Source: Myxococcales bacterium
GTDB taxonomy: Bacteria; Myxococcota; B64-G9
DNA length: 64,000 nucleotides
Reading direction: 5' to 3'
Assembly: GCA_012798435.1 (NCBI GenBank)
Contig: JAAZNF010000074.1
Location: forward strand, 1 to 64,000
Shown here: positions 1 to 64,000 of the stretch, piece after piece
Layout: each line of letters opens with the position of its first letter
Numbering within the stretch: the first letter of the stretch is position 1
Notes under the pieces: generated by a model
The model's database searches: none
Told to the model about the DNA's origin: nothing
What the model saw: only the letters and a program-made list of their open reading frames with translations
Made by a program: the position numbers and the translations under genes

Positions 1-1572
1 CACCGGGCGGGCGTAGTCGGAGAGGTCCTCGCCCAGGCGCCCGGTACACACCGGCTGGCACCTGTCGGGCGGGCAGGTCACGGCCCGGTGGTGCTTGCGG
101 GTGGGGAACTGGCGCAGCATGCAGACGCCGTTCTCCACCGCCTCGTAGGCCGGGCCGGTGCTGCCGGGGCCGAGTTGTTTGAGGGCGGCGTAGGTGAAGT
201 CGAACCAGGCGTTGTTCTGATCGCGGATGGCCTTGGCCGTCCCGGCCGGCGGGTCGAAGATCTCCTCAAGGTGCGCCTGCACCGCCTGGCGGGTGGCGGG
301 ATCCCGCTCGAACCAGATGAGGTTGTGCAGCGAGCAGAAGTGCATGGAGATGTTGTTCCAGTTGGTGGAGCAGTTGCCGGCGCCCACGTACATCCCCGAC
401 TGGGAGAGGTACTCGGTGTAGGGTCGGGGGGTTTCGCTGGGCCGCTGCAGGCAGTCCCGCGTGCCGCCCTTTTGCAGCAGGCAGTTGTCGTAGAAGTCGA
501 CGAACTTGGGGTTGTCCGTCGTCTCGGCGCACATCTTGAGAAAGTCCATGGCCATGGCGGCGTTGAAGCCGGGAAACTCGTCCAGCGACATGGCGTAGAA
601 GGTCCCGTGCTCCACCGGCCGCCCGTCCCAGTCCTGGAGCAGCAGGCGGGTGTCCACCAGCGCATCGCAAACCTGGGTGAGGAGATCCTTCACCGTCGCC
701 TGCACCTCGGGATCGTCCACCAGCTTCGCCAGCGCGCCCAGGGCCAGCATGTGGCCCGCGTACTCGTCGCGCGAGACGTTGTCCAAAAAACAGTAGCCGG
801 CGAAGCGAGACAGTCCGCAATGATCGGTGGCCCGCCAGGCCATGGTGCCGCCGTCGACCACCTCGACGCAGCCGGCGGTGTTGACGCGCACCCAGCGGTT
901 GTCGTCCTTCTCGACGTCGGGGACGTAGGCCGTAAGCTCGGTGGGGCAGGTCAGCCCCGGCACGCCGGGTGGGATCAGCTGGCGGGTGAAGATGCCCCGG
1001 ACCCCGGTGATGGCCATGCGATCCACCTCGCCGGCCAGGAGCAGCTTGATGGTGGCCAGGGCCTGTGGGTCGCGCGTGGCGCCGTAGCGGAAGGCCTGGG
1101 CGGCCAGGTACAGCGCGCTCCACAGACCGTCGTTCTCGCCGCTGTCCCAGGCCGCCACGTCCTGGACGGTGGCGGTCTCCTGCGGCACGCCCGCCCGGGT
1201 GCAGTCGGTGCCGGCGCAGGGAAGGTCCACCGGGGCGATCCATTTCAGCTCGGGGTGGATGTGCAGGCGCCGCGCGATGTCATCGAAGAAGGCGGCCTTC
1301 TCGCGCAGGCTCTCGGCGGTGGCGCGCGGCTCGTCGGGACAGCGGGAGAAGACCGGGGAGCCGTAGCGCCAGGGATCGACGCAGGCGCCGGCCTGGCACA
1401 GCTGGCCATGCTCCGCCATGCAGTCGGTGGCCTGCCACTGGCCCGCCACGCACACCGTCAGGAGCCGGCCGTCCTCCGCGCAGGAGGCCTCCCCGTCGCG
1501 GCACTCGCCACCGCCGGACGAGCTGCACCCCGAGAGCGCGGCCAGCACCAACAAAAAGGACTTGGCGTTCAT
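1..1572 (-). CDS. Secreted lipoprotein of unknown function (3' end outside window)
   Basis: The reading frame is open from an ATG at 1572 to the window edge, so 524 codons are visible and the C-terminus is missing. A GAGGAGG ribosome-binding site lies just upstream. The N-terminus is a type II signal peptide with lipobox LSGC at about residues 12-15, so the protein is probably anchored in the outer membrane. Residues 20-70 are Cys-rich and resemble the EGF-like spacers of myxobacterial lipoproteins. The long remainder has no motif I recognise. It is rich in Trp, Asp and helical segments and has scattered cysteines, as in secreted alpha-helical toroid proteins, but that comparison is only an impression. 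It is transcribed divergently from the isochorismatase-fold gene. Confidence 0.75.
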   Translation of the reverse strand, partial: MNAKSFLLVLAALSGCSSSGGGECRDGEASCAEDGRLLTVCVAGQWQATDCMAEHGQLCQAGACVDPWRYGSPVFSRCPDEPRATAESLREKAAFFDDIARRLHIHPELKWIAPVDLPCAGTDCTRAGVPQETATVQDVAAWDSGENDGLWSALYLAAQAFRYGATRDPQALATIKLLLAGEVDRMAITGVRGIFTRQLIPPGVPGLTCPTELTAYVPDVEKDDNRWVRVNTAGCVEVVDGGTMAWRATDHCGLSRFAGYCFLDNVSRDEYAGHMLALGALAKLVDDPEVQATVKDLLTQVCDALVDTRLLLQDWDGRPVEHGTFYAMSLDEFPGFNAAMAMDFLKMCAETTDNPKFVDFYDNCLLQKGGTRDCLQRPSETPRPYTEYLSQSGMYVGAGNCSTNWNNISMHFCSLHNLIWFERDPATRQAVQAHLEEIFDPPAGTAKAIRDQNNAWFDFTYAALKQLGPGSTGPAYEAVENGVCMLRQFPTRKHHRAVTCPPDRCQPVCTGRLGEDLSDYARPV

Positions 1573-1612
1573 GCATCCTCCTCGTTCCCGGTTCTCCGGG
1601 GATGCGCGTCCG

Positions 1613-1640
1613 ATATTACCGGATTTTCCACCGCGGTCTA
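1613..1640 (-). promoter_or_regulatory. Candidate sigma70 promoter of the truncated lipoprotein gene
   Basis: On the minus strand TAGACC (1635-1640) and TAATAT (1613-1618) are separated by 16 bp. Each matches four of six consensus positions. The start codon follows about 40 bp downstream with a good ribosome-binding site. This is inferred from sequence only. Confidence 0.4.
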
Positions 1641-1714
1641 GCCGCACCTCGAGTTTTTGTGCTTTTCTTTTTCGAGGCTGCTTTGCTAGACTTCGCCCGA
1701 GAGGAGCGGATGGC

Positions 1715-2245
1715 ATGGAGCGGAACAAGCCCAACAAGGCGCTCTTGATCATCGACATGCTGCGTGACTTCATCGAGGAGGGTTCCCCCCAGGAGATCCC
1801 CGCCGGCCGCTGGATCATCGAAAACATCGCCGGCGAGATCCGCTACGCCCGCGAGAAGAACCGCCCGGTCATCTACCTGTGCGATCGGCACGAGCCCGAC
1901 GACCCCGAGTTCGAGGCCACGCCGCCGCACGCCGTGCGGGGGACGCCCGGGGCCGAGGTCATCGAGGCCCTGGCGCCGCGTGCCGGCGATCCGGTCGTGG
2001 AGAAGACCGGCTTCTCGGGGTTCTTCCACACCCGCCTGGAGGAGCTGCTGGACGAGTTGGAGATCGACGACTTGCTCATCTGCGGCGTGCTCACCAACGT
2101 GGGGGTGTTGTACACCGCCATGGACGCCATGCAGCGGGGCTTTGGCGTGATCGTTCCCGAGACCTGCGTGGCGGCGCTCACCGAAGAAGATCACAAGTTC
2201 GCCCTGCGCCAGATGACCTCGGTGTTGAAACCCATTGTTCGCTGA
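1715..2245 (+). CDS. Isochorismatase-fold hydrolase lacking the nucleophilic cysteine
   Basis: This 176-residue protein has the isochorismatase/cysteine-hydrolase fold. The N-terminal LLIIDMLRDF supplies the family aspartate, EKTGFSGFF the lysine, and GVLTNVGVLYTAMDA the usual nucleophile strand. In amidase members that strand carries Cys at the fourth residue of TNxC. Here it is Gly130, as in true isochorismatases (EntB, PhzD types), which lack the Cys. No siderophore or phenazine genes are nearby, so the substrate is unknown. The chosen ATG follows GAGGAGCGG and gives a family-typical N-terminus; longer in-frame extensions lack a plausible start. The next gene starts 13 bp downstream, so the two are probably cotranscribed. 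Confidence 0.85.
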   Translation: MERNKPNKALLIIDMLRDFIEEGSPQEIPAGRWIIENIAGEIRYAREKNRPVIYLCDRHEPDDPEFEATPPHAVRGTPGAEVIEALAPRAGDPVVEKTGFSGFFHTRLEELLDELEIDDLLICGVLTNVGVLYTAMDAMQRGFGVIVPETCVAALTEEDHKFALRQMTSVLKPIVR

Positions 2246-2258
2246 CGGGAGGTGCCCG

Positions 2259-3806
2259 ATGAGGAGAATCGCCGTATGGTTCGGGGTGGCGGGTTTGTGT
2301 CTGGCCGCCTGCAGCGAGGGGGGAACCTCGGTCAAGTGCCTCACCGATCGCGATTGCCCGGATCCGCAGCAGTGCATCGGCGGGGCTTGTGTCCTGCCAG
2401 GGGATCCAGGCATCCGCCTGTGCTCCGGCGATGGGGACTGCCGCATCGACGAGTTCTGCGATCAAGGGCAGTGTCGGACGAGACCGGACGAACCACCGCA
2501 GGACGGTGGGGACTCGCAACCGGGTGACTTGCAACCGGACGGCGGTTCCGACCCCGGGCCAGACTCCGGCGACGGGGGCCCGCGCACCTGCACTCGCGAC
2601 GAGGACTGCCTCCCGAGCGAGTTCTGCGACGCCGGTCTGTGCGCCACGCGCCCGCCCCCGGACTACTCCTTCCTCAACTTCACCGTGGCCGTCTCCCGGG
2701 GAGGCACCTCTGGCCCGGCGACCCAGTGCGTTACCGGGGTTCACCCGGTGGCTCGCCAGGGCGGCGCCCTGCCGCCGGTGACCGTGGTGGGCGGGTTCAC
2801 CGTGCAAGGGACGGTCAAGGACAGCGCCGGCGCCGCCGCACCCGCGGCGCGGGTCTCCATCCTCAACGAGCCGGCCGAGTGCTATCCGGCCCCGGTGACG
2901 GCCGACGGGTCGGGGCGCTACGCCTTCTATCTCCCCGGCGGGAACGCCACGCCGTACCGGCTCCAGGGCGAGACCGCCGCCGGGCCGGTGGCGCATGGCG
3001 AGGTGGCTTCCCTGTCAGGGAATACCACCCGCGATCTCGCCGTGGGGACGCTCATCGACTGGCACGGCGGGCCGCTCGAGGACACCAACCGCACCCCGGT
3101 GGACGGCTGGACGGTCCAGGCCTACTACCGTACCGGCGCCGACGCCGGCAAGATGGCCCATGTCGGTGCGCGCTCCGGGCCGCCCGAGGCGGCCGGCGAG
3201 TTCACGCTTAAGGTCACCGACCAGCTCCACTACGACCTGATCGGTTTCGGCCCCGCCGGAACCTCGTACCCGCCGCAGGTGTTGTGGGAAGACGTCTGCC
3301 CGCCGACCGGGCCTGGCTGCGGTCCGCTGCTGTCGCACACCCTGCGGGAGGGCGTCAACCTCACCGGCCGCATCACCACGCCGTCGGGTGCCGGCGCTCC
3401 GGGTTGTACCCTGCGCTTGCAGAACCGGGACGATTTGCGCTTTGTGGCCACGCCGTCGTCGGCCACCGACGGCAACTACCAGGCGCGGGTACGGCCGGGG
3501 GCCTTCGACGTGTTGGTGTTTCCCTCGCCGGCGGCCTTCCAGGAAGGGGCGGCGCTGTACGCCCGACCCAACCTCTCGGTGTGGGAGGACACCACCCTCG
3601 ACGTGGCGCTCGCGGCGGGCGAAAAGGTCGTCTTCTCCGGCAAGGTCCTCGACGCGCAGGGCCGGGGCGTCGCCGACGCCACGGTGCGGCTCCTGGTCAG
3701 CGACACCTACGTCGGGCCGGGCGCGTACACCCACTGCGCTCCTACGCCGGCGGCCACCGCGGCCGATGGGAGCTTCCAGGTGACCTGCAACGTGGTGCGG
3801 CCCTGA
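2259..3806 (+). CDS. Cys-rich lipoprotein with carboxypeptidase-regulatory-like (beta-sandwich) domains
   Basis: This 515-residue lipoprotein starts at MRRIAVWF, preceded by GGGAGGTG. Its signal peptide ends in lipobox LAAC (about residues 15-18). Three Cys-rich repeats of the pattern C-x5-C-x5-C-x4-C follow. The first two (residues about 25-80) are separated from the third by a Asp/Gly/Pro linker. Residues about 180-515 contain at least three stretches typical of CarboxypepD_reg/CNA-B-like beta-sandwiches, such as VQGTVKDSAG, LTGRITTPSG and FSGKVLDAQG, each followed by a DG-x-Y/F strand. The likely role is a surface-exposed structural or binding protein. It has no catalytic motif. Confidence 0.8.
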   Translation: MRRIAVWFGVAGLCLAACSEGGTSVKCLTDRDCPDPQQCIGGACVLPGDPGIRLCSGDGDCRIDEFCDQGQCRTRPDEPPQDGGDSQPGDLQPDGGSDPGPDSGDGGPRTCTRDEDCLPSEFCDAGLCATRPPPDYSFLNFTVAVSRGGTSGPATQCVTGVHPVARQGGALPPVTVVGGFTVQGTVKDSAGAAAPAARVSILNEPAECYPAPVTADGSGRYAFYLPGGNATPYRLQGETAAGPVAHGEVASLSGNTTRDLAVGTLIDWHGGPLEDTNRTPVDGWTVQAYYRTGADAGKMAHVGARSGPPEAAGEFTLKVTDQLHYDLIGFGPAGTSYPPQVLWEDVCPPTGPGCGPLLSHTLREGVNLTGRITTPSGAGAPGCTLRLQNRDDLRFVATPSSATDGNYQARVRPGAFDVLVFPSPAAFQEGAALYARPNLSVWEDTTLDVALAAGEKVVFSGKVLDAQGRGVADATVRLLVSDTYVGPGAYTHCAPTPAATAADGSFQVTCNVVRP

Positions 3807-3813
3807 GGCGCTC

Positions 3814-4335
3814 ATGGGACACAAAGAACACAAACAGCACGCGCCGCGCCAGGTCGGCATCGGCGTCATCTCGGTCTCGACTTCGCGCACGCCCCAGACG
3901 GACGAGAGCGGCGATCTGCTGGCGGAGCTGGCCCGTCGGGGCGGCCACGAGGTGCTCGACAAACGCCTGGTCAAGGACGACGTGGATCAGATCCGGGGGG
4001 CCATCAACGAGATGGGCGCCGCGGTCCGGCTGCGGGCGCTGCTGCTCACCGGCGGGACCGGCATCACCGGCAACGACGTGACCCTGCGGGCGCTGGAGCC
4101 GTTCGTGGAAACCTGGCTGCCCGGGTTCGGCGAGCTGTTCCGCATGTTGAGCTACCAACAGATCGGTTCCGCGGCCATGCTCTCGCGGGCGGCGCTGGGG
4201 GTGGGCCGGCTGGGCGAGGTGCCCCTGCGCCGGGTGTTCGCCGCCATACCCGGATCGCCGGAGGCGGTGCGTCTGGCCATGGAGGGCCTCATCCTGCCGG
4301 AGCTGGGGCACCTGGTGTATGAGCTCGATCGCTGA
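3814..4335 (+). CDS. moaB: Molybdenum cofactor biosynthesis protein MoaB
   Basis: This 173-residue protein of the MoaB/Mog family takes part in adenylylation of molybdopterin during molybdenum-cofactor synthesis. The MoCF-binding signature LLLTGGTGITGND lies at about residues 90-102, and GIGVISVSTSR forms the first strand. Length is normal for MoaB. It begins 8 bp after the lipoprotein gene and its last 17 bp overlap nadA, indicating cotranscription. The N-terminal MGHKEHKQHAPR is a short basic/His extension. Family membership is clear; MoaB and Mog cannot be separated with certainty without other moa genes, which are absent here. Confidence 0.9.
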   Translation: MGHKEHKQHAPRQVGIGVISVSTSRTPQTDESGDLLAELARRGGHEVLDKRLVKDDVDQIRGAINEMGAAVRLRALLLTGGTGITGNDVTLRALEPFVETWLPGFGELFRMLSYQQIGSAAMLSRAALGVGRLGEVPLRRVFAAIPGSPEAVRLAMEGLILPELGHLVYELDR

Positions 4336-5359
4336 GCCCGAAGTGCTGGCCCGGCTGCGCCGGGTGCTCGGCCGCCTGGGGCCGGACGTGCTGCTGCTGA
4401 CGCACCACTACCAGCGGGCGGGAGTGGTGGCCCTGGGCCACCGCGTGGGCGACTCCTACGAGCTGGCCCGCGCGGCGGCGGAGAATCGCCAGGCGCGGAC
4501 GGTCGTGTTCTGCGGGGTGCGCTTCATGGCCGAAGCCGCCGAGGTGCTGCGCCGGGAAGAGCAGCGGGTGGTCCACCCCGAGCCGCTGGCGGGTTGCCCC
4601 ATGGCGGACATGGCCGACGCATCCTTGGCCGAGACCGCCTGGCGCGCCCTCGAGGCGGCGGGGGCGCACGGCACCATCCCGGTCGTGTACATGAACTCCA
4701 GCGCCCAGCTCAAGGCCTGGGTGGGGGAGCGCGGCGGCTGCGTGTGCACCTCGAGCAACTCAGAGCGCGCCTTCGTCTGGGCGCTGGCGCGGGCGCGGCG
4801 GCTGCTGTTTTTGCCGGACGAGCACCTGGGGCGAAACACCGCCCGGCGCATGGGCATCGCGGAGGCGGAGATGGCCCTGTGGGATCCCAAGACACCCGCA
4901 GGTGGGGTAACGCCCGAGGCGCTGGCCCGCGCGCGGGTCGTCCTGTGGAAGGGATTCTGTCACGTGCATACCGCCTTCACCGTGGAACAGGTCCGCGCGG
5001 CGCGGGAGCGTTTCCCCGGTGCCCGGGTGCTGGTCCATCCCGAGTGTACCTCCGATGTGGTCCTGGCCGCCGACGGGTCCGGCTCGACGTCCTATCTGGT
5101 CCGGGCCGCGGCCGAGGCCGCCCCGGGGAGCACGCTGGTCATTGGCACCGAGATCAACCTGGTGTCGCGCCTGGCCGCGGAATACCCGGACCGGACCATC
5201 GTGCCGCTCGCGCGTTCGCTGTGCCCCAACATGTACCGCTTGAGCCCTGAGAGGCTCCTTACGGTGCTGGAAGACCTCGATGCCCAGCCCTCGGTCGAGG
5301 TGCCGGCGAAGGAGAAAGCCTCGGCGCGGCTGGCGTTGCATCGGATGCTCGAGCTGTAA
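4319..5359 (+). CDS. nadA: Quinolinate synthase NadA
   Basis: The 346-residue protein condenses iminoaspartate with dihydroxyacetone phosphate to quinolinate in de novo NAD synthesis. It is a [4Fe-4S] enzyme. The three ligand cysteines are visible in GGCVCTSSN, HPECTSD and SLCPNM. The substrate-binding HHYQR is near residue 30 and VVYMNSSAQLKAW lies mid-protein. Length agrees with the family. The start overlaps moaB by 17 bp. No nadB or nadC is adjacent. Confidence 0.96.
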   Translation: MSSIAEPEVLARLRRVLGRLGPDVLLLTHHYQRAGVVALGHRVGDSYELARAAAENRQARTVVFCGVRFMAEAAEVLRREEQRVVHPEPLAGCPMADMADASLAETAWRALEAAGAHGTIPVVYMNSSAQLKAWVGERGGCVCTSSNSERAFVWALARARRLLFLPDEHLGRNTARRMGIAEAEMALWDPKTPAGGVTPEALARARVVLWKGFCHVHTAFTVEQVRAARERFPGARVLVHPECTSDVVLAADGSGSTSYLVRAAAEAAPGSTLVIGTEINLVSRLAAEYPDRTIVPLARSLCPNMYRLSPERLLTVLEDLDAQPSVEVPAKEKASARLALHRMLEL

Positions 5360-5446
5360 GCCATCGGCTTCTCCACCCCTTGAACATTTCAGGCATCTGG
5401 TCGTGCGGGGCCGGCAGCGCCAGCACCGCCGGACGCCCGCCACCCG

Positions 5447-6076
5447 TCAGCCGCAAGAGCCGGATTTTCGCTTTTGCGCGCCTTGCACCCGCACCTTGCG
5501 CTCGAAGGTCCGGCCGATGAGAGCGTCGGGCCCCGGATCGGCCTCGGGGTGTCGTTCGCCCAGGGCGGCCTCGAAGCGGTAGCGGCGGCACTCGTCCTGG
5601 GGGCAGACGGGCCGGGAGGGGTCGATGCGCTCCGGGCGGCCGAAGGTGGCCAGCCAGCCGTGGATCCCGCCCCGTAGCACGTAGGAGCGCTCGAAACCGG
5701 CGGCGGCGAGCAGCAACCAGGCCTCCCGGGCGCGCCCCTCGCCGTTCGACACCACGATCACCGTGTCGTCGCGGGCGAGGCCGGCGATCTGTCCCTGCGC
5801 CAGCGCCTCGAGCGTGACCCGGCGGGTGCCCGGGAGGTGGAACAGGTTGAACTCGTTCTCCTCGCGCACGTCCAGCAGGCGCAGCCGGGCAGCGGGGTTG
5901 TAGAGCAGTTCCAGCGCCTCCTCGGGAGCGACCCGGATGTCGTCCGAGGCGGCGCGGGGTTCGAGCGCGGCGCGCCGGGCGGCCAGGCGCGAGCCCGGAT
6001 CGGGTCTGTGCAGGATGGCCAGCACCGCGGCCAGCAGCACCGCCGATGCGGCGGCCAGGCGTCTTCTCGTCAGCAT
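5447..6076 (-). CDS. Membrane-anchored rhodanese-like protein without catalytic cysteine
   Basis: This 209-residue protein has an N-terminal hydrophobic anchor (about residues 7-23) followed by a rhodanese domain (about 45-150) facing the periplasm. The domain has LLDVREENEF and a C-terminal GGIHGW. The active-site loop, normally C-x4-R-S/T, reads S-N-G-E-G-R-A, with Ser110 where the persulfide-forming Cys should be. The protein cannot act as a classical sulfurtransferase but could bind a sulfur anion. Other cysteines (CPQDEC and a C-terminal SCG) lie outside the loop. It is the last gene of the multiheme/sulfur operon, and its start lies inside the end of the preceding yeeE-like gene. Confidence 0.88.
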   Translation of the reverse strand: MLTRRRLAAASAVLLAAVLAILHRPDPGSRLAARRAALEPRAASDDIRVAPEEALELLYNPAARLRLLDVREENEFNLFHLPGTRRVTLEALAQGQIAGLARDDTVIVVSNGEGRAREAWLLLAAAGFERSYVLRGGIHGWLATFGRPERIDPSRPVCPQDECRRYRFEAALGERHPEADPGPDALIGRTFERKVRVQGAQKRKSGSCG

Positions 6077-6669
6077 GGCTCTTTCTCCCGCTTCCCGAAA
6101 TGCGCCTCCAGCCGCTCGGCAGCAAAGAACATCCCGATGGCCATCACCACCACCAGCAGCACCACCACCCCGGCGGGCAGGCCCAGCGCCTGCGGCAGGG
6201 TGACCTCTCCCAGGTCGCCCGAAGCGTCGAAGAAGGCCTGGAACAGCGGTAGCACCTCGCCGAAGATCACCATCCCCGCGGCCAGGCCCAGCACGAAGAA
6301 GGCGCCGTCCAGCTTCAGGGTGGCCATCGAGACCAGCGAGGTGCCCGGGCAGTACCCGCCGATGACGAAGCCCACGCCGAAGATGAGCCCGCCCACGATG
6401 CCGGGCCACAGGTGGGTGGGGTTGACGTACAACGCCCCCGGCCGCAGCAGGCCCAGCACTTCCATCCCGAACAAGAGCAGCATGGCGGTCACGATGGCGG
6501 TGAACATCACCTTCAGCACGCGCATGTCGTTGAGGTAGAACTGCGAGGCCAGCTTGCGCGAGTTGCCGAAGCCCGCCTGCTCCAACATGAAGCCGAAGAA
6601 GAAGCCGGTCAGCACGTACAGGGCGTTGGTGCCGGCGTGCCCGAGAACCTCGAGATTCAGGGGGAACAT
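6070..6669 (-). CDS. YeeE/YedE family sulfur-compound transporter-like membrane protein (second of pair)
   Basis: This 199-residue membrane protein has about five hydrophobic segments. It carries the YeeE/YedE (DUF395, TsuA-like) signature GGYCPGTS near residue 105, whose cysteine is the conserved thiosulfate-handling residue in characterised relatives. Being about half the size of full-length YeeE, it probably pairs with the neighbouring half-size protein to form one transporter. It starts 10 bp after that gene and ends overlapping the rhodanese gene by 7 bp. The context suggests uptake or membrane handling of thiosulfate or sulfane sulfur linked to the upstream cytochromes. Confidence 0.9.
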   Translation of the reverse strand: MFPLNLEVLGHAGTNALYVLTGFFFGFMLEQAGFGNSRKLASQFYLNDMRVLKVMFTAIVTAMLLLFGMEVLGLLRPGALYVNPTHLWPGIVGGLIFGVGFVIGGYCPGTSLVSMATLKLDGAFFVLGLAAGMVIFGEVLPLFQAFFDASGDLGEVTLPQALGLPAGVVVLLVVVMAIGMFFAAERLEAHFGKREKEPC

Positions 6670-6679
6670 GGCTGCCTCC

Positions 6680-7198
6680 TCAGGTCCACAGCCGGCGCAC
6701 GAAGTACGCCAGCGCGTAGGCGCCGCCGAACACCGCGAACATGAAGGCCCACGAACCGGCGGACAGCACCGCCCCCCCCGAGAGCGCCTGGCTGGAGGTG
6801 CAGCCGCGGGCCAGCCGCACCCCGAAGCCGGCGATGGCGCCGCCCAGGAAGGCGAATCCCCAGCGCGCCCGGGCGCTCAGGCGCGGGCCGTGGAAGGTCT
6901 CGAGCCTCACACGCCCCGAGAGCCAGCCGGACACCAGGCCGCCCAGGATCACCCCCAGGATCTCGAACACCGCCCAGTTGTCGAGCGGGCTCTCCGGCGA
7001 GACCACCAGGTTCACCAGGTAGGCGTTCTTCTCGGCGCGGCCGGGGAAGAGGGCGCTCTCGGCCGCGCCGGTGAGCGAGGCCACGCCGCCCGAGGCGCCC
7101 AGGCCGTGCCCGAAGACGAGGAACGACCCCGTCAGCACGACACCCAGCAGGACGCCGGCCAGGTAGGGGTTCATATAGTCGGCGCTCTTGCGGCTCAT
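6680..7198 (-). CDS. YeeE/YedE family sulfur-compound transporter-like membrane protein (first of pair)
   Basis: This 172-residue membrane protein starts at MSRKSADYMNPY. Its ATG overlaps the stop of the cytochrome b gene (ATGA). It has about four membrane segments and the family motif ARGCTSSQALSGG near residues 126-138, with the conserved cysteine; the partner gene carries the second cysteine motif. Half-size YeeE pairs that complement one another are a known arrangement. Predicted to import or channel thiosulfate-type sulfur, inferred from family and context. Confidence 0.9.
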   Translation of the reverse strand: MSRKSADYMNPYLAGVLLGVVLTGSFLVFGHGLGASGGVASLTGAAESALFPGRAEKNAYLVNLVVSPESPLDNWAVFEILGVILGGLVSGWLSGRVRLETFHGPRLSARARWGFAFLGGAIAGFGVRLARGCTSSQALSGGAVLSAGSWAFMFAVFGGAYALAYFVRRLWT

Positions 7199-7839
7199 GG
7201 CTTTTCCTCCCGCGAGCACTCGCGCTCGCCGTAGCCGGTGAGCATGGTCTTGAGGTTCGCAAGCAAGGTGCGGCCGGTGGTGGTCATGTAGATGTGGAGC
7301 ACCAGGAAGGCGACGAACAGCCAGGCCCCGAAGCGATGCAGGGTGGCCAGCAGCGGCAAGCCACCGAAGGCGTCGGCCCACTCCGGCCGGTGTCCGGCGA
7401 TGAAACGCAGCGCGCCGGTGACCACCATGAGGGGCAGCAGCAGGTTGAGGATCGCGAAGTAGGTGACTTTCTGCAGCGGCAGCAGGCGCTTTTCCGGGGT
7501 GCGGTCGAACGGGTGCGGCTCGCCGCGGAAGATGCCGAACATGTAGTAGCGCGCGTGGCGCACGCCCTGGCTGAACAGGTCGGAGGCGGTCGGGACGTAG
7601 CGCCGGATGAGGCCGCTGGCCAGGTTGTAGAACAGCGCCAGCCCGGCGTTGGCGATCAGCACCGCGGCGAAGGCGTTGTGGACGTGCACCGCGGCGCGAA
7701 AACCCTCGCCACCCTCGGCCGGAGGAAAGGAGAGGTAGAAACCGGTGGCGGCCAGCACGGCCACCGCCACGGCCTGCACCCAGTGCCACAGCCGCTCGTA
7801 GGGTGTGTAGAAGCGGACCTTTTGCATGGGCTGGCTCAT
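7195..7839 (-). CDS. Cytochrome b (b561 / formate-dehydrogenase-gamma-like) membrane subunit
   Basis: The 214-residue protein has four predicted membrane helices, with histidines placed as in di-heme b-type cytochromes: WHW in helix 1, VHVHNAF before helix 2, LHRFG before helix 4 and LHIYMTT in helix 4. It should exchange electrons between the quinone pool and the multiheme c cytochromes encoded immediately upstream. ATGA overlaps on both sides (with the heptaheme gene and with yeeE) indicate strict translational coupling. I cannot tell the direction of electron flow from sequence. Confidence 0.88.
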   Translation of the reverse strand: MSQPMQKVRFYTPYERLWHWVQAVAVAVLAATGFYLSFPPAEGGEGFRAAVHVHNAFAAVLIANAGLALFYNLASGLIRRYVPTASDLFSQGVRHARYYMFGIFRGEPHPFDRTPEKRLLPLQKVTYFAILNLLLPLMVVTGALRFIAGHRPEWADAFGGLPLLATLHRFGAWLFVAFLVLHIYMTTTGRTLLANLKTMLTGYGERECSREEKP

Positions 7840-9950
7840 GCCGCACCTCCCGCGCGCTTGCGGCGCAGGGCGACGAACGCCCGCAACCCGCTATGGAGGA
7901 CGACGCCGCCCAGCGTACCCGCCAGCGCCAGAATCCCCAGCCAATCCATCCAGTGGAGCCGCTGCGCGCCCATGACGTAGAACCCGGCAGGGCAGCGTTG
8001 TGGGCGCAGCGCCAGGCCTCCAGCCGGGGTGGGCACGATCGGTCCGGGCAGCATGAGGCCGGCATCCGCCACCGGTTGCGGCGGCGCTCCGGCGGGAGCG
8101 GCCTCGGCCAGGGGATGGGGTTGGCACATGCGCCCCGCCGGGCCGTGGCAGGCGGCGCAGTCCCGCTGGGCGGAGTCTGGATGCCCGACACCGTGGGCGA
8201 CGGTGAACGGCTGGATTTCGCCGGCGATGCGGGGCGTCCGGTAGCCGAGAGCCTGGAGCCGGCGCACCACGGCCTCGACCCGCGCGGGGGTGTCGAGCAC
8301 CAGCTCGTCGTGGGATAGCGACCCATCCCGGTCCCGATCGAGCGCCGCCAGCACGTCCCCGTGGTAGCGATCCCCATCGAAGAGGGCACGCTCGAGGTCG
8401 CGCAGGCGCACCGGACGGGGCGGCTCGCCCGCGACCCAGTACCAGGCGGTGTGCAGGAGCTGCGGCTCGAGACGCACGCTCTCATCGGCCGCACGGCGGG
8501 GGAGCAGCGCCGGAACCTGTCCCGTGAGAAGGCTCAGCGGGTCGTCCACCGCCCCCTGCACGCCAGCGTGCTCGACCCGCGGCTTCCGATCCGGCTCAAG
8601 CATGGTCCAGTCGGTCACGCGGCGCGTGGGCGGGAAGAGTCGCGGCACATGGCAGGCGGTGCATTCGAGCGCCGCAAAGTGCGTCTTCGGAAAGGGGAGG
8701 AACTCGTGCGTCTCCTCTGCGCGGTGGCAGTCGCGGCAGTCACGCATGGTTCCAAAGAAGCGGCGCCCCACCGTGCCCTGGGCGGTGTCGCCCTTGACCA
8801 GGTTGTGGTCCGGCCGGAACAGGTACTCCGACTCCCGGGCGCGCCGGGCGTCGAAGGCCAGGTGACGCACGCCGGGACCGGCCAGGCCGCCGCGGTCGTA
8901 GGCCGGGTTGTTCGGGGCGTAGTGACACTGGTTGCAGGAGAGCAGGCGTTCGGCGTGGATGTCCCAGGGAGAGCTGAGCGACTCCTTGCCGGCCAGGTTC
9001 ATGCCGCTCTGGCTCATGCGGCCGGGCGAGAATACGCTCCCGCTCGCCTCCGCCTGCCAGTTGTCCCGACCGCCCTGAAAGACCACCGGATCGGTGCAGC
9101 GGCAGGCGCGGCCATGGCACTGGCGACAGTTGTCGCTGCGGGCGTGCCCCAGGCCCAGGGTGGTGGCCGAGACGGCCCCGTCCGGCGGGATCCGCTCCGT
9201 GTTCCAGGCGTAGCCTTCCTCCCGAGGCACGGCCAAGCCGGTTCCGGTCAAGATGGCGGTGGAGGCCCAGGCGAATTCGCCCCGCTGGATGGCGCGGATG
9301 CGCTGCATGTTGTCCGGGCGACGCAGGTGGCACAACAGGCAGTTGAGCTCCACCGTGCCGGACTTCTTCCAATCCCAGGTGGTGCGCTCTCCGGTCTTGT
9401 CGTCCAGGGAGGGCCCGTCGGGATCGGCGACGCCGGCGGGAGGGCTGCCCAGGATCCCCCCGTGAGAGCGGCTCCGCTCGGCCGGCCCGCCGCCCACGTG
9501 ACGCGCGGCGAACAGGCGGATCCAATCCGCGCTTCCGAGGTCGAGAGGTTCCTCGCCGGGCGGAGTGAGCGCCCGGCCCAGGAAGGGATCGAAGCGCCCG
9601 AATATCCCCGGCCCGGTGTCCCACGGCCGCCCGCTCGGCGCGCGCCCGGCGTCGCTCTGCTCGTCCAGCCCGGCCTGAGCGTGATAGTTGTTCTTCTCGA
9701 TGAACTCGACGTCGTGACAGGCCCCACAGCTCTTTCGTAGCGAAAGCGGTGTCCCGTTCGCGGGCGCGATCCGGCCCTGCGCGTCGAGCAGAATAACGTC
9801 AGGGTGCATCGAAGGCGATGGCGGGGGAGGGGCGGGGCTCAAGTTGCGGATGGTGACCGCCGGCGGATCGAGCGCCTGCGCCGGAGCGGTGTCCGCCGCC
9901 GCAGGGTTCGCCAGGATGAGCCCCAGCAAGATAAGAACGGCGCCGCTCAC
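7836..9950 (-). CDS. Membrane-anchored heptaheme c-type cytochrome with an EF-hand
   Basis: This 704-residue exported protein starts at GTG 9950, overlapping the octaheme gene stop (GTGA). It has a signal peptide and seven CxxCH heme motifs: SCGACH, NCLLCH, NCRQCH, SCNQCH, DCRDCH, ECTACH and DCAACH. Between the sixth and seventh lies a complete 12-residue EF-hand loop, DRDRDGSLSHDE, with acidic ligands at positions 1, 3, 5 and 12. A single membrane helix near the C-terminus (WLGILALAGTLGG) is followed by a basic tail. It is probably the electron conduit between cytochrome b and the octaheme partner. I know no named family with this combination. Confidence 0.88.
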   Translation of the reverse strand: MSGAVLILLGLILANPAAADTAPAQALDPPAVTIRNLSPAPPPPSPSMHPDVILLDAQGRIAPANGTPLSLRKSCGACHDVEFIEKNNYHAQAGLDEQSDAGRAPSGRPWDTGPGIFGRFDPFLGRALTPPGEEPLDLGSADWIRLFAARHVGGGPAERSRSHGGILGSPPAGVADPDGPSLDDKTGERTTWDWKKSGTVELNCLLCHLRRPDNMQRIRAIQRGEFAWASTAILTGTGLAVPREEGYAWNTERIPPDGAVSATTLGLGHARSDNCRQCHGRACRCTDPVVFQGGRDNWQAEASGSVFSPGRMSQSGMNLAGKESLSSPWDIHAERLLSCNQCHYAPNNPAYDRGGLAGPGVRHLAFDARRARESEYLFRPDHNLVKGDTAQGTVGRRFFGTMRDCRDCHRAEETHEFLPFPKTHFAALECTACHVPRLFPPTRRVTDWTMLEPDRKPRVEHAGVQGAVDDPLSLLTGQVPALLPRRAADESVRLEPQLLHTAWYWVAGEPPRPVRLRDLERALFDGDRYHGDVLAALDRDRDGSLSHDELVLDTPARVEAVVRRLQALGYRTPRIAGEIQPFTVAHGVGHPDSAQRDCAACHGPAGRMCQPHPLAEAAPAGAPPQPVADAGLMLPGPIVPTPAGGLALRPQRCPAGFYVMGAQRLHWMDWLGILALAGTLGGVVLHSGLRAFVALRRKRAGGAA

Positions 9951-11410
9951 GGCAGCACCCCCTTGTCTCCGGCCGCGGGCCGCAGCATGCGCCGGGTCTT
10001 GCGTCCGCCCATGTCCGCAGGATCGCCGGGGTAACCCAAGGCGGCGAAGTTCATGCGGCTTTCTTCCCCGTGACAATCGGTGCACTGCAGTGCGCGATCC
10101 TTGGGGGCAATCATGTGGGACAGGTTCCACACCATCTCGGTCTCGGCGAAGCCGAACTCGCCGGAGTACGGGATGCCCGAGGCCGCCGAGCCCAGCCGGA
10201 GCGAGCGGTCCCAGTCGAAGGTGACCCAGTAGCCGTCGGGCGGAACCGTCTTGGGCACCAGCAGGGTGCGGTAGCGCAGATCGGCCGGCTGCTTGCCGCG
10301 GTGGACCTTGAAGGGCCAGATGCGCGCGTCGGGATCGGCGATGTCGCCCTGCGGTGGGTTGAGCGGCGTCACCCCGTCGAGCGCCACCGGGTCGCCCTTG
10401 AGGTAGCGGCCCACCCGGCCGTTGAACCAGCGGTACTCCGGGACCAGGCCCCGCTGGTACACGAACGAGCCCTTGATCTTGAGGTAGTGGTGCGGATCGG
10501 CGCCCGGCACGTCGCGGCCGGCGGTGGACCAGTCCCAGGCCACCTTGGTGGGGGTGACGCGCGCCACCTCGGGCAGATGGCAGGTCTGACAGGCGACGGC
10601 ATCCACGTGGGCGTTGAGACGCTCCGAGCGGTGGGGCTCCGGAGCGTGGCAGTCGGTGCAGGCGACGTTGTTCCCCTGTGTGGTGCTCACCGAGATCATC
10701 CGCCCGCGGATGGCGTGGCGCTCGGCGCGGTGGCACTCGGTGCATGCGAAATCCCGTCGGCCCATGTGCACGTCGAGCCGTTCCACCGGACGGGCCAGCG
10801 TCCCGTCCAGATCGCCGTGCTTGACCGCGTCGCCGCCGCCGCCGGCGAAGTGGCAGACACCGCAGTTGTCCCGTCCGGGCCGGCCCACGCTGCGCGCCGC
10901 GGCCAGGAGGTCCACGCCCTCGCTCGGGAGCCCATAGTCGCCCTTGGCGTAGCTGCCGGAACGGTCGTGGCACACCAGGCAATCCACCAGCTCTTCCTTC
11001 TCGAAGTCGAAGGAAGCGTCCTTCCAGCCGTAGCCGGCGTGGCACATGGTGCACTTCTTCCAGTTGCTTTCGGTGCTGATGCAGAAGTTGTTGATCAGGT
11101 TGCGCTTGCCGATGCGCATCGGCTCCTGGTGCCCCGGCACGAGCTCGGGCTCACCGAGCCATAGCCAGTGAGAGGTGCGCATGAAGTCACGAGCCGCCTG
11201 GGGATGGCAGCGCAGGCAGGCCCGGGTCACCGACGGGCCGTCGCTGAAGGTCAGGCCGGCGAACAGGCCACGGTGGTCGGTGGGCGTGAGGCGCGGCCGG
11301 ACGTGACGGCCCGGATCGTCCAGGGGACGAGCGTTGCCGGAACAGCCTGGCGAGCTGGCCAGCCACAGCGGTCCCAACGCGGCGAAGACGATGGCACACC
11401 GTCGCCTCAT
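9947..11410 (-). CDS. Octaheme c-type cytochrome, tetrathionate reductase family (OTR-like)
   Basis: This 487-residue exported protein contains eight CxxCH motifs: ACLRCH, KCTMCH, DCLVCH, NCGVCH, ACTECH, ACTDCH, ACQTCH and QCTDCH. Length, heme count and spacing match the octaheme tetrathionate reductase family, whose characterised Shewanella member reduces tetrathionate, nitrite and hydroxylamine in vitro. The physiological substrate is therefore open, although adjacent YeeE and rhodanese genes favour a sulfur compound. The start MRRRCAIVFAALG overlaps the regulator stop (ATGA). The signal peptide contains a Cys (SSPGC) that only weakly resembles a lipobox. Confidence 0.9.
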   Translation of the reverse strand: MRRRCAIVFAALGPLWLASSPGCSGNARPLDDPGRHVRPRLTPTDHRGLFAGLTFSDGPSVTRACLRCHPQAARDFMRTSHWLWLGEPELVPGHQEPMRIGKRNLINNFCISTESNWKKCTMCHAGYGWKDASFDFEKEELVDCLVCHDRSGSYAKGDYGLPSEGVDLLAAARSVGRPGRDNCGVCHFAGGGGDAVKHGDLDGTLARPVERLDVHMGRRDFACTECHRAERHAIRGRMISVSTTQGNNVACTDCHAPEPHRSERLNAHVDAVACQTCHLPEVARVTPTKVAWDWSTAGRDVPGADPHHYLKIKGSFVYQRGLVPEYRWFNGRVGRYLKGDPVALDGVTPLNPPQGDIADPDARIWPFKVHRGKQPADLRYRTLLVPKTVPPDGYWVTFDWDRSLRLGSAASGIPYSGEFGFAETEMVWNLSHMIAPKDRALQCTDCHGEESRMNFAALGYPGDPADMGGRKTRRMLRPAAGDKGVLP

Positions 11411-11763
11411 GATCGCTCTCCTCGGATTCGCTCCTGGATGCAGCCATGCAGGCAGTTGAGCATGTGGCGCACCCGGCGCTCCAGGATTCTGTAGGGGCCA
11501 CGCTCGCCGGCACGGGCCGGTCCGACGAGATTCCGGGCGCGCAGGATGGCGAGCTGCTGGGAGACCGTGGCCTGGGCGATCCCCAGCTCGTCGGCCAGCG
11601 TGCCCACCGTGGCCGGGGAAGCGGCCAGCCGGGCGGCGATGCGCAGGCGCAGCGGGTGGGCCAGGGCCTTGATGATCTCGGCGCCTTTCTGACAGAAGGT
11701 GTCCTGCGAAAAAAGCGGAAAGGGCGGCGCGGAGACACGGCGGGAGGTGACGCGAGGACTCAT
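11407..11763 (-). CDS. ArsR/SmtB-family transcriptional regulator of the multiheme/sulfur operon
   Basis: The 118-residue winged-helix protein has the ArsR core IKALAHPLRLRIAARL, and its recognition helix is around ELGIAQATVSQQLAILR. It lacks the metal-binding CVC motif of arsenic sensors. It has Cys24 before the first core helix and Cys104/Cys108 in the C-terminal helix. By analogy with persulfide-sensing members (SqrR/BigR type) these could form an inter-helix disulfide or polysulfide. That is an inference, since the positions are not the same. It is first in the operon and probably autoregulatory, with AT-rich repeats directly upstream. Confidence 0.9.
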   Translation of the reverse strand: MSPRVTSRRVSAPPFPLFSQDTFCQKGAEIIKALAHPLRLRIAARLAASPATVGTLADELGIAQATVSQQLAILRARNLVGPARAGERGPYRILERRVRHMLNCLHGCIQERIRGERS

Positions 11764-11785
11764 GGGGCACCCCTTGAAATAACGA

Positions 11786-11820
11786 ATATACGAATATCAA
11801 TATATAACAATGAAAGTCAA
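11786..11820 (-). promoter_or_regulatory. Promoter and operator-like repeats for the multiheme/sulfur operon
   Basis: On the minus strand TTGACT (11815-11820) is followed after 16 bp by GATATT (11793-11798). An AT-rich block next to it carries repeated GAATAT units. The 11-mer ATATACGAATA (plus strand 11786-11796) recurs exactly in the arsenic-operon promoter on the other side of the window. A site of this kind next to an ArsR-family gene is a likely autoregulatory operator. Confidence 0.4.
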
Positions 11821-11867
11821 GCCCCCTCCCCGCCATCCCGGAAACGTCGGAGGCAGATGGCAGTCGC

Positions 11868-14585
11868 TCAGGGTTTGGCCGGCGCCGGGAAATCCCCCGC
11901 CCGCACCACCGAGAGCTTCGCCGGGTCCACCAGCTTGCGCAGGGCGGCGGACACTTCGGCCAGGGTGAGCTGGCGCAGTCGCTCGTCGATGGCGGCGTCG
12001 AAGGCCATGCTGCGGCCGAGGTTGAGATTGGCGAGCAGGTTCATGGCGAGCCGGGCGTCCTGGGCGCGGTCCTGCTCGCGCTCCTTGAGCAGGCCCTCTT
12101 TGGCGAGCTTCAACTCGTCGGCGGTGAATCCTTCCCGGACGGCTTTCTCCACCTCCTCGCGGAAGCCCTTCTCCACCTGCTCCGCGTTGGCGGCGCCAAA
12201 GATGGCGTACCCCAAAAGCCCGCCGTTGGGCTCATAGGGAGAAACGCTCAAGAAGGTCCCGGCTCCGTACGAGAAACCATCCTTTTCTCGCAGCCGCTTG
12301 GGAATCCGGCCGCTGAGGAACCCTCCACCCATGAGATAATCGGCCATGAGCATGGCCGGATAGTCCGGCTGGTTGTCCTGGAGGGGAAACACCACCCCGG
12401 CACCGAAGAAGGCCATGGGTTTGTCCGGGATGCGGATGACCTGGCGTTTGCCCTCCACCAACACCAGGGGATCGGGCACGCGCACGTAGGGCTCCTGGCC
12501 GCGCCAGTCGCCCAGGCGTTTCTCGAGCTGCGCCTGGACCTCGACCGGGTCGAAATCGCCCACCACGGCCACCAATCCGTCCTGAGCGCCATAGAAGCGG
12601 GTATGAAACTCGCTCGCGTCCTCGAGTCGGGCTTTCTGTGTTTCCGAAATCCGCTCGGTGATGCTGGGTAGGTACCGAGGATGATCGGTCGGGTGGGGGT
12701 TGAACAGCCGCAGCATTTCGTTGAAACCCACCCGGGAGGGATCGTCTTTATCCTGTTCAAGGCTGGCCAGCATCTCCCGGCGCAACTCCTCGAACTCCTT
12801 CGGGTCGAAGGCCGGTTCGCGCAGCACCTCGGCGACGAGGTCGAGCAGCGCGGCCAGGTTCGGCCGGCGCACCTCCAGCGTCACGTTCACCCCGGGCTGC
12901 GAGCCGTTGACCTGGACCTGGGCCTTGAGCTCGTCGAGCCGGTCCTTGATCTGCTGGCGGGACATTTTCTTGGTCCCGCGCAGCAACATGCGGGCGGCGA
13001 GCTCCGCGGCCACGCGCTTGCCGGTGAGGCTCTTCTCGTCGCCGAAGCGGATGTTGAGGATTGCGCGCACGGTCTCGCCGCGGGTCTTCTTGGGCAGCAA
13101 TGCCAGCTTCATCCCGTTGGTGAGGGAGCCGATCTTGGTGCGGGCGTCGATGTTCTTGGGTGTGGCCACGAACGCCTCACCATCGGCCAGGGCCGCTCGA
13201 CCCTGGTAGTCCTTGAGCATGGCCGCCACGTCGGCCACTGGCGGGATCTCCGAGCGATCGGGCTTCTCGGTGGGGACGTACTCGCCGAGCGTGCGGCTCG
13301 ACGGCTTGAGGTACTTCTGCGCCACCCGGTTCGCCTCCGCCGCCGTGACCTTCTCGATGCGGTCGCGGTGGAGGAACAGCATGCGCCAGTCGCCCATGGC
13401 GGCGAACTCGGAGAGCAGGATGCCGATGCGCTGCGAGTCGTTGAGCGTCAGGTCGATGTACTTGAGGAGCGCGCTCTTGGCGCGCGCGACCTCTTCTTCG
13501 GTGATCGGCTTCTTGTCGAGACCTTCGATGGTCGAGATCAGGACGGAGCGCACCTCGTCGGGCGAGTCCTTCTCGCCGAGCTCGGCCAGGCAGTAGAAAT
13601 ATCCCGGCTCGCGAAGCTGGTAGTTGGTGCACCTTACCTTGGCCGCCTTCTTGGTCTCGATCAGCGCCTTGTACAGCCGGCCCGAGGGCGCGTCGCCCAG
13701 CACCTGGTCCACCACGTCCACCGCGGCGTAGTCGGGGTCGGTTCCCGCCGGGACATGGTAGCCGGCCATGAGGAGCGGCGTGCCGCCGGTGCGCCGGACG
13801 TAAACCACGCGCTCTCCGTCCTGCACCGGCTCGCGAGTGTAGGTGGCGGGGAGCTTACGGCGTGGCTTCGGAATCTTGCCGAAGTACCGCGCCACCAGCT
13901 TGAGGGTAGCCACCGGGTCGAACTTGCCGGCGATGACCAGCATGGCATTGTCCGGTTGGTAGTAGGTCTCGTACCAGGCCAGGAGTTTCTCGTTGGGGAC
14001 GTTCTCGACGTCGCTGGCCGGCCCGATGGTATCGTTGCCGTAATTGTGCCACAGGAAGGCCGTGGAGAGGACGCGTTGGGTGAGCACGTTCAGCGGGTCG
14101 TTCTCCCCCATGTCGAGCTCGTTCCGCACCACGCCCATCTCGGTGGCCAGCTCCTCGCGGCTGATGATGGCCGCGCGCAGGCGCTCGGACTCGAGCTGCA
14201 GCGCCCTTCGCAGTTTCTCAGGCTCGGCCGGGATGATCTCGAAGTAGTTGGTGCGATCGTACCAGGTCGAGCCGTTGGCGTAGCCGCCGAGCCGGGTGAG
14301 CTCCTCCTTGATGGACTTGAAGCTCTTCGTCTTCTTGAACAGCATGTGCTCGAAGAGATGCGCCATGCCCTTCTCGCCGTAGTTCTCCTGGCGGCTTCCA
14401 GAGAAGACGGTGAGGTTGACCGTGACGGTGGGCTTGGACTCGTCGGGAACGAGCAACACCTGCAAGCCGTTCGGCAGGCGGTAGGCGGTGATGCCCTCGA
14501 CGCTGGCCTCCAGGGTGAACGGTCGGGGGGCCTGGATGGGGGGAGCGGCCAGAACTGAAAGCACCAGCGTCAGGATCACGCTCAT
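11868..14585 (-). CDS. M16 family zinc metallopeptidase (tandem pitrilysin-type domains), exported
   Basis: This 905-residue protein has an N-terminal signal peptide and two M16 half-barrels (about residues 25-450 and 480-900). The inverted zinc motif HLFEH is at residues 76-80. The third ligand region (NELDMGEND) lies about 75 residues later, as expected. The second half lacks HxxEH and serves as the substrate-clamping partner, normal for this architecture. The start at 14585 follows AAGGAG; a 22-residue upstream extension has no ribosome-binding site. It is monocistronic and divergent from the histidine kinase gene. A role in periplasmic peptide degradation is likely. Confidence 0.93.
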   Translation of the reverse strand: MSVILTLVLSVLAAPPIQAPRPFTLEASVEGITAYRLPNGLQVLLVPDESKPTVTVNLTVFSGSRQENYGEKGMAHLFEHMLFKKTKSFKSIKEELTRLGGYANGSTWYDRTNYFEIIPAEPEKLRRALQLESERLRAAIISREELATEMGVVRNELDMGENDPLNVLTQRVLSTAFLWHNYGNDTIGPASDVENVPNEKLLAWYETYYQPDNAMLVIAGKFDPVATLKLVARYFGKIPKPRRKLPATYTREPVQDGERVVYVRRTGGTPLLMAGYHVPAGTDPDYAAVDVVDQVLGDAPSGRLYKALIETKKAAKVRCTNYQLREPGYFYCLAELGEKDSPDEVRSVLISTIEGLDKKPITEEEVARAKSALLKYIDLTLNDSQRIGILLSEFAAMGDWRMLFLHRDRIEKVTAAEANRVAQKYLKPSSRTLGEYVPTEKPDRSEIPPVADVAAMLKDYQGRAALADGEAFVATPKNIDARTKIGSLTNGMKLALLPKKTRGETVRAILNIRFGDEKSLTGKRVAAELAARMLLRGTKKMSRQQIKDRLDELKAQVQVNGSQPGVNVTLEVRRPNLAALLDLVAEVLREPAFDPKEFEELRREMLASLEQDKDDPSRVGFNEMLRLFNPHPTDHPRYLPSITERISETQKARLEDASEFHTRFYGAQDGLVAVVGDFDPVEVQAQLEKRLGDWRGQEPYVRVPDPLVLVEGKRQVIRIPDKPMAFFGAGVVFPLQDNQPDYPAMLMADYLMGGGFLSGRIPKRLREKDGFSYGAGTFLSVSPYEPNGGLLGYAIFGAANAEQVEKGFREEVEKAVREGFTADELKLAKEGLLKEREQDRAQDARLAMNLLANLNLGRSMAFDAAIDERLRQLTLAEVSAALRKLVDPAKLSVVRAGDFPAPAKP

Positions 14586-14771
14586 GAGATTCTCCTTGGA
14601 GAAGGGGTCTCGTCCCTGCGCTACCAAACCACGAGGCTTCGGGTGTGTCAATCGCGGCGAGCCTCAATAAATGCGTGGTTCGCCCTTGCCGAATGCCGGA
14701 ACGTCTGCTACTCAAACCAGGACCGTATTCGGAAGAGCAAGCTGTATCTGAGAATTCGGAGTCGTCTTTAC

Positions 14772-16982
14772 ATGAACCGAGCGCTGGAGAGCCTGTTCGG
14801 GATCGAAGCGGTCGCCAAGCCCATCGACCCGGCGGTCCAGACTCGCCAGTTGCTGGTGCTGCTCCTCCGGCGCTTGTTTTTCTTGCTGCTCACCCTGAGC
14901 GTGGTGATCCTGCCGGCCTTGTTGATGCGCCTGCCCTCGGTGGGTTGGCACCCGAGCCTACTGGCCGACCTGGCGGCCATGCTCGTCGTGCTTGCCCTAC
15001 TCTTGTTGCGCCACCGGCTTTCACCGGAGTTCGTCGGCGGTGGGTTGCTCGCGGCGCTGCTGGGCGTGGCCTGCGTGAAGCTCCTGTCCCAGGGGCTCTC
15101 CAGCATCGCCACGCCTTCCATCATGGTAGGCAGCGCGCTGTGCGCCATCTTCTTTGGCCTGCCCTGGGCGATCTCCTACCTGGCCGCGGGCCTGCTCATG
15201 CTGGCCGGGATCGGGGTGGCGGTATGCAGCGGCGCCTTCGAGTTCACGCTGCCGCCCGAGACCTTCCTGCGAGCGGGATGGTTCTGGCTCGCGAACGGAG
15301 CCGGACTCGCATTGATGGGCTCGGTACTGGTAATGGTGATCGTGGCTCTCAAACAAAAGCTGTTCCGAACGCTGGAGGAGATCGATCGGCAAGCAAGGGA
15401 AGCGCGGACTCAGCAGAGACTCTATGAACTGATCGAACAGAACATGGAGGACGGCCTAATCGTCCAGGACGGCAATCTGCGGATTCTCTATGCCAACCCT
15501 CGAATTCTCGAACTTTCGGGATACACGCTGGAAGAGCTCTCCACCCTGGGCATCGAACGTCTCATGGCGCCGGAAAGCCTCGAACGGGCGATGAAGATTT
15601 ACGCGGAGCAGCTCGCCCGCTCCAGCGACCCGAGTGCGACCATCCCGCTGATGGAATTCGAGTACGTGCGCAAGGACGGCTCGCAGTTTTTCGGGGAACT
15701 CCATATCCGCTGGTTGCGCGACAGCCGGGGCAAAGTGATTGGATCGGTCAGCATCACGCGGGACGTGACGGAGCGGCGCCGCGCGCAGGAGGAGCGGCGG
15801 CTCCTGGAGGAGCGGCTGCGCCAGGCCGAAAAGATGGAAGCCATCGGGCAGCTCGCTGGCGGCATCGCCCACGATTTCAACAACCACCTGGGTGGCATCA
15901 TGGGTGCGGCGGATTGCCTGCGCCTGGACGCCCCGGAGGGAAGCCAATCCCAGAAGTTGGCGGAGCTCGTCGTGACCGCCGCCAAGCGGGCCGCCGATCT
16001 CACCCGGCAGCTCTTGGTGTTCTCCCGCCGCCAGGAGCCGCACAAGACGCCGCTACAGGCGAGGTGGCTGGTCGAAGAAACCGTGGCCTTGCTCCGCCCC
16101 GGCCTGCCGCCGGACGTCGCGGTGCGGATCGAGGCCGCGGAGCCCGATCTGTGGATCAGCGGGGAGGTGGCCCACCTGGAGAGCGCCCTGCTCAACCTAG
16201 GCATCAACGCCCGGGACGCGGTGGGAAAGAAGGGCGAGATCGTCTTCTCGATCCGGCAGCATCGGCTGGAGCGCGAGGAAGGCTGTGCCGGGGGAGTCAC
16301 CCTGCCCCCGGGAAGTTACGTCGGGATCAGCGTGCGCGACACTGGCGAGGGCATGTCAGAGGAGACGCAGCACAAGCTGTTTACCCCCTTCTTCACCACC
16401 AAGCAGCCGGGCAAGGGGACCGGGTTGGGCCTGGCGGCGGTGTTCGGGGTGGTAAGCTCGCACGGGGGCGGCATCCGCGTCGAGAGCCGCGTTGGCCAGG
16501 GATCGTGCTTCGATGTGTTCCTTCCGGCGCATGAGCCGATCGCCGCCGCGACGACCTCCGCGGCTTCGGCGAGTCCGGGTCGTCGTGGGCTGCGCATCGT
16601 TCTGGTCGAGGACGACCCCGTCCTGCGCGAGGCGACGAGCGCCATGCTCTCTCTGTTGAACCACCAGGTGGTCGTCTGCGCGGGCCCGGCGGACGCGCTC
16701 GAGGCGGTATGCCGGAACGGGAGCGAGGCGGAGCTGGTGCTCATGGACGTCAACATGCCGGGGCTCTCCGGGATCGAGGTGGCGGGCGAGATCCACCGCC
16801 ACTCTCCGTCCGTGCGGGTGCTGTTGGTCTCGGGGCGGCCGCTGTCGTTGGAGGACGCCGCCCGCTTGCCTGCGAACGTCTGTGGCTTTTTAGCCAAACC
16901 CTATTCGTTGGCGGACCTGGAGAAAGAGATCGCTCGTCTGGCCCCATCGCATGATGCGGCCCCGGCATCGAGCCCCGGCTGA
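14772..16982 (+). CDS. Hybrid sensor histidine kinase (membrane sensor, PAS, HisKA, HATPase, receiver)
   Basis: In this 736-residue protein about six membrane segments (residues 25-200) precede a PAS domain (about 215-335). The HisKA box is GGIAHDFNN with phospho-accepting His367. The HATPase domain has N-box NLGINARDAV, DTGEGM, FFTTK and GTGLGL. The C-terminal receiver has acidic VEDDP, phospho-acceptor Asp659 in LMDVNMPG, and the conserved Lys in LAKPYS. All catalytic residues are present. A membrane-embedded sensor suggests detection of a lipophilic or membrane signal. GGAG lies 10 nt before the ATG. The last 82 bp overlap the CYTH-domain gene on the other strand. Confidence 0.92.
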   Translation: MNRALESLFGIEAVAKPIDPAVQTRQLLVLLLRRLFFLLLTLSVVILPALLMRLPSVGWHPSLLADLAAMLVVLALLLLRHRLSPEFVGGGLLAALLGVACVKLLSQGLSSIATPSIMVGSALCAIFFGLPWAISYLAAGLLMLAGIGVAVCSGAFEFTLPPETFLRAGWFWLANGAGLALMGSVLVMVIVALKQKLFRTLEEIDRQAREARTQQRLYELIEQNMEDGLIVQDGNLRILYANPRILELSGYTLEELSTLGIERLMAPESLERAMKIYAEQLARSSDPSATIPLMEFEYVRKDGSQFFGELHIRWLRDSRGKVIGSVSITRDVTERRRAQEERRLLEERLRQAEKMEAIGQLAGGIAHDFNNHLGGIMGAADCLRLDAPEGSQSQKLAELVVTAAKRAADLTRQLLVFSRRQEPHKTPLQARWLVEETVALLRPGLPPDVAVRIEAAEPDLWISGEVAHLESALLNLGINARDAVGKKGEIVFSIRQHRLEREEGCAGGVTLPPGSYVGISVRDTGEGMSEETQHKLFTPFFTTKQPGKGTGLGLAAVFGVVSSHGGGIRVESRVGQGSCFDVFLPAHEPIAAATTSAASASPGRRGLRIVLVEDDPVLREATSAMLSLLNHQVVVCAGPADALEAVCRNGSEAELVLMDVNMPGLSGIEVAGEIHRHSPSVRVLLVSGRPLSLEDAARLPANVCGFLAKPYSLADLEKEIARLAPSHDAAPASSPG

Positions 16983-17527
16983 CGGCATGCTCCTTGGCGC
17001 CGTGCCCGCTTTTGGCGTGACAGCCACATGCTGAGGTACGACTCGCGAAGGAAGCCGGAGAGGGAGAGCTTCCGCGCCAGCGCCAGCAGCCGCCGCTGTG
17101 CTGCGGTCCGGTCGGTTCCGATGATCTCAAGCTCCACGAAGGAGCCGAGGCCCTCGACCTGGTCCAGGCACACGGTGATGCCCGAGAGCGTGTAGGTTTC
17201 GCGCCGCTTGCGCACCCGGCCGAACACCCGAAACCCGAGTTTCTGCAAGATGTTACTCATGAGGCGAGCCGAGCCGACGGTGACTTGAACCTCGGGACGG
17301 GTCTTGGCGATCCCGGGCTGGCGCGGCCCCTTGTAGGTGACGAAAGACTCCTGACCCGCGCTGCGCACCCGCAGCGCCTCACCGGTCAAGCCGAAGTCGC
17401 GGCCGGGGTGGCGGTAGTAGACATCCCGCTCGATTTGCTTGCCAACCCGGACCCCGCCGAGCCGTGCCACCTGGCGCCGGATGTCCGAGAGCGACCGGAC
17501 GCGCGATTTGAGCTCGACCTCGAGCAT
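16901..17527 (-). CDS. CYTH-domain protein (class IV adenylate cyclase / triphosphatase type)
   Basis: The 208-residue protein begins MLEVELK, supplying the ExExK motif that defines CYTH enzymes. Further basic and acidic tunnel residues follow (YKGPR, VRKRRETY, EGLGSFVELEI). Members are adenylate cyclases (CyaB/class IV) or inorganic/thiamine triphosphatases acting on triphosphates with metal ions. The type cannot be decided here. The conserved fold should end near LSMWL, about residue 170. The final 35 or so residues are encoded antisense to the receiver domain of the neighbouring kinase gene and look like an unconstrained tail. It is divergent from the tyrosine phenol-lyase gene. Confidence 0.85.
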   Translation of the reverse strand: MLEVELKSRVRSLSDIRRQVARLGGVRVGKQIERDVYYRHPGRDFGLTGEALRVRSAGQESFVTYKGPRQPGIAKTRPEVQVTVGSARLMSNILQKLGFRVFGRVRKRRETYTLSGITVCLDQVEGLGSFVELEIIGTDRTAAQRRLLALARKLSLSGFLRESYLSMWLSRQKRARRQGACRQPGLDAGAASCDGARRAISFSRSANE

Positions 17528-17698
17528 CGGATCCTCCGTGGGGGGTGCGGGGGAGGATATTTCACGGGTTGGAGGTTCCGCAAGCCAAAACCGGCCCATC
17601 GGGGCCGATCTTGGCGCTTGACAACGGACGGCCGGAGGGGTTTGTTCTTTGCCGGCCGCGGGCGCGATGCCCCGCCGGGAGGGGTAGAGGAGATACCA

Positions 17699-20485
17699 AT
17701 GAGTCCCACCGTCGCCGAACCGTTCCGAAACAAGGTCATCGAGCGCATTCCGGTGGTGTCCTACCAGCGCCGTCGCGAGGCCCTCATCGAAGCCGGGCAC
17801 AACCCCTGGCTGATCCGGGCGGTGGACGTGCCGATCGACTTTCTCTCCGACAGCGGCGGGGCGGCCCAGAGCGATCGCCAGTGGGCCGGGCTGATGGTGG
17901 GCGACGAGGCCTACGCCGGCAGCCGCAATTTCTACCAGCTGGAGAAGAACTGTCAGGAGGTCTTCGGGCACCGTTGGATGGTTCCCACCCACCTGGGGCG
18001 CGGCGCCGAGCACCTGGTCAGCCGCACCCTGATCCCCGACCCGGGCCGGCCCGCCCGGGTGCTGGCCCAGAACCCCGCGCCCACCGCCCGGGTGCACTGG
18101 CATCGCCGGGGCGCCTCAGTGGTGGAGATCGGCGTGGCGGCGGCGAACGACCCGGCCTCGAGCGAGGTGTTCCGCGCCGACGTGGATTTGGACAAGCTCA
18201 AGCGGGCCCTGGCGGACCGCTCGACCCCGGTGGCCTTCGTGGCCCTGGCCTGCTGCCCGGAGTTCATCGGCGCCGCCCCGGCGCGGCTCTCGAACCTGAA
18301 AGAAGCGGCGCGGCTGGCTCGGGAGGCCGGCGTGCCGGTGGTGTTGGACGCCTCGCGCATCGCCATGAACGCCCTGTTCGTCCAGCGGCACGAGCCGGGC
18401 CAGGAGAAACGCTCGCTGCGCGAGATCATCCGGGAGCTGGCCGCCTGCGGCGACACCCTGGTGGTGAGCGCCAAGGAGGCGTGTCTGGCCAACTGCGGCG
18501 GGTTCGTGTGCACCCAAAAGGAAGAGGTGTACCAGGGGGTACGCTCGCTGGTCGTGGTCTACGAGGGCCTGCACACCTACGGCGGCATGGCCGGCCGCGA
18601 CATGGAGGCGGTGGCCACGGGGCTTCTGGAGATGTGCCAGCCGGAGTTCATCGGTTGGCACCAGTACCAGCTCGAGCAGCTTGCCCGGGCCCTGGAGGGC
18701 GCCGGGCTGCCGGTGGTGAAACCGGTGGGTGGAGCCGGGGTGTACCTGGACGCGCGGCGCTTCGCTCCCCACCTGCCGCCCGAGCAGCACCCGGCGCTGG
18801 CCGTGGCCTGCGCCATCTTCCTGGGGGCCGGGGTGCGCTGCGGCGAGCGGGGCCTGGCCTCGCGGCCGCGGCTGGAGGCGACGGCGAACGGCGCGGGCAT
18901 GGAGCTGGTGGCGTTGTGCCCGCCCATGCGGGTGTACTCGCTGGCTCACCTGCAATATGCCGCCAAGGCCATCGCCGCGGTGTACGCCAGGCGAGACTCG
19001 ATACACGGGCTGCGCCTGCGCCAGGCGGCCGGCGCCCTGTCTGGGTACGGCGCGCTCTTCGACCCGGTGGAGGCGGACACGGTGCTGCCCGTGCCCCCGC
19101 CCGATCCGCAGGCCCAGCCGCTGGAGTACGAACCCTACCGGACCAAGACCATCGAGGTGCTGCGCACCACCGACCGGGAGTACCGCGAGCGGGCCGCAGT
19201 CGAGGCGGGCTTCAACACCTTCCTGCTGCGTTCCGAGGACTGCTACATCGACCTGCTCACCGACTCCGGCACCTCGGCCATGAGCGACGACCAGTGGGCC
19301 GCGGCCATGGTGGGCGACGAGTCCGCGGCGGGTTCCTGGGACTTCTACCAGCTCGAGGAGGCCCAGCGCGAGGTGCTGGGCTTCGCCCACATGGTGCCAG
19401 TGCACCAGGGCCGCGCCGGCGAGCACCTGATCTCCCAGGCCATGATCAAGCCGGGAGACACCATCCCCGGCAACATGTACTTCACCACCACGCGCGAGCA
19501 CCAGGAGCTGGCCGGCGGCACCTTCGTGGACGTCATCATCGATCAGGCGCACGACCCCGCCAGCCAATACCCTTGGAAGGGCGACATCGACCTCAACAAG
19601 CTCAAGTCGCTCATCGAGAAGGTGGGCGCCAAGCGCATCCCGTACGTCAAGTACGAGTGCTCGGTGAACATGGCCGGCGGACAGCCGGTGTCGATGGAAA
19701 ACGCCCGCGCGGTCTCCGAGCTGTGCCACGCCCACGGCATCCAGGTCATGTTCGATGCCACCCGCTGCGCCGAGAACGCGTATCTCATCCAGAAGAAGGA
19801 CCCCAAGTACCACAAGGTGCCGGTGGCCCAGATCCTCAAGGAGCTCATGTCCTACGGCGACGGGTGCACCATCAGCGCCAAGAAGGACCTCCTGGTGAAC
19901 ATCGGCTCGTTCTGCGCCACCAACCACCGCTGGGTGTACGAGCGAGTACGAGAGATGTGCCCCATCTTCGAGGGGCCACTCACCTCGGGCGGCATGACCG
20001 GCCGCGACATGGCCTGCCTGGCCGCCGGGATCTACGAGATGGTCGATGACACCTACATCCGCTCCCGCGTCGAGGCCACCCAATACCTGGGCAAGCTGCT
20101 GCTCGACGCCGGGATCCCCATCGTGGAGCCCCCCGGAACCCATGCCATCTTCCTGGACGCCAGGCGGTTCCTCCCGCACATCGAGCAAGATCAGTACCCC
20201 GCCCAGGTGCTGGCGGCGGAGCTGTTCATCGAGGGCGGCATCCGGGCCATGGAACGCGGCAACGTCTCGGCCGGCCGGGACAAGAAGACCGGACAGAACA
20301 AGCGCCCCAAGCTGGAGCTGGTGCGCCTCACCATCCCACGCCGGGTCTACTCCCGCAGCCAGTTCGAGCTGTGTGCCGAGGCGGTCATCCGGGTGTGGAA
20401 GCGGCGCGAGTCCATTCGCGGACTCAAGATGGTCTTCGAGGCGCCGCAGCTTCGCTTCTTCACCGCGCGGTTCGAGCGCCTATGA
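17699..20485 (+). CDS. tpl: Fused double tyrosine phenol-lyase (two tryptophanase/TPL domains in one chain)
   Basis: This 928-residue protein holds two complete beta-eliminating lyase domains, about residues 1-460 and 475-928, joined by a Pro-rich linker. Family enzymes (about 456 residues) are PLP tetramers that split tyrosine to phenol, pyruvate and ammonia. The second domain keeps the PLP lysine (Lys729 in SAKKD), FTTT, DATR, Arg876 (Arg404 of the Citrobacter enzyme), and the tyrosine-specific Arg853 (Arg381) and Phe920 (Phe448). It has Ala543 and Ser763 where the enzyme has Tyr71 and Tyr291. The first domain has Tyr72 and Tyr294 at those positions, but Glu260 replaces the PLP lysine, and the FTTT loop, Arg404 and Phe448 equivalents are lost. 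The start follows AGAGGAG; no permease or regulator is adjacent. Confidence 0.93.
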   Translation: MSPTVAEPFRNKVIERIPVVSYQRRREALIEAGHNPWLIRAVDVPIDFLSDSGGAAQSDRQWAGLMVGDEAYAGSRNFYQLEKNCQEVFGHRWMVPTHLGRGAEHLVSRTLIPDPGRPARVLAQNPAPTARVHWHRRGASVVEIGVAAANDPASSEVFRADVDLDKLKRALADRSTPVAFVALACCPEFIGAAPARLSNLKEAARLAREAGVPVVLDASRIAMNALFVQRHEPGQEKRSLREIIRELAACGDTLVVSAKEACLANCGGFVCTQKEEVYQGVRSLVVVYEGLHTYGGMAGRDMEAVATGLLEMCQPEFIGWHQYQLEQLARALEGAGLPVVKPVGGAGVYLDARRFAPHLPPEQHPALAVACAIFLGAGVRCGERGLASRPRLEATANGAGMELVALCPPMRVYSLAHLQYAAKAIAAVYARRDSIHGLRLRQAAGALSGYGALFDPVEADTVLPVPPPDPQAQPLEYEPYRTKTIEVLRTTDREYRERAAVEAGFNTFLLRSEDCYIDLLTDSGTSAMSDDQWAAAMVGDESAAGSWDFYQLEEAQREVLGFAHMVPVHQGRAGEHLISQAMIKPGDTIPGNMYFTTTREHQELAGGTFVDVIIDQAHDPASQYPWKGDIDLNKLKSLIEKVGAKRIPYVKYECSVNMAGGQPVSMENARAVSELCHAHGIQVMFDATRCAENAYLIQKKDPKYHKVPVAQILKELMSYGDGCTISAKKDLLVNIGSFCATNHRWVYERVREMCPIFEGPLTSGGMTGRDMACLAAGIYEMVDDTYIRSRVEATQYLGKLLLDAGIPIVEPPGTHAIFLDARRFLPHIEQDQYPAQVLAAELFIEGGIRAMERGNVSAGRDKKTGQNKRPKLELVRLTIPRRVYSRSQFELCAEAVIRVWKRRESIRGLKMVFEAPQLRFFTARFERL

Positions 20486-20555
20486 CCCGGAGAGGGGTGG
20501 GGAAGCGGCCACGAACCCGGGAAGAATAAAGGGGGGGGTGAAAGGAGGAAAACCC

Positions 20556-20645
20556 TTGTCCCGGGCCCGTGGCCGCGGAGTCGCCCGATACCGTTGTTCC
20601 GGTTTCGGGCTCGGTCCGGCGGAACAACGCGTGGCTTCCCGGTAA
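20556..20645 (+). CDS. Possible 29-codon small ORF with strong ribosome-binding site
   Basis: A TTG at 20556 lies 7 nt after a perfect AAAGGAGG and opens a 29-codon frame rich in arginine that ends at TAA 20645. The frame contains the inverted repeat at 20592-20629. It could be a leader peptide ahead of the PP2C gene, or chance. Nothing else supports translation, so confidence is low. Confidence 0.2.
   Translation: MSRARGRGVARYRCSGFGLGPAEQRVASR
20592..20629. repeat. Perfect 10-bp inverted repeat (hairpin)
   Basis: CGTTGTTCCG (20592-20601) and its exact complement CGGAACAACG (20620-20629) flank an 18-nt GC-rich loop. No T-run follows, so it is not a standard intrinsic terminator. It lies between the tpl stop and the PP2C promoter and could be an RNA hairpin or a protein-binding site. 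Confidence 0.4.
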
Positions 20646-20682
20646 AATTCCCGAACCTGAATTTTTCTTGTATCCAAGGGGG

Positions 20683-20711
20683 TTGACAGGAATTCGGGGG
20701 GAGCGTAGGGA
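20683..20711 (+). promoter_or_regulatory. Candidate promoter of the PP2C gene
   Basis: A perfect TTGACA at 20683-20688 is followed after 17 bp by TAGGGA (20706-20711), a weak -10. The ATG of the phosphatase gene lies 22 bp further on. Confidence 0.4.
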
Positions 20712-20732
20712 TCTGCTGGCCGGGAGTGCGCG

Positions 20733-21491
20733 ATGAAGCTCGCCGTAGCCTCCAAGACCGATGTTGGCAAGAAACGCAAGCACAACGAGGACGCGCTGCT
20801 CGTCAAAACCGAACTCGGCCTGTTCGGGGTGGCCGATGGCATGGGCGGGCACGCCGCGGGCGAGGTGGCCAGCAACGAGGCCCTGCAGGCGCTCTATGAC
20901 ACCATCCTGGCCAACCAGAAGACGCTCGACCAGTTCGTCGGCGATGCCTCGGTGGAGCAGGCCGACGAGGTGCGGCGCATGCTGGAGTTCTCGGTGCGCA
21001 ACGCCACCTATCAGGTGTTCGGCCTCAGCGAGGTGGATCCCGACCGCCGCGGCATGGGCACCACCCTCACCCTGCTCCTGCTGCGGCCCGGGGTGGCCTT
21101 CATCGCCCACGTGGGAGACAGCCGCCTGTACGTACTGCGCCAGGGGGTGGTCAAGGTGGCCACCACCGACCACACCTTCGTGAACGCCCTGGTGCAGCAG
21201 GGCCGTCTCACTCCCGAGCAAGCGGCCAACTCCAAGTTCTCCAACGTGCTGCTGCGCGCGGTCGGCTCCAAGGACTACGTCGAGGTGGAGACCCGCATGG
21301 TCCGCCACCAGCCGGGCGACGTGTTCGTGCTGTGCACCGATGGGTTGCACGGCTATCTGAAAAAGGGCGAGCTGGCCTCGCTGGTGGAGCCGGCCGATCT
21401 CGAGGGGAGCGCGCAGCGGCTCATCGACCTCGCCAACGGGCGCGGGGGCAAGGATAACATCACTGCGGTGCTGGTCCGGGTGGACGAGTAG
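20733..21491 (+). CDS. PP2C-type serine/threonine protein phosphatase
   Basis: The 252-residue cytoplasmic metal-dependent phosphatase is of the Stp1/PrpC type. Metal-binding motifs are in order: KRKHNEDALL (Asp at about residue 20), GVADGMGGHAAGE, MGTTLTLLL, HVGDSRLYVLR, LLRAVG, LCTDGLHGYL and GGKDNITAVLV. All aspartates that bind the two metals are present. It probably reverses phosphorylation by Hanks-type kinases, one of which is encoded at 52-54 kb. GGGAG precedes the ATG. The gene converges on ilvE with a 9-bp gap. Confidence 0.96.
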   Translation: MKLAVASKTDVGKKRKHNEDALLVKTELGLFGVADGMGGHAAGEVASNEALQALYDTILANQKTLDQFVGDASVEQADEVRRMLEFSVRNATYQVFGLSEVDPDRRGMGTTLTLLLLRPGVAFIAHVGDSRLYVLRQGVVKVATTDHTFVNALVQQGRLTPEQAANSKFSNVLLRAVGSKDYVEVETRMVRHQPGDVFVLCTDGLHGYLKKGELASLVEPADLEGSAQRLIDLANGRGGKDNITAVLVRVDE

Positions 21492-21500
21492 GGGCCGGGT

Positions 21501-22574
21501 TCAGCCGATGCGCTCGACCCAGCCGAAGGGATCGGGCTTCTTGCCGTACTGGATGTCCAGCAAGAAGTCGTATAGCCGCTTCGACAACGGCCCGGTCTTG
21601 CCGTCGGCTACGGTGTAGTTCTGGCCCTGGTAATGGATGGTCGCCACCGGCGAGATGATGGCCGCGGTGCCGGTGCCGAAGACCTCCTTGAGCGCTCCGC
21701 TCTTCTGGGCGGAGATGACCTCCTCGATGCTGAACTTGCGCTCCACCACCGGCACGCCCCACTTGCGCAGGATCTGGATGACCGAGTCGCGAGTAATGCC
21801 GGGCAGGATGGAGCCATCCAGGGGACTGGTGGCCACCTCATCGTCGAACATGAAGAAGATGTTCATGGTGCCGACTTCTTCGATGTACTTGCGGTGGATG
21901 GCGTCGAGCCACAGCACCTGGGAGAAGCCCTTCTGCTTGGCCTCCTTCTGGGCCAGCAGGCTCGCCGCGTAGTTGCCGCCGGTCTTGGCCTCGCCGATGC
22001 CCCCGCGCACCGCGCGCACGTAGCGGTCCGACACCCAGATGCTGACCGGGTTGAAACCCTCGGGGTAGTAGGCGCCCACCGGGCCGACCAGGATGTAAAA
22101 GATGAAATTCTCGGCCGGCTTCACCCCCAGGAAGGGGTCGACGCCGATGATGTTGGGCCGGATGTACAGGGCGCAGCCGGGGCTGTGCGGGATCCAGTCT
22201 CGGTCAAGGAGCACGAGTTTTTTCAGCGCGTCGCTCACGAAGTCGAGGTCGATCTCCGGCATGACCAGACGGCGGCAGGAGGCGTTCATACGGCGCAGGT
22301 TTTCGCGGTGGCGGAAGAGGAAGATGCCGTCTTTGGCGCCCCGGTAGGCCTTGAGCCCCTCGAAGGCCTCCTGTCCGTAGTGCAGCACGGTGCAGGCCGG
22401 GTCGAGCGTGAGAGGGTGGTAGGGTTCGATGCGGGCGTTGTGCCAGCCCTTGTCCGTGGAGTACTCCATCTGGAACATGTGGTCGGAGAACACCCGTCCG
22501 AAGCCCAGCTTGGAGTCGTCCTTGGGAATGGGTTTCTTCTGGGACGGATCCACGGGAAGAACTCGAAGCTCCAT
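21501..22574 (-). CDS. ilvE: Branched-chain amino acid aminotransferase
   Basis: This 357-residue fold-type IV PLP enzyme interconverts Leu/Ile/Val and their 2-oxo acids. It resembles the longer BCAT-II subtype. Features are YGQEAFEGLKAYR, the arginine in LYIRPNIIG, the PLP lysine in EAKTGGNYAAS, EVGTMNIFFM and GTGTAAIISP near the C-terminus. The ATG at 22574 follows AAGGA; an upstream in-frame extension has no conserved residues. It is monocistronic, with no ilv or leu genes beside it. Confidence 0.96.
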   Translation of the reverse strand: MELRVLPVDPSQKKPIPKDDSKLGFGRVFSDHMFQMEYSTDKGWHNARIEPYHPLTLDPACTVLHYGQEAFEGLKAYRGAKDGIFLFRHRENLRRMNASCRRLVMPEIDLDFVSDALKKLVLLDRDWIPHSPGCALYIRPNIIGVDPFLGVKPAENFIFYILVGPVGAYYPEGFNPVSIWVSDRYVRAVRGGIGEAKTGGNYAASLLAQKEAKQKGFSQVLWLDAIHRKYIEEVGTMNIFFMFDDEVATSPLDGSILPGITRDSVIQILRKWGVPVVERKFSIEEVISAQKSGALKEVFGTGTAAIISPVATIHYQGQNYTVADGKTGPLSKRLYDFLLDIQYGKKPDPFGWVERIG

Positions 22575-22632
22575 ACCAGTGTCCTTTCCGGTTGAGGGTC
22601 CGATCCCCCTATAATCCCGACCTCGGAGCGGA

Positions 22633-25536
22633 TCAATAGTTTTGTGGCCGACGTTGCAGCGCAAGTTCGCTGTGCAGGCCCTCGGGGGTGAACTCCATGG
22701 TGGCCCGCAGGGAGCGCAGCTCGCCGAGCAGGCGCGCAAGGTCCGAGTCGGCCGGGATCGGGTCGGGCCAGCGAAGCTCCCAGCGCGTACCGGTCTGGGA
22801 ACCGGTCACCTCGTTGCGGGTGCGTTCGTAGCGGTAGCTGTTGCCCAGGGCGCTCTTGATGGAGTATCCCAGCACCGCCTCCGGCGACAGCAGCGCGCCT
22901 GGCCCGAGCCCGACGATGCGGGCCACCACGCCCAGCGTCTCGAGGTGCTCGAGCTCGGTGCGGCGCGCACGTTCGGCGAGCTTTCGCTGGAGGTAGGCCT
23001 GGGCGTATTTCTTTCCATCGACGTCCAGGCGGAACGCCAGGTGGCCCTGCCGCGCCGCGCCGAAGCGCTCGCTGGCGGGTTTTCCAGCGGGGGAAAGCGT
23101 GTGGTCCACCACGCGCTGGAGGGCCTCGAACGAGGTGCTGAGGTAGAACATCTTTCCCACCACCCCGTAGTAGATGGCCGCGTCGTGGAACTCCGGATCG
23201 GTGGCCGCTCCCTGGGGCCCGGGCCGGATGCGGGTGAAGGCGAAGTCCCGGTATTTCTCGGTGGGCTCAAACACCACCAGGTTGGGGGCGCTGGTGTCGA
23301 CCAGCGACTTCAGCGCCACCAGGAAGGCGGTGAGCCCCAACGGGTTCTTGACCTCGATGGCGGCCACCATGGGGATGTGGAAGAACCGGGCGGCCCGCTC
23401 GGGCTCTCCCTTGCGGTCCAGCGCCGGGTGGTCCTCGATCCAGAACTCCACCCGCTCGCCGATCCACTCCACCGTGGCGCGGTTGCGATCGGGCAGCAGG
23501 TTGACGGCGAAGCTCTGCAAGCGCCGGTAGTCCTCGCTCTGGGGGTTGAGGTGGCCGGCCAGGTGCGCCACCACGCCCTCGCCGCGGGAGAGCGGCTCGA
23601 GCTCGACCGCGGCGCCGCCGAAGAACTCCCTGGCCTGGTTGTACTCGCTGTGATCCAGGAGCGGCAGGATGGTTACCGACAGCGCCATTCGCTCGCGGGC
23701 GGTGATGCGGATGCCGATCGGGTCGAAGTACTGGCGCCAGTAGTCCTGGTAGTTGCGGCGGAAGATCTCATACTCGCTCTTCTCCTGCTTGGTGACCTTG
23801 TCGATGACGATCTCGCTGCTCGGCACCATGTCGCCGGGCCGGCCGTAGCGTTCGCTGCGGGCGGTGAAGGTCGCGGGGTCCCAACTCAGTCGGTCACCCG
23901 GCTCGAGCGTCAGGTCGGCGCGGTCGATGACCCCGGCCTTCAGCATCTGCTCCAGGGTGGGGACCTTGGCCCCCGGTCGCTCGAAGAGGTAGAGCAGAGC
24001 GGCGTTTTTCACCATCTCCAGGGTGGTGAGCGTCTCCAGGCGGCGCTTCTCCGCGATGCGCAAGCGCGGCCCGGTGATGGCGCGCAGGAAGGGGTCGCTT
24101 AAAAACAAGAACCCGTCCTCTTCGGGCGCCCCCAGCGTGAAAAGGCTGCGCATGTAAGCGAAGTCGAGCGATGTCTTGAGCGACGGGCGCTTGCCGCGGG
24201 CGGCCTCGATGACGCGGACCAGCGCGGCGCGCGAGTTGGCGTACACGGCGTACTCGCCGAGCTTGGCCCGGTGGCAGCGCACCGCTCCGTCCGCGGTGGT
24301 GTAGGCCTCGATCTCCGTGTCCAGCTCGTGGGTGCGGCTCTCCTTGAGATCGGGTCGCGCGCGGCGGGCCTCGTCCAGGTAGCGGTTGACGGCCGCAAAG
24401 AACAGCGGCTCGGACTTGAGCCGGAACACGATGGCCAGGTCGGTGCCCTCGCGCAGGTACGGGTCGCTGCCGGTCAGCGCCAGGCTCTCGACCACCGACT
24501 CGCCGAGCAGGGTGGAGAGCCACGAGGTCCGAAGGCACAGCTGGCGCTCCAGCTTCTCGCGGGCGCCGAAGTCCCGGCCGCCCAGATCCACCTCGGCCAG
24601 GATCGAGCCGCCCCAGCGGTCGGCGAAGTCCAAGAAGTCCTTCATGGCCTTGATGGTGGTGAAGCGCAGATAGTACTGGTCCGCCGGGATGAGCCCGGCG
24701 ATGGGCTCGATGGCGGGCGTCTTGCCGGCCAGCATCTTCTGCCAGGGGTGCTCGCGGATCTCCACACCCGCAAGGCTCGTGAGCGGCACGCTGCGCGCGC
24801 CGAGATCCGGCTGGGCACCGCGCAGGCGGTCGAGCTGCAGGCTCTCCTGTAGCGCGGTGGCCCCGGTGGTGATCTCGTACAGACCCGGGCGTCCGATGCC
24901 CCGGGGCGCGCGGCTCATGGCGCGGCCCGCAGCGCGGTTGAGCCGGGCGCGGGTCTTCTCGCCGGCGAAGGCGAAGAAACTCATGTCGGCGGGGGCTGGC
25001 GCCAGCGCGAAGAAGTCGGCCTCGGCCAGGCGCCAGGCGTCGAGCAGGTTGCGCCCGGGGCGCGCCCGGGTGAAATCGACCTTGAGCGGCAGGTAGGCGA
25101 AGCGCCCGCCGGCCTGCGGGCAGCGCAATAAAAACTCCTGGGTCCTGCGGGATTTCAGCTTGCCCACGAATAGGACCGGGTTAGGAAGGCTGCTCTGCGC
25201 TTGCCAGCGCTCCGGCGGCGTATTGTCGCCCTCCGCGGAAAACTCGCGAAATACAAGGTAGGCGTTCTCGTCCTGAGGGACGAGTTCCAGAGCGTCCGCC
25301 GGCCAGTACCCGTCCGGGGCCCACTCTTCTGAACTCGGCCGGAAGGCGGAGGCGCCGGGGGGCACGTCCTGCGCAGGCCAGTTCACACGCACGCGGAAAA
25401 GGGTTTCGCCCCCGCGGGTCTCGACGAGCGTCTCCTCGACCACGGCCGAACTCGGCGCCGATTGAGAAAATGCGCTCGCCGGAAGGAGTTGCACCACCAA
25501 CAGGGCAAAGAATGGCGGAAGAAATCGTCGTTCCAT
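22633..25536 (-). CDS. Large exported protein of unknown function
   Basis: The 967-residue protein has a clear signal peptide (about residues 1-27, ending PASAFSQ) and no later membrane helix, so it is periplasmic or secreted. An AAGGAGG lies 7 nt before the chosen ATG. I see no catalytic motif. The composition is mixed alpha/beta with few cysteines. Some stretches (about residues 330-520, with repeated SDPFLRAITGPRLR-like segments) recall conserved exported proteins of the DUF3352 kind, but the resemblance is weak. A 58-bp gap separates it from ilvE downstream of no shared stop, and it is divergent from the Clp-fold protease gene. Confidence 0.75.
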   Translation of the reverse strand: MERRFLPPFFALLVVQLLPASAFSQSAPSSAVVEETLVETRGGETLFRVRVNWPAQDVPPGASAFRPSSEEWAPDGYWPADALELVPQDENAYLVFREFSAEGDNTPPERWQAQSSLPNPVLFVGKLKSRRTQEFLLRCPQAGGRFAYLPLKVDFTRARPGRNLLDAWRLAEADFFALAPAPADMSFFAFAGEKTRARLNRAAGRAMSRAPRGIGRPGLYEITTGATALQESLQLDRLRGAQPDLGARSVPLTSLAGVEIREHPWQKMLAGKTPAIEPIAGLIPADQYYLRFTTIKAMKDFLDFADRWGGSILAEVDLGGRDFGAREKLERQLCLRTSWLSTLLGESVVESLALTGSDPYLREGTDLAIVFRLKSEPLFFAAVNRYLDEARRARPDLKESRTHELDTEIEAYTTADGAVRCHRAKLGEYAVYANSRAALVRVIEAARGKRPSLKTSLDFAYMRSLFTLGAPEEDGFLFLSDPFLRAITGPRLRIAEKRRLETLTTLEMVKNAALLYLFERPGAKVPTLEQMLKAGVIDRADLTLEPGDRLSWDPATFTARSERYGRPGDMVPSSEIVIDKVTKQEKSEYEIFRRNYQDYWRQYFDPIGIRITARERMALSVTILPLLDHSEYNQAREFFGGAAVELEPLSRGEGVVAHLAGHLNPQSEDYRRLQSFAVNLLPDRNRATVEWIGERVEFWIEDHPALDRKGEPERAARFFHIPMVAAIEVKNPLGLTAFLVALKSLVDTSAPNLVVFEPTEKYRDFAFTRIRPGPQGAATDPEFHDAAIYYGVVGKMFYLSTSFEALQRVVDHTLSPAGKPASERFGAARQGHLAFRLDVDGKKYAQAYLQRKLAERARRTELEHLETLGVVARIVGLGPGALLSPEAVLGYSIKSALGNSYRYERTRNEVTGSQTGTRWELRWPDPIPADSDLARLLGELRSLRATMEFTPEGLHSELALQRRPQNY

Positions 25537-25715
25537 GAAACCCTCCTTGGGGCCCGGGGGCCGCAAGTAACGCAATGCAGCAAGAACGATGCCACAAACC
25601 GCGCTCGTGCCTTTACGCATCGTTATATCATCGAGCGATCGGCCCACGAACTATTTTGTTTTTCTCTGGAATTGCGAGATGGTCTGGGTATCATGCGGCT
25701 ATTCTGGGAGGTCCC

Positions 25716-26729
25716 ATGACCGATCGACCCAAGCTGACCATCAAGGCTCCACCGGTGCTTTTTTCCGCCACGCAGAAGATCGTGCGGCGCATCCAGCAGC
25801 GCCTCCAGATCCCGTTCCTCAGCTATTGGAACTCGCCCGACGGCTCCATCTGCCAGAACGACGTGGTGGGCTTCTACGAGATCCTGCGCGGGCTCTCCCG
25901 CCAGAAGCGCATCGCCTTGTTCGTCAAGTCGGACGGCGGCTCGGGGCAGGCCTCGCTGCGCATCGTGCACCTGCTGCGCCAGTTCACCGACAAGCTCTCG
26001 GTGCTGGTCCCGCTCAACTGCATTTCCGCCGGCACCATGCTGGCGCTGGGCGCCGACGAGATCTTGATGGGCCCCATGGCGTACCTGTCGGCGGTGGACA
26101 CCAGCATCCGGCACGACCTGTCGCCGGTGGATGTGGACAACAGCCGAGTGCTGGTGAGCCAGGACGAGCTCACCCGCGTGGTCAACCTGTGGCGCCGCGA
26201 GCGCGCCCGCGGACAGGACGCCACCAACCCCTACCACGCGCTGTACTCCTACGTGCACCCGTTGGTGGTGGGCGCGGTGGACCGGGCCTCCTCGCTGTCG
26301 ATCAAGCTGTGCGAGGAGATCATGAGCTACCACATGCCGGACAAGAAGCAGGCCCTGCACATCGCCCGCACCCTGAACAGCGCCTACCCCTCGCACGCCT
26401 ACCCCATCACCCTCAAGGAGGCGCGCCGCATCGGGCTCAAGGTACACACGCTGGAGCCCCAGCTTAACGAGCTCCTCATCGAGCTCAACGAGCTGTATAG
26501 CGAGATGGGCCAGCAGGCGGTGACCGACTTCGACGAGGAGAACAACCACCACAACGAGATCCTGAACATCCTGGAGCGCACCAACGTGCAGATCTACTAC
26601 CAGACCGACAAGGACTGGCACTACCGCAAGGAAGACCGGCGCTGGGTGTCGCTGAACGACAAGTCGAGCTGGCGCAAGATCGAGCGCAGCGGCGGCCGCA
26701 CGCGCAAGTCCATCTTCCACATCCGCTAG
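25716..26729 (+). CDS. ClpP-fold serine protease family protein (SDH/SppA-like)
   Basis: This 337-residue protein resembles the SDH family of ClpP-fold serine proteinases. The oxyanion strand is VKSDGGSGQAS (about residues 70-80) and the nucleophile region NCISAGTMLALGADEI (about 100-115), in which Ser is the candidate nucleophile. YLSAVDTSI follows. Unlike typical members no N-terminal membrane helix is evident, so it may be cytoplasmic. The C-terminal 80 residues are charged and contain a His/Asn-rich segment (NNHHNE). GGGAGG precedes the ATG. It is followed after 36 bp by a lipoprotein gene, perhaps in one transcript. Confidence 0.85.
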   Translation: MTDRPKLTIKAPPVLFSATQKIVRRIQQRLQIPFLSYWNSPDGSICQNDVVGFYEILRGLSRQKRIALFVKSDGGSGQASLRIVHLLRQFTDKLSVLVPLNCISAGTMLALGADEILMGPMAYLSAVDTSIRHDLSPVDVDNSRVLVSQDELTRVVNLWRRERARGQDATNPYHALYSYVHPLVVGAVDRASSLSIKLCEEIMSYHMPDKKQALHIARTLNSAYPSHAYPITLKEARRIGLKVHTLEPQLNELLIELNELYSEMGQQAVTDFDEENNHHNEILNILERTNVQIYYQTDKDWHYRKEDRRWVSLNDKSSWRKIERSGGRTRKSIFHIR

Positions 26730-26765
26730 CTGACGGCGGCCGTGCCGAACCAGGGAGGGCGGGCC

Positions 26766-28835
26766 ATGAGCGTAAAAAATTGGATCCAGCTCGTCGGGTG
26801 CGTGCCGCTGGCCATTGCGCTGGCCGGCTGTGGCGCGACTCCTGCCGCCGTGGCGCCGACGCCGCCCCCGCCTGCCGCGGCGGCCCCGGACGGGCGCGTC
26901 CTGACGGCGAAGGTGCAAGAGTCGAACCTGCTCATCCCCGACGAGGCGCTGGCCAAGGACTACCTCCGCAAGAAGCTCCTCCAGGCCTTGACGGAGCAGC
27001 TCGTGTCGCTGGGGTTCGACGCCGCCTCGGCGGCGCGCCTTGCCGCGGCCGGACAGCTGGAGGAGTTCTCGCTCCGGCCCCATCAGGAGCAGGTCTTCGG
27101 GACCGGCGTGGACGAGGGAAAGGTCCGCTTCGTCACCTTGTGGGACGTGACGGGCAGGCTCTCGCTCCGGCTCTCGGACGAGCAGGTGGCCGAGCTGGGG
27201 CGCGCGCTGGACGCGCTGCCGCGCACCTCGCTGGACGAGATCGAGGCGGTGGAGACCTACCTCGAGCGTTTCCGCTCGCTGCGCCCGGACGCGGGTCAGC
27301 TCGCGGGGTTGGACAAGGCCATCGGCGATCGGCTGGCGGAGGCGCTGTCCGGCTTCCTCAAGGTCCAGCTTGCCACCCCGGCCTCGCCGGAGGACGAGTT
27401 CGAACAGGCGCTCGTGCGCGTGGCCCGGCCGCTGCGCAACTTCCGCAAGCGGCACCCGGGACACGCAGCCTTCGGCGAGCTGGAGAGCGCCTTCCGGGTG
27501 GGGGCGCTGAAGAGGCTGCGCGCGATGCCGCTCGAGCCGAAGAACATCCCGGCGCTGCGCGCGCTCTTTTCGCGCTTTGCCGAGATGTGCGGGGACGAAC
27601 TCGGCGAATCGTACCAGTACCTGCGCCGCACCCTGGAGCTCGACTGGCGCAACCGCATCCAGCGCCAGGACGAGAGCGGGGTGGCGTTTCCCGAGCTGCG
27701 GCAGGACTTTCTGCTCTTCATGCAGGAGTTCCCGGGCTCCGACTTCTACCCGGAGCTCGAGCTGCGCTTCCTGTCGCGCTGGGTGAATTTTCTCCTGGCC
27801 CTGCGCCCGGCAGACCTGGAGGCGCTGAACGACCAGGTGGACCAGGTGAATCTGCTGGGAGAGCGGTTCCCGCGCTGCGCCCGGCTGGCCGAGATCCGCG
27901 CCGCCCTCGGGCAGCGCTGCGTCGAGCTGTTCTCAAACCTTGCCATTCCCGACCTCGAGCGACTCCAGCGCGTCCAGGACACCCTGGCGCGCTGCGATCC
28001 GTTCATGGGCGCCGGCCTGGAGACCATGGCCATGCGCGAGCGCATCGCCCGCGTGACGGAGAACCTCGAGCGGGCGCGCGACGACCGCACCGAGCGGGAG
28101 GCGCTGAAGGATCTCACCTTCTTCATCGGCTGGGACGCGCGCATCGCTAAGCTTCCGTGGGGCAAGCCGCGCGCGGAGTTCCCGGGCCAGGCGGAGTTCG
28201 CCGCGGCCTGGGCGCAGGGGGCGGACGCCGGCAGCGAGTGCCACTGCTCGCTCGACCCGGAGGAGCCCTGCCGGGCCTTCGAGAGCGAGGGCTCGCACGG
28301 CGGGTTCGAGGTGGTGGCGCGCTTCTACCGGGAGCGGCTGCTGGGGGTGGACCTGTGCCAGGTGTTCACCGGGCCGGACCTCTCGGCCATCTACGGCTTC
28401 TTCGCGCGCCGCTACCCCAAGGCCCACACCAAGGCCCAGGCGGCCGCCTTCCTGGCCGGCGGCGGCGCGGTGCGCGAGGTGGCCTTCGGGCAGGGCCCGG
28501 GCCTGCGGGTGATCCTGGCGCGCGGCGCGGACACCTGCTCGGTCCGCTACCGCGACGGGGGCCTGCTGAAACAGCAGGAGCAGGACGAGCTGGCCGAGAA
28601 GAAGCAGAAGGAGGAGCAGGCCCGGCGCGCCCGCGAGGAGCGTATCAAACGCGGCTGGCAGCCGGGGGAGTGCGTGCAGTGGGAGTGCGAGGCGAGCTGC
28701 GCCTTCCGGGGCACGGTGCGAAAGCGCGAAGAAAAACGCTACCTGGTGGTGATCACCGCGGCCGAGGAGGAGGGGCGGCAGGTCGGCACCGCGGTGTGGG
28801 TGCGCGCCCAGGAACTCTACGACTGTCCGGAGTGA
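26766..28835 (+). CDS. Lipoprotein of unknown function with C-terminal coiled coil
   Basis: This 689-residue protein has a type II signal peptide and lipobox LAGC at about residue 22, followed by an Ala/Pro-rich linker. The body is mostly helical and rich in Arg, Glu and Leu. A cluster of cysteines appears around residues 490-510 (ECHCSL, EEPC). A short highly charged coiled coil (residues about 605-635, many K/E/Q) precedes a Cys-containing C-terminal domain (ECVQWECEASC). No enzyme motif is visible and I do not recognise the family. Its last 19 bp overlap the end of the flavoprotein gene on the other strand. Confidence 0.75.
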   Translation: MSVKNWIQLVGCVPLAIALAGCGATPAAVAPTPPPPAAAAPDGRVLTAKVQESNLLIPDEALAKDYLRKKLLQALTEQLVSLGFDAASAARLAAAGQLEEFSLRPHQEQVFGTGVDEGKVRFVTLWDVTGRLSLRLSDEQVAELGRALDALPRTSLDEIEAVETYLERFRSLRPDAGQLAGLDKAIGDRLAEALSGFLKVQLATPASPEDEFEQALVRVARPLRNFRKRHPGHAAFGELESAFRVGALKRLRAMPLEPKNIPALRALFSRFAEMCGDELGESYQYLRRTLELDWRNRIQRQDESGVAFPELRQDFLLFMQEFPGSDFYPELELRFLSRWVNFLLALRPADLEALNDQVDQVNLLGERFPRCARLAEIRAALGQRCVELFSNLAIPDLERLQRVQDTLARCDPFMGAGLETMAMRERIARVTENLERARDDRTEREALKDLTFFIGWDARIAKLPWGKPRAEFPGQAEFAAAWAQGADAGSECHCSLDPEEPCRAFESEGSHGGFEVVARFYRERLLGVDLCQVFTGPDLSAIYGFFARRYPKAHTKAQAAAFLAGGGAVREVAFGQGPGLRVILARGADTCSVRYRDGGLLKQQEQDELAEKKQKEEQARRAREERIKRGWQPGECVQWECEASCAFRGTVRKREEKRYLVVITAAEEEGRQVGTAVWVRAQELYDCPE

Positions 28836-30043
28836 ACGTCGTCGAGCACGCAGCGCACGCCGCCGGGGCGATCCATCTCGGCCACGCACTGGTTGCAGGC
28901 GTCGCAGCGCGAGCGGAAGCGCGGGTCTCGCCGCAGCCGCTCGACGAAGTCGGGCTCGGCGACCAGCGCCCGGCCCAGCACCACGAAGTCGAACCCGTCC
29001 TGCATGGCGGTGGCCACGCCGTCCCCGGACACCACCCCACCGAGCAAGCCCACGGGCATCTTCACCGTCGCCCGTAGCCGCAGCGCGTCCTCGCGAAAGA
29101 AGAGCTCGTGAAACGGCCCCGAACGCATGACCATGCGGCCGAAGAGCAAGAGGGCGAGCTTCTGCCGGTAGAGGTGCTCCACCGCGATCATCTGTCGCAG
29201 CGGGATCTTGCCGCGAAAGAGGTAGAAGGCCGAGCGCGAGACGAAGCCGCCGGACGGCACCAGCCCCGAGACGCCCTCCCGCTCCAGGGCCTTGGCGATG
29301 GCCGCCGACTCCTCGAGCTCGAGGCCGCCGCGAAAGCCGTCGCGCAAATTCACCTTGCACAGCACCGGAAAGCCGGCGGGGAGCGAGGCGCGCACCCGCC
29401 GCACCACCTCCAGGGGAAAGCGCAGGCGGTTTTCCAGGCTGCCGCCGTATTCGTCGCGGCGCCGATTGGTCTTGGGCGAGAGGAACTGGCTCAGGAGATA
29501 CCCGTGGCCGAGGTGCAACTCCACCGCATCGAAGCCAGCCTCGCGCGCCATGGCCGCCGCCCGCGCGAAGTCCTCGGTGACCGCGGCGATGTCGGCCGGG
29601 CGCATGCGCCGGGCGATGGGCATGCCGACCAGGAAGCCGAGCAGGTTGAGGGTGGCCGAGGGGCCGCGGGGCCAGCCACGCGAAGCCTCGCGGTTGCGCG
29701 AGAAGTACCCGCAGTGCCCGAGCTGGAGCGAGACCGCCGCGCCCTCCTTGTGCACGGCCTCGGTGAGCCGGCGCAGCGGGGGCAGGATCTCCGGGCGCAT
29801 GTGCATCTGCTGGGCGAAGGTCCGGCCGTCGGCCGATACCGCGCAGTAGGCCACCGTGGTCATGCCCACGCCGCCGCGGGCGATGGCCTGATGGTGACGC
29901 AGCAGCTCGTCGCCGGGCATGCCGCCCGGGCACATGCCCTCGTACGCCCCGGCCTTCACGAAGCGGTTGCGCAGCACGAGGTCGCCGAGCTTCACCGGGG
30001 TGAAGGCCTTCTGGCTCGGAGAGGCTTCGCTCGTGTCGGACAT
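28817..30043 (-). CDS. Old-yellow-enzyme-type NADH:flavin oxidoreductase with C-terminal [4Fe-4S] motif
   Basis: The 408-residue protein is an FMN TIM barrel of the OYE / 2,4-dienoyl-CoA reductase family. Motifs are NRFVKAGAYEG near residue 26, QLGHCGYFS with the active-site His, the long HLGHGYLLSQFLSP, and YGGSLENR. The C-terminus has C-x2-C-x2-C-x11-C, matching the [4Fe-4S] ligands of trimethylamine dehydrogenase and dienoyl-CoA reductase, but the chain ends about 15 residues later. The FAD/NAD-binding half of those enzymes is missing, so electrons must come from a separate protein. It lies 36 bp downstream of the EtfD-like gene on the same strand, a plausible electron partner. Confidence 0.92.
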   Translation of the reverse strand: MSDTSEASPSQKAFTPVKLGDLVLRNRFVKAGAYEGMCPGGMPGDELLRHHQAIARGGVGMTTVAYCAVSADGRTFAQQMHMRPEILPPLRRLTEAVHKEGAAVSLQLGHCGYFSRNREASRGWPRGPSATLNLLGFLVGMPIARRMRPADIAAVTEDFARAAAMAREAGFDAVELHLGHGYLLSQFLSPKTNRRRDEYGGSLENRLRFPLEVVRRVRASLPAGFPVLCKVNLRDGFRGGLELEESAAIAKALEREGVSGLVPSGGFVSRSAFYLFRGKIPLRQMIAVEHLYRQKLALLLFGRMVMRSGPFHELFFREDALRLRATVKMPVGLLGGVVSGDGVATAMQDGFDFVVLGRALVAEPDFVERLRRDPRFRSRCDACNQCVAEMDRPGGVRCVLDDVHSGQS

Positions 30044-30079
30044 TGCCGCCGGCAGTTTCCTGTCCTGAGGAGGAAGGTT

Positions 30080-32203
30080 CTAGGTCGCTTGGGCGGGAGG
30101 AGCCGGCGGCGCGTCGGCCGGCGCGGCCGACGCCGGGGCGGGCCCGGGCAGGGCGCGGGCCACGATCTCGGAGATGTCCAGGGTCTTCACCTTCTCCTCC
30201 ACCCCTTTGTCCTTGACCCCGTCGTCGAGCATGATGAGGCAGAAGGGGCAGGCGCTGGCGATGGTGTCGGGATTGAGCTCCAGGGCCTCGGCGGTGCGCG
30301 CGCGGTTGATGCGGGTGCCCAGGTGCTCCTCCAACCACATGCGGCCACCGCCCGCGCCGCAGCAGAACGACTCGCTGTGGTGGCGCCGCATCTCGCGCAC
30401 CGGCTGTCCGGTGGCCGCCTCCAGCACCTCGCGCGGCGCCCGGTACACGTCGTTCAGCCGTCCCAGGTAGCACGAGTCGTGGTAGGTGAGCGCGCCGGCG
30501 GCCTGCGGCTGGAGCCGCAGCTTTCCGGAGCGGATCAGATCCCGGATGAATTCCGTGTGGTGCACCACCTGGTAGTTCCCGCCGAACTGGGGGTATTCGT
30601 TCTTGAGGACGTTGTAGCCGTGGGGGCAGGTGGTCAGGATCTTCTTTATCTTGTAGTTCTTGAAGGTCTCGATGTTGGCCTGCGCCAACGCCTGGAACAG
30701 GTACTCGTTGCCGAGCCGCCGCGCCGAGTCCCCGCAGCAGCCCTCCTCCATGCCCAACATGGCGTAGTTGACGCCGGCCGCCTCCAGAATGCGCACCATG
30801 GCCCGGGCGATCTTCTTGTTGCGATCGTCGAAGGAGCCGGCGCAGCCCACGTAGTACAGCCACTCCACCCGGTCGGGATCCTCGACCTCGGACATCCAGC
30901 GCACGCCAGAGAGCCCCTCGGCCCAGTCCTGGCGCTTGTTGGAGGCGATGGCCCAGGGGTTGGAGTTGTTCTCCATGCCCTTGAAGACGCCGGTGGCCTC
31001 CTTGGGGAAGCGCGACTCGGTGAGCACCAGGTAGCGGCGCATGTCCACGATGCGGGGGATGTTCTCGATCAGCACCGGGCAGCCTTCCTCGCACCAGCCG
31101 CAGGTGGTGCAGGCCCACAGGGTGTCCTCCGAGATCACGTCGCCTGGGATGAGGCGGGGGGTGAAGCTCGCGGCGCCCTCGGCGGACTCGCTCGCCGCGG
31201 CCGCGCCGTCATTCTTGCGGCGCGCGGCCAGGTGGGCCGGGCCCTCGGCATAGATGTGGTGCTTGAGGTCCTGGTTGATGCCCTTGTGGGTGAGGGGCTT
31301 GTCGGTCTGCTTGGCGCAGCAGAACTTTTCGCAGCGCCCGCACTCGGTGCAGCTCCAGCTGTCGAGGATCTGCTTCCAGGTGAGGTCCGGGATGTGGGCC
31401 AGGCCCCAGGAGGTGGCGTTCTCGTCCTCCAGGTTGATGGGGGCCAGCACCGCCTTGGGAGGCAGACGCTGGAAGTACACGTTGGGGATGGAGGTGATGA
31501 TGTGGAAGTGCTTGGAGGTGGGCAGCAAGTTGAGGAACACCAGCAGCACCACCAGGTGGAGCCAGTAGTTGACGGCGAACAGCGTCTGCTGCGCCTCGGC
31601 GGAAAGATCCCGTAGCAGGTGCCCGGCGGCCGCCGAGACGGGCACCCAGCGGGCGAACTCGGTCGGGAGCTGGCCCAGGTTGAGCTTGATGCCGAACATG
31701 ACGAAGTCGGTGAGCATCAGGGTGAGGATGAACAGCAGGATGAGGTGGGCCTCGAAGGAGTAGGTGAGCCGCTTGGGCCGCACGATTAGGCGCCGGTAGA
31801 AGGCGATGGCCAGGCCCACGACCACGAGCACCTCGAAGACGTCCTTGGCCAGTCCGTACAGCTTGCCCGGCATCTGCTCCGGGCCCAGCAGAGGCAGGTG
31901 GAATCCCTCGACGAAACCCTCGGCCACGAAGGTGAGGGTGTTGATGGACACCACGCAGAAGCCCCAGAAGATGAACACGTGCATCACGCCGGCCCAGAAC
32001 TCGTTGACCAGCCGGCGCTGCAGCAGCGCGTACAGGATCACGCCGCGAATGCGCTGCCACACCGGCACGAAGCGGTTTTCCTTCTTGCCCAGGGTGAGCA
32101 GGCGAGCCCGAATGAACAGCAAGCGGGCAAACCAGCCGAGCCCCAGGACCAGCACGGCGACGAACACGATCATGCCGATCATACCGGAATGCGTGGGTGC
32201 CAT
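30080..32203 (-). CDS. EtfD-like membrane Fe-S oxidoreductase (HdrDE-type fusion)
   Basis: This 707-residue protein has six or so membrane helices (residues 7-250, cytochrome-b-like, with conserved His), two [4Fe-4S] motifs and two CCG domains. The Fe-S motifs are CTECGRCEKFC and CTTCGWCEEGCP. The CCG domains (EEGCCGDSARR and SFCCGAGGGRMW) are typical of heterodisulfide-reductase subunits. This architecture matches EtfD/EMO, which passes electrons from electron-transfer flavoprotein to (methyl)menaquinone in beta-oxidation. No etfAB genes lie in the window. The C-terminal Ala/Pro tail is low complexity. The first ferredoxin-type motif has Cys in place of the usual Pro after the last ligand. 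Confidence 0.9.
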   Translation of the reverse strand: MAPTHSGMIGMIVFVAVLVLGLGWFARLLFIRARLLTLGKKENRFVPVWQRIRGVILYALLQRRLVNEFWAGVMHVFIFWGFCVVSINTLTFVAEGFVEGFHLPLLGPEQMPGKLYGLAKDVFEVLVVVGLAIAFYRRLIVRPKRLTYSFEAHLILLFILTLMLTDFVMFGIKLNLGQLPTEFARWVPVSAAAGHLLRDLSAEAQQTLFAVNYWLHLVVLLVFLNLLPTSKHFHIITSIPNVYFQRLPPKAVLAPINLEDENATSWGLAHIPDLTWKQILDSWSCTECGRCEKFCCAKQTDKPLTHKGINQDLKHHIYAEGPAHLAARRKNDGAAAASESAEGAASFTPRLIPGDVISEDTLWACTTCGWCEEGCPVLIENIPRIVDMRRYLVLTESRFPKEATGVFKGMENNSNPWAIASNKRQDWAEGLSGVRWMSEVEDPDRVEWLYYVGCAGSFDDRNKKIARAMVRILEAAGVNYAMLGMEEGCCGDSARRLGNEYLFQALAQANIETFKNYKIKKILTTCPHGYNVLKNEYPQFGGNYQVVHHTEFIRDLIRSGKLRLQPQAAGALTYHDSCYLGRLNDVYRAPREVLEAATGQPVREMRRHHSESFCCGAGGGRMWLEEHLGTRINRARTAEALELNPDTIASACPFCLIMLDDGVKDKGVEEKVKTLDISEIVARALPGPAPASAAPADAPPAPPAQAT

Positions 32204-32233
32204 GACGCTCTCCCCAGCGGATGTCTTGGTGGA

Positions 32234-33202
32234 TCAGCGGACGACGCTGGCCACGCGGTTGCGCCCCTCGCGCTTGGCCTTGTACAGGAACTCGTCGGCC
32301 ACCCGCAGCATGTCCTCGGCGTCGCGGAAGTTCCCGTCGCGCAAGGTGGCGATGCCCATGGAAATCGTGACCAGGATGCGCTTCTTCTCCCAATCGAAGT
32401 GGAACTTCTCCACCGAGCGGCGCAGACGCTCGGCCAGGGTGTGGCAGCGCACCTCGTCGAGGTCGCGCAGCATGAGCACGAACTCCTCTCCCCCGAAGCG
32501 GGCCAAAAAGTCCTCCTGGCGCAGGTTCTGAAGCATGATCTGGGCCAGTGTCTTCAGCACGTAGTCGCCGGCCGGGTGGCCGTGGGTGTCGTTGATCTTC
32601 TTGAAGTGATCGAGGTCGAACATCACCAGCGACAGCAACCGGTTGTTGCGCAGCGAGAAAGTGAACTCCTTGTGCAGCCGGTCCACCAACACCTTCTTGT
32701 TGTACAGCCCGGTCAGCGCGTCGAAGTTGGCCTGGCGGTACTGATTCTCCAGGAAGGCTTCCTCGAGCGAGTCCTGGAAGCTGAACTTGAGGATAGTGAT
32801 GGAGCCGACCTGCACCTTGTCGCCGTCGCGCAGGGCCTGCTGGTTGATGCGGGTGCCGTTGACGTAGGTGCCGTTGGTGCTGTTCAGGTCCTCGAGCATC
32901 ACGTTGCCGAAGCCGTCCTGTTGCAGCCGGGCGTGGCGCCGCGAGATGCCCTCGTCGTCGATGGAGATCTCGCACTCCTTGGCACGGCCCACCGTCATGG
33001 GCTCGCGGCCCAGGCGGAAGATCTTCCCGGCGGAGCCGCCGGAGATAACGATCAGCGAGGCCTGGCGCTTGTCGCTGGAGGGCGTGATCTTGGGGATGCC
33101 CTGGATGACGGTACGGTCGGCATCGGCCTCGGTGGCCTCGTCGTCCAGGGAGTTGAGATCCGGCGCCGAATCGGGCCGGGCGTTGCGTTCATCATCGGAC
33201 AT
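32234..33202 (-). CDS. FHA-GGDEF diguanylate cyclase
   Basis: In this 322-residue cytoplasmic protein an N-terminal acidic stretch precedes an FHA phosphothreonine-binding domain (about residues 45-140, with VGRAKEC, SRRHARL and STNGTYVNG). A GGDEF domain follows (about 155-320) with FDLDHFKKIND and active-site RFGGEEF. The inhibitory I-site RxxD (RQED) sits five residues before GGEEF, so product feedback inhibition is expected. The FHA domain could tether it to a phosphorylated protein from a Hanks-type kinase. It lies 30 bp upstream of the EtfD-like gene but is probably independent in function. Confidence 0.95.
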   Translation of the reverse strand: MSDDERNARPDSAPDLNSLDDEATEADADRTVIQGIPKITPSSDKRQASLIVISGGSAGKIFRLGREPMTVGRAKECEISIDDEGISRRHARLQQDGFGNVMLEDLNSTNGTYVNGTRINQQALRDGDKVQVGSITILKFSFQDSLEEAFLENQYRQANFDALTGLYNKKVLVDRLHKEFTFSLRNNRLLSLVMFDLDHFKKINDTHGHPAGDYVLKTLAQIMLQNLRQEDFLARFGGEEFVLMLRDLDEVRCHTLAERLRRSVEKFHFDWEKKRILVTISMGIATLRDGNFRDAEDMLRVADEFLYKAKREGRNRVASVVR

Positions 33203-33277
33203 GCCACAACTCCGCTCCGCTCCATGCGAGACGGGGCGAGAATATCAGAACTCGATCGGGTTTCAACAGGAAAAAAG

Positions 33278-36121
33278 TCATTGGGGCTCGCCGGCGGCGG
33301 ATTCGAGCAGGGCCGCCAGGGCGCGCCGCAGCGCCTGGGTGGAGAACGGCTTGCGTAGGCTCTGGCCGGGCGGGGCCGCAGTGTCGGGCGGGGTGTCGGC
33401 CGCCTCCGGGGCGAGGAACAGCACCCGCAGGTCCTGCTTGCGCAGACCCAGGCGCCGGGCCACCTCCCGGCCGGAGATCCCTGAAGCATCGCTCTGGACC
33501 ACCAGAAGCTCGATCTGCTCGAGCAAGCGAACCCCCAGCTCCAGCCCGTCCGGGCCGCTGTGGGCCACCAGGCAGAAGTAGTTCTCTTTTTCCAGGGTGC
33601 GCTGGATCAGGGCGGCGGTGGCCGGGTCGGCCTCGACGATCAGCGCGGTGCGCCGCGCCGGCTGCGCGGGGTCGGCGGGGGCCGCCCGGGTAATGCGGCC
33701 GGGGTCGGTGGCCGGGAGGTGCACCCGGAGCACCAGCCCGCCGCCCTCTGGGAAATCACTGATGATGAAGCCCCGGTTCTGGCGCACCACCCCGTGCGCC
33801 GAGAACAGCGCCAGCGACTCGCCCGCGCCGGAGTTCTCCGGCCAGCCGAAGGGCTCGAACAGCCGCTCGCGTGCCTGCGTCAGGACGGCCTCGCCCGGCA
33901 GGCGCAAGGTCAGGCGCACGAAGTCGCCCGGGTGGGCCCCGGGGTGGTCGCGGCAGAAGTCGCTGTCGATGGCCACGGTGTCGGTCTCGATGACCAGGGC
34001 GGCGCCGGGCGCGCTGGCCCGGGACGCGAATTGCAGCAGGTCGAGGACGAGCTGCTCGAGGTGATCCGGGGCGGCGTCGAGGGAAGGCAGAGGCTCCTGG
34101 CAGTACCAGGTCACCTGCCGTTCCTCGCCGAGCAGCTTGCGGGTGGCCTGCAGGGCGCCGCGCAGGATGGCGTTGAGGTCCAGCGAGGCGCGCTCGCGCG
34201 CGCCGGGGCGCACGAAGCGCAGCAGGCGCCGGCCGAGGGCTTGAAGCTCCCGCCGCGCTTCGTCCGCCGGCCGCAGCGCCTCGACCGCCGGGTGATCGAC
34301 TGGCAGCAGCTCGGTCGCCCTCTGCAGGGCCTGGTCCAACGCGTCGAGCCGGGCCGAGAGGGGCCGGGCCAGGCCTTCCGCCAGGCGGCTTGCGCTCTCC
34401 AGTTTCTCCGCTCGCAGCCGCCGCTCCCGCCGGACGTCTTCCTCGGCCGCCGCCTGGCGCGTGGCGGTCACGTCCTCCAGGTAGCCGAAAAGCTCCGGGC
34501 CTTCCGCCCGCGGCGAGGGGAAGGCGCGTTCCTGGATGAAGCGCACCGCGCCGTCCGGCCGGGTGATGCGGTAGGACAGGCTGTAGGCGGCCGCGCCAGA
34601 GCTCCCGAGCTCCTCGAACACCCGCTCGCGATCCTCGGGATGGATCGATTCGCGCCAGGGGTCGCGCTCGCCGAGCATGCCTTCCGGCGAACGGCCGAAG
34701 ACCTGCGCGAAGGCCGGGCTCAGGTAGCGCAGCCGGCGCTCGGGCAAATCGGACACGAACAGGACCAGGGGCAGCGCCTGGGCCGTGCGGGTGAAGCGTT
34801 CCTCCGAAAGGCGGCAGCGCTCGGCCTGATTTCGCTCCTCGGCCCGCTGACGCAGGCCCGCCATGGCCGCGGCCAGCGCCCGACCCAGGGGCACGAGGTC
34901 GTTCACCACCTCCGGGGGAAAGCTGTCGGGACGCTCCCCCAGGAGGACCAGGGCTCCGAGAGTCGTTTCCCCCTGGACGATGGGGAGGGCCAGGATGGAC
35001 TGGTAACCCCGGGCGGCGGCCTCCTCTCGATACGGCGCCAGGCGCGGGTTGTGGGAGACATCGGCGCCGACCACCGGCGCGAGGCGTGCCAGGCACTCGG
35101 CCAGCGGGCCGTCGGAGCGGGCCGCGTCCACCCACACGGGCGGGCCAGGCACGTCCAGCAGGCCGCGCAGCGCCTGGGCGTTGACCGAGAACGCCGAAGA
35201 TGCGTCGACCAGGCCGGCGAACGCGGCCGGGTAGCCGCCCTCTCCGACCGCGAGCCGGCACACCTCGCGCAGCAGCCCTTCCTCGTCCGGGGCCGCAAGG
35301 CACGCCGAGGCGAACTCCAGGGCCAGCCGGTGGCGTGCGCGGGCTTCGCGGCGGAGCCGCTCCCGGTCGCCGATGTCCTCGATGGCGAGCACCACCTGGC
35401 CCGGTTGCCTGGCCTGGCCGATCTGCCGCGCCGAGCACGCGACGGGGAAGATCTCTCCCATGGCCCGCCGCATCGAGGCCTCGACCCGGAAGTGACCGAT
35501 GCTCTCGATGGCCGCCTGCAGCTCCGATTCGAACTCGCGGTAGGCCGCGCGGTCGGGAAAGAACTGTTCCAGCGAGCGGCCCAGCATCTCCTCCCGGGCC
35601 AGGCCGAAGATCTTCTCCGCGGTGAAGTTGCAGCCCTGCACCGTCCGCCCCGTCGGCTCCAGCAGGAACACGGCGAGGTCCAGGGCGGAGAGGGTCTTCT
35701 CCATCCACTCTTTCAGATCGGCGACCTCGCGCGAGAGCTGGTTTCGCACCACGGCGTGGCGGATGGCGTTGAGGAGCCCGCCGAACTCGATCTGTTCCAG
35801 GATCTGGTAGTCCTGGGCGCCATGTTCGACGAGCGAATTGGCGAGCTTCTCCTCCGCGTAGCCGGCGATGACCACCACCGGCACGCCGCTGGCCTGGGCC
35901 CGCAGCGCGCTCAACGCCTGCGCGCCGCTGGCGTCGGGGAGCTTGGTGCCGAGCAGGATCACGTCCGGCTCGCTCGCGCGCAAGTTCTCGAGTCCCCGTG
36001 TCAGGCTGTCGACCCAGGTGAGATCGTGACGGCCGTCGGCGGAACCGGTCAGAGCCTCGGCCACCGTCCGGGCGACCTCGGGCGAGGCTTCAACCAGCAA
36101 CACCTTGATGGGCGAGGTCAT
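33278..36121 (-). CDS. Degenerate hybrid histidine-kinase-like protein (pseudo-receivers, PAS, GAF, pseudo-HisKA)
   Basis: The 947-residue soluble protein has this order: receiver-like (about 4-120), PAS (130-250), GAF (265-430), PAS (445-560), HisKA-like (575-640), ATPase-like (650-810) and receiver-like (825-945). Every phosphotransfer residue appears lost. The first receiver reads LLGTKLPDASG with Gly for the phospho-Asp. The H-box reads EGLARPLSA with Arg for His. The N-box reads LLQFASRA without the Asn. The last receiver reads VVQSDASGISG with Gln for Asp, though its Lys remains (LRKPFS). It is probably a sensory scaffold or an allosteric partner, not a kinase. The start MTSPIKVLLVE was preferred over a longer shadow extension. 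Confidence 0.85.
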   Translation of the reverse strand: MTSPIKVLLVEASPEVARTVAEALTGSADGRHDLTWVDSLTRGLENLRASEPDVILLGTKLPDASGAQALSALRAQASGVPVVVIAGYAEEKLANSLVEHGAQDYQILEQIEFGGLLNAIRHAVVRNQLSREVADLKEWMEKTLSALDLAVFLLEPTGRTVQGCNFTAEKIFGLAREEMLGRSLEQFFPDRAAYREFESELQAAIESIGHFRVEASMRRAMGEIFPVACSARQIGQARQPGQVVLAIEDIGDRERLRREARARHRLALEFASACLAAPDEEGLLREVCRLAVGEGGYPAAFAGLVDASSAFSVNAQALRGLLDVPGPPVWVDAARSDGPLAECLARLAPVVGADVSHNPRLAPYREEAAARGYQSILALPIVQGETTLGALVLLGERPDSFPPEVVNDLVPLGRALAAAMAGLRQRAEERNQAERCRLSEERFTRTAQALPLVLFVSDLPERRLRYLSPAFAQVFGRSPEGMLGERDPWRESIHPEDRERVFEELGSSGAAAYSLSYRITRPDGAVRFIQERAFPSPRAEGPELFGYLEDVTATRQAAAEEDVRRERRLRAEKLESASRLAEGLARPLSARLDALDQALQRATELLPVDHPAVEALRPADEARRELQALGRRLLRFVRPGARERASLDLNAILRGALQATRKLLGEERQVTWYCQEPLPSLDAAPDHLEQLVLDLLQFASRASAPGAALVIETDTVAIDSDFCRDHPGAHPGDFVRLTLRLPGEAVLTQARERLFEPFGWPENSGAGESLALFSAHGVVRQNRGFIISDFPEGGGLVLRVHLPATDPGRITRAAPADPAQPARRTALIVEADPATAALIQRTLEKENYFCLVAHSGPDGLELGVRLLEQIELLVVQSDASGISGREVARRLGLRKQDLRVLFLAPEAADTPPDTAAPPGQSLRKPFSTQALRRALAALLESAAGEPQ

Positions 36122-36176
36122 GTCGGCGTTCCCTGGCTCGTTGATACCCGTTCGTATCACGATTTTTCGAGAAGAG

Positions 36177-36932
36177 TCAAACCGTTGCGGCGGAGGGCTT
36201 GTGCAAGAACAGCGAGCCGAAGGTGTAGCTGCGCCCGGGATGGCGCCGGTCCAGGACGAAGCGTTCCCCGGTGTCTTCGAACCCCTCCCGACCCAGGAAG
36301 GACAGCCCGCTCGAGCGCGCGAGGGCGAGGACCTCGTCGGCCGTGCGCAGGGCGCCCGGCTCCGGGGCCTCGCGGCCGAAGTCGAAGGTGAGGTGGAGCT
36401 GCCCACCGGGGGCCAGGGTCGTGGCGACCGCGGCCAGCAAGCGGTGGCGCCGCTCCCTGGGGACGTGCTCGATGACGCAGAACGAGATCGCGCGCGCGAA
36501 GCGGCCGTTCCACTCGGGCGGCGGGTCTTCTCGCGAAAGATCCAGCGGCCGGCACTCGATCGGCCAGGAAAAACGCCGGGCCACCTGCCGGGTGTGGTGG
36601 CATAGCCGCTCGTCGATGTCGCAGCTCGTCACCCGGCAGCCGAGGCGCGCCAACCAGAAGATCGGTATCGTTCCCGCGCCGCCGATGTCGAGGACGTTCA
36701 ACTCGGGCGTAAAGCCGCCGACGGCCAGGGAGCGGGCGTACTCCCAAAGCTTGTTCCAGCGGATGCGCAAGCGGCGGCGCAGCACGCCGTTTTGCGCCAC
36801 GGGAATTCCGCGCAGCCACAGGCGGCGCGTGAGGTGGGAAAGGTCCCGGGCGTGGCGCCGGACCTCGGGCATGTCCAGATCCTGGCGCGTCAGCGTCCGG
36901 CTCAAGGGCGGCGCGGCTGGAGCGTTGCTCAT
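36177..36932 (-). CDS. Class I SAM-dependent methyltransferase
   Basis: The 251-residue protein has the SAM-binding signature LNVLDIGGAGTIPIFWLARLG (motif I, about residues 79-98), the acidic end of the next strand in VTSCDIDE, and motif IV-like AISFCVIEHVP. The substrate is not predictable. The ATG overlaps the stop of the deacetylase gene (ATGA, 36929-36932), so the two are translationally coupled. The first 75 residues are basic and probably helical. Confidence 0.88.
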   Translation of the reverse strand: MSNAPAAPPLSRTLTRQDLDMPEVRRHARDLSHLTRRLWLRGIPVAQNGVLRRRLRIRWNKLWEYARSLAVGGFTPELNVLDIGGAGTIPIFWLARLGCRVTSCDIDERLCHHTRQVARRFSWPIECRPLDLSREDPPPEWNGRFARAISFCVIEHVPRERRHRLLAAVATTLAPGGQLHLTFDFGREAPEPGALRTADEVLALARSSGLSFLGREGFEDTGERFVLDRRHPGRSYTFGSLFLHKPSAATV

Positions 36933-38071
36933 CGAAGGCTCAACCCATGGTGGGGGAAGACGACCCGCATCACGTGGGCGATGACCGCGTCCACCTCGGC
37001 GTCCACCGGGGCGCGCGCCGCCCCGTCGAGCGAGTGGGGCCGGTCGCGAAGCCCGCCCAGCCAGTCGCCGGTGCCGAGCATGACGCCGCCGAGCCCCGCC
37101 GCCAGGTCCTCGCCGGTGTCGGCCCCGGTCCACTCGGCCCACAGCAGGGCCCAGCCTCGGGAGGTGTTCTCCACGTGGTAGCCGCCGCCGCCGGTGTGCA
37201 CGGTGGGTTTGCCGAGCGTCATGAGGCGGCGGGCGATGGCCGCGGGTGTGTTGTTGGTGAGCTGGAGCTGGGCCAGCGGGTCCTGCGCCAGCGTGTCCAT
37301 GCCCCATTCGACGATCAGGACGTCGGGGTCGAAGGCGCCGATGAGCGGCCACACCACCTTGTCGAAGGCTCGCAGGTAGGCGGCGTCGTCCGTTTGCGGC
37401 GGCAAGGGGAGGTTGACCGAAAAGCCTACGCCGTCCCCCTCTCCGATGTCGTCTTCGAAACCGGTGTACGGAAAGAGCGTCTTGCCGGACTGGTGCAGCG
37501 AGATGGTCATGACGTCGCGCCGGGCGTAGAAGAACTCCTGCACCCCGTCGCAGTGGTGGACGTCGAGATCCAGAAACAGCACCCGCTTTCCCAGGCGGGC
37601 AAGCTCTTCGCAAGCCAGCGCCACGTCGTTGAGGTAGCAGAACCCCGCGGCCCGGTCGGCGTGGGCGTGGTGGAAGCCGCCGGACGGTTGGAACGCCGCC
37701 CGTACCCGTCCCTCGGCCACCGCGCGCGCCGCAAAGAGCGTGGCGCCAGCGGCCAGCGCCGCGTACTCGTACATCCCCGGAAAGATGGGAGTCTCCGGTG
37801 TGCCCAACCCGGCCCACAGTGCGCTCTCGTCCACCTGGCCAGCCTCGGCGCGCTGGAGCGCCTCCAGGTAGGCCGGCGTGTGCAGGCGGCGCAGCTCCTC
37901 GAGGCTGGCCGGCGGCGGCTCGATCAGCGAGCGTGTCTCGTCCAGCAGGCCGAGGCGCCGGACGGTGGCCAGGGCGGCCCCGGCGCGCTCGGTGCGGAAC
38001 GGACACTCCGCCGGGTACGCGATCTCGTCAAAACGATTCGAGTGGATGAACCAGATGCCGTCCACGGTCAT
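36929..38071 (-). CDS. HDAC/AcuC-family zinc deacetylase
   Basis: The 380-residue protein belongs to the arginase-deacetylase fold family that includes AcuC, acetylpolyamine amidohydrolases and class I/II HDACs. The catalytic His pair is in SGGFHHAHADRAAGFCY (about residues 130-146). Zinc ligands are Asp and His in DLDVHHCDG and the second Asp in EWGMDTLAQDPL, and the substrate-tunnel GGGGYH is present near residue 295. All catalytic residues are intact. The substrate is unknown: acetyl-CoA synthetase, polyamines or a nucleoid protein are possible. It is upstream of and coupled to the methyltransferase gene. Confidence 0.94.
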   Translation of the reverse strand: MTVDGIWFIHSNRFDEIAYPAECPFRTERAGAALATVRRLGLLDETRSLIEPPPASLEELRRLHTPAYLEALQRAEAGQVDESALWAGLGTPETPIFPGMYEYAALAAGATLFAARAVAEGRVRAAFQPSGGFHHAHADRAAGFCYLNDVALACEELARLGKRVLFLDLDVHHCDGVQEFFYARRDVMTISLHQSGKTLFPYTGFEDDIGEGDGVGFSVNLPLPPQTDDAAYLRAFDKVVWPLIGAFDPDVLIVEWGMDTLAQDPLAQLQLTNNTPAAIARRLMTLGKPTVHTGGGGYHVENTSRGWALLWAEWTGADTGEDLAAGLGGVMLGTGDWLGGLRDRPHSLDGAARAPVDAEVDAVIAHVMRVVFPHHGLSLR

Positions 38072-38402
38072 CTCCCGACCCCCGGGGACAGCTTGAACCT
38101 AGAAGGGGAATTGGCACCAGTCAAGCGGGACGTGGCGGTTCGGAAAATACCTGCTGCCAGCCAAAAGGCCCCGAGAAAGGGAAAAGCCTTCTTGCAAGGA
38201 AAAGCTCGGTATCAAGGCAAGGTTGCTCGTCTGCGCGTTTTGGCTCCGGACTTTCCGCTTACTAGCCGCGGTCTTTCAGGTTTTTTCCCTGACAGAGTTT
38301 TTCCGGAGCGTCTTCTCCGAGGGGCAAGTGACGAGTCCCTTGCTGCGTTTTGTGAATTCGGGCAGAGTCGTCGGCGGAGTCGAACCGGCTGCGGGAGCGC
38401 GC
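38072..38402. other. 331-bp divergent intergenic region without recognised gene
   Basis: This region separates the divergent deacetylase and metallophosphoesterase genes. The metallophosphoesterase frame stays open through part of it, with possible TTG (38223) or GTG (38328) starts, so some may be coding. A small CCTT-x5-AAGG hairpin occurs near 38190. I see no convincing promoter, riboswitch or tRNA. Confidence 0.4.
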
Positions 38403-39401
38403 GTGCGGCACATCCATGAATTATTCCTGGTCGTGGCCTTCCTGGCCGGGTGCGCCGGTGTGGTGTGCTTTGCGTTGCTCTCCTGGCTCCGGTATTGGCG
38501 GTGGCGCCGGCGGGAGAAGCGAAGCGTGAAGGACGGGCTGACGCCGCGGCCCGGCCCATCTCCGGTCGTGCGCTGGACGCTCACCGGGTTGACGCTGGCC
38601 GGTCTGGGGTGCCTCGGCTGGGGCTTTCTCTTCGAACCCGCCTATCCACGATTGGAGCGGCTCGTGTTAGCCGTTCCCGGGCTCTCGGCGCCCTTGCGGC
38701 TGGTCCAGCTCTCCGACCTGCACCTGGATGGCCGGGAGGAGCGGCTGGCGCGCGCGCTGGCGTTGGTCGAGGAGGCGGCGCCCGACCTCATCGCGCTGAC
38801 CGGAGACTACCTCAACGACGAGAAGGACCAGCCGGTCCTCGAGCGTCTCGGGGAACGGCTGGTCGCCATCGCCGGCGAGGGGGCGGTGTTCGCGGTGGGC
38901 GGGAACTTCGACGGCGCGATCGGCGATGGCGGCTCGCTGGACACCCTCTCGCGGGCCGGGGTCCAGGTGCTCGACGGCACCGGGGTGGTGTTCACCCGGA
39001 GAGATGCCGCGCTGCAGGTGTTCGGGATGCGGCATACCTTCGACTACTTCGACTGCGACGAGTGGCTGCCGCAGCTCGCCGCCCAGGTGCAGCCGGGGGT
39101 GCCGGCCATCCTGCTGTACCACGAACCCAGCCTGGCCGAGTCGCCCGGGGCCGAGGCCTTCGCGCTGCAGATTTGCGGCCACACCCACGGCGGGCAGGTG
39201 CGCCTGCCCTTCATCGGCGCGTTGCTCACGCTGGCGCGGCACGGCCGGCGCTACCAGGCCGGGCTCTATGCTCTGGCGCCGGGCCGCCACCTCTACATCA
39301 ACCGGGGCCTCGGCCTGGAGCCTGCTCCAGCACCACAGGTGCGCTTCCTGTGCCCGCCGGAGGTGACCTTGCTCGAGCTGGTGCCGGCCGCCAACGATTG
39401 A
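38403..39401 (+). CDS. Membrane-anchored metallophosphoesterase (YkuE-like)
   Basis: The 332-residue protein has two N-terminal membrane helices (about residues 5-27 and 57-77), then a calcineurin-like phosphoesterase domain. Motifs are LVQLSDLHLDG, ALTGDYLND, GGNFDGAI (the usual GNHD with Phe for His), LYHEP and CGHTHGGQVRLP. The His of the GNHD motif normally acts as general acid, so its loss is notable. The most similar known family is YkuE-type phosphodiesterases. The GTG at 38403 follows GGGAG by 5 nt; GTG 38328 and TTG 38223 are alternatives that add 25 or 60 residues. Confidence 0.88.
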   Translation: MRHIHELFLVVAFLAGCAGVVCFALLSWLRYWRWRRREKRSVKDGLTPRPGPSPVVRWTLTGLTLAGLGCLGWGFLFEPAYPRLERLVLAVPGLSAPLRLVQLSDLHLDGREERLARALALVEEAAPDLIALTGDYLNDEKDQPVLERLGERLVAIAGEGAVFAVGGNFDGAIGDGGSLDTLSRAGVQVLDGTGVVFTRRDAALQVFGMRHTFDYFDCDEWLPQLAAQVQPGVPAILLYHEPSLAESPGAEAFALQICGHTHGGQVRLPFIGALLTLARHGRRYQAGLYALAPGRHLYINRGLGLEPAPAPQVRFLCPPEVTLLELVPAAND

Positions 39402-39426
39402 CGCCAACGGGATCTGGGCATACCTT
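39398..39426 (+). promoter_or_regulatory. Candidate promoter of the OsmC-queD-queE operon
   Basis: TTGACG (39398-39403), overlapping the stop codon of the upstream gene, is followed by 17 bp and TACCTT (39421-39426). The first gene of the operon starts about 120 bp downstream. Sequence evidence only. Confidence 0.3.
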
Positions 39427-39549
39427 GCATGACACTGGATGCTCCCGGCCGGGTCACCATCTTGGCGCGGCCGGCCGCGGGGTCCTCCCAGCCAGCGCGG
39501 GCGTGCGCGCGTTGGGGATGGTACAGGCTTCGTTTCAAGGAGGTGCTTC

Positions 39550-39942
39550 ATGCCTGACGTCATCGTGACTTTTCCTGGTGGGCTGAAGGTCGACGCCAAG
39601 GTCGGCGAGTTCACCGTTCGCACCGATCAGCCTGCGGGCGGGGGAGGGGACGGCTCCGCCCCGACGCCGTTTGCCGTCTTTCTCGCCTCGCTGGGCGCCT
39701 GCGCCGGCATCTACGTGCTCGGCTATCTGAAAGCGCGCTCGCTCCCCACCGACGGGCTTGAGATCCGCCAGGAGCACGAGGTCGATCCCGACACGGGGTT
39801 GGTGGGCACGGTGCGCATGCGCATCCGCTTGCCGGCCGGTGTGGGAGCGGAGCACCACGCCTCCATCGTGCGTTCGGCGCAGAAGTGCGCTGTGAAGAAG
39901 CACCTCGAACACCCACCGGCCTTCGACGTGGCCATCGCCTGA
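39550..39942 (+). CDS. OsmC family protein
   Basis: The 130-residue protein has the OsmC/Ohr fold. The two redox cysteines of thiol-dependent peroxidases are present in LGACAGIYVLGYLK and SAQKCAVKKHL, so peroxidase activity is likely. The substrate (organic hydroperoxide or another) is not set by sequence. An excellent AAGGAGGTG precedes the ATG at 39550; an upstream extension of the frame is not needed. queD starts 10 bp downstream, so the gene is cotranscribed with the queuosine pair, with no obvious functional link. Confidence 0.93.
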   Translation: MPDVIVTFPGGLKVDAKVGEFTVRTDQPAGGGGDGSAPTPFAVFLASLGACAGIYVLGYLKARSLPTDGLEIRQEHEVDPDTGLVGTVRMRIRLPAGVGAEHHASIVRSAQKCAVKKHLEHPPAFDVAIA

Positions 39943-39951
39943 GGAGCGCCG

Positions 39952-40326
39952 ATGTTCGAAGTCAGCGTGCAGACGACCATCTCGGCCTCGCATCGCTTGC
40001 GTGGCCACCAGGGCAAGTGCGAGAAGCTCCACGGCCACAACTGGCGCATCGAGGCCACCGCCGGCCGCGAGGAGCTTGATGGCCTGGGCATGGTGGTGGA
40101 CTTTTCCATCTTCCGCCAGATGCTCAAGGAGGCGACGGCCTCGTTCGACCATACCGACCTCAACGGCCTGCCCGAGTTCGAGCGCGTCAACCCCTCCAGC
40201 GAGAACCTGGCGCGCATCGTGTACGAGAGGCTCAGGCCCCGGCTCGCTCGTGGCGGGGTGCGCTTGCTCCGGGTCACCGTCTGGGAGACCGAGGGCTCGG
40301 CGGCCGTGTACCATGAAGAAGAGTGA
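39952..40326 (+). CDS. queD: 6-carboxy-5,6,7,8-tetrahydropterin synthase QueD
   Basis: This 124-residue T-fold enzyme converts 7,8-dihydroneopterin triphosphate to 6-carboxytetrahydropterin, the first committed step to preQ0 and queuosine. Zinc histidines are in ASHRL and LHGHNW, and the catalytic Cys in GKCEKLHGH. SFDHTDLN and VTVWETEGSAAVY complete the pocket. It overlaps queE by 14 bp, and the two catalyse successive steps. Confidence 0.95.
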   Translation: MFEVSVQTTISASHRLRGHQGKCEKLHGHNWRIEATAGREELDGLGMVVDFSIFRQMLKEATASFDHTDLNGLPEFERVNPSSENLARIVYERLRPRLARGGVRLLRVTVWETEGSAAVYHEEE

Positions 40327-41014
40327 CGAGACTCTATCGGTCTGCGAGATCTTCCGCTCCATCGCCGGGGAGACGACGCACGCCGGCCGCCCGGCCGTAT
40401 TCGTGCGTCTTGCCGGGTGTAACCTGGCCTGCCGCTTCTGCGACACGGGCTATGCTCGCAGCGGCGGACAGGTGCTTGGGCTATCAAAGGTGCTGGCCTG
40501 GGTGCGCCGCGCCGGCGAACCCCTGGTCGTCGTCACCGGCGGCGAGCCGCTCCTCCAGCCGGGTACGGGGCGCTTGCTGCGCGCGCTTCGCCGCGACGGG
40601 CGCGAGGTGCTCCTCGAGACCAACGGCAGCTTGGACCTCGGCGTGGTCCCCCGGGGCGTGCGCGTCATCCTGGACGTGAAGTGCCCGGGCAGCGGCGAGA
40701 GCCGGCGCAACCGGCGCGCGAACCTGGCACGGCTGCGGCCGGGCGACGAGCTGAAGTTCGTCATCTCGGACCGGCGGGACTTCGCGTGGGCCCTCCGCCT
40801 TCTCTCCAGAACGCGCCTGCCGCGGGGCGTGGCCATCCTGTTCTCCCCGGTGCAGCCCGACCTCCCACCCGGCCGGCTGGCGGAGTGGATGCTCGGCGCC
40901 AGGCTGCCGCCGCATAGCCGCCTCCAGATCCAACTCCACCGAGCGCTGTGGCCCGCGGGTGGCGACGGCGACATCTTGTGGCGCGCCCACGCCCCCGGCC
41001 GAACCGGCAAATGA
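40313..41014 (+). CDS. queE: 7-carboxy-7-deazaguanine synthase QueE (radical SAM)
   Basis: The 233-residue radical-SAM enzyme makes 7-carboxy-7-deazaguanine from the QueD product. EIFRSIAGE at the N-terminus, FVRLAGCNLACRFCDTGYA with the C-x3-C-x2-C cluster ligands, and VVTGGEPLLQ for SAM binding are diagnostic. Its ATG lies inside the end of queD. QueC and QueF are not in the window. Confidence 0.96.
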   Translation: MKKSDETLSVCEIFRSIAGETTHAGRPAVFVRLAGCNLACRFCDTGYARSGGQVLGLSKVLAWVRRAGEPLVVVTGGEPLLQPGTGRLLRALRRDGREVLLETNGSLDLGVVPRGVRVILDVKCPGSGESRRNRRANLARLRPGDELKFVISDRRDFAWALRLLSRTRLPRGVAILFSPVQPDLPPGRLAEWMLGARLPPHSRLQIQLHRALWPAGGDGDILWRAHAPGRTGK

Positions 41015-41040
41015 GGCGAACGCCTCCGGAAGGCCGCGAG

Positions 41041-41058
41041 AAGAGCCGTATGGCTTTT
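41041..41058. terminator. Candidate intrinsic terminator between queE and the arsenic operon
   Basis: A 7-bp stem (AAGAGCC / GGCTTTT, with one G-T wobble) and GTAT loop ends in four T residues. It sits 27 bp after queE, and about 28 bp beyond the end of the oppositely oriented arsC fusion gene. It is short, so only moderate support. Confidence 0.35.
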
Positions 41059-41085
41059 GAGCCGAACGCAGCAGAACTTCGCCGA

Positions 41086-41805
41086 TTACCCCTGGTGCTT
41101 GAACAGCTCGCCGAGCCGACGGCGCAGCTCATCACGAGTATTGCGAAAAGCATTCAATCTGTCTGATTCGCCGCCTCGAACGGCCGCCGGGTCCGGCAGG
41201 CCCCAGTGCAGCCGGGTGGCCTTGCCGAGGAAGAGCGGGCACTCCTCCTCGCCGCACAGGGTGATTACCGTGTCGACCTCGGAGGCGGGGATCTCGGAGA
41301 CGCTTTTCGAGCGGTGATGGGAGATGTCGATGCCGATCTCCCGGAGCACGGCGACGGCCTCGGGGCGCACGCTCGCCGGACGCGAGCCGGCGGACCACAC
41401 CTTCGTTCCGGCGGGGGCCATCGAGCGGGCGAGGCCCTCCGCGAGTTGGCTGCGCGCCGAGTTGGCGACACAGAGAAAGAGGAATCCGCGCGGCTTCAGC
41501 GCACGGAGCACCGCGGCCTCCACCATCCACTCGGGCGGGATCCCCGCTCCGCCGTCGTAGGTCCGGCAGCAGAGCGCACCTTGGGTGGTGGTCTTGCCCT
41601 CGACATCCGCGCCATCGACCCGGATGGAGGGAGAGCCGAGGAAACCGAGGGCGGCGGCCTTCTGTTCGGTGTCCACCTCCACGCGTTCTACCCGGACGCC
41701 GGGAAGGAGACGGTCCACCACTCCCTGCGCCAGCTCCAGCGCGGGTCTTTCGTGGGGACAGCCGGCGAACACCAGGACCTCGATGCGCGGCGAAGTCTTC
41801 TTCAT
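41086..41805 (-). CDS. arsC: Thioredoxin-fold domain fused to low-molecular-weight arsenate reductase
   Basis: The 239-residue protein has two parts. Residues 8-105 resemble small thioredoxin-fold proteins found with mercury/arsenic genes, with FAGCPHE at Cys16, GSPSIRVDG and a Cys79-Cys80 pair (ALCCRTYDG). Residues 107-239 are an LMW-phosphatase-type arsenate reductase. The latter has CVANSARSQ (Cys112 to Arg118, C-x5-R) and a CGEEEC pair placed as the thioredoxin-linked redox cysteines. The N-terminal domain may deliver electrons in cis. It is the last gene of the arsenic operon, and its ATG overlaps the arsM stop (ATGA). Confidence 0.9.
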   Translation of the reverse strand: MKKTSPRIEVLVFAGCPHERPALELAQGVVDRLLPGVRVERVEVDTEQKAAALGFLGSPSIRVDGADVEGKTTTQGALCCRTYDGGAGIPPEWMVEAAVLRALKPRGFLFLCVANSARSQLAEGLARSMAPAGTKVWSAGSRPASVRPEAVAVLREIGIDISHHRSKSVSEIPASEVDTVITLCGEEECPLFLGKATRLHWGLPDPAAVRGGESDRLNAFRNTRDELRRRLGELFKHQG

Positions 41806-42659
41806 GGGCCGACCTGTATGGGCTTGCGCCCCGTCACCCGGACGCTGGAGACCTTGCCCGCCAGCTCCCGGACCACCCGATCGAGCTTCTCCCTGGGCAA
41901 CGACGCAGAGCCGCAACAGCAGGCTCCGGCCGCCTCGGTGTCGAGCAGGGCGCGAAGCTGCGCCTCGTCATAGACCAGCCGGTCGCGGACGGCGACGTCG
42001 ATCAGGCCGGCTTCTTTCAGGCCCTCGACGTAGGCATCCTCGGGGATGGCGCCCGCGACACACGCCGAGTAGAGCAGCCCTTCGGCCCGCATCCAGTCGG
42101 GCAGCGGCTCGGCCACCATGTCCGCGATGGAAAAGCGCCCGCCCGGCCTGAGCACCCGGTGAATCTCGGAGAAGACCCGTTCTTTCTCCGGGGACAGGTT
42201 GATCACGCAGTTGGAGAGCACGAGGTCGATCGACGCCGCCTCGACCGGCAGGTCCTCGATGATGCCCTGGCGCACCTCCACGTTGTCAAGACCCGCCGCG
42301 GCCGCGTTGGCACGGGCGCGCTCGATCATGGCCGGGGTCATGTCGACGCCGATGACTCGCCCCCTCGGCCCGGCCAGCTTGGCCGCGAGCAAGAGGTCGA
42401 TCCCCGCGCCCGAGCCGAGGTCGAGCACCGTGTCGCCCTCGCGGATCTCGGCCAGAGCCACGGGGTTCCCGCAGCCGAACGAGCTCGCCACCGCGTCGGC
42501 GGGAAGCGTCGCCAGCGCTTCGCGGGAGTAGCCGGCCAGGGCCGCCAGGGTGGCGTCGCAGGCCGGCCCGCCGCAACAGCCGCCAGCGGTGCGCGTGTTC
42601 TCGACGGCGCGGGCGTATGACTCCGAAACCGACTTGCGGATGTCGACCGGGCGCATCAT
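41802..42659 (-). CDS. arsM: Arsenite S-adenosylmethionine methyltransferase ArsM
   Basis: The 285-residue enzyme methylates As(III) to volatile or less retained species. The SAM site is [18 protein letters not shown]. The three conserved arsenic-binding cysteines are in [21 protein letters not shown] and YSACVAG. Additional Cys-rich segments occur near the N-terminus (GGCCGGPAC) and C-terminus (GACCCGS). It is coupled to acr3 upstream through ATGA and to the arsC fusion downstream. Start codons ATG-ATG stand in tandem; the first is listed. Confidence 0.96.
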
Positions 42660-43759
42660 GAGCGGACCTCCTGCCTGCCGTAGTATCTTCTCCCCAACCA
42701 CAGGGCGACGTTGACGAGCCCGATCATCACCGGCACCTCGACCAGCGGCCCGATGACCGCCGCGAAGGCCGCGCCGTGGCCGATGGTGAAGGTGGCCACC
42801 GCCACCGCGATGGCCAGCTCGAAGTTGTTCGAGGCCGCGGTGAAGGAGAGCGTGGTCGCCTGGCCGTAGCTGGCCCCGACCTTCCTGGACAAGAAGAAAG
42901 AGATCAAGAACATCACCACGAAGTAGATGAGCAGCGGGATGGCGATGCGGACCACGTCGAGCGGCAGCTCCACGATCTTCTCGCCCTTGAGCGCGAACAT
43001 CACCACGATGGTGAAGAGCAACGCGACGAGCGTGATGGGGCTGATCTTCGGGATGAACTTGTTGTGGTACCAGTCCTTGTCCTTGGCCTTGATGAGCGCA
43101 AAGCGGGTGATGATCCCGGCCAAGAAAGGGATGCCGAGGTAGATGAAGACGCTTTTCGCGATCTCGCCGATGGTGATGTCCACCGCCACGCCCTGAAGGC
43201 CGAACCAGGTCGGCAGCACCGTGATGAAGACGTAGGCGTAGACCGAGAAGAAGAGCACCTGGAAGATCGAGTTGAAGGCCACCAGGCCCGCGCAGTACTC
43301 GGTGTCGCCCCGCGCCAGCTCGTTCCACACGATGACCATGGCGATGCAGCGGGCGAGTCCAATCATGATGAGCCCCACCATGTACTCGGGCTTGTCGTGC
43401 AAGAAGAGCACGGCCAGGGCGAACATCAGGACCGGGCCGATGATCCAGTTCTGCACGAGGGACAGGCCCAGGACCTTGGTGTTGCGGAACACCGGTCCCA
43501 TCTCCTCGTAGCGGACCTTGGCCAGCGGTGGGTACATCATCAGGATGAGCCCGATGGCGATGGGGATGCTGGTCGTGCCCACGTTGAACTGGTTGATGAA
43601 CGGCTCCAGCGCCGGGAACAGGTAGCCGGCGCCGACGCCGATCCCCATGGCCAGGAAGATCCACAATGTGAGGTAGCGGTCGAGGAAGGAAAGGCGCTTG
43701 GCCACGCCGGGTTCGGTGCCAGCGGTCGCGGCGGCTGCAGTGGTCGGATCGTTGCTCAT
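42656..43759 (-). CDS. acr3: ACR3-family arsenite efflux permease
   Basis: This membrane protein of about 367 residues with ten helices exports arsenite. The conserved Cys of the fourth helix is in [19 protein letters not shown], and the conserved Glu of the tenth helix in [14 protein letters not shown]. Two ATG codons are adjacent; AGGAGG is 6 nt from the second (43759) and 3 nt from the first (43762). The start overlaps the arsR stop. Length and motifs leave little doubt about the family. Confidence 0.97.
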
Positions 43760-44187
43760 CATTTTCCTCCTGAATTTGGCTCGCGAGCACGGTGCGCTGG
43801 TTTGCCGTTGGTCGAGGGCCCGCAGGCGCCGCCGGGTGCGCATGCAGCGTCACGTTCCTTGCGTTGGAGCCAGCCGTTGAGGTTCTGGAGGATCCGCGCG
43901 GCACCGGGGTGATGGGCGAGTTTTTCGCTAAGGACGTCTAGCAGCGCGCGCTCGACCTGGTTGTCGGTCGGGCAGATCGAGTAGTAGGACCAGGTGGCTT
44001 CCTTGCGATCGGTCACCAGGCCCGCGTGGCGCAGGGTGGCGAGGTGTCTGGAGGCCTTCGACTGGGTGATCTGGAGCGCCTCCATGAGGTCGCACACGCA
44101 CAGTTCCCGGTGGTTGAGCAGCAGCCACAGTATCTTGAGCCGCGACTCGTCGGCGAGCAGTTTCAGGAACCGGGCGACGTCTTTCAC
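43759..44187 (-). CDS. arsR: Arsenic-responsive repressor ArsR
   Basis: The 142-residue winged-helix repressor has the As(III)-binding motif ELCVCDL in the DNA-binding helix, followed by [17 protein letters not shown]. The Cys-containing C-terminal tail ([11 protein letters not shown]) could also bind metalloid. I place the start at GTG 44187, because GGAGG lies 5 nt upstream. The ATG at 44235 falls inside the promoter spacer and cannot be on the transcript. It is the first gene of the arsR-acr3-arsM-arsC operon. Confidence 0.94.
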
Positions 44188-44210
44188 GACAACCTCCGCG
44201 CCGATGTGTT

Positions 44211-44243
44211 TATTCGTATATGCGGTTACACGCATGATGTCAA
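44211..44243 (-). promoter_or_regulatory. Promoter and ArsR operator of the arsenic operon
   Basis: On the minus strand a perfect TTGACA (44238-44243), a 17-bp spacer and TATACG (44215-44220) form a good sigma70 promoter. ATATACGAATA (44211-44221 on the opposite strand) covers the -10, where ArsR would block polymerase. The predicted transcript starts near 44205, about 18 nt before the GTG of arsR. Confidence 0.7.
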
Positions 44244-44393
44244 GGGTGGCCTTTCCAGAACCCTTGTGGGCTCGAGCCGCATCGCCACTTCCAGATGGCA
44301 CTTGAAATCGGGGCCCGCGGGCGCGCCAACCAGTTTTCTTGGGTAAAGATCGGTCGATTGAAATGCTTCCAGGAACATTTAGAGTGGGACATC

Positions 44394-44423
44394 TTGACCA
44401 AATTTTACAACCGGTTTTAGTAT
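44394..44423 (+). promoter_or_regulatory. Promoter placing transcription start at the ATG (possibly leaderless)
   Basis: TTGACC (44394-44399), 18 bp, then TAGTAT (44418-44423). Transcription would start about 7 nt on, at or next to the ATG at 44430. No ribosome-binding site is visible before that ATG, in agreement with a leaderless mRNA. Confidence 0.45.
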
Positions 44424-44429
44424 GCCCGC

Positions 44430-44963
44430 ATGAAATCCAACCGATGTTTCTTGTTTCTTTCCGTGGTGCTGGCCCTGTCCCAGGTCCTTCCCGCGGCCGC
44501 CTCCATGGCCGTACGGCTCTCGCTCGACGATCTCGTCGCGCGGGCCGAGCGGGTGGTGACGGCACGGCTCGCCGGGGAGCCCGAGTCCTTCTGGCGCGGC
44601 CAGCGCATCTACACCCGCTACACCTTCGCCGTCGAGGAGGAGTGGCTGGGGAAGGGAGAAACGACCTTCTCCATCGAACAGCCGGGCGGAGCGGTGGGGA
44701 AATGGGCCCAGAAGGCCCACGGCTTCCCGGTGTTCGAGCAAGACGAGCGGGTGGTGCTGTTCCTCGGCTCTTTCGAGGGGCAGCCACGAGTGGTCGGGAT
44801 GTGCCAGGGAGTCTTCCGGTGGGTGGAGGAGGGCGGCCGCGCCATCCTGGAGCAGAAACTCGATGGCCTGCGCCTCGTCCCCGAGGGCGGCGAGCCCATC
44901 CGCGTCGAGGCGAGCGAGCTGCGGCGCGTCATCGAGCGGCGGCAGGAAGGAGCGCGGCCATGA
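44430..44963 (+). CDS. Small exported protein of unknown function, partner of the metalloprotease
   Basis: The 177-residue protein has a signal peptide (about residues 1-25, ending AAAS) and no lipobox or membrane helix, so it is periplasmic or secreted. A conserved-looking core has RYTFAVEEEWLGKG and VVLFLGSFEG, typical of small beta-rich domains. It contains a single mature cysteine. The stop overlaps the start of the metalloprotease gene (ATGA), which suggests that the two proteins act together, for example as a chaperone or inhibitor for the protease. That role is inference from coupling. Confidence 0.8.
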   Translation: MKSNRCFLFLSVVLALSQVLPAAASMAVRLSLDDLVARAERVVTARLAGEPESFWRGQRIYTRYTFAVEEEWLGKGETTFSIEQPGGAVGKWAQKAHGFPVFEQDERVVLFLGSFEGQPRVVGMCQGVFRWVEEGGRAILEQKLDGLRLVPEGGEPIRVEASELRRVIERRQEGARP

Positions 44964-45766
44964 GGACGCTCCTTCTGCTGCTCGCTGCCGTGTTCTCGCT
45001 GGGAGTCTTCGCCGAGCCGGCCGCGGCCTGCTCCCGCAGCCGGGATCCGCAAAATGACAAGGTTTGCCTGTGGTGGAACAAGCGCAACGTGAGCTTCTTG
45101 CTGCACCGCACCTGCTCGCTGGACGTGCAGCCCGCGGACAACTGCTACAACGCGGTGCGCGCCTCCTACCAGGCCTGGCGCAACGCCTGCACCGATCTTG
45201 CGCTCGTCGACGGCGGGCTCACCGACCGGACCGACCTGGGCTTCGATCAGGAGAACTGGAACAACAACATCAACCTGCTCATCTTCCAGGCGGACTGGGG
45301 CGGCCGAGACCGCAGCTCCATCGCGCTCACCACCACCACCTACGACCGTGACACCGGGCAGATCGTGGACGCGGACATCGAGTTCAACGACGAGTACTTC
45401 CACTTCACCGTGCCCCAGTCGCCGGCGGTGGACATCGACATCCAGAACGCGCTGGTGCACGAGCTGGGGCACGCGATCGGGCTCGACCATTCGACCGACT
45501 CCCAGGCCACCATGTACCCCACCGCCAACACGGGCGAGACGCTCAAGCGCGATCCCGACGCGGACGACTTCCAGTGCCTGTGTGAGATATACCCGCCCGG
45601 AAAATCCGCCACCAAGTGCGACGGCAGCAACACGGGAGACGATGAGGGCGGTTGCCGCTGCGTCGGAGCGGGCGCGGGTGGCGCGGGAGCCTGGTTGCTT
45701 TGCCTTTTATTCTTGCGCCGGCGCGTCGAGGGGCGCTGTGCCGGCAGGAAGGAGAAGCGGGCATGA
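44960..45766 (+). CDS. Matrixin-like secreted zinc metalloprotease with MYXO-CTERM-like tail
   Basis: In this 268-residue protein a signal peptide (about 1-23) precedes a metzincin domain with zinc motif HELGHAIGLDH (about residues 168-178) and Met-turn MYPT. The N-terminal part has four cysteines that could form disulfides. The last 45 residues are a Gly/Ala segment with a Cys (GGCRCVGAG), a hydrophobic helix (AGAWLLCLLFL) and RRR, resembling the MYXO-CTERM sorting signal. The tail continues another 13 or so residues after the basic triplet. It should be processed and held at the cell surface. Confidence 0.9.
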   Translation: MRTLLLLLAAVFSLGVFAEPAAACSRSRDPQNDKVCLWWNKRNVSFLLHRTCSLDVQPADNCYNAVRASYQAWRNACTDLALVDGGLTDRTDLGFDQENWNNNINLLIFQADWGGRDRSSIALTTTTYDRDTGQIVDADIEFNDEYFHFTVPQSPAVDIDIQNALVHELGHAIGLDHSTDSQATMYPTANTGETLKRDPDADDFQCLCEIYPPGKSATKCDGSNTGDDEGGCRCVGAGAGGAGAWLLCLLFLRRRVEGRCAGRKEKRA

Positions 45767-47061
45767 TCCGGAATGGCATTTCGCTCGGGGTGGGGTTTTT
45801 CGCCGCCGCCTGGTTGATGGCCGGCTGCGACGAGACCCGGCTGCACAAGGTCACGCAGCACTACGATCTCTTCTTCCCTGAGGGGGAGGTCCAGAAGGAC
45901 ACCTTCACCCAGAAGGCCGCGGCCATGATCGACATCCTGTGGGTGGTGGACAACTCGCCCAGCATGCTGCAGGAGCAGAACAACCTGGCCAACAACTTCG
46001 ACTCCTTCATCGGCATCATCGAAAGCTCGAACGTCGACTACCAGATCGCGGTCATCTCCACCGACATGGATCAGGCGAGCCACAAGGGCCAGTTCCTGGG
46101 CAACCCCAAGATCATCCAGCGCGGGCCGAACGCCAAGGCCCAGTTCCAGGCGAACATCCGGGTGGGCACCACCGGCGCCGGCAACGAGCAGGGCCTGATG
46201 GCCGCCTGGACCGCGCTGACCGAGCCGCTGATCTCGGGCGTCAACGCCGGCTTCTTGCGCCCGGGGGCCTCGCTGGCGGTGATCTTCGTCTCGGACGAGG
46301 ATGACCACTCGTTCAACAAGATCACCTTCTACCAGCGTTTCTTCGAGCAGCAGAAAGGCGTCGGCAACGAGAACCGGGTGGTGGGCGGCGCCATCGTGGG
46401 CGACGAGCCCGACGGCTGCCAGAACCCCCAGACCGGCGCGGCGGTGGTGGGCCGGCGCTACCACGAGCTGGTGCAGCAGGTGGGCGGCAGCATCGGCTCG
46501 ATCTGCGCCTCCGACTGGAGCGCCACCTTGAACCAGCTCGGCCTCACCGTGGCCGGGTTGGACCGGCGCTTCACGCTGTCCGATCCGCAGCCCGAGGACA
46601 GCACCATCGACGTCAAGGTCAACGGCACATCGGTCCCTCGCGACTACCAGAACGGCTGGACCTTCGAGAACGGCAGCGTGTTCTTCGCCGGGGGCTACGT
46701 GCCGCCGCCGGGAGCCACCATCGAGGTGAGCTACCTGCACCCGCAGAAGGAGTTCACGCTCACCCAGATCCCGGCCTACGATCCCAACAACCCGGGGGCC
46801 GACATCCACGTGACGGTGTACGCGCCGGGGGCCGCCCAGTGTACCAAGACCTCCGACTGCGCCAGCGAGTGCGGGCTGGCCGGCCGCTGCGACGGCATGG
46901 CCATCAACTACGACTACACCTCCGGCTGGGTGCTGGAGACGCCCAGCGTGGGGACCGAAACCCACTACGTGGTGTCCTTCGAGGGCAACTACTACCCGCT
47001 GGGCGGCTCGGTCATCCAGGTGGTGTACTCCTGCGCCGGCGGCTGCAAGTTCAACCCCTGA
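45763..47061 (+). CDS. VWA-like lipoprotein, first copy
   Basis: The 432-residue lipoprotein has lipobox MAGC at about residues 19-22. A von Willebrand A-like domain follows (about 50-250), with MIDAS-type DILWVVDNSPSM, a metal-site Thr region and VSDEDDHS. The C-terminal half is beta-rich with a short Cys cluster (CTKTSDCASECG). It is probably a surface adhesin or binding protein. Its start overlaps the metalloprotease stop, and a Cys-rich lipoprotein follows 17 bp later. A diverged second copy of this pair follows downstream. Confidence 0.85.
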   Translation: MIRNGISLGVGFFAAAWLMAGCDETRLHKVTQHYDLFFPEGEVQKDTFTQKAAAMIDILWVVDNSPSMLQEQNNLANNFDSFIGIIESSNVDYQIAVISTDMDQASHKGQFLGNPKIIQRGPNAKAQFQANIRVGTTGAGNEQGLMAAWTALTEPLISGVNAGFLRPGASLAVIFVSDEDDHSFNKITFYQRFFEQQKGVGNENRVVGGAIVGDEPDGCQNPQTGAAVVGRRYHELVQQVGGSIGSICASDWSATLNQLGLTVAGLDRRFTLSDPQPEDSTIDVKVNGTSVPRDYQNGWTFENGSVFFAGGYVPPPGATIEVSYLHPQKEFTLTQIPAYDPNNPGADIHVTVYAPGAAQCTKTSDCASECGLAGRCDGMAINYDYTSGWVLETPSVGTETHYVVSFEGNYYPLGGSVIQVVYSCAGGCKFNP

Positions 47062-47078
47062 ACGAGGCGAGGTCTGCC

Positions 47079-48275
47079 ATGAAGTATCTTATCCTGTGTA
47101 GCGTGGTGGCTCTGCTGGCCGCGGGGTGCGGCGGCGGCTCGGAGAAGGTCGGTTGCGAAAAGGACGGCGACTGCGGCCAGAACTTCAAGTGCGACATCTA
47201 CACCAAGACCTGCCGTTGTATCTCGGACGCGGCCTGCCTGGCGGCGGGCGAGAAGTGCATGCCGGACGGCACCTGCCAGGTGTACACCGGCTGCAAGAGC
47301 GACATGGAGTGCGGTGCCTGCAAGCGCTGCGATTCCGCCAGCGGCGAGTGCCTGTGTACCGATAGCTGCGGCTGCCCCACCGGCGAGATCTGCAACGCCT
47401 CGGGCTATTGCCAGCCCAGCAGCGGTTGTTTCGACAACCAGGATTGTCCCAGCGGCCAGTTCTGCGACACGGGCAGCAAGAGCTGCAAGAACAACGGCAC
47501 CTGCGTGACGAAGTTCCAGTGCCCGCTGGGCCAGATCTGCACTGGCGGGGTGTGCGTGGCCGGCTGCGAGGACTACGGCGACTGCCCCATGCGCGCTTCC
47601 TGCGTGGGTGGCCAGTGCGCGGCCGGGGTGTGCCAGGACGACTCCTTCTGCGGGTTCTTGGAGTACTGCAACAACGGCACCTGCACCAACGCCTCCAGCG
47701 CGGCCACCCCGTACTGCAAGGCCTGCAAGGGCCTCGACATGTGCGGCAGCCGCGACAACCCCTGCCTGCTCTACCCGTACGTGGGGGACGCCTTCGACCA
47801 GGCCTATCCCTACTCCACCACCGACGACACCCAGTACTGCGGGGTGGACTGCTCTGGTGGCCAGCGTTGCCCGAACGGCTTCTCCTGCAACACCATCTCG
47901 GTGGTGGACCAGAACGACGACTGCACCTCCAGCCACACCTGTCCCGGCGGCATCCCGTGCATCAAGGACCCGGAGAGCGACAAGTCCTACTGCCCGTGCC
48001 ACGACACCTCGAACCCGTGCCCGGCCAACACCTGCCTGATGGGCGACACCTGCGGCGCCATGACCAAGAAGTGCGTGGCCCTGGCCATGAGCGGCATCGA
48101 CGTGCCCTGCACCCAGAACTCCGACTGCAACATCTGCACGGTGAGCTTCAAGCACTGCATGTCCAACAACGACTGCAAGCCCATCGTGTGCGAGAAGGAA
48201 TCCGGCCAGAGCTACGGCTGGTGCACGGTGGGCAAGGCCTGCGGCTTGCTGGAAGGCTTCCACTGCCAACCCTGA
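47079..48275 (+). CDS. Cys-rich EGF-like-repeat lipoprotein, first copy
   Basis: The 398-residue lipoprotein has lipobox LAAGC at residues 13-17 and more than fifty cysteines arranged in 20-30-residue repeats of the form CxxxxDCxxxxxCxxxxC. Such disulfide-rich stalks are common on myxobacterial cell surfaces. No catalytic motif is present. It follows the VWA-like gene and most likely acts with it. Confidence 0.85.
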   Translation: MKYLILCSVVALLAAGCGGGSEKVGCEKDGDCGQNFKCDIYTKTCRCISDAACLAAGEKCMPDGTCQVYTGCKSDMECGACKRCDSASGECLCTDSCGCPTGEICNASGYCQPSSGCFDNQDCPSGQFCDTGSKSCKNNGTCVTKFQCPLGQICTGGVCVAGCEDYGDCPMRASCVGGQCAAGVCQDDSFCGFLEYCNNGTCTNASSAATPYCKACKGLDMCGSRDNPCLLYPYVGDAFDQAYPYSTTDDTQYCGVDCSGGQRCPNGFSCNTISVVDQNDDCTSSHTCPGGIPCIKDPESDKSYCPCHDTSNPCPANTCLMGDTCGAMTKKCVALAMSGIDVPCTQNSDCNICTVSFKHCMSNNDCKPIVCEKESGQSYGWCTVGKACGLLEGFHCQP

Positions 48276-48301
48276 TCCGGGGGAGGGAGGCGCGCGATCC
48301 C

Positions 48302-49543
48302 ATGACGCCGCAAGAAGCGCATTGCCAGGAGACTTCCTTGAGGATTCGCATGCTCTGCGGGGATGAGCCCGACCATCTTGTGGCGCGAACGCGGGGCCGA
48401 AACAGCCAGCGCGTTCGCGCGCCGGTTAGCAATCCGGCCAGTGACCACGTTGGCATTGTCAGATGGTATCAGAGGCTGGCCGCGAGAAGGCAGCGCCTGT
48501 ACCCGGTCCTACTGGGTTGCGGCCTCACCCTCGCGCTCCTGGTCGCGGGCTGCGACGACGTGCGCTTCACTCCCAGCCTGCTCCAGGTGGACACGTTCGA
48601 ACAGGCGAAGCTTCCGGTGGTAGACATCCTGTGGGCGGTGGACAACAGCGGCTCCATGCTGGAGGAGCAGCAAAAGCTCGGCGACAAGTTCGATCTCTTC
48701 ATGGATGCGCTGCAAGACTCTGGCGCCGACTTCCACATCGGGGTGATCTCGACCGACACCGAGGATCCCACCCAGTCGGGCAAGCTCCAGGGCACGGTCA
48801 AGATCATCGACTCGCGCACGGCCGATCCCAAGGCGGTGTTCGCCGCCAACGTGAGGTTGCCACTCACCGAGAGCCGAACCGAGCGCGGCCTGGACGCGGT
48901 GGCCCTGGCGCTCTCGCCCGAACTGGCCGCCGGCGCCAACCAGGGTTTCTTCCGCCAGGACGCGGCGCTGTTCGTGATCGTGGTCTCCGACGAAGACGAT
49001 CATTCCATCGGCCTGCCGCGCTACTACGGCCGGCTGCTGGAACACCACAAGGGTGCCGGCAACGAGAACCGGGTGAACCTCTCCGCCATCGTGGGCGACC
49101 GTCCCTGCGGCTGCGGGCGTGATTGCTCCGAACCGTTCCTGGGCGTGGGCGCCGAGGCGGGCGAGCGTTACCTTCAAGTGCAGGAGGCCACCGGCGGGTA
49201 CTTCCACTCCATCTGCGAGCCGGATTACGGTCCCATCGTGGCCGATCTCGGCATCAACGCGGCCGGGCTGCACCGCAAGTTCTACCTCACCACCCCGCCG
49301 CAGCCCGCCACCATCGAAGTGCTGGTGGTGACCGACGCCGATCCCACCTGCGAACGGGCCACCGATTGCGCCGCCGGCAGCGTGTGCTCCGCCTCGCACC
49401 GCTGCGGGCACAAGCTCTCGCGCATGGAGGGCGACCAGGGGGACTGGATCTACGAGCAGGGGCAGAACGCCATCTTCTTCCCCGGGGGCTACCTCCCGCC
49501 GGCTGGCGCCACGCTGGAAGTCGCCTACTGGAGGATGCCATGA
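48302..49543 (+). CDS. VWA-like lipoprotein, second copy (start uncertain)
   Basis: The frame from ATG 48302 encodes 413 residues and includes a VWA-like domain with DILWAVDNSGSM, a perfect D-x-S-x-S MIDAS, and VSDEDDHS. The sequence aligns along its length with the first copy. The signal peptide (LGCGLTLALLVAGC) begins only at about residue 70, which is far too late for ordinary lipoprotein export. The true start may be a rare codon around 48440-48480, or the 5' end may contain a sequencing error. GGGAGG precedes ATG 48302. The C-terminal region has a CGCGRDC cluster. Confidence 0.8.
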   Translation: MTPQEAHCQETSLRIRMLCGDEPDHLVARTRGRNSQRVRAPVSNPASDHVGIVRWYQRLAARRQRLYPVLLGCGLTLALLVAGCDDVRFTPSLLQVDTFEQAKLPVVDILWAVDNSGSMLEEQQKLGDKFDLFMDALQDSGADFHIGVISTDTEDPTQSGKLQGTVKIIDSRTADPKAVFAANVRLPLTESRTERGLDAVALALSPELAAGANQGFFRQDAALFVIVVSDEDDHSIGLPRYYGRLLEHHKGAGNENRVNLSAIVGDRPCGCGRDCSEPFLGVGAEAGERYLQVQEATGGYFHSICEPDYGPIVADLGINAAGLHRKFYLTTPPQPATIEVLVVTDADPTCERATDCAAGSVCSASHRCGHKLSRMEGDQGDWIYEQGQNAIFFPGGYLPPAGATLEVAYWRMP

Positions 49544-50424
49544 CCCCGCCGCGTGTCGGTTGTCTTCTGCTGATTCTGCTGCTGGTTGCCACCTGCGACA
49601 AGAGCAGCACCTTCCAGGGCGAGTGCAAGCGAGACCGGGACTGCCAGGACTTCGAACGCTGCGACACCATGACCTTCCGCTGCGTGTGCGCCACCGACCA
49701 GGCCTGCGCCGAGGGCGAATTCTGCAACGCGAGCGGGAGTTGCCAGCGCAAGACCGGCTGCGTGACCAACGCGGACTGCCCGGCCAACACCTTCTGTGAC
49801 ACCGGCAGCGGCGAGTGCATGGCCACGGGGCGCTGCTCGCAGGACCTCCAGTGCGACCTGGGCAAGGTGTGCGACACTCAGACCAGCCTGTGCCGTGCCG
49901 GCTGCCGCGATACCGCCGATTGCGATCTCGACCGGCGTGAGGTCTGTGAAAACGGGCAGTGCCTGCCCGGCCGCTGCGAGAACCACCAGTACTGCGAGTT
50001 CGGGCGCATGTGCGATCCCGCCACCCGCACCTGCGTCCTGCCCGCCGATCCCTTCTGCGCCCCCGGCTGTGATCCCATCTGCTCGACCTGCACCGACAAG
50101 ACGAAGGGCCCCTGCGGCGATCCCGCCGACCTGTGCTACGACGGCGGCGCCGGCGGCACCTTCTGCTGGGTGTCTTGCCAGGACGATCCGGACTGCCCCT
50201 CGGGGTACGAGTGCCAGCCCACCTCGGTGAGCTGGGCGCCGGGGTGCGCCACCGACAGCGATTGCCTCACCGTGGCCAACACCTGCGGGCGGCAGAGCCA
50301 CCGCTGCGCGCTCAACCAGCAGCCCTGCGACACCGACAACGACTGCCTGACTTTCCAGGTGCGCTGCGAGGTGGGGAGCTGCATCATCGGCCGCTACTGC
50401 CGGCCGGTCGGCGGCTGCCGCTAG
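49540..50424 (+). CDS. Cys-rich EGF-like-repeat lipoprotein, second copy
   Basis: The 294-residue exported protein has a hydrophobic signal ending in VATC, a weak lipobox at about residue 19, followed by about forty-five cysteines in repeats like those of the first copy (DCPANTFCDTGSGEC, DCLTVANTC). The ATG overlaps the preceding stop (ATGA), so it is coupled to the second VWA-like gene. Its 3' end overlaps the convergent amidohydrolase gene by 4 bp. Confidence 0.85.
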   Translation: MTPPRVGCLLLILLLVATCDKSSTFQGECKRDRDCQDFERCDTMTFRCVCATDQACAEGEFCNASGSCQRKTGCVTNADCPANTFCDTGSGECMATGRCSQDLQCDLGKVCDTQTSLCRAGCRDTADCDLDRREVCENGQCLPGRCENHQYCEFGRMCDPATRTCVLPADPFCAPGCDPICSTCTDKTKGPCGDPADLCYDGGAGGTFCWVSCQDDPDCPSGYECQPTSVSWAPGCATDSDCLTVANTCGRQSHRCALNQQPCDTDNDCLTFQVRCEVGSCIIGRYCRPVGGCR

Positions 50425-51830
50425 CCCTCTCCCGTCCGTTGCGGGGGCCGGCGAAGCGCGAATTTCCCGAAGGCCCGCGTCGTGACCAGGCGGCCTTCCC
50501 GTGACACGATCCGGCCGCGGAGCAGCACCGTCCGGGGATGACCGTAGAGGGTCATGCCGGCATACGGCGAAAAGTCGCGACCGTTCCTCGATTGCGCGGG
50601 AAGCCGTTCGCGGTGCTCCGGATCCCACACCAGCACGTCGGCGTCCGCGCCTGGAAGAAGGTTTCCTTTTCGTGGGAACAACCCGAACCGGCGCGCCGGG
50701 CCCTCGCTGTGGAGGAAGGCCCAGCGGGTTGCCGAGATGCGGCCAGTCCGGACGCCATGGGTGAAGGTCAGGCGCAGCGCGGTCGCGACGCCCGGCAGCC
50801 CAAAGGCCAGGTGATCGAGGTGGCCGCCCCATGCGTCCTTGGTGGAAAGGTCGAAGGCGCAGTGGTCGGTGGCCAGCGCCTCCAACATTCCGGCGGCCAG
50901 CGCGCTCCACAGGCCGCGGCGATCCCTTTCACCGCGCAGCGGTGGGCAGCAGGCGAAGCGGTGCCCGTCCCGGTCTGAAAGCCGGTCCTTGTCCAGTACC
51001 AGGTACTGGGGGCACGTATCGCCGCTGGCCCGGATCCCGCTCTGGCGCGCGGCCCCCACCAGCGCGGCCGCCCCGGCGGTCGACAGGTGCACCAGGTGCA
51101 GGTGGGCGCCGGTGGCCCCGGCCAGCAGGATGGCCTGGGCAGCGGCCATTTCCTCGACCAACGCCGGGCGCGACAGGGCAAGCCCCGAGGCCCCGGGCCG
51201 TTGCCGGCGCGGAAGGGAGTCCACCCGCTGACGGAAGTGGTCGATCAGGGGCTCGTTCTCGGCGTGCACGCACACGATCAGGCCCTGCGCCGCGCAGGCG
51301 CTCATGATCTCGAGCAGCCGTCCCTCGTCCGACTGCCAGCCTCGCTCGCGATAGATGAGGAACACCTTCACCGACGGAGCCCCCGCACGCGCGAGCGCGG
51401 CCAGTTCGCGGCGCCAGCCGGGCCGCCAGTCGATGAGCACGTTGTGCAGGGAATAGTCGCAGAACACCCGCCCATCCGCCCGGGCGCGCCGCCGCCGGAA
51501 GGCCGAGAGCGGGCCTTCGCCCGGCTCCGGCGCCGTGTAGTCGATGAAGGTGGTGACCCCCGCCGCTGCCGCGCTGGCGCTCCCCGAGGAGAAGTCGTCG
51601 CAGGTGGTCCGGCCGCCGCCCACGCCGAGCTCGAAGTGGACGTGGGGATCCACGGCGCCGGGGAGCACCAGGCAGCCGGCGGCATCGAGCACCGTGGACG
51701 CCTCGGCAGGTCGGCGCTTTCCGGGTCGGAGCCAGCGTTGCACCCGACCTCCGGAGACAAGCAGGTCGGCCCGGCGATAGCCGCGACCGTCGAAGACCCG
51801 GCCGGAACGAATCAACAGATCGCGTTGCAT
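50421..51830 (-). CDS. Dihydropyrimidinase/hydantoinase-type cyclic amidohydrolase
   Basis: The 469-residue cytoplasmic zinc enzyme is of the dihydroorotase-like superfamily. Metal ligands appear in DPHVHFE (about residue 60), carbamylated Lys in PSVKVFLIY, His in VHAENEPL and HLVHLST, and the catalytic Asp in ATDHCAF. It hydrolyses a cyclic amide such as dihydrouracil, a hydantoin or allantoin; the substrate is not set by sequence. No pyrimidine-degradation partner is adjacent. MQRDLLIRSG was chosen over a 36-residue extension lacking conservation. Confidence 0.93.
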   Translation of the reverse strand: MQRDLLIRSGRVFDGRGYRRADLLVSGGRVQRWLRPGKRRPAEASTVLDAAGCLVLPGAVDPHVHFELGVGGGRTTCDDFSSGSASAAAAGVTTFIDYTAPEPGEGPLSAFRRRRARADGRVFCDYSLHNVLIDWRPGWRRELAALARAGAPSVKVFLIYRERGWQSDEGRLLEIMSACAAQGLIVCVHAENEPLIDHFRQRVDSLPRRQRPGASGLALSRPALVEEMAAAQAILLAGATGAHLHLVHLSTAGAAALVGAARQSGIRASGDTCPQYLVLDKDRLSDRDGHRFACCPPLRGERDRRGLWSALAAGMLEALATDHCAFDLSTKDAWGGHLDHLAFGLPGVATALRLTFTHGVRTGRISATRWAFLHSEGPARRFGLFPRKGNLLPGADADVLVWDPEHRERLPAQSRNGRDFSPYAGMTLYGHPRTVLLRGRIVSREGRLVTTRAFGKFALRRPPQRTGEG

Positions 51831-51931
51831 GTCGGATGCTCCCAGGTTGTTCCTGTCCCGTGGCTGCCCGTGGCTGGATCCAGCGACCCGACGCTGGCCC
51901 CACGCCTGCGGATTAGAGGAGCGGCGTTTTC

Positions 51932-51961
51932 TTGTCAAGCTCGCGGATGCTCTGCTATGTT
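51932..51961 (+). promoter_or_regulatory. Candidate promoter of the Ser/Thr kinase gene
   Basis: TTGTCA (51932-51937), an 18-bp spacer and TATGTT (51956-51961). The kinase ATG lies 26 bp further with GGAGAAAGG between, a compact and plausible arrangement. Confidence 0.45.
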
Positions 51962-51986
51962 TTTACCGCGGAGAAAGGCCCGGCCC

Positions 51987-53861
51987 ATGCATTCGTTGGA
52001 GGCGGGCGCCGAATTCGGCCCCTATACTCTGATCCGGCGGCTCGCCACCGGCGGCATGGGGGAGATCTGGCTCGCCGAGCAGCGCGGCATCTCGGGCTTT
52101 CGCAAGAGGGTGGTGATCAAGACCATCCTGGAGTGTTTCTCCGACGACGCGGCCCTGGTGGACATGTTCCTCGGCGAGGGCAAGATCGCCGCCGGCTTCA
52201 CCCACCCCAACATCGCACAAACCTATGACCTGGGCTGCATCGAGGGCACCTACTACATCGCCATGGAGTTCGTGAACGGCCGGGACCTGCGCGAGCTGCT
52301 GCTCGCCAACATCGACCGGCGCCGCTTCATCCCGCTCAACCTGGTGCTGCGGATCGTGGCCGAGTGCTGTCAGGGACTTCAATACGCACACACCTGGAAG
52401 ACCCCCGATGGGCAGCCCGCCGGCATCGTGCACCGCGACATCAGCCCGCAGAACATCCTGGTGACCTTCGAGGGCGCGGTGAAGATCGTGGACTTCGGCA
52501 TCGCCAAGGCCACGCACATGGCTTCCAAGACCCGTTCCGGCGTGCTCAAAGGCAAGTACGCCTACATGGCGCCCGAGCAGGTCCGTGGCCGCGAAATCGA
52601 TGGCCGGGTCGATATCTTCTCCCTGGGCGTGGTGATGTACGAGATGGTCACCGCCCGCCGGCTGTTCAAGCGCAACAGCGAGATGGCGACCCTGGACGCG
52701 GTGCTCCAGTGCGAGGTGCCGCCGCCGCGACGGCTGGATGAGAAGATCCCGCGCGAAGTCGAGGGGCTGGTGATGCGAGCAGTGGCGCGGGAGCCGGAAC
52801 AGCGCTTCCAGACCGCGCTCGAGATGCAGCTCGCCGTCGAGCAGGTCATGCTGGAGTGTGCCCTGCCGGCCTCGTTGGCCCACGTGGCCGCCTACATGGG
52901 CGAGATGTTCGGCGGGGCCGAGAGCGAGCGGCGCACCGGTGCCGGAGGCACCGAGCGGCGCATGAGCCAGCTCCCCGGGGTGCGGGAACCCTCGGTGGCG
53001 CTGGAGCGCACAGCGGCCTACGCCCCCGGGCTGGACCTTCCCTCGCCCGATCGGGGCGGCGGCGACACCCGCAACCTCCTCGTCTCGCGCAGCCGGCCAG
53101 CTCCCGTGGAAAAAACAACGACCCCCGTGACCGGCTCCCGCTCCGTTCCGCCGCCTCCCCGGACGTCCCGGCGGCGGCGGGCCCTCGTCCTCTCCACCGT
53201 GGCCCTCCTGGTGGTGGCGGCCAGCGGTTTCTTGGCGGTCTCCTACCTCCTGGAGCCAGGACGCGGCGATCTGGACGCCGGTCCGTCGGTGGCGCCCCCC
53301 GCGCAAGAGCCCGGTACATCCATGGTCAATCCGCCGGATGCGGGCTCGCCTGAACCTGGAGCGGAGCCGGGCGTACCGGCCACTCCGGATGGTGGGAGCG
53401 TGGCGCTGCGAGCCGACACGGAAAGGCCCATGCCTCCGCCGCCGGAGACTCGCCTGGCCTACTTGAGCCTCACCACCAGCCCGCCCTCTGAGATCCACCT
53501 GGGCAAGAGGCTCCTGGGGACCGGTTCCGTGCAACGAGTGCCGCTCCCCGCGGGGCGCCAGCAGCTCAAGGTGGTGGCCCGCCCGGGCACCAGCCGGACG
53601 CTTTCGCTCAACCTGGCCCCCGGCCAGCACCTGGTGAAACAGGTCGCCTTCGAGGAAGGCAAGCTGCGGGTAGTGGTGGAGCCCTGGGCGGAGGTCCATG
53701 TGGACGGCAAGTTCGTGGACAAGACGCCCATGCGGGCCATCCCGCTGCTGGAGGGGTTCCACCAGGTCCGCCTGGTGAACGGCCCGCTCGGCAAGGACGT
53801 GACCGAGACAGTGAACATCCCCCCGGGTCAGACCATCACCATCAGCAAGGACTGGCGCTGA
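51987..53861 (+). CDS. Hanks-type Ser/Thr protein kinase with PEGA domains
   Basis: This 624-residue protein has a cytoplasmic kinase domain (about 10-285) with ATGGMGEIW, VVIKTILE, HRDISPQN, DFGIAKA and APEQVRG, all catalytic residues present. A low-complexity linker leads to one membrane helix (about 400-420). The periplasmic part has a Pro/Gly/Asp-rich stretch and two PEGA-like repeats (about 490-624) ending at TISKDWR. PEGA domains may bind cell-wall or surface components. It is convergent with the HD-GYP gene with no gap. The PP2C protein at 20.7 kb is a possible counter-acting phosphatase. Confidence 0.94.
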   Translation: MHSLEAGAEFGPYTLIRRLATGGMGEIWLAEQRGISGFRKRVVIKTILECFSDDAALVDMFLGEGKIAAGFTHPNIAQTYDLGCIEGTYYIAMEFVNGRDLRELLLANIDRRRFIPLNLVLRIVAECCQGLQYAHTWKTPDGQPAGIVHRDISPQNILVTFEGAVKIVDFGIAKATHMASKTRSGVLKGKYAYMAPEQVRGREIDGRVDIFSLGVVMYEMVTARRLFKRNSEMATLDAVLQCEVPPPRRLDEKIPREVEGLVMRAVAREPEQRFQTALEMQLAVEQVMLECALPASLAHVAAYMGEMFGGAESERRTGAGGTERRMSQLPGVREPSVALERTAAYAPGLDLPSPDRGGGDTRNLLVSRSRPAPVEKTTTPVTGSRSVPPPPRTSRRRRALVLSTVALLVVAASGFLAVSYLLEPGRGDLDAGPSVAPPAQEPGTSMVNPPDAGSPEPGAEPGVPATPDGGSVALRADTERPMPPPPETRLAYLSLTTSPPSEIHLGKRLLGTGSVQRVPLPAGRQQLKVVARPGTSRTLSLNLAPGQHLVKQVAFEEGKLRVVVEPWAEVHVDGKFVDKTPMRAIPLLEGFHQVRLVNGPLGKDVTETVNIPPGQTITISKDWR

Positions 53862-54932
53862 TCAAGCTGGCCTGCGCTTCGAGTTGCGCATCTGGGTAGC
53901 CAAGAAAGCCCCGACCACCAACGGGTCCAGTTGGGTGCCGGCCACCTCGCGGATGATCTTCAGCGCCTCCTCGGCACTGCGCGGTTTGCGGTAGGGCCGC
54001 TGCGAGGTCATGGCGTCGAAGGTGTCCGCCACCGCGATGATGCGCGCGCCCAGCGGGATCTTCGGGCCGGCCAGGCTGTCGGGGTACCCCTTGCCGTCGA
54101 TGCGCTCGTGGTGGAAGCGCAGGTAGGGCACCAAGTGGCGGTGCGAAGCCATCTTGTCCAGGATGTCGGCGCCGACCGCGGGGTGGGTCATGATGTGCCG
54201 GTACTCCTCGTCGGTGAGGTGGCCCGGCTTGTTGAGCACGTCCTCGCGGATACCGATCTTTCCCAGGTCGTGCAGCCGCGCCCCGTCCACCAACTCCGCA
54301 AGTTCGTTGCGCGGCAGGCCCAGCTCCTCGCCGATGGCCGCGGAGTACTCGGCCACCCGGTCGGAGTGGCCGCGGGTATAGGCGTCTCGCGCCTCCAGGG
54401 CGGTGATCATGCCGGCCAGGGTCTCCATGTAGTCCTGGCGCAGGCGATCCTGGGCGCGCAGCAACTCCTGGTTGGAGGCGAGCAGTTGCTCCATCAACCT
54501 GCGGCGCTCGACCTCCAGCTCCTTCTTCTCGGCGGCCCGGCGCACCTTCTCCAGCACGAGTTGGATGTCGTCGAAGGGTTTCACCAGGTAATCGAACGCG
54601 CCCAGGCGAAGCGCCTCGATGGCGCTCTCCAGCGAGGCGTACCCCGAGATGACGATCACTTCGCAGGCCGGAAGGTGGACCTTGACCGTTCCCAAGAGCT
54701 CGAGGCCGGACATGCCGGGGAGGTTCTTGTCCACCAGCATCACGTCGGGGGGCGCATCCCGCAGGAAGGACATGGCCTCCTCCGCCGAGCCCACCTCGGC
54801 GTGCGAGAACTCGGCCGCCAGGATGTCCGCCAGGACGACGCGGATGATCTCCTCATCGTCCACCACCAGCACGCGGTTGGTTCCCGGCGGGCCTTGATAG
54901 CTTGGTTTGGGGAAGACGCTCAATCGGCGCAC
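53862..54932 (-). CDS. Response regulator with HD-GYP c-di-GMP phosphodiesterase domain
   Basis: The 356-residue protein has a receiver (about 19-135) with VVDDEE, phospho-Asp in MLVDKNLPGMSG and Lys in VKPFDD. A coiled-coil linker (about 135-165) leads to an HD-GYP domain (about 165-350) with metal ligands in HSDRVAEYS, RLHDLGKIGI and FHHERIDGKGYP. It probably degrades c-di-GMP in response to phosphorylation. The listed GTG (54932) abuts the ribosome-binding site; TTG at 54923 has better spacing (GAGGAG 8 nt upstream) and may be the real start. Confidence 0.95.
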   Translation of the reverse strand: MRRLSVFPKPSYQGPPGTNRVLVVDDEEIIRVVLADILAAEFSHAEVGSAEEAMSFLRDAPPDVMLVDKNLPGMSGLELLGTVKVHLPACEVIVISGYASLESAIEALRLGAFDYLVKPFDDIQLVLEKVRRAAEKKELEVERRRLMEQLLASNQELLRAQDRLRQDYMETLAGMITALEARDAYTRGHSDRVAEYSAAIGEELGLPRNELAELVDGARLHDLGKIGIREDVLNKPGHLTDEEYRHIMTHPAVGADILDKMASHRHLVPYLRFHHERIDGKGYPDSLAGPKIPLGARIIAVADTFDAMTSQRPYRKPRSAEEALKIIREVAGTQLDPLVVGAFLATQMRNSKRRPA

Positions 54933-54953
54933 TCCTCGACCGCCCCGTTATCT

Positions 54954-54982
54954 ACATTACCAGGCGTTGTCGTGGGGTACAA
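54954..54982 (-). promoter_or_regulatory. Candidate promoter of the HD-GYP regulator gene
   Basis: On the minus strand TTGTAC (54977-54982), 17 bp, and TAATGT (54954-54959) with the extended TGG just upstream of the -10. The gene start is about 22-31 bp beyond. Confidence 0.4.
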
Positions 54983-55162
54983 GGAGCAAACCCAAATCCC
55001 CGGATAACGCGAACGGGTCCTGCCGCCTCTTCCCCCGGCTCTCTCCCGATAGATCGTTCGCCGGGGACCCCCTCGGCGTCACCCCTTCGCGTATAAAATC
55101 CCTCTCGGAATCAGTGAGGCCGAGTCTCTTAACCGGGGATTGGGTGAGGGAAGGCAAGCGGC

Positions 55163-57079
<1,917 letters not shown>

Positions 57080-57142
57080 GAGTATGTCCTCCAAAGCGTG
57101 TTATCTGCTCGGTAAATCGAGACAATTTTTCAAACCGGGCAA

Positions 57143-57170
57143 AACTTAAGCACCCTGACATTTCTGTCAA
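57143..57170 (-). promoter_or_regulatory. dnaK promoter with TGACA dyad over the -35
   Basis: On the minus strand a perfect TTGACA (57165-57170), 16 bp and TAAGTT (57143-57148). The inverted repeat TGACA-x4-TGTCA (57156-57169) covers the -35, so a repressor could bind here. No CIRCE element or heat-shock sigma promoter is visible. Confidence 0.5.
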
Positions 57171-57246
57171 GGAGGCATCCAGAACCGGTTCGAGATCGCC
57201 GAGAAATTGTTTGCGCCGAAATTGGCGGAGGTGGTATTGCCATTCC

Positions 57247-58371
57247 ATGCCGAGCAAGGTCTTTTTCCACGACTCGCGTGCCTCCTCGCGCCGAAGCCGC
57301 CTCGAAAAGGTACGAGACCTGTTCGCCCGCGCCGACCTTGCGGCGGTGGTGGCCGAGGGCGACCGGGTGGCGATCAAGGTCCACTGGGGCGAACCGGGCA
57401 ACGTGGCGTTTCTCCCGCCCCCTTACGTCCGCCTGATCGCAGAGGAGGTGCGGAAGGCCGGCGGGCTGCCGTACGTGACCGACGCCAACACGCTCTATGT
57501 GGGCATGCGGCGCGACGCGGTGCAGAACCTCATGGCGGCGGCTCACAACGGCTATACCCCGGAGACATTGACCGCCCCGCTGATCGTGGCCGACGGGGTG
57601 AAGGGCCGGGACGGCCGGGAGGTCGAGCTCCCCGGCACCTCGCTGGGCAAGGCCAAGATCGCCTCCGGCATCCTGGACGCGGACGCCATGCTGGTGCTCA
57701 GCCATGTGAAGAGCCACATGCTGATGGGCTTTGGCGGGGCGCTCAAGAACCTGGGCATGGGCTGCGCCACGCCGGCCGGCAAGCAGATCCTGCACTCCGA
57801 CGTACGCCCCCGGGTGGAGGCGGACAAGTGCCGCGGGGACGGGGCCTGCGTGCGGCGCTGCCCGGTGAATTGCATCGATCTTGTCGAGCGCGAGCCGTCC
57901 TCGGGCCGGGCCGCCCGGAAGGTCGCCAGGATCGACAGCGCGAGGTGTATCGGCTGCGGCGAGTGCACCGCGGCCTGCCCGCACGAGGCCATCCCGGTGC
58001 GCTGGAAGACCTCGGCCGAGGCCATCCAGAGAAAGACCGCGGAGTACGCGCTGGGCGCCGTCAAGGACAAGCCGGGCAAGGTGGGCTACCTCAACTTCAT
58101 CCTGCAAGTGACGCCCGACTGCGACTGCTGCCACTGGAGCGACAACGCCTTCGTGCCGGACGTCGGCTTTCTCGCCTCCACCGACCCGGTGGCCATCGAC
58201 GCCGCCAGCCTGGACCTGGTGCGCGCGGCGCCGCCGCTGCCGGGCTCGCGAGCCGAGGGGTGCCGGGGAGATCCCTGGCGCGCGGTATACGACATCGACC
58301 CCAATTTCATCCTCGAGCACGCCGAGAAGATCGGCCTCGGGACCCGCGACTACAAGCTGGTCAAGCTCTAG
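57247..58371 (+). CDS. DUF362 domain protein with two [4Fe-4S] ferredoxin motifs
   Basis: The 374-residue cytoplasmic protein has an N-terminal DUF362 region with VAIKVHWGEPGN, and SHVKSHMLMGFGGALKNLGMG mid-protein. It then has two ferredoxin-type clusters, C-x5-C-x3-C-x3-C near residue 200 and CIGCGECTAACP near 235. The C-terminus returns to DUF362 with TDPVAIDAAS. DUF362 proteins are often encoded with electron-transfer enzymes but have no settled function. It is transcribed divergently from dnaK. MPSKVFFHD was preferred over an upstream in-frame start. Confidence 0.9.
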   Translation: MPSKVFFHDSRASSRRSRLEKVRDLFARADLAAVVAEGDRVAIKVHWGEPGNVAFLPPPYVRLIAEEVRKAGGLPYVTDANTLYVGMRRDAVQNLMAAAHNGYTPETLTAPLIVADGVKGRDGREVELPGTSLGKAKIASGILDADAMLVLSHVKSHMLMGFGGALKNLGMGCATPAGKQILHSDVRPRVEADKCRGDGACVRRCPVNCIDLVEREPSSGRAARKVARIDSARCIGCGECTAACPHEAIPVRWKTSAEAIQRKTAEYALGAVKDKPGKVGYLNFILQVTPDCDCCHWSDNAFVPDVGFLASTDPVAIDAASLDLVRAAPPLPGSRAEGCRGDPWRAVYDIDPNFILEHAEKIGLGTRDYKLVKL

Positions 58372-58423
58372 CAGGCTCTGGGCCGGGGGCGCCGGGTGCG
58401 CGATCGCGCCGGCACCTGAGAAG

Positions 58424-58846
58424 TCAGGCTACCGACAGGATGTTGGTGAGCAGGATCAGGGCGCAGGGGTGGGAGAGCGCGCCGCGCAGGCGGATCTCGC
58501 CGTTCAGGGCCTTCTTCAGCACCTCGCGCGTCTCCGGGGAGAACGGCCGCGGCAGGCCCGCTCGCAGCGGCAGCGCCGAGAGCTTGAGGATGTTCTCGGA
58601 GTCGGCCTCGATCTGGATGCGCGGCTCGCCCACGGTGCCGTCGTAGATCACGCACGAGCCGCGGTTGAAGAAGATGGTGAGGCGCACCCCGGCGTCCGGC
58701 GCCGAGATGCCCACCGTGGTCTTGAGCCTCGAGAAGGCCTTGCGCTTGCCGGGGTGGGCCTCGAGGTTCTGGGTGATGAGGTCGGCCAGCATGGTGGCCA
58801 GGCCGTTCTCCCGGGCACGCTCGTCCAGTGTGACAGAGGGGGTCAC
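58424..58846 (-). CDS. SCP2-like sterol/lipid-carrier domain protein (first)
   Basis: The 140-residue protein resembles the SCP2 sterol-carrier fold, seen in the strand pattern VRLTIFFNRGSCVIYDG and the C-terminal helix region GEIRLRGALSHPCALILLTNIL. Such proteins bind hydrophobic ligands. It is last of three same-strand genes: SCP2, Fe-alcohol dehydrogenase and this gene, with 4-9-bp gaps. The similarity is moderate, so the family call is not certain. Confidence 0.65.
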   Translation of the reverse strand: MTPSVTLDERARENGLATMLADLITQNLEAHPGKRKAFSRLKTTVGISAPDAGVRLTIFFNRGSCVIYDGTVGEPRIQIEADSENILKLSALPLRAGLPRPFSPETREVLKKALNGEIRLRGALSHPCALILLTNILSVA

Positions 58847-58855
58847 GCGTCGCTC

Positions 58856-60022
58856 CTAGTACGCCCGCTCGAGCACCGAGAGCACCTCGGCGGCCTCGGC
58901 GATGGGGCGCGGGCTGTAGATGATGGAACCATCGGAGAGCGCCATCTCGGCGACCTCGGCCAGCGCCTCGCGGGGAATGCCCAGCTCGGAGAGTCTCCGG
59001 GGTAGCCCGATCTCGGCGTTGAGTCGATCCATGCGGTCCGCCGCCGCCAGTCCGGCCGCGACCGGATCGGCGGGCGAGGCGGCGACTCCCATGGCCTGGG
59101 CCACCCACACGAAGCGCTCGCCGACGTCGGGCGCGAAGAAGCGCATGGTGTGCGGCAGCAACACCGCGTTCAGGGTGCCGTGGTGCTTGTGAAAACGCGC
59201 CCCCAGCGAGTGCACCATGGCGTGGTTGAGGCTCACCATGGCGTTGGAGAAGGCCGAGCCGGCCTGGGCCGCGGCGATGAGCATCTGCCCACGCGCCAGC
59301 AGATCGGCGCCGTTTCGTACGCTGCGGGGCAGGAACGCCATGATGGTTCGGATGGCGGCCAGCGCGCAGGCGTCCGAGAAGGGTTGGCGCAGGGTGGAGA
59401 AGAGCGCCTCCACCGCGTGGGCCATGGCGTCCATGCCGGTGGCCGCGGTGAGCAGCGGGGGGAGGTCGCGCGTGCAGGTCGGGTCCAGCACCGCCACGGC
59501 GGGATGGAGGAAGTAGCTGCCGATGAAGGTCTTCTGACCGCGGGCCGGATCGGTGATGACCGTGACCATGGTCATCTCGCTGCCGGTCCCGGCGGTGGTG
59601 GGGATGGCCAGGTGGGGGACGAGCGGCTTGGGCAGGGCGTGGTAGCCCTCGTGGTCGAGCACCCGGCCGCCCTCGGTGAGCACCACCGCCAGGCCCTTGC
59701 CGGTGTCGATGGCGCTACCACCGCCAAGCGACACCACCGCGTCCGCGCCCACCCGCCGTGCGAGCTCGGAGGCCCGGTCGATGGACTCGGCGGTGGGGTC
59801 GGGCACCACGTCCAGAAACTCGCCGGCGATCCGCCCCGCGGCGGCCTTGCGCAGGCGGGCCACCAGCTCGGTCTTCTCGGCCAGGAAGCGGTCGGTGACC
59901 AGGAGCGCCCGGCTCGCCTTGAGGTCGGAGAGCAAGGTGCCCACCTCGGCCAGGGCGTTTTCGCCGAAGATCACCTTGGGCGTGTGGACGAAGGTGAACC
60001 CCAGATCGGCGCCGTAATCCAT
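58856..60022 (-). CDS. Iron-containing (group III) alcohol dehydrogenase
   Basis: The 388-residue enzyme has NAD-binding SLGGGSAIDTGKG and VPTTAGTGSEMTMVTV-type loops (written here AIPTTAGTGSE), and metal ligands Asp and His in GMDAMAHAVEA and two His in the HHGTLNAVLLPH region. Length is normal. The substrate is unknown. The gene sits between two SCP2-like genes (5 bp after one, 9 bp before the other), so it may act on a hydrophobic alcohol or aldehyde. That is an inference from context. Confidence 0.92.
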   Translation of the reverse strand: MDYGADLGFTFVHTPKVIFGENALAEVGTLLSDLKASRALLVTDRFLAEKTELVARLRKAAAGRIAGEFLDVVPDPTAESIDRASELARRVGADAVVSLGGGSAIDTGKGLAVVLTEGGRVLDHEGYHALPKPLVPHLAIPTTAGTGSEMTMVTVITDPARGQKTFIGSYFLHPAVAVLDPTCTRDLPPLLTAATGMDAMAHAVEALFSTLRQPFSDACALAAIRTIMAFLPRSVRNGADLLARGQMLIAAAQAGSAFSNAMVSLNHAMVHSLGARFHKHHGTLNAVLLPHTMRFFAPDVGERFVWVAQAMGVAASPADPVAAGLAAADRMDRLNAEIGLPRRLSELGIPREALAEVAEMALSDGSIIYSPRPIAEAAEVLSVLERAY

Positions 60023-60027
60023 GGCGA

Positions 60028-60453
60028 TCACTTCTCGTCGAGGAAGCGGGTGGGGACCTTGGAGCAGTTCTCCACCAGCACCTGGGCGGCCTTCACGTGC
60101 TTGACGATGATGGGCAGGTTGCCCTTGAGCTTGAGCTTGCCCTGCATCATGCCCTTGATGGGGTCGAGCTCCTTCTTCATCACCGCCTTCCACTGGGCGT
60201 AGGTGCCAGTGATGACGAAGGGCTGCTTCTGGGCCTCTTCCAGGCCGGCGATCCAGGCCTTGCGACACACCCCCTGGTGAAGGTCGAGGATGAAGGCCTT
60301 CTCCTCGGTCAGGCCGATGGACGGCTCCTTGCTGACCACGAAAGCGAGCGCGCCGTAGGTCCAGGTCTTGCCGGCCTCCTTGTAGTTCGGATCGCTGTTC
60401 ACCGCGTTGAAATAGGCCTGGGTCCACTCCTCGCTGGGAAAATCGAATGCCAT
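60028..60453 (-). CDS. SCP2-like sterol/lipid-carrier domain protein (second)
   Basis: The 141-residue protein resembles SCP2 lipid-transfer domains, with FVITGTYAQWKAVMKKELDP and GKLKLKGNLPIIVKHVKAA as the C-terminal hallmark. The start MAFDFPSEEW has GGGAGG about 9 nt upstream. It is the first gene of the SCP2 - Fe-alcohol dehydrogenase - SCP2 unit, and its stop is 5 bp from the dehydrogenase ATG. Confidence 0.82.
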   Translation of the reverse strand: MAFDFPSEEWTQAYFNAVNSDPNYKEAGKTWTYGALAFVVSKEPSIGLTEEKAFILDLHQGVCRKAWIAGLEEAQKQPFVITGTYAQWKAVMKKELDPIKGMMQGKLKLKGNLPIIVKHVKAAQVLVENCSKVPTRFLDEK

Positions 60454-60580
60454 CGCTCTTACCTCCCGGGGTCGGCCCCGATGCGCCGCGTTCGGCGGGT
60501 TTTGGTCTGTGTGATTCGCACGGCCCGGCGGCGATGTCAACAGGCTTTGCGTTCGCCGGGCGAGCTGCTATGGTGGCCGC

Positions 60581-61405
60581 GTGCGGATCGCGATCCTCCA
60601 GACCCGGCCGGTGTTCGGCGAGGTGGCGAGAAACCTCTCGCGCATCGAGCGGCTGTGTCCCGAGCAGACCGACCTGATCGTCTTGCCGGAGCTGTGCACC
60701 ACCGGCTACCAGTTTCGCAATGGCCGAGAGCTGCGCTCGCTGGCCGAGCCGAGCGGCGGGCCGACGGTGGAATTTTTCACCCGACTCGCCCGCCAGCATC
60801 GCTGCGCCTTCGCCTTCGGATTTGCCGAACGGGCCGGGTGGCGGATCTTCAACAGCGCGGCGCTGGTGGGGCCACGGGGGCTCGTCGGGCTGTACCGGAA
60901 GGTGCATCTCTTCGACCGGGAGAGGGATCTCTTCGCGCCGGGCGATCTCGGCTTTCGCGTCTTTCCGCTCGGCCGCTGGCGGGTGGGCCTGATGATCTGC
61001 TTCGACTGGATCTTTCCGGAGGCCGCGCGCACGTTGGCGCTCGCGGGGGCCCAGCTCATCGCCCACCCGGCCAACCTGGTGCTCCCCTGGTGCCAGCAGG
61101 CCATGGTGACGCGCGCGCTCGAGAACCGGGTGTTCTGCGCCACCGCCAACCGGGTGGGCGGCGAACGCCGCCTCCCGGGCCGGGGGCTGCGTTTCACGGG
61201 AGGGAGCCGCATCATTTCACCACGGGGTGAGGTGCTGGCCGAGGGCTCGAAGAACAAGGAGCAGATCCTGCTCGCCGCCATCCGCCCCGCCCTGGCGCGC
61301 GACAAGCGGGTGACCCGCAAGAACGACTTGTTCGCCGATCGGCGACCGGAACTGTACAGGATCCGTCAACCGGGTGCTCGGTGGCAGCGGCTCACTCGAA
61401 GCTGA
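60581..61405 (+). CDS. Nitrilase-superfamily carbon-nitrogen hydrolase
   Basis: The 274-residue enzyme has the catalytic Glu in VLPELCTTGY (about residue 37), Lys in LYRKVHLFDRE and Cys in LMICFDWIFPE, the full nitrilase triad. The C-terminal RKNDLFADRRPELY is typical of omega-amidase/carbamoylputrescine-amidase-like members. It starts with GTG at 60581 without an obvious ribosome-binding site. The last 14 bp overlap the convergent lipoprotein gene. Confidence 0.92.
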   Translation: MRIAILQTRPVFGEVARNLSRIERLCPEQTDLIVLPELCTTGYQFRNGRELRSLAEPSGGPTVEFFTRLARQHRCAFAFGFAERAGWRIFNSAALVGPRGLVGLYRKVHLFDRERDLFAPGDLGFRVFPLGRWRVGLMICFDWIFPEAARTLALAGAQLIAHPANLVLPWCQQAMVTRALENRVFCATANRVGGERRLPGRGLRFTGGSRIISPRGEVLAEGSKNKEQILLAAIRPALARDKRVTRKNDLFADRRPELYRIRQPGARWQRLTRS

Positions 61406-62324
61406 TGCTCGCGATGTCCGAGCTGGACTGGACCTGCATGGCAACGTCGAGATACTGGAGACGCGCCGGCTGGTAAGAGACGGTGTCGAGAGATACGCCG
61501 TGGACATCGCCCAGAGGAGTGTCGAACATCATCACGAAGAACGCCGGCCCGCCGTGGTGCATGCAGGAGAGCGCCAGTCCGAAGTAGTTGGTCACCTCTC
61601 GAACGTCGCCCCCCCGGGTGAACCGTCCCAGGCTCGGGTCGCCGTGGTTGGCCGGGCAGATGCCAGCCGAGAAGGGCGGCAGGGTGGCGCAGGCGTCACC
61701 GAAGAAGTACTCGAAGCGGACCGTGTCTCCGTTCTGCGCCGTCGCGTTCACCGCGCCCGTGGTGAATGATGCCCTGTCGCCGCAGCGGTAGTGGGGGAGG
61801 AGCAGCGTGACGTCGGCCGGGAACGACACCACGCCGGCCTCGCGGCACACCAGCCAGAAGGCGAAGCGGATCTCCAGCGTTTGCGTGCCGAGCCGGTAAG
61901 GTTGCAGGTAATCGTAGGCGCAGTAGGCCGGGTGGGGCGGCTCCTGGTAGACGTCGAGGCGCAAGCGGCCGGGGCCGGCGGCGGCGGCCTCCTGTCCGGC
62001 CTGGCCCACCTCGACCCGATCGAGCAGATCGAGCGCTGTCTCGCCGGCGGAGGCACGCAGGGAAAAATCCCCCGCTTTCAGGTGCAGCCGGATCTTGGGG
62101 AACAGGATCTCGAGCGAAGGGGACTCGTAGTTGGTGTTGCACAAGGTGGTCTGCGCCGGGATGCGCAGGGCAAGACCTCCGTCTCCTCCCTCGGAGCCGC
62201 CCCCGCCGTCGGCGTCGGCGCAGCCGTCTCCGTCGCCGCCGTCGGCCGGGTGGGGGTTCGAGCCGCCGCAGCCGGCGCTCGCGGATAGCACGACGATCCC
62301 GAGCAGGCGAACGATCGATGTCAT
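61392..62324 (-). CDS. Lipoprotein of unknown function
   Basis: The 310-residue protein has lipobox SAGC at about residues 15-18, then a Gly/Asp-rich linker to about residue 50. The mature part is beta-rich with eight cysteines (TTLCNTN, AYCAYDY, VCREAG, RCGD, DACATL, GICP, SCMHHG). No motif of known enzymes is visible. The composition resembles lectin-like or binding modules of myxobacterial surface proteins. The start at 62324 follows AAGG by a few nucleotides. Confidence 0.75.
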   Translation of the reverse strand: MTSIVRLLGIVVLSASAGCGGSNPHPADGGDGDGCADADGGGGSEGGDGGLALRIPAQTTLCNTNYESPSLEILFPKIRLHLKAGDFSLRASAGETALDLLDRVEVGQAGQEAAAAGPGRLRLDVYQEPPHPAYCAYDYLQPYRLGTQTLEIRFAFWLVCREAGVVSFPADVTLLLPHYRCGDRASFTTGAVNATAQNGDTVRFEYFFGDACATLPPFSAGICPANHGDPSLGRFTRGGDVREVTNYFGLALSCMHHGGPAFFVMMFDTPLGDVHGVSLDTVSYQPARLQYLDVAMQVQSSSDIASISFE

Positions 62325-62451
62325 CCGAGGGCCTTTCCTTGTGATCCGTCTCAAGAAGAGAGACGGCCACCATGTTATCGCTTCGTTTGTCTGCGGTCCA
62401 GAGCTCGTGATATGGTGCTCGTGCAGGGATTTCCAATCACAGGAGCAGACG

Positions 62452-63090
62452 ATGAGACAGAGCGGGCCGATCACCTGCCGGAAGTGCAATTCTCTGGTTC
62501 CCGCTGGCGATCAGTTTTGCCCCACCTGCGGCAAGCAGATCACCGCGCTGGATCGCTCGATCGGCGCGGCGCTGGGGCCGGAAGCGGCTCTGTCGGCAGG
62601 GCGGCCCGAGGCCATCCGCAAGGCCGTCCGCTGGATGATCATCTTGGGCGTCCTGTTCATCGTCTTCGGGACCTTTTTCGGCATGAAGAACGTCTCCGAT
62701 GCCAGGGTCGCCAAGTCCGCCCTCGCCCTCTACGAGGACGACATGGTCTTCCCCGTGGAGGTGAATGGAAAGAGCATGACGGTGGGCGAGCTGCGCCGGC
62801 GCATCGACTTCGAGCTGTACTCCATGTTCGTGGTCAACTATCTTCTGGCCATCGCCATGTTCGGGCTCTCGTTCTGGGCCCGCAGATCCCCGTTCCCGGC
62901 CATGATCACCGCGCTCTGCCTGTACCTGGCGGTGAACGTGCTCAACGCCATCGCGGAGCCGGCCTCACTGGCCCAGGGATGGCTCATCAAGATCCTCTTT
63001 GTCGCCGCCATGATTGGGGGACTCAAGGCGGCGCTGGCCGCGCGCGCCCAGGAACGACTCGACGCGCCGCCGGCCTCTCCGGCCGCCTGA
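62452..63090 (+). CDS. Zinc-ribbon membrane protein of unknown function
   Basis: The 212-residue protein starts with a zinc ribbon, CRKC-x10-CPTC (residues 9-26), then about four membrane segments (60-80, 125-145, 150-170, 175-195). Such N-terminal ribbons on small membrane proteins are common and of unknown role. AGGAG precedes the ATG by 7 nt. The CPBP-family gene, which has the same N-terminal ribbon, starts about 20 bp downstream and is probably in the same operon. Confidence 0.82.
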   Translation: MRQSGPITCRKCNSLVPAGDQFCPTCGKQITALDRSIGAALGPEAALSAGRPEAIRKAVRWMIILGVLFIVFGTFFGMKNVSDARVAKSALALYEDDMVFPVEVNGKSMTVGELRRRIDFELYSMFVVNYLLAIAMFGLSFWARRSPFPAMITALCLYLAVNVLNAIAEPASLAQGWLIKILFVAAMIGGLKAALAARAQERLDAPPASPAA

Positions 63091-63109
63091 ACGCCCGGTG
63101 AGCCCGCAC

Positions 63110-63919
63110 ATGGATTCGGACCCGCGCAGCCCCGTCTGTCCGGCCTGCTCGCGCCCGGTCCGGCCGGGGACGTCATTTTGCGGTGGTTGCGGTGCGCCAT
63201 TGCCGCCCTCGATCGCCGATGACGCCGGGCCGTCCGGTGCGGAATTGCCGGCATCCGTGGTGGGCCCGGTCAACCCCTGGCGCCGCATCTTGCCGTCGAT
63301 CTGGATGTGGATCCTGCTGCTGGCGGTCAACGGGGTGGTGGGGATCTACGTGCGAATCACCGAGACGAGCTCGCCATCGCTGCTGGTCGCGGCAGAGCTC
63401 CTCGGGATCCCTATCGTGCTCCTGTGCGGGTTTCGCTCCCGCACAAGCTGGGCGAAGTTGCTGCGGTCGGGTCCGTTCGGGGCACGGTCGCTGCTCTTTG
63501 CGGCGGCCGCGCTCGGCGTCATCTTCGTATGGATGAACGGGTATTTTTTTCTCGTCAGCCTGCTCGGCGTCGAGACGCTGAACGAGGCCGAGGACTTCGT
63601 GCGGGCGGGCTGGCCGGTGTTTGCGATGCTTGTCGTCGGCAGCTTGCTGCCGGCGGCCATCGAGGAGGTGGCCTTCCGCGGCGTGGTCCAGGCCGCTTTC
63701 GAGGAGGTGGGGAACGCCCGCGAGGCCATCCTCATCCAGGCGGGGATGTTCGCATTCCTGCACCTGTCTCCGGTGGTCTTCGTCAGCCACTTCGGCTTCG
63801 GGTGGGTGCTGGGCTACCTTCGGCTGCGCAGCCGCAGCCTGCTCCCCGGCATGCTGGTGCACGCCCTGTGGAACGCTTGGGTGATCCTCGGCGATATCGG
63901 CGAGATGGGGGCGGCGTAG
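63110..63919 (+). CDS. CPBP/CAAX-type intramembrane protease with N-terminal zinc ribbon
   Basis: The 269-residue protein has an N-terminal zinc ribbon (CPAC-x10-CGGC) followed by six or so membrane helices. Protease signature residues are AIEEVAFRG, FAFLHLSP and HALWNAW, the three motifs of the Rce1/CPBP family. It could process surface proteins. Family members act as myxosortase on MYXO-CTERM tails, but this gene is not near a tagged protein in the usual manner. ATG 63110 was preferred; GTG 63098 is in frame. Nothing recognisable follows in the last 80 bp of the window. Confidence 0.88.
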   Translation: MDSDPRSPVCPACSRPVRPGTSFCGGCGAPLPPSIADDAGPSGAELPASVVGPVNPWRRILPSIWMWILLLAVNGVVGIYVRITETSSPSLLVAAELLGIPIVLLCGFRSRTSWAKLLRSGPFGARSLLFAAAALGVIFVWMNGYFFLVSLLGVETLNEAEDFVRAGWPVFAMLVVGSLLPAAIEEVAFRGVVQAAFEEVGNAREAILIQAGMFAFLHLSPVVFVSHFGFGWVLGYLRLRSRSLLPGMLVHALWNAWVILGDIGEMGAA

Positions 63920-64000
63920 AAAAAAGCGACGTGCCGGATAGATGTTGACGAATTGACTTCCCATTTTTGAGCCAATCGAAGTATTCTGATGGATGTTCTT

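Follow-up and report, generated by a model that had tools for sequence, protein, structure and literature searches.

The 64,000-nucleotide stretch of a Myxococcales contig analysed here (the window) contains a gene encoding two tyrosine phenol-lyase (TPL) domains in one chain. Each domain has lost a part of the active site that is present in the other. This raises the question of whether the two halves form a single composite site, and if so, of what kind.

Layout of the fused gene and its active-site residues

The 928-codon frame is intact. It starts with ATG at 17699-17701, preceded a few bases 5' by a purine-rich AGGAG-like stretch, and ends with a TGA whose last base is 20485. The neighbouring CYTH/class IV adenylate cyclase-like gene (16901-17545, minus strand) diverges from it across a short gap. 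The features of the locus are as follows.

17699..20485, plus strand: fused TPL gene, 928 aa (open reading frame and translation; two stretches each of TIGR02618 and PF01212)
17699..19063, plus strand: domain 1, candidate tyrosine-donating half, residues ~1-455 (alignments, HMM domain limits)
17903..17932, plus strand: candidate trans loop 1 of domain 1, residues 69-78 (DEAYAGSRNF; TPL 68-77), including Tyr72
18476..18478, plus strand: codon of Glu260, which stands in domain 1 where TPL has its PLP lysine, Lys257 (alignment)
18551..18607, plus strand: candidate trans loop 2 of domain 1, residues 285-303 (VVVYEGLHTYGGMAGRDME; TPL 282-300), including Tyr294
19064..19126, plus strand: linker between the domains, residues ~456-476 (low model confidence at 463-476; domain limits)
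19127..20482, plus strand: domain 2, candidate PLP and substrate half, residues ~477-928 (alignments; crystal match with TM 0.97)

The initial annotation described two TPL domains in one chain, and indeed both the NCBIfam tyrosine phenol-lyase profile TIGR02618 and the Pfam profile PF01212 match both halves. The whole protein belongs to TIGR02618, scoring 1084.1 bits against a curated cut-off of 720.7 bits, which is easier to exceed here as the score sums two domains. Domain 2 is 54% identical to TPL (best PDB match 1c7g, 563 bits, E=1e-167), and domain 1 shares 41% identity with TPL and 38% with domain 2.

Alignments to TPL numbering agree with the residue assignments made initially. Domain 1 has Tyr72 and Tyr294 at the positions of TPL Tyr71 and Tyr291, Glu260 for the PLP lysine, and Ala, Glu, Ala and Gly for Phe123, Asn185, Arg404 and Phe448. 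It also keeps Leu291 and Arg300 (TPL 288 and 297). Domain 2 has Ala543 for Tyr71 and Ser763 for Tyr291, and keeps Lys729, the FTTT and DATR motifs, and Thr596, Asn657, Arg853, Arg876 and Phe920 (TPL Thr124, Asn185, Arg381, Arg404 and Phe448, respectively). The PLP-forming Lys257 of the SxKK motif is represented by Lys729 of domain 2, so that the chain consists of two fold-type-I halves with the PLP lysine in one of them only. The protein departs from the TPL homotetramer, in which all subunits are identical, have one domain and carry a site of their own: there are two unlike domains and one PLP lysine. Since some residues of the phosphate cup remain in domain 1 (the equivalents of Gly99, Arg100, Ser254 and Lys256), this domain may bind PLP noncovalently.

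Division of residues among homologous fusions

Together with the window protein, 55 fusions from at least nine bacterial phyla were found. Searched at the protein level, 58 related genomes yielded four fusions from the window's family (L001-L004, 62-100% identity) and two from another family (L005, L006, ~44% identity). A scan of GTDB contigs with a single protein as the query had zero matches; with an alignment of the first fusions as the query it produced 37 more, in records named Myxococcota/Deltaproteobacteria, Bacteroidota, Gemmatimonadota, Acidobacteriota, Planctomycetota, Chloroflexota, Thermodesulfobacteriota, Gammaproteobacteria and Stahlbacteria. Twelve additional fusions came from further surveys that used no sequence pattern. 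According to the pattern-free surveys, the fusion occurs in 7/179 genomes from the phylum to which the window belongs, 3/395 from Bacteroidota, 8/298 from Gemmatimonadota and 10/347 from Acidobacteriota (one of the ten is partial). By name, most records are metagenome-assembled genomes, with the binning uncertainty usual for these; the isolate record of Plebeiobacterium marinum D04 (L064) contributes one fusion, and three records are titled chromosomes (L051, L060, L061). Chance or an assembly artefact as the source of the split is ruled out by the 54 other fusions, which have it in independent genomes.

The complementary loss is observed in all 55 fusions (43/43 plus the 12 additional ones). 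TPL positions 71, 288, 291 and 297 of domain 1 are invariably Tyr, Leu, Tyr and Arg, respectively. The PLP lysine is missing from every domain 1; Gln usually takes its place, and in the remaining copies Glu, Gly, His or Arg does. Domain 2, where complete, retains Lys257, Phe123, Thr124, Asn185, Asp214, Arg217, Arg381, Arg404, Phe448 and Phe449 (TPL numbering). It never has Tyr at position 71 (Pro, Ala, Gln, Ser and others) or at position 291 (Asp, Asn, Ser and others). All these residues are kept in about 110 standalone TPLs, including those that adjoin a tryptophanase gene. Independent loss of the tyrosines and the lysine, named initially as evidence against a shared site, was seen neither in the 55 fusions nor in these standalone enzymes.

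These counts should be read with some care. The scan that yielded 37 fusions used two patterns, GDEAY and EGLHTY, taken from loops of domain 1, and thus tyrosine retention in that set is partly selected; the patterns imposed no selection on the loss of lysine from domain 1 or of tyrosines from domain 2. As such patterns favour fusions that keep the domain 1 loops, we rely on the 18 of 55 fusions that came from pattern-free protein searches of whole genomes and have no motif bias. The partition is the same in 18 of 18. Moreover, the fusions share descent, possibly from one event, and 55 of 55 are not 55 independent trials; judging by the alignments, what counts is the retention in domain 1 pairs that have diverged down to 23% identity and still keep the loops.

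As the contribution of domain 1, the initial annotation named two tyrosines. The tyrosines are indeed divided in this way, but so are whole loops and the N-terminal arm. In a column scan over all TPL-invariant positions, made without preselected residues, ten positions proved to be retained in domain 1 but not in domain 2. All ten are at Lys11 or belong to the loops 67-73 and 282-297; 75 positions show the reverse. Trans loop 1 is present in every domain 1 copy and gone from the domain 2 copies. Within domain 1, the loops at TPL 66-77 and 282-300 are 93% conserved versus 51% elsewhere, and 21 of 37 near-invariant positions fall into them (hypergeometric p=6e-19). Within domain 2, the same loops are 62% conserved versus 74% for the rest. 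Every domain 1 copy has Glu69, as do 18 of the 43 domain 2 copies. Assuming that Glu69 of the monovalent-cation site of TPL comes from the partner subunit, this pattern also appears to fit the partition.

No separately encoded half-genes were found among the ~110 standalone TPLs. Unfused genes of the tryptophanase and TPL types adjoin on the same strand at 16 loci in several phyla (L040-L049, L053, L058, L075, L088, L107, L112). All readable catalytic residues are kept in both genes of each pair; these loci were considered as candidate split genes for separate halves and rejected, as they consist of an intact tryptophanase and an intact TPL. The Gemmatimonadota genome G729 carries two standalone TPL-scoring genes.

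Candidate composite site and its substrate

Published structures indicate what the divided residues do. In the catalytic dimer of Proteus tryptophanase, the leaving group is protonated by Tyr-72*, which belongs to the opposite chain (PMC11301627). In the E. coli enzyme, Tyr74 and Tyr307 reach the adjacent subunit and bond there to the phosphate of PLP (PMC2770544); from the common invariant position, we read Tyr307 as the equivalent of TPL Tyr291. In TPL itself, the leaving phenol is protonated by Tyr71, and its hydroxyl is held by Arg381 with Thr124 (PMC9262865). The initial assumption that Tyr71 and Tyr291 act from the partner subunit is thus backed by the two tryptophanase structures. Given these published roles, the set that only domain 1 has retained works in trans, and the set that only domain 2 has retained works in cis.

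Very probably, then, the fused protein is a pseudo-homodimer, obligate and covalently joined, that has the specificity of TPL and a single composite site in each chain. Domain 2 would bind PLP via Lys729 and form the substrate pocket. Domain 1, having lost its own cofactor site, would extend two loops into the site of domain 2, where Tyr72 and Tyr294 are placed by analogy with the tryptophanase structures (PMC2770544, PMC11301627). Tyr72 would protonate the departing phenol, and Tyr294 would sit at the PLP phosphate. The mirror site, made of the domain 1 pocket and the domain 2 loops, would be doubly dead. A pair of fused chains would correspond to the TPL tetramer, but with its four sites reduced to two, and the predicted reaction is the cleavage of L-tyrosine to phenol, pyruvate and ammonia. 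An AlphaFold2 model of the fused chain, built from a 39-sequence alignment of fusions, has pLDDT 82.9 and whole-chain pTM 0.76. A pTM of about 0.5 would be expected if the halves were oriented independently, which suggests that their relative placement is modelled with partial confidence. The modelled domain 2 superimposes on TPL crystal structures at ~1.1 A (TM 0.97).

It is rather unlikely that the site is instead composed of domain 1 and domain 2 of different, swapped chains. The linker of about 20 residues is poorly modelled and sequence is blind to the choice between pairing within and between chains; on the other hand, the fusion itself implies a benefit from linking the halves, and no half is encoded separately among the ~110 standalone TPLs. 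Domain 1 might also be a structural or regulatory relic, with sites formed between domain 2 copies of different chains and lacking partner tyrosines. Although this would agree with the absence of a cofactor site in domain 1 and, in trees, with its faster evolution as compared to domain 2, it is a very improbable explanation: it accounts neither for the retention by domain 1, amid general drift, of just the two loops with the trans tyrosines, nor for the loss of the same loops from domain 2 while the rest is kept. A decaying pseudogene or a chimeric assembly might be suspected from the missing catalytic lysine of one domain. However, the 928-codon frame is undamaged, domain 2 and the domain 1 loops are strongly conserved, and the same architecture occurs in independent assemblies, an isolate record among them, which leaves almost no probability for this explanation.

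The substrate class of the composite site follows from the residues of domain 2. The phenol-recognition residues Thr124, Arg381 and Phe448 are present in the window protein and in every full-length fusion, and so is Met379 in every full-length fusion checked. Tryptophanase-type single genes have Asp, Val/Cys, Ile/Val and His for Thr124, Met379, Arg381 and Phe448, respectively; the tryptophanase residues Asp124 and His448 (TPL numbering) are absent from domain 2, which has Thr and Phe there. The score against the tryptophanase profile TIGR02617, 736.3 bits even with two domains summed, is below the cut-off of 825.8.

The genomic distribution points in the same direction. By match score, none of the 38 fully scored fusion genomes has a canonical TPL alongside the fusion, and hence the fusion probably replaces the canonical enzyme in these genomes. 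Most of them do have a tryptophanase-type single gene. The same exclusion is seen in the window's phylum, with fewer candidates scored per genome. Most likely, judging by the domain 2 residues and by gene content, the fusion does the TPL job in the cell. The window's own genome has a separate tryptophanase-type gene (L030, G000:C100:72059-73450) with Asp124, Ile381 and His448 (TPL numbering). A composite site acting on something else, such as another aromatic or an S-linked amino acid, or working in the synthetic direction, is improbable. In its favour are the derivation of the specificity from residues only, the Leu that domain 1 always has at the position of Met288 of the classical enzymes, and the strong divergence of several fusion lineages (L082, L083, L121). 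However, Leu288 is also usual in standalone TPLs, the set Thr124, Arg381, Phe448 and Phe449 is found in domain 2 of every full-length fusion, and it is the canonical TPL that the fusion probably replaces.

Gene neighbourhood provides weak functional support, and no conserved neighbourhood of the fusions was observed beyond close relatives. Some Bacteroidales fusions lie near an aminotransferase or a 2-oxoacid:ferredoxin oxidoreductase (class I/II aminotransferase and VorB-like genes at L067:3682-5004, L067:8286-9368 and L052:11191-12273), and in another genome an acyl-CoA synthetase gene (L062:10686-12812) lies near the fusion. These neighbours suggest amino acid breakdown or fermentation.

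Origin and related designs

In the trees, the split between TPL and tryptophanase leaves both halves with the TPLs, and thus an origin by fusion of a tryptophanase with a TPL is ruled out. The domain 1 copies form one clade, to be treated with caution because of its long branches. The domain 2 copies form a main clade and a small one (L082, L121, L122), in which two divergent Bacteroidota fusions (L121, L122) group with a Chloroflexota fusion (L082) apart from the others. As constraining all domain 2 copies to one clade is not rejected (p-AU 0.47), a single fusion origin is the simplest explanation and two are possible. That the site division arose twice from ordinary TPL, in the main lineage that includes the window and in the Chloroflexota/Bacteroidota lineage (L082, L121, L122), seems doubtful; if true, it would be convergent evolution of an asymmetric one-site enzyme.

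The closest known system is tyrosine phenol-lyase itself (EC 4.1.99.2; TIGR02618; PDB 1TPL, 1C7G), whose profile covers both halves and whose PLP and substrate residues, as well as fold, are kept in domain 2. Unlike TPL, a tetramer of identical ~52-kDa subunits with four equivalent sites, the fusion divides the site residues between unlike fused halves. Tryptophanase (EC 4.1.99.1) belongs to the same Pfam family, and its tyrosines equivalent to TPL 71 and 291 also act across the catalytic dimer, but the fusion lacks its specificity residues Asp, Ile/Val and His. The adjacent tryptophanase-TPL gene pairs, unlike the fusion, keep all catalytic residues in both genes.

The initial claim that no enzyme of such design had been described was too strong. 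The P-protein of glycine decarboxylase consists of fused fold-type-I halves, with Gln replacing the PLP lysine in the N-terminal half and PLP bound by the C-terminal half (PMC7259800); Gln is also found at the corresponding position in most TPL fusions. However, glycine decarboxylase represents a different PLP family and reaction and is not homologous as a fusion, and the Pfam and NCBIfam matches of the fused protein, limited to the beta-eliminating lyase and GntG families, place it outside the P-protein family. The halves of glycine decarboxylase are separate subunits in some bacteria; no such separate halves were found for the TPL fusions. In serine palmitoyltransferase LCB1/LCB2, the partner without the PLP lysine is thought to supply residues to the single site of the heterodimer (PMC3794620), but there the subunits are encoded by separate genes, eukaryotic and from another PLP family (Aminotran_1_2). 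A search of open-licence PMC papers found no report of a fused TPL. Thus the design is known in other PLP families and, in this literature, seems to be undescribed for TPL and tryptophanase.

With the same split in 55 genes across at least nine phyla, the fusion looks like a stable enzyme design. Annotation pipelines would label it as an ordinary tyrosine phenol-lyase, hiding the loss of half the sites and the asymmetry. The 55 fusions are a natural experiment on the catalytic dimer of TPL and tryptophanase, in which cis and trans residues are cleanly separated, and predict, without a crystal structure, the residues lent to the neighbour: TPL 67-76 and 282-300, plus Lys11. They also provide a test of the drift of oligomeric enzymes into pseudo-heterodimers after fusion. 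TPL is an industrial catalyst of L-DOPA production, and with the two roles on separate domains, the proton-donor half and the pocket half might be changed independently.

One more candidate two-half enzyme, of a well-known kind, is encoded in the window. It is a 927-aa M16-type peptidase-like open reading frame (11868-14651, minus strand; assigned by eye only) with the HLFEH motif in its N-terminal half only.
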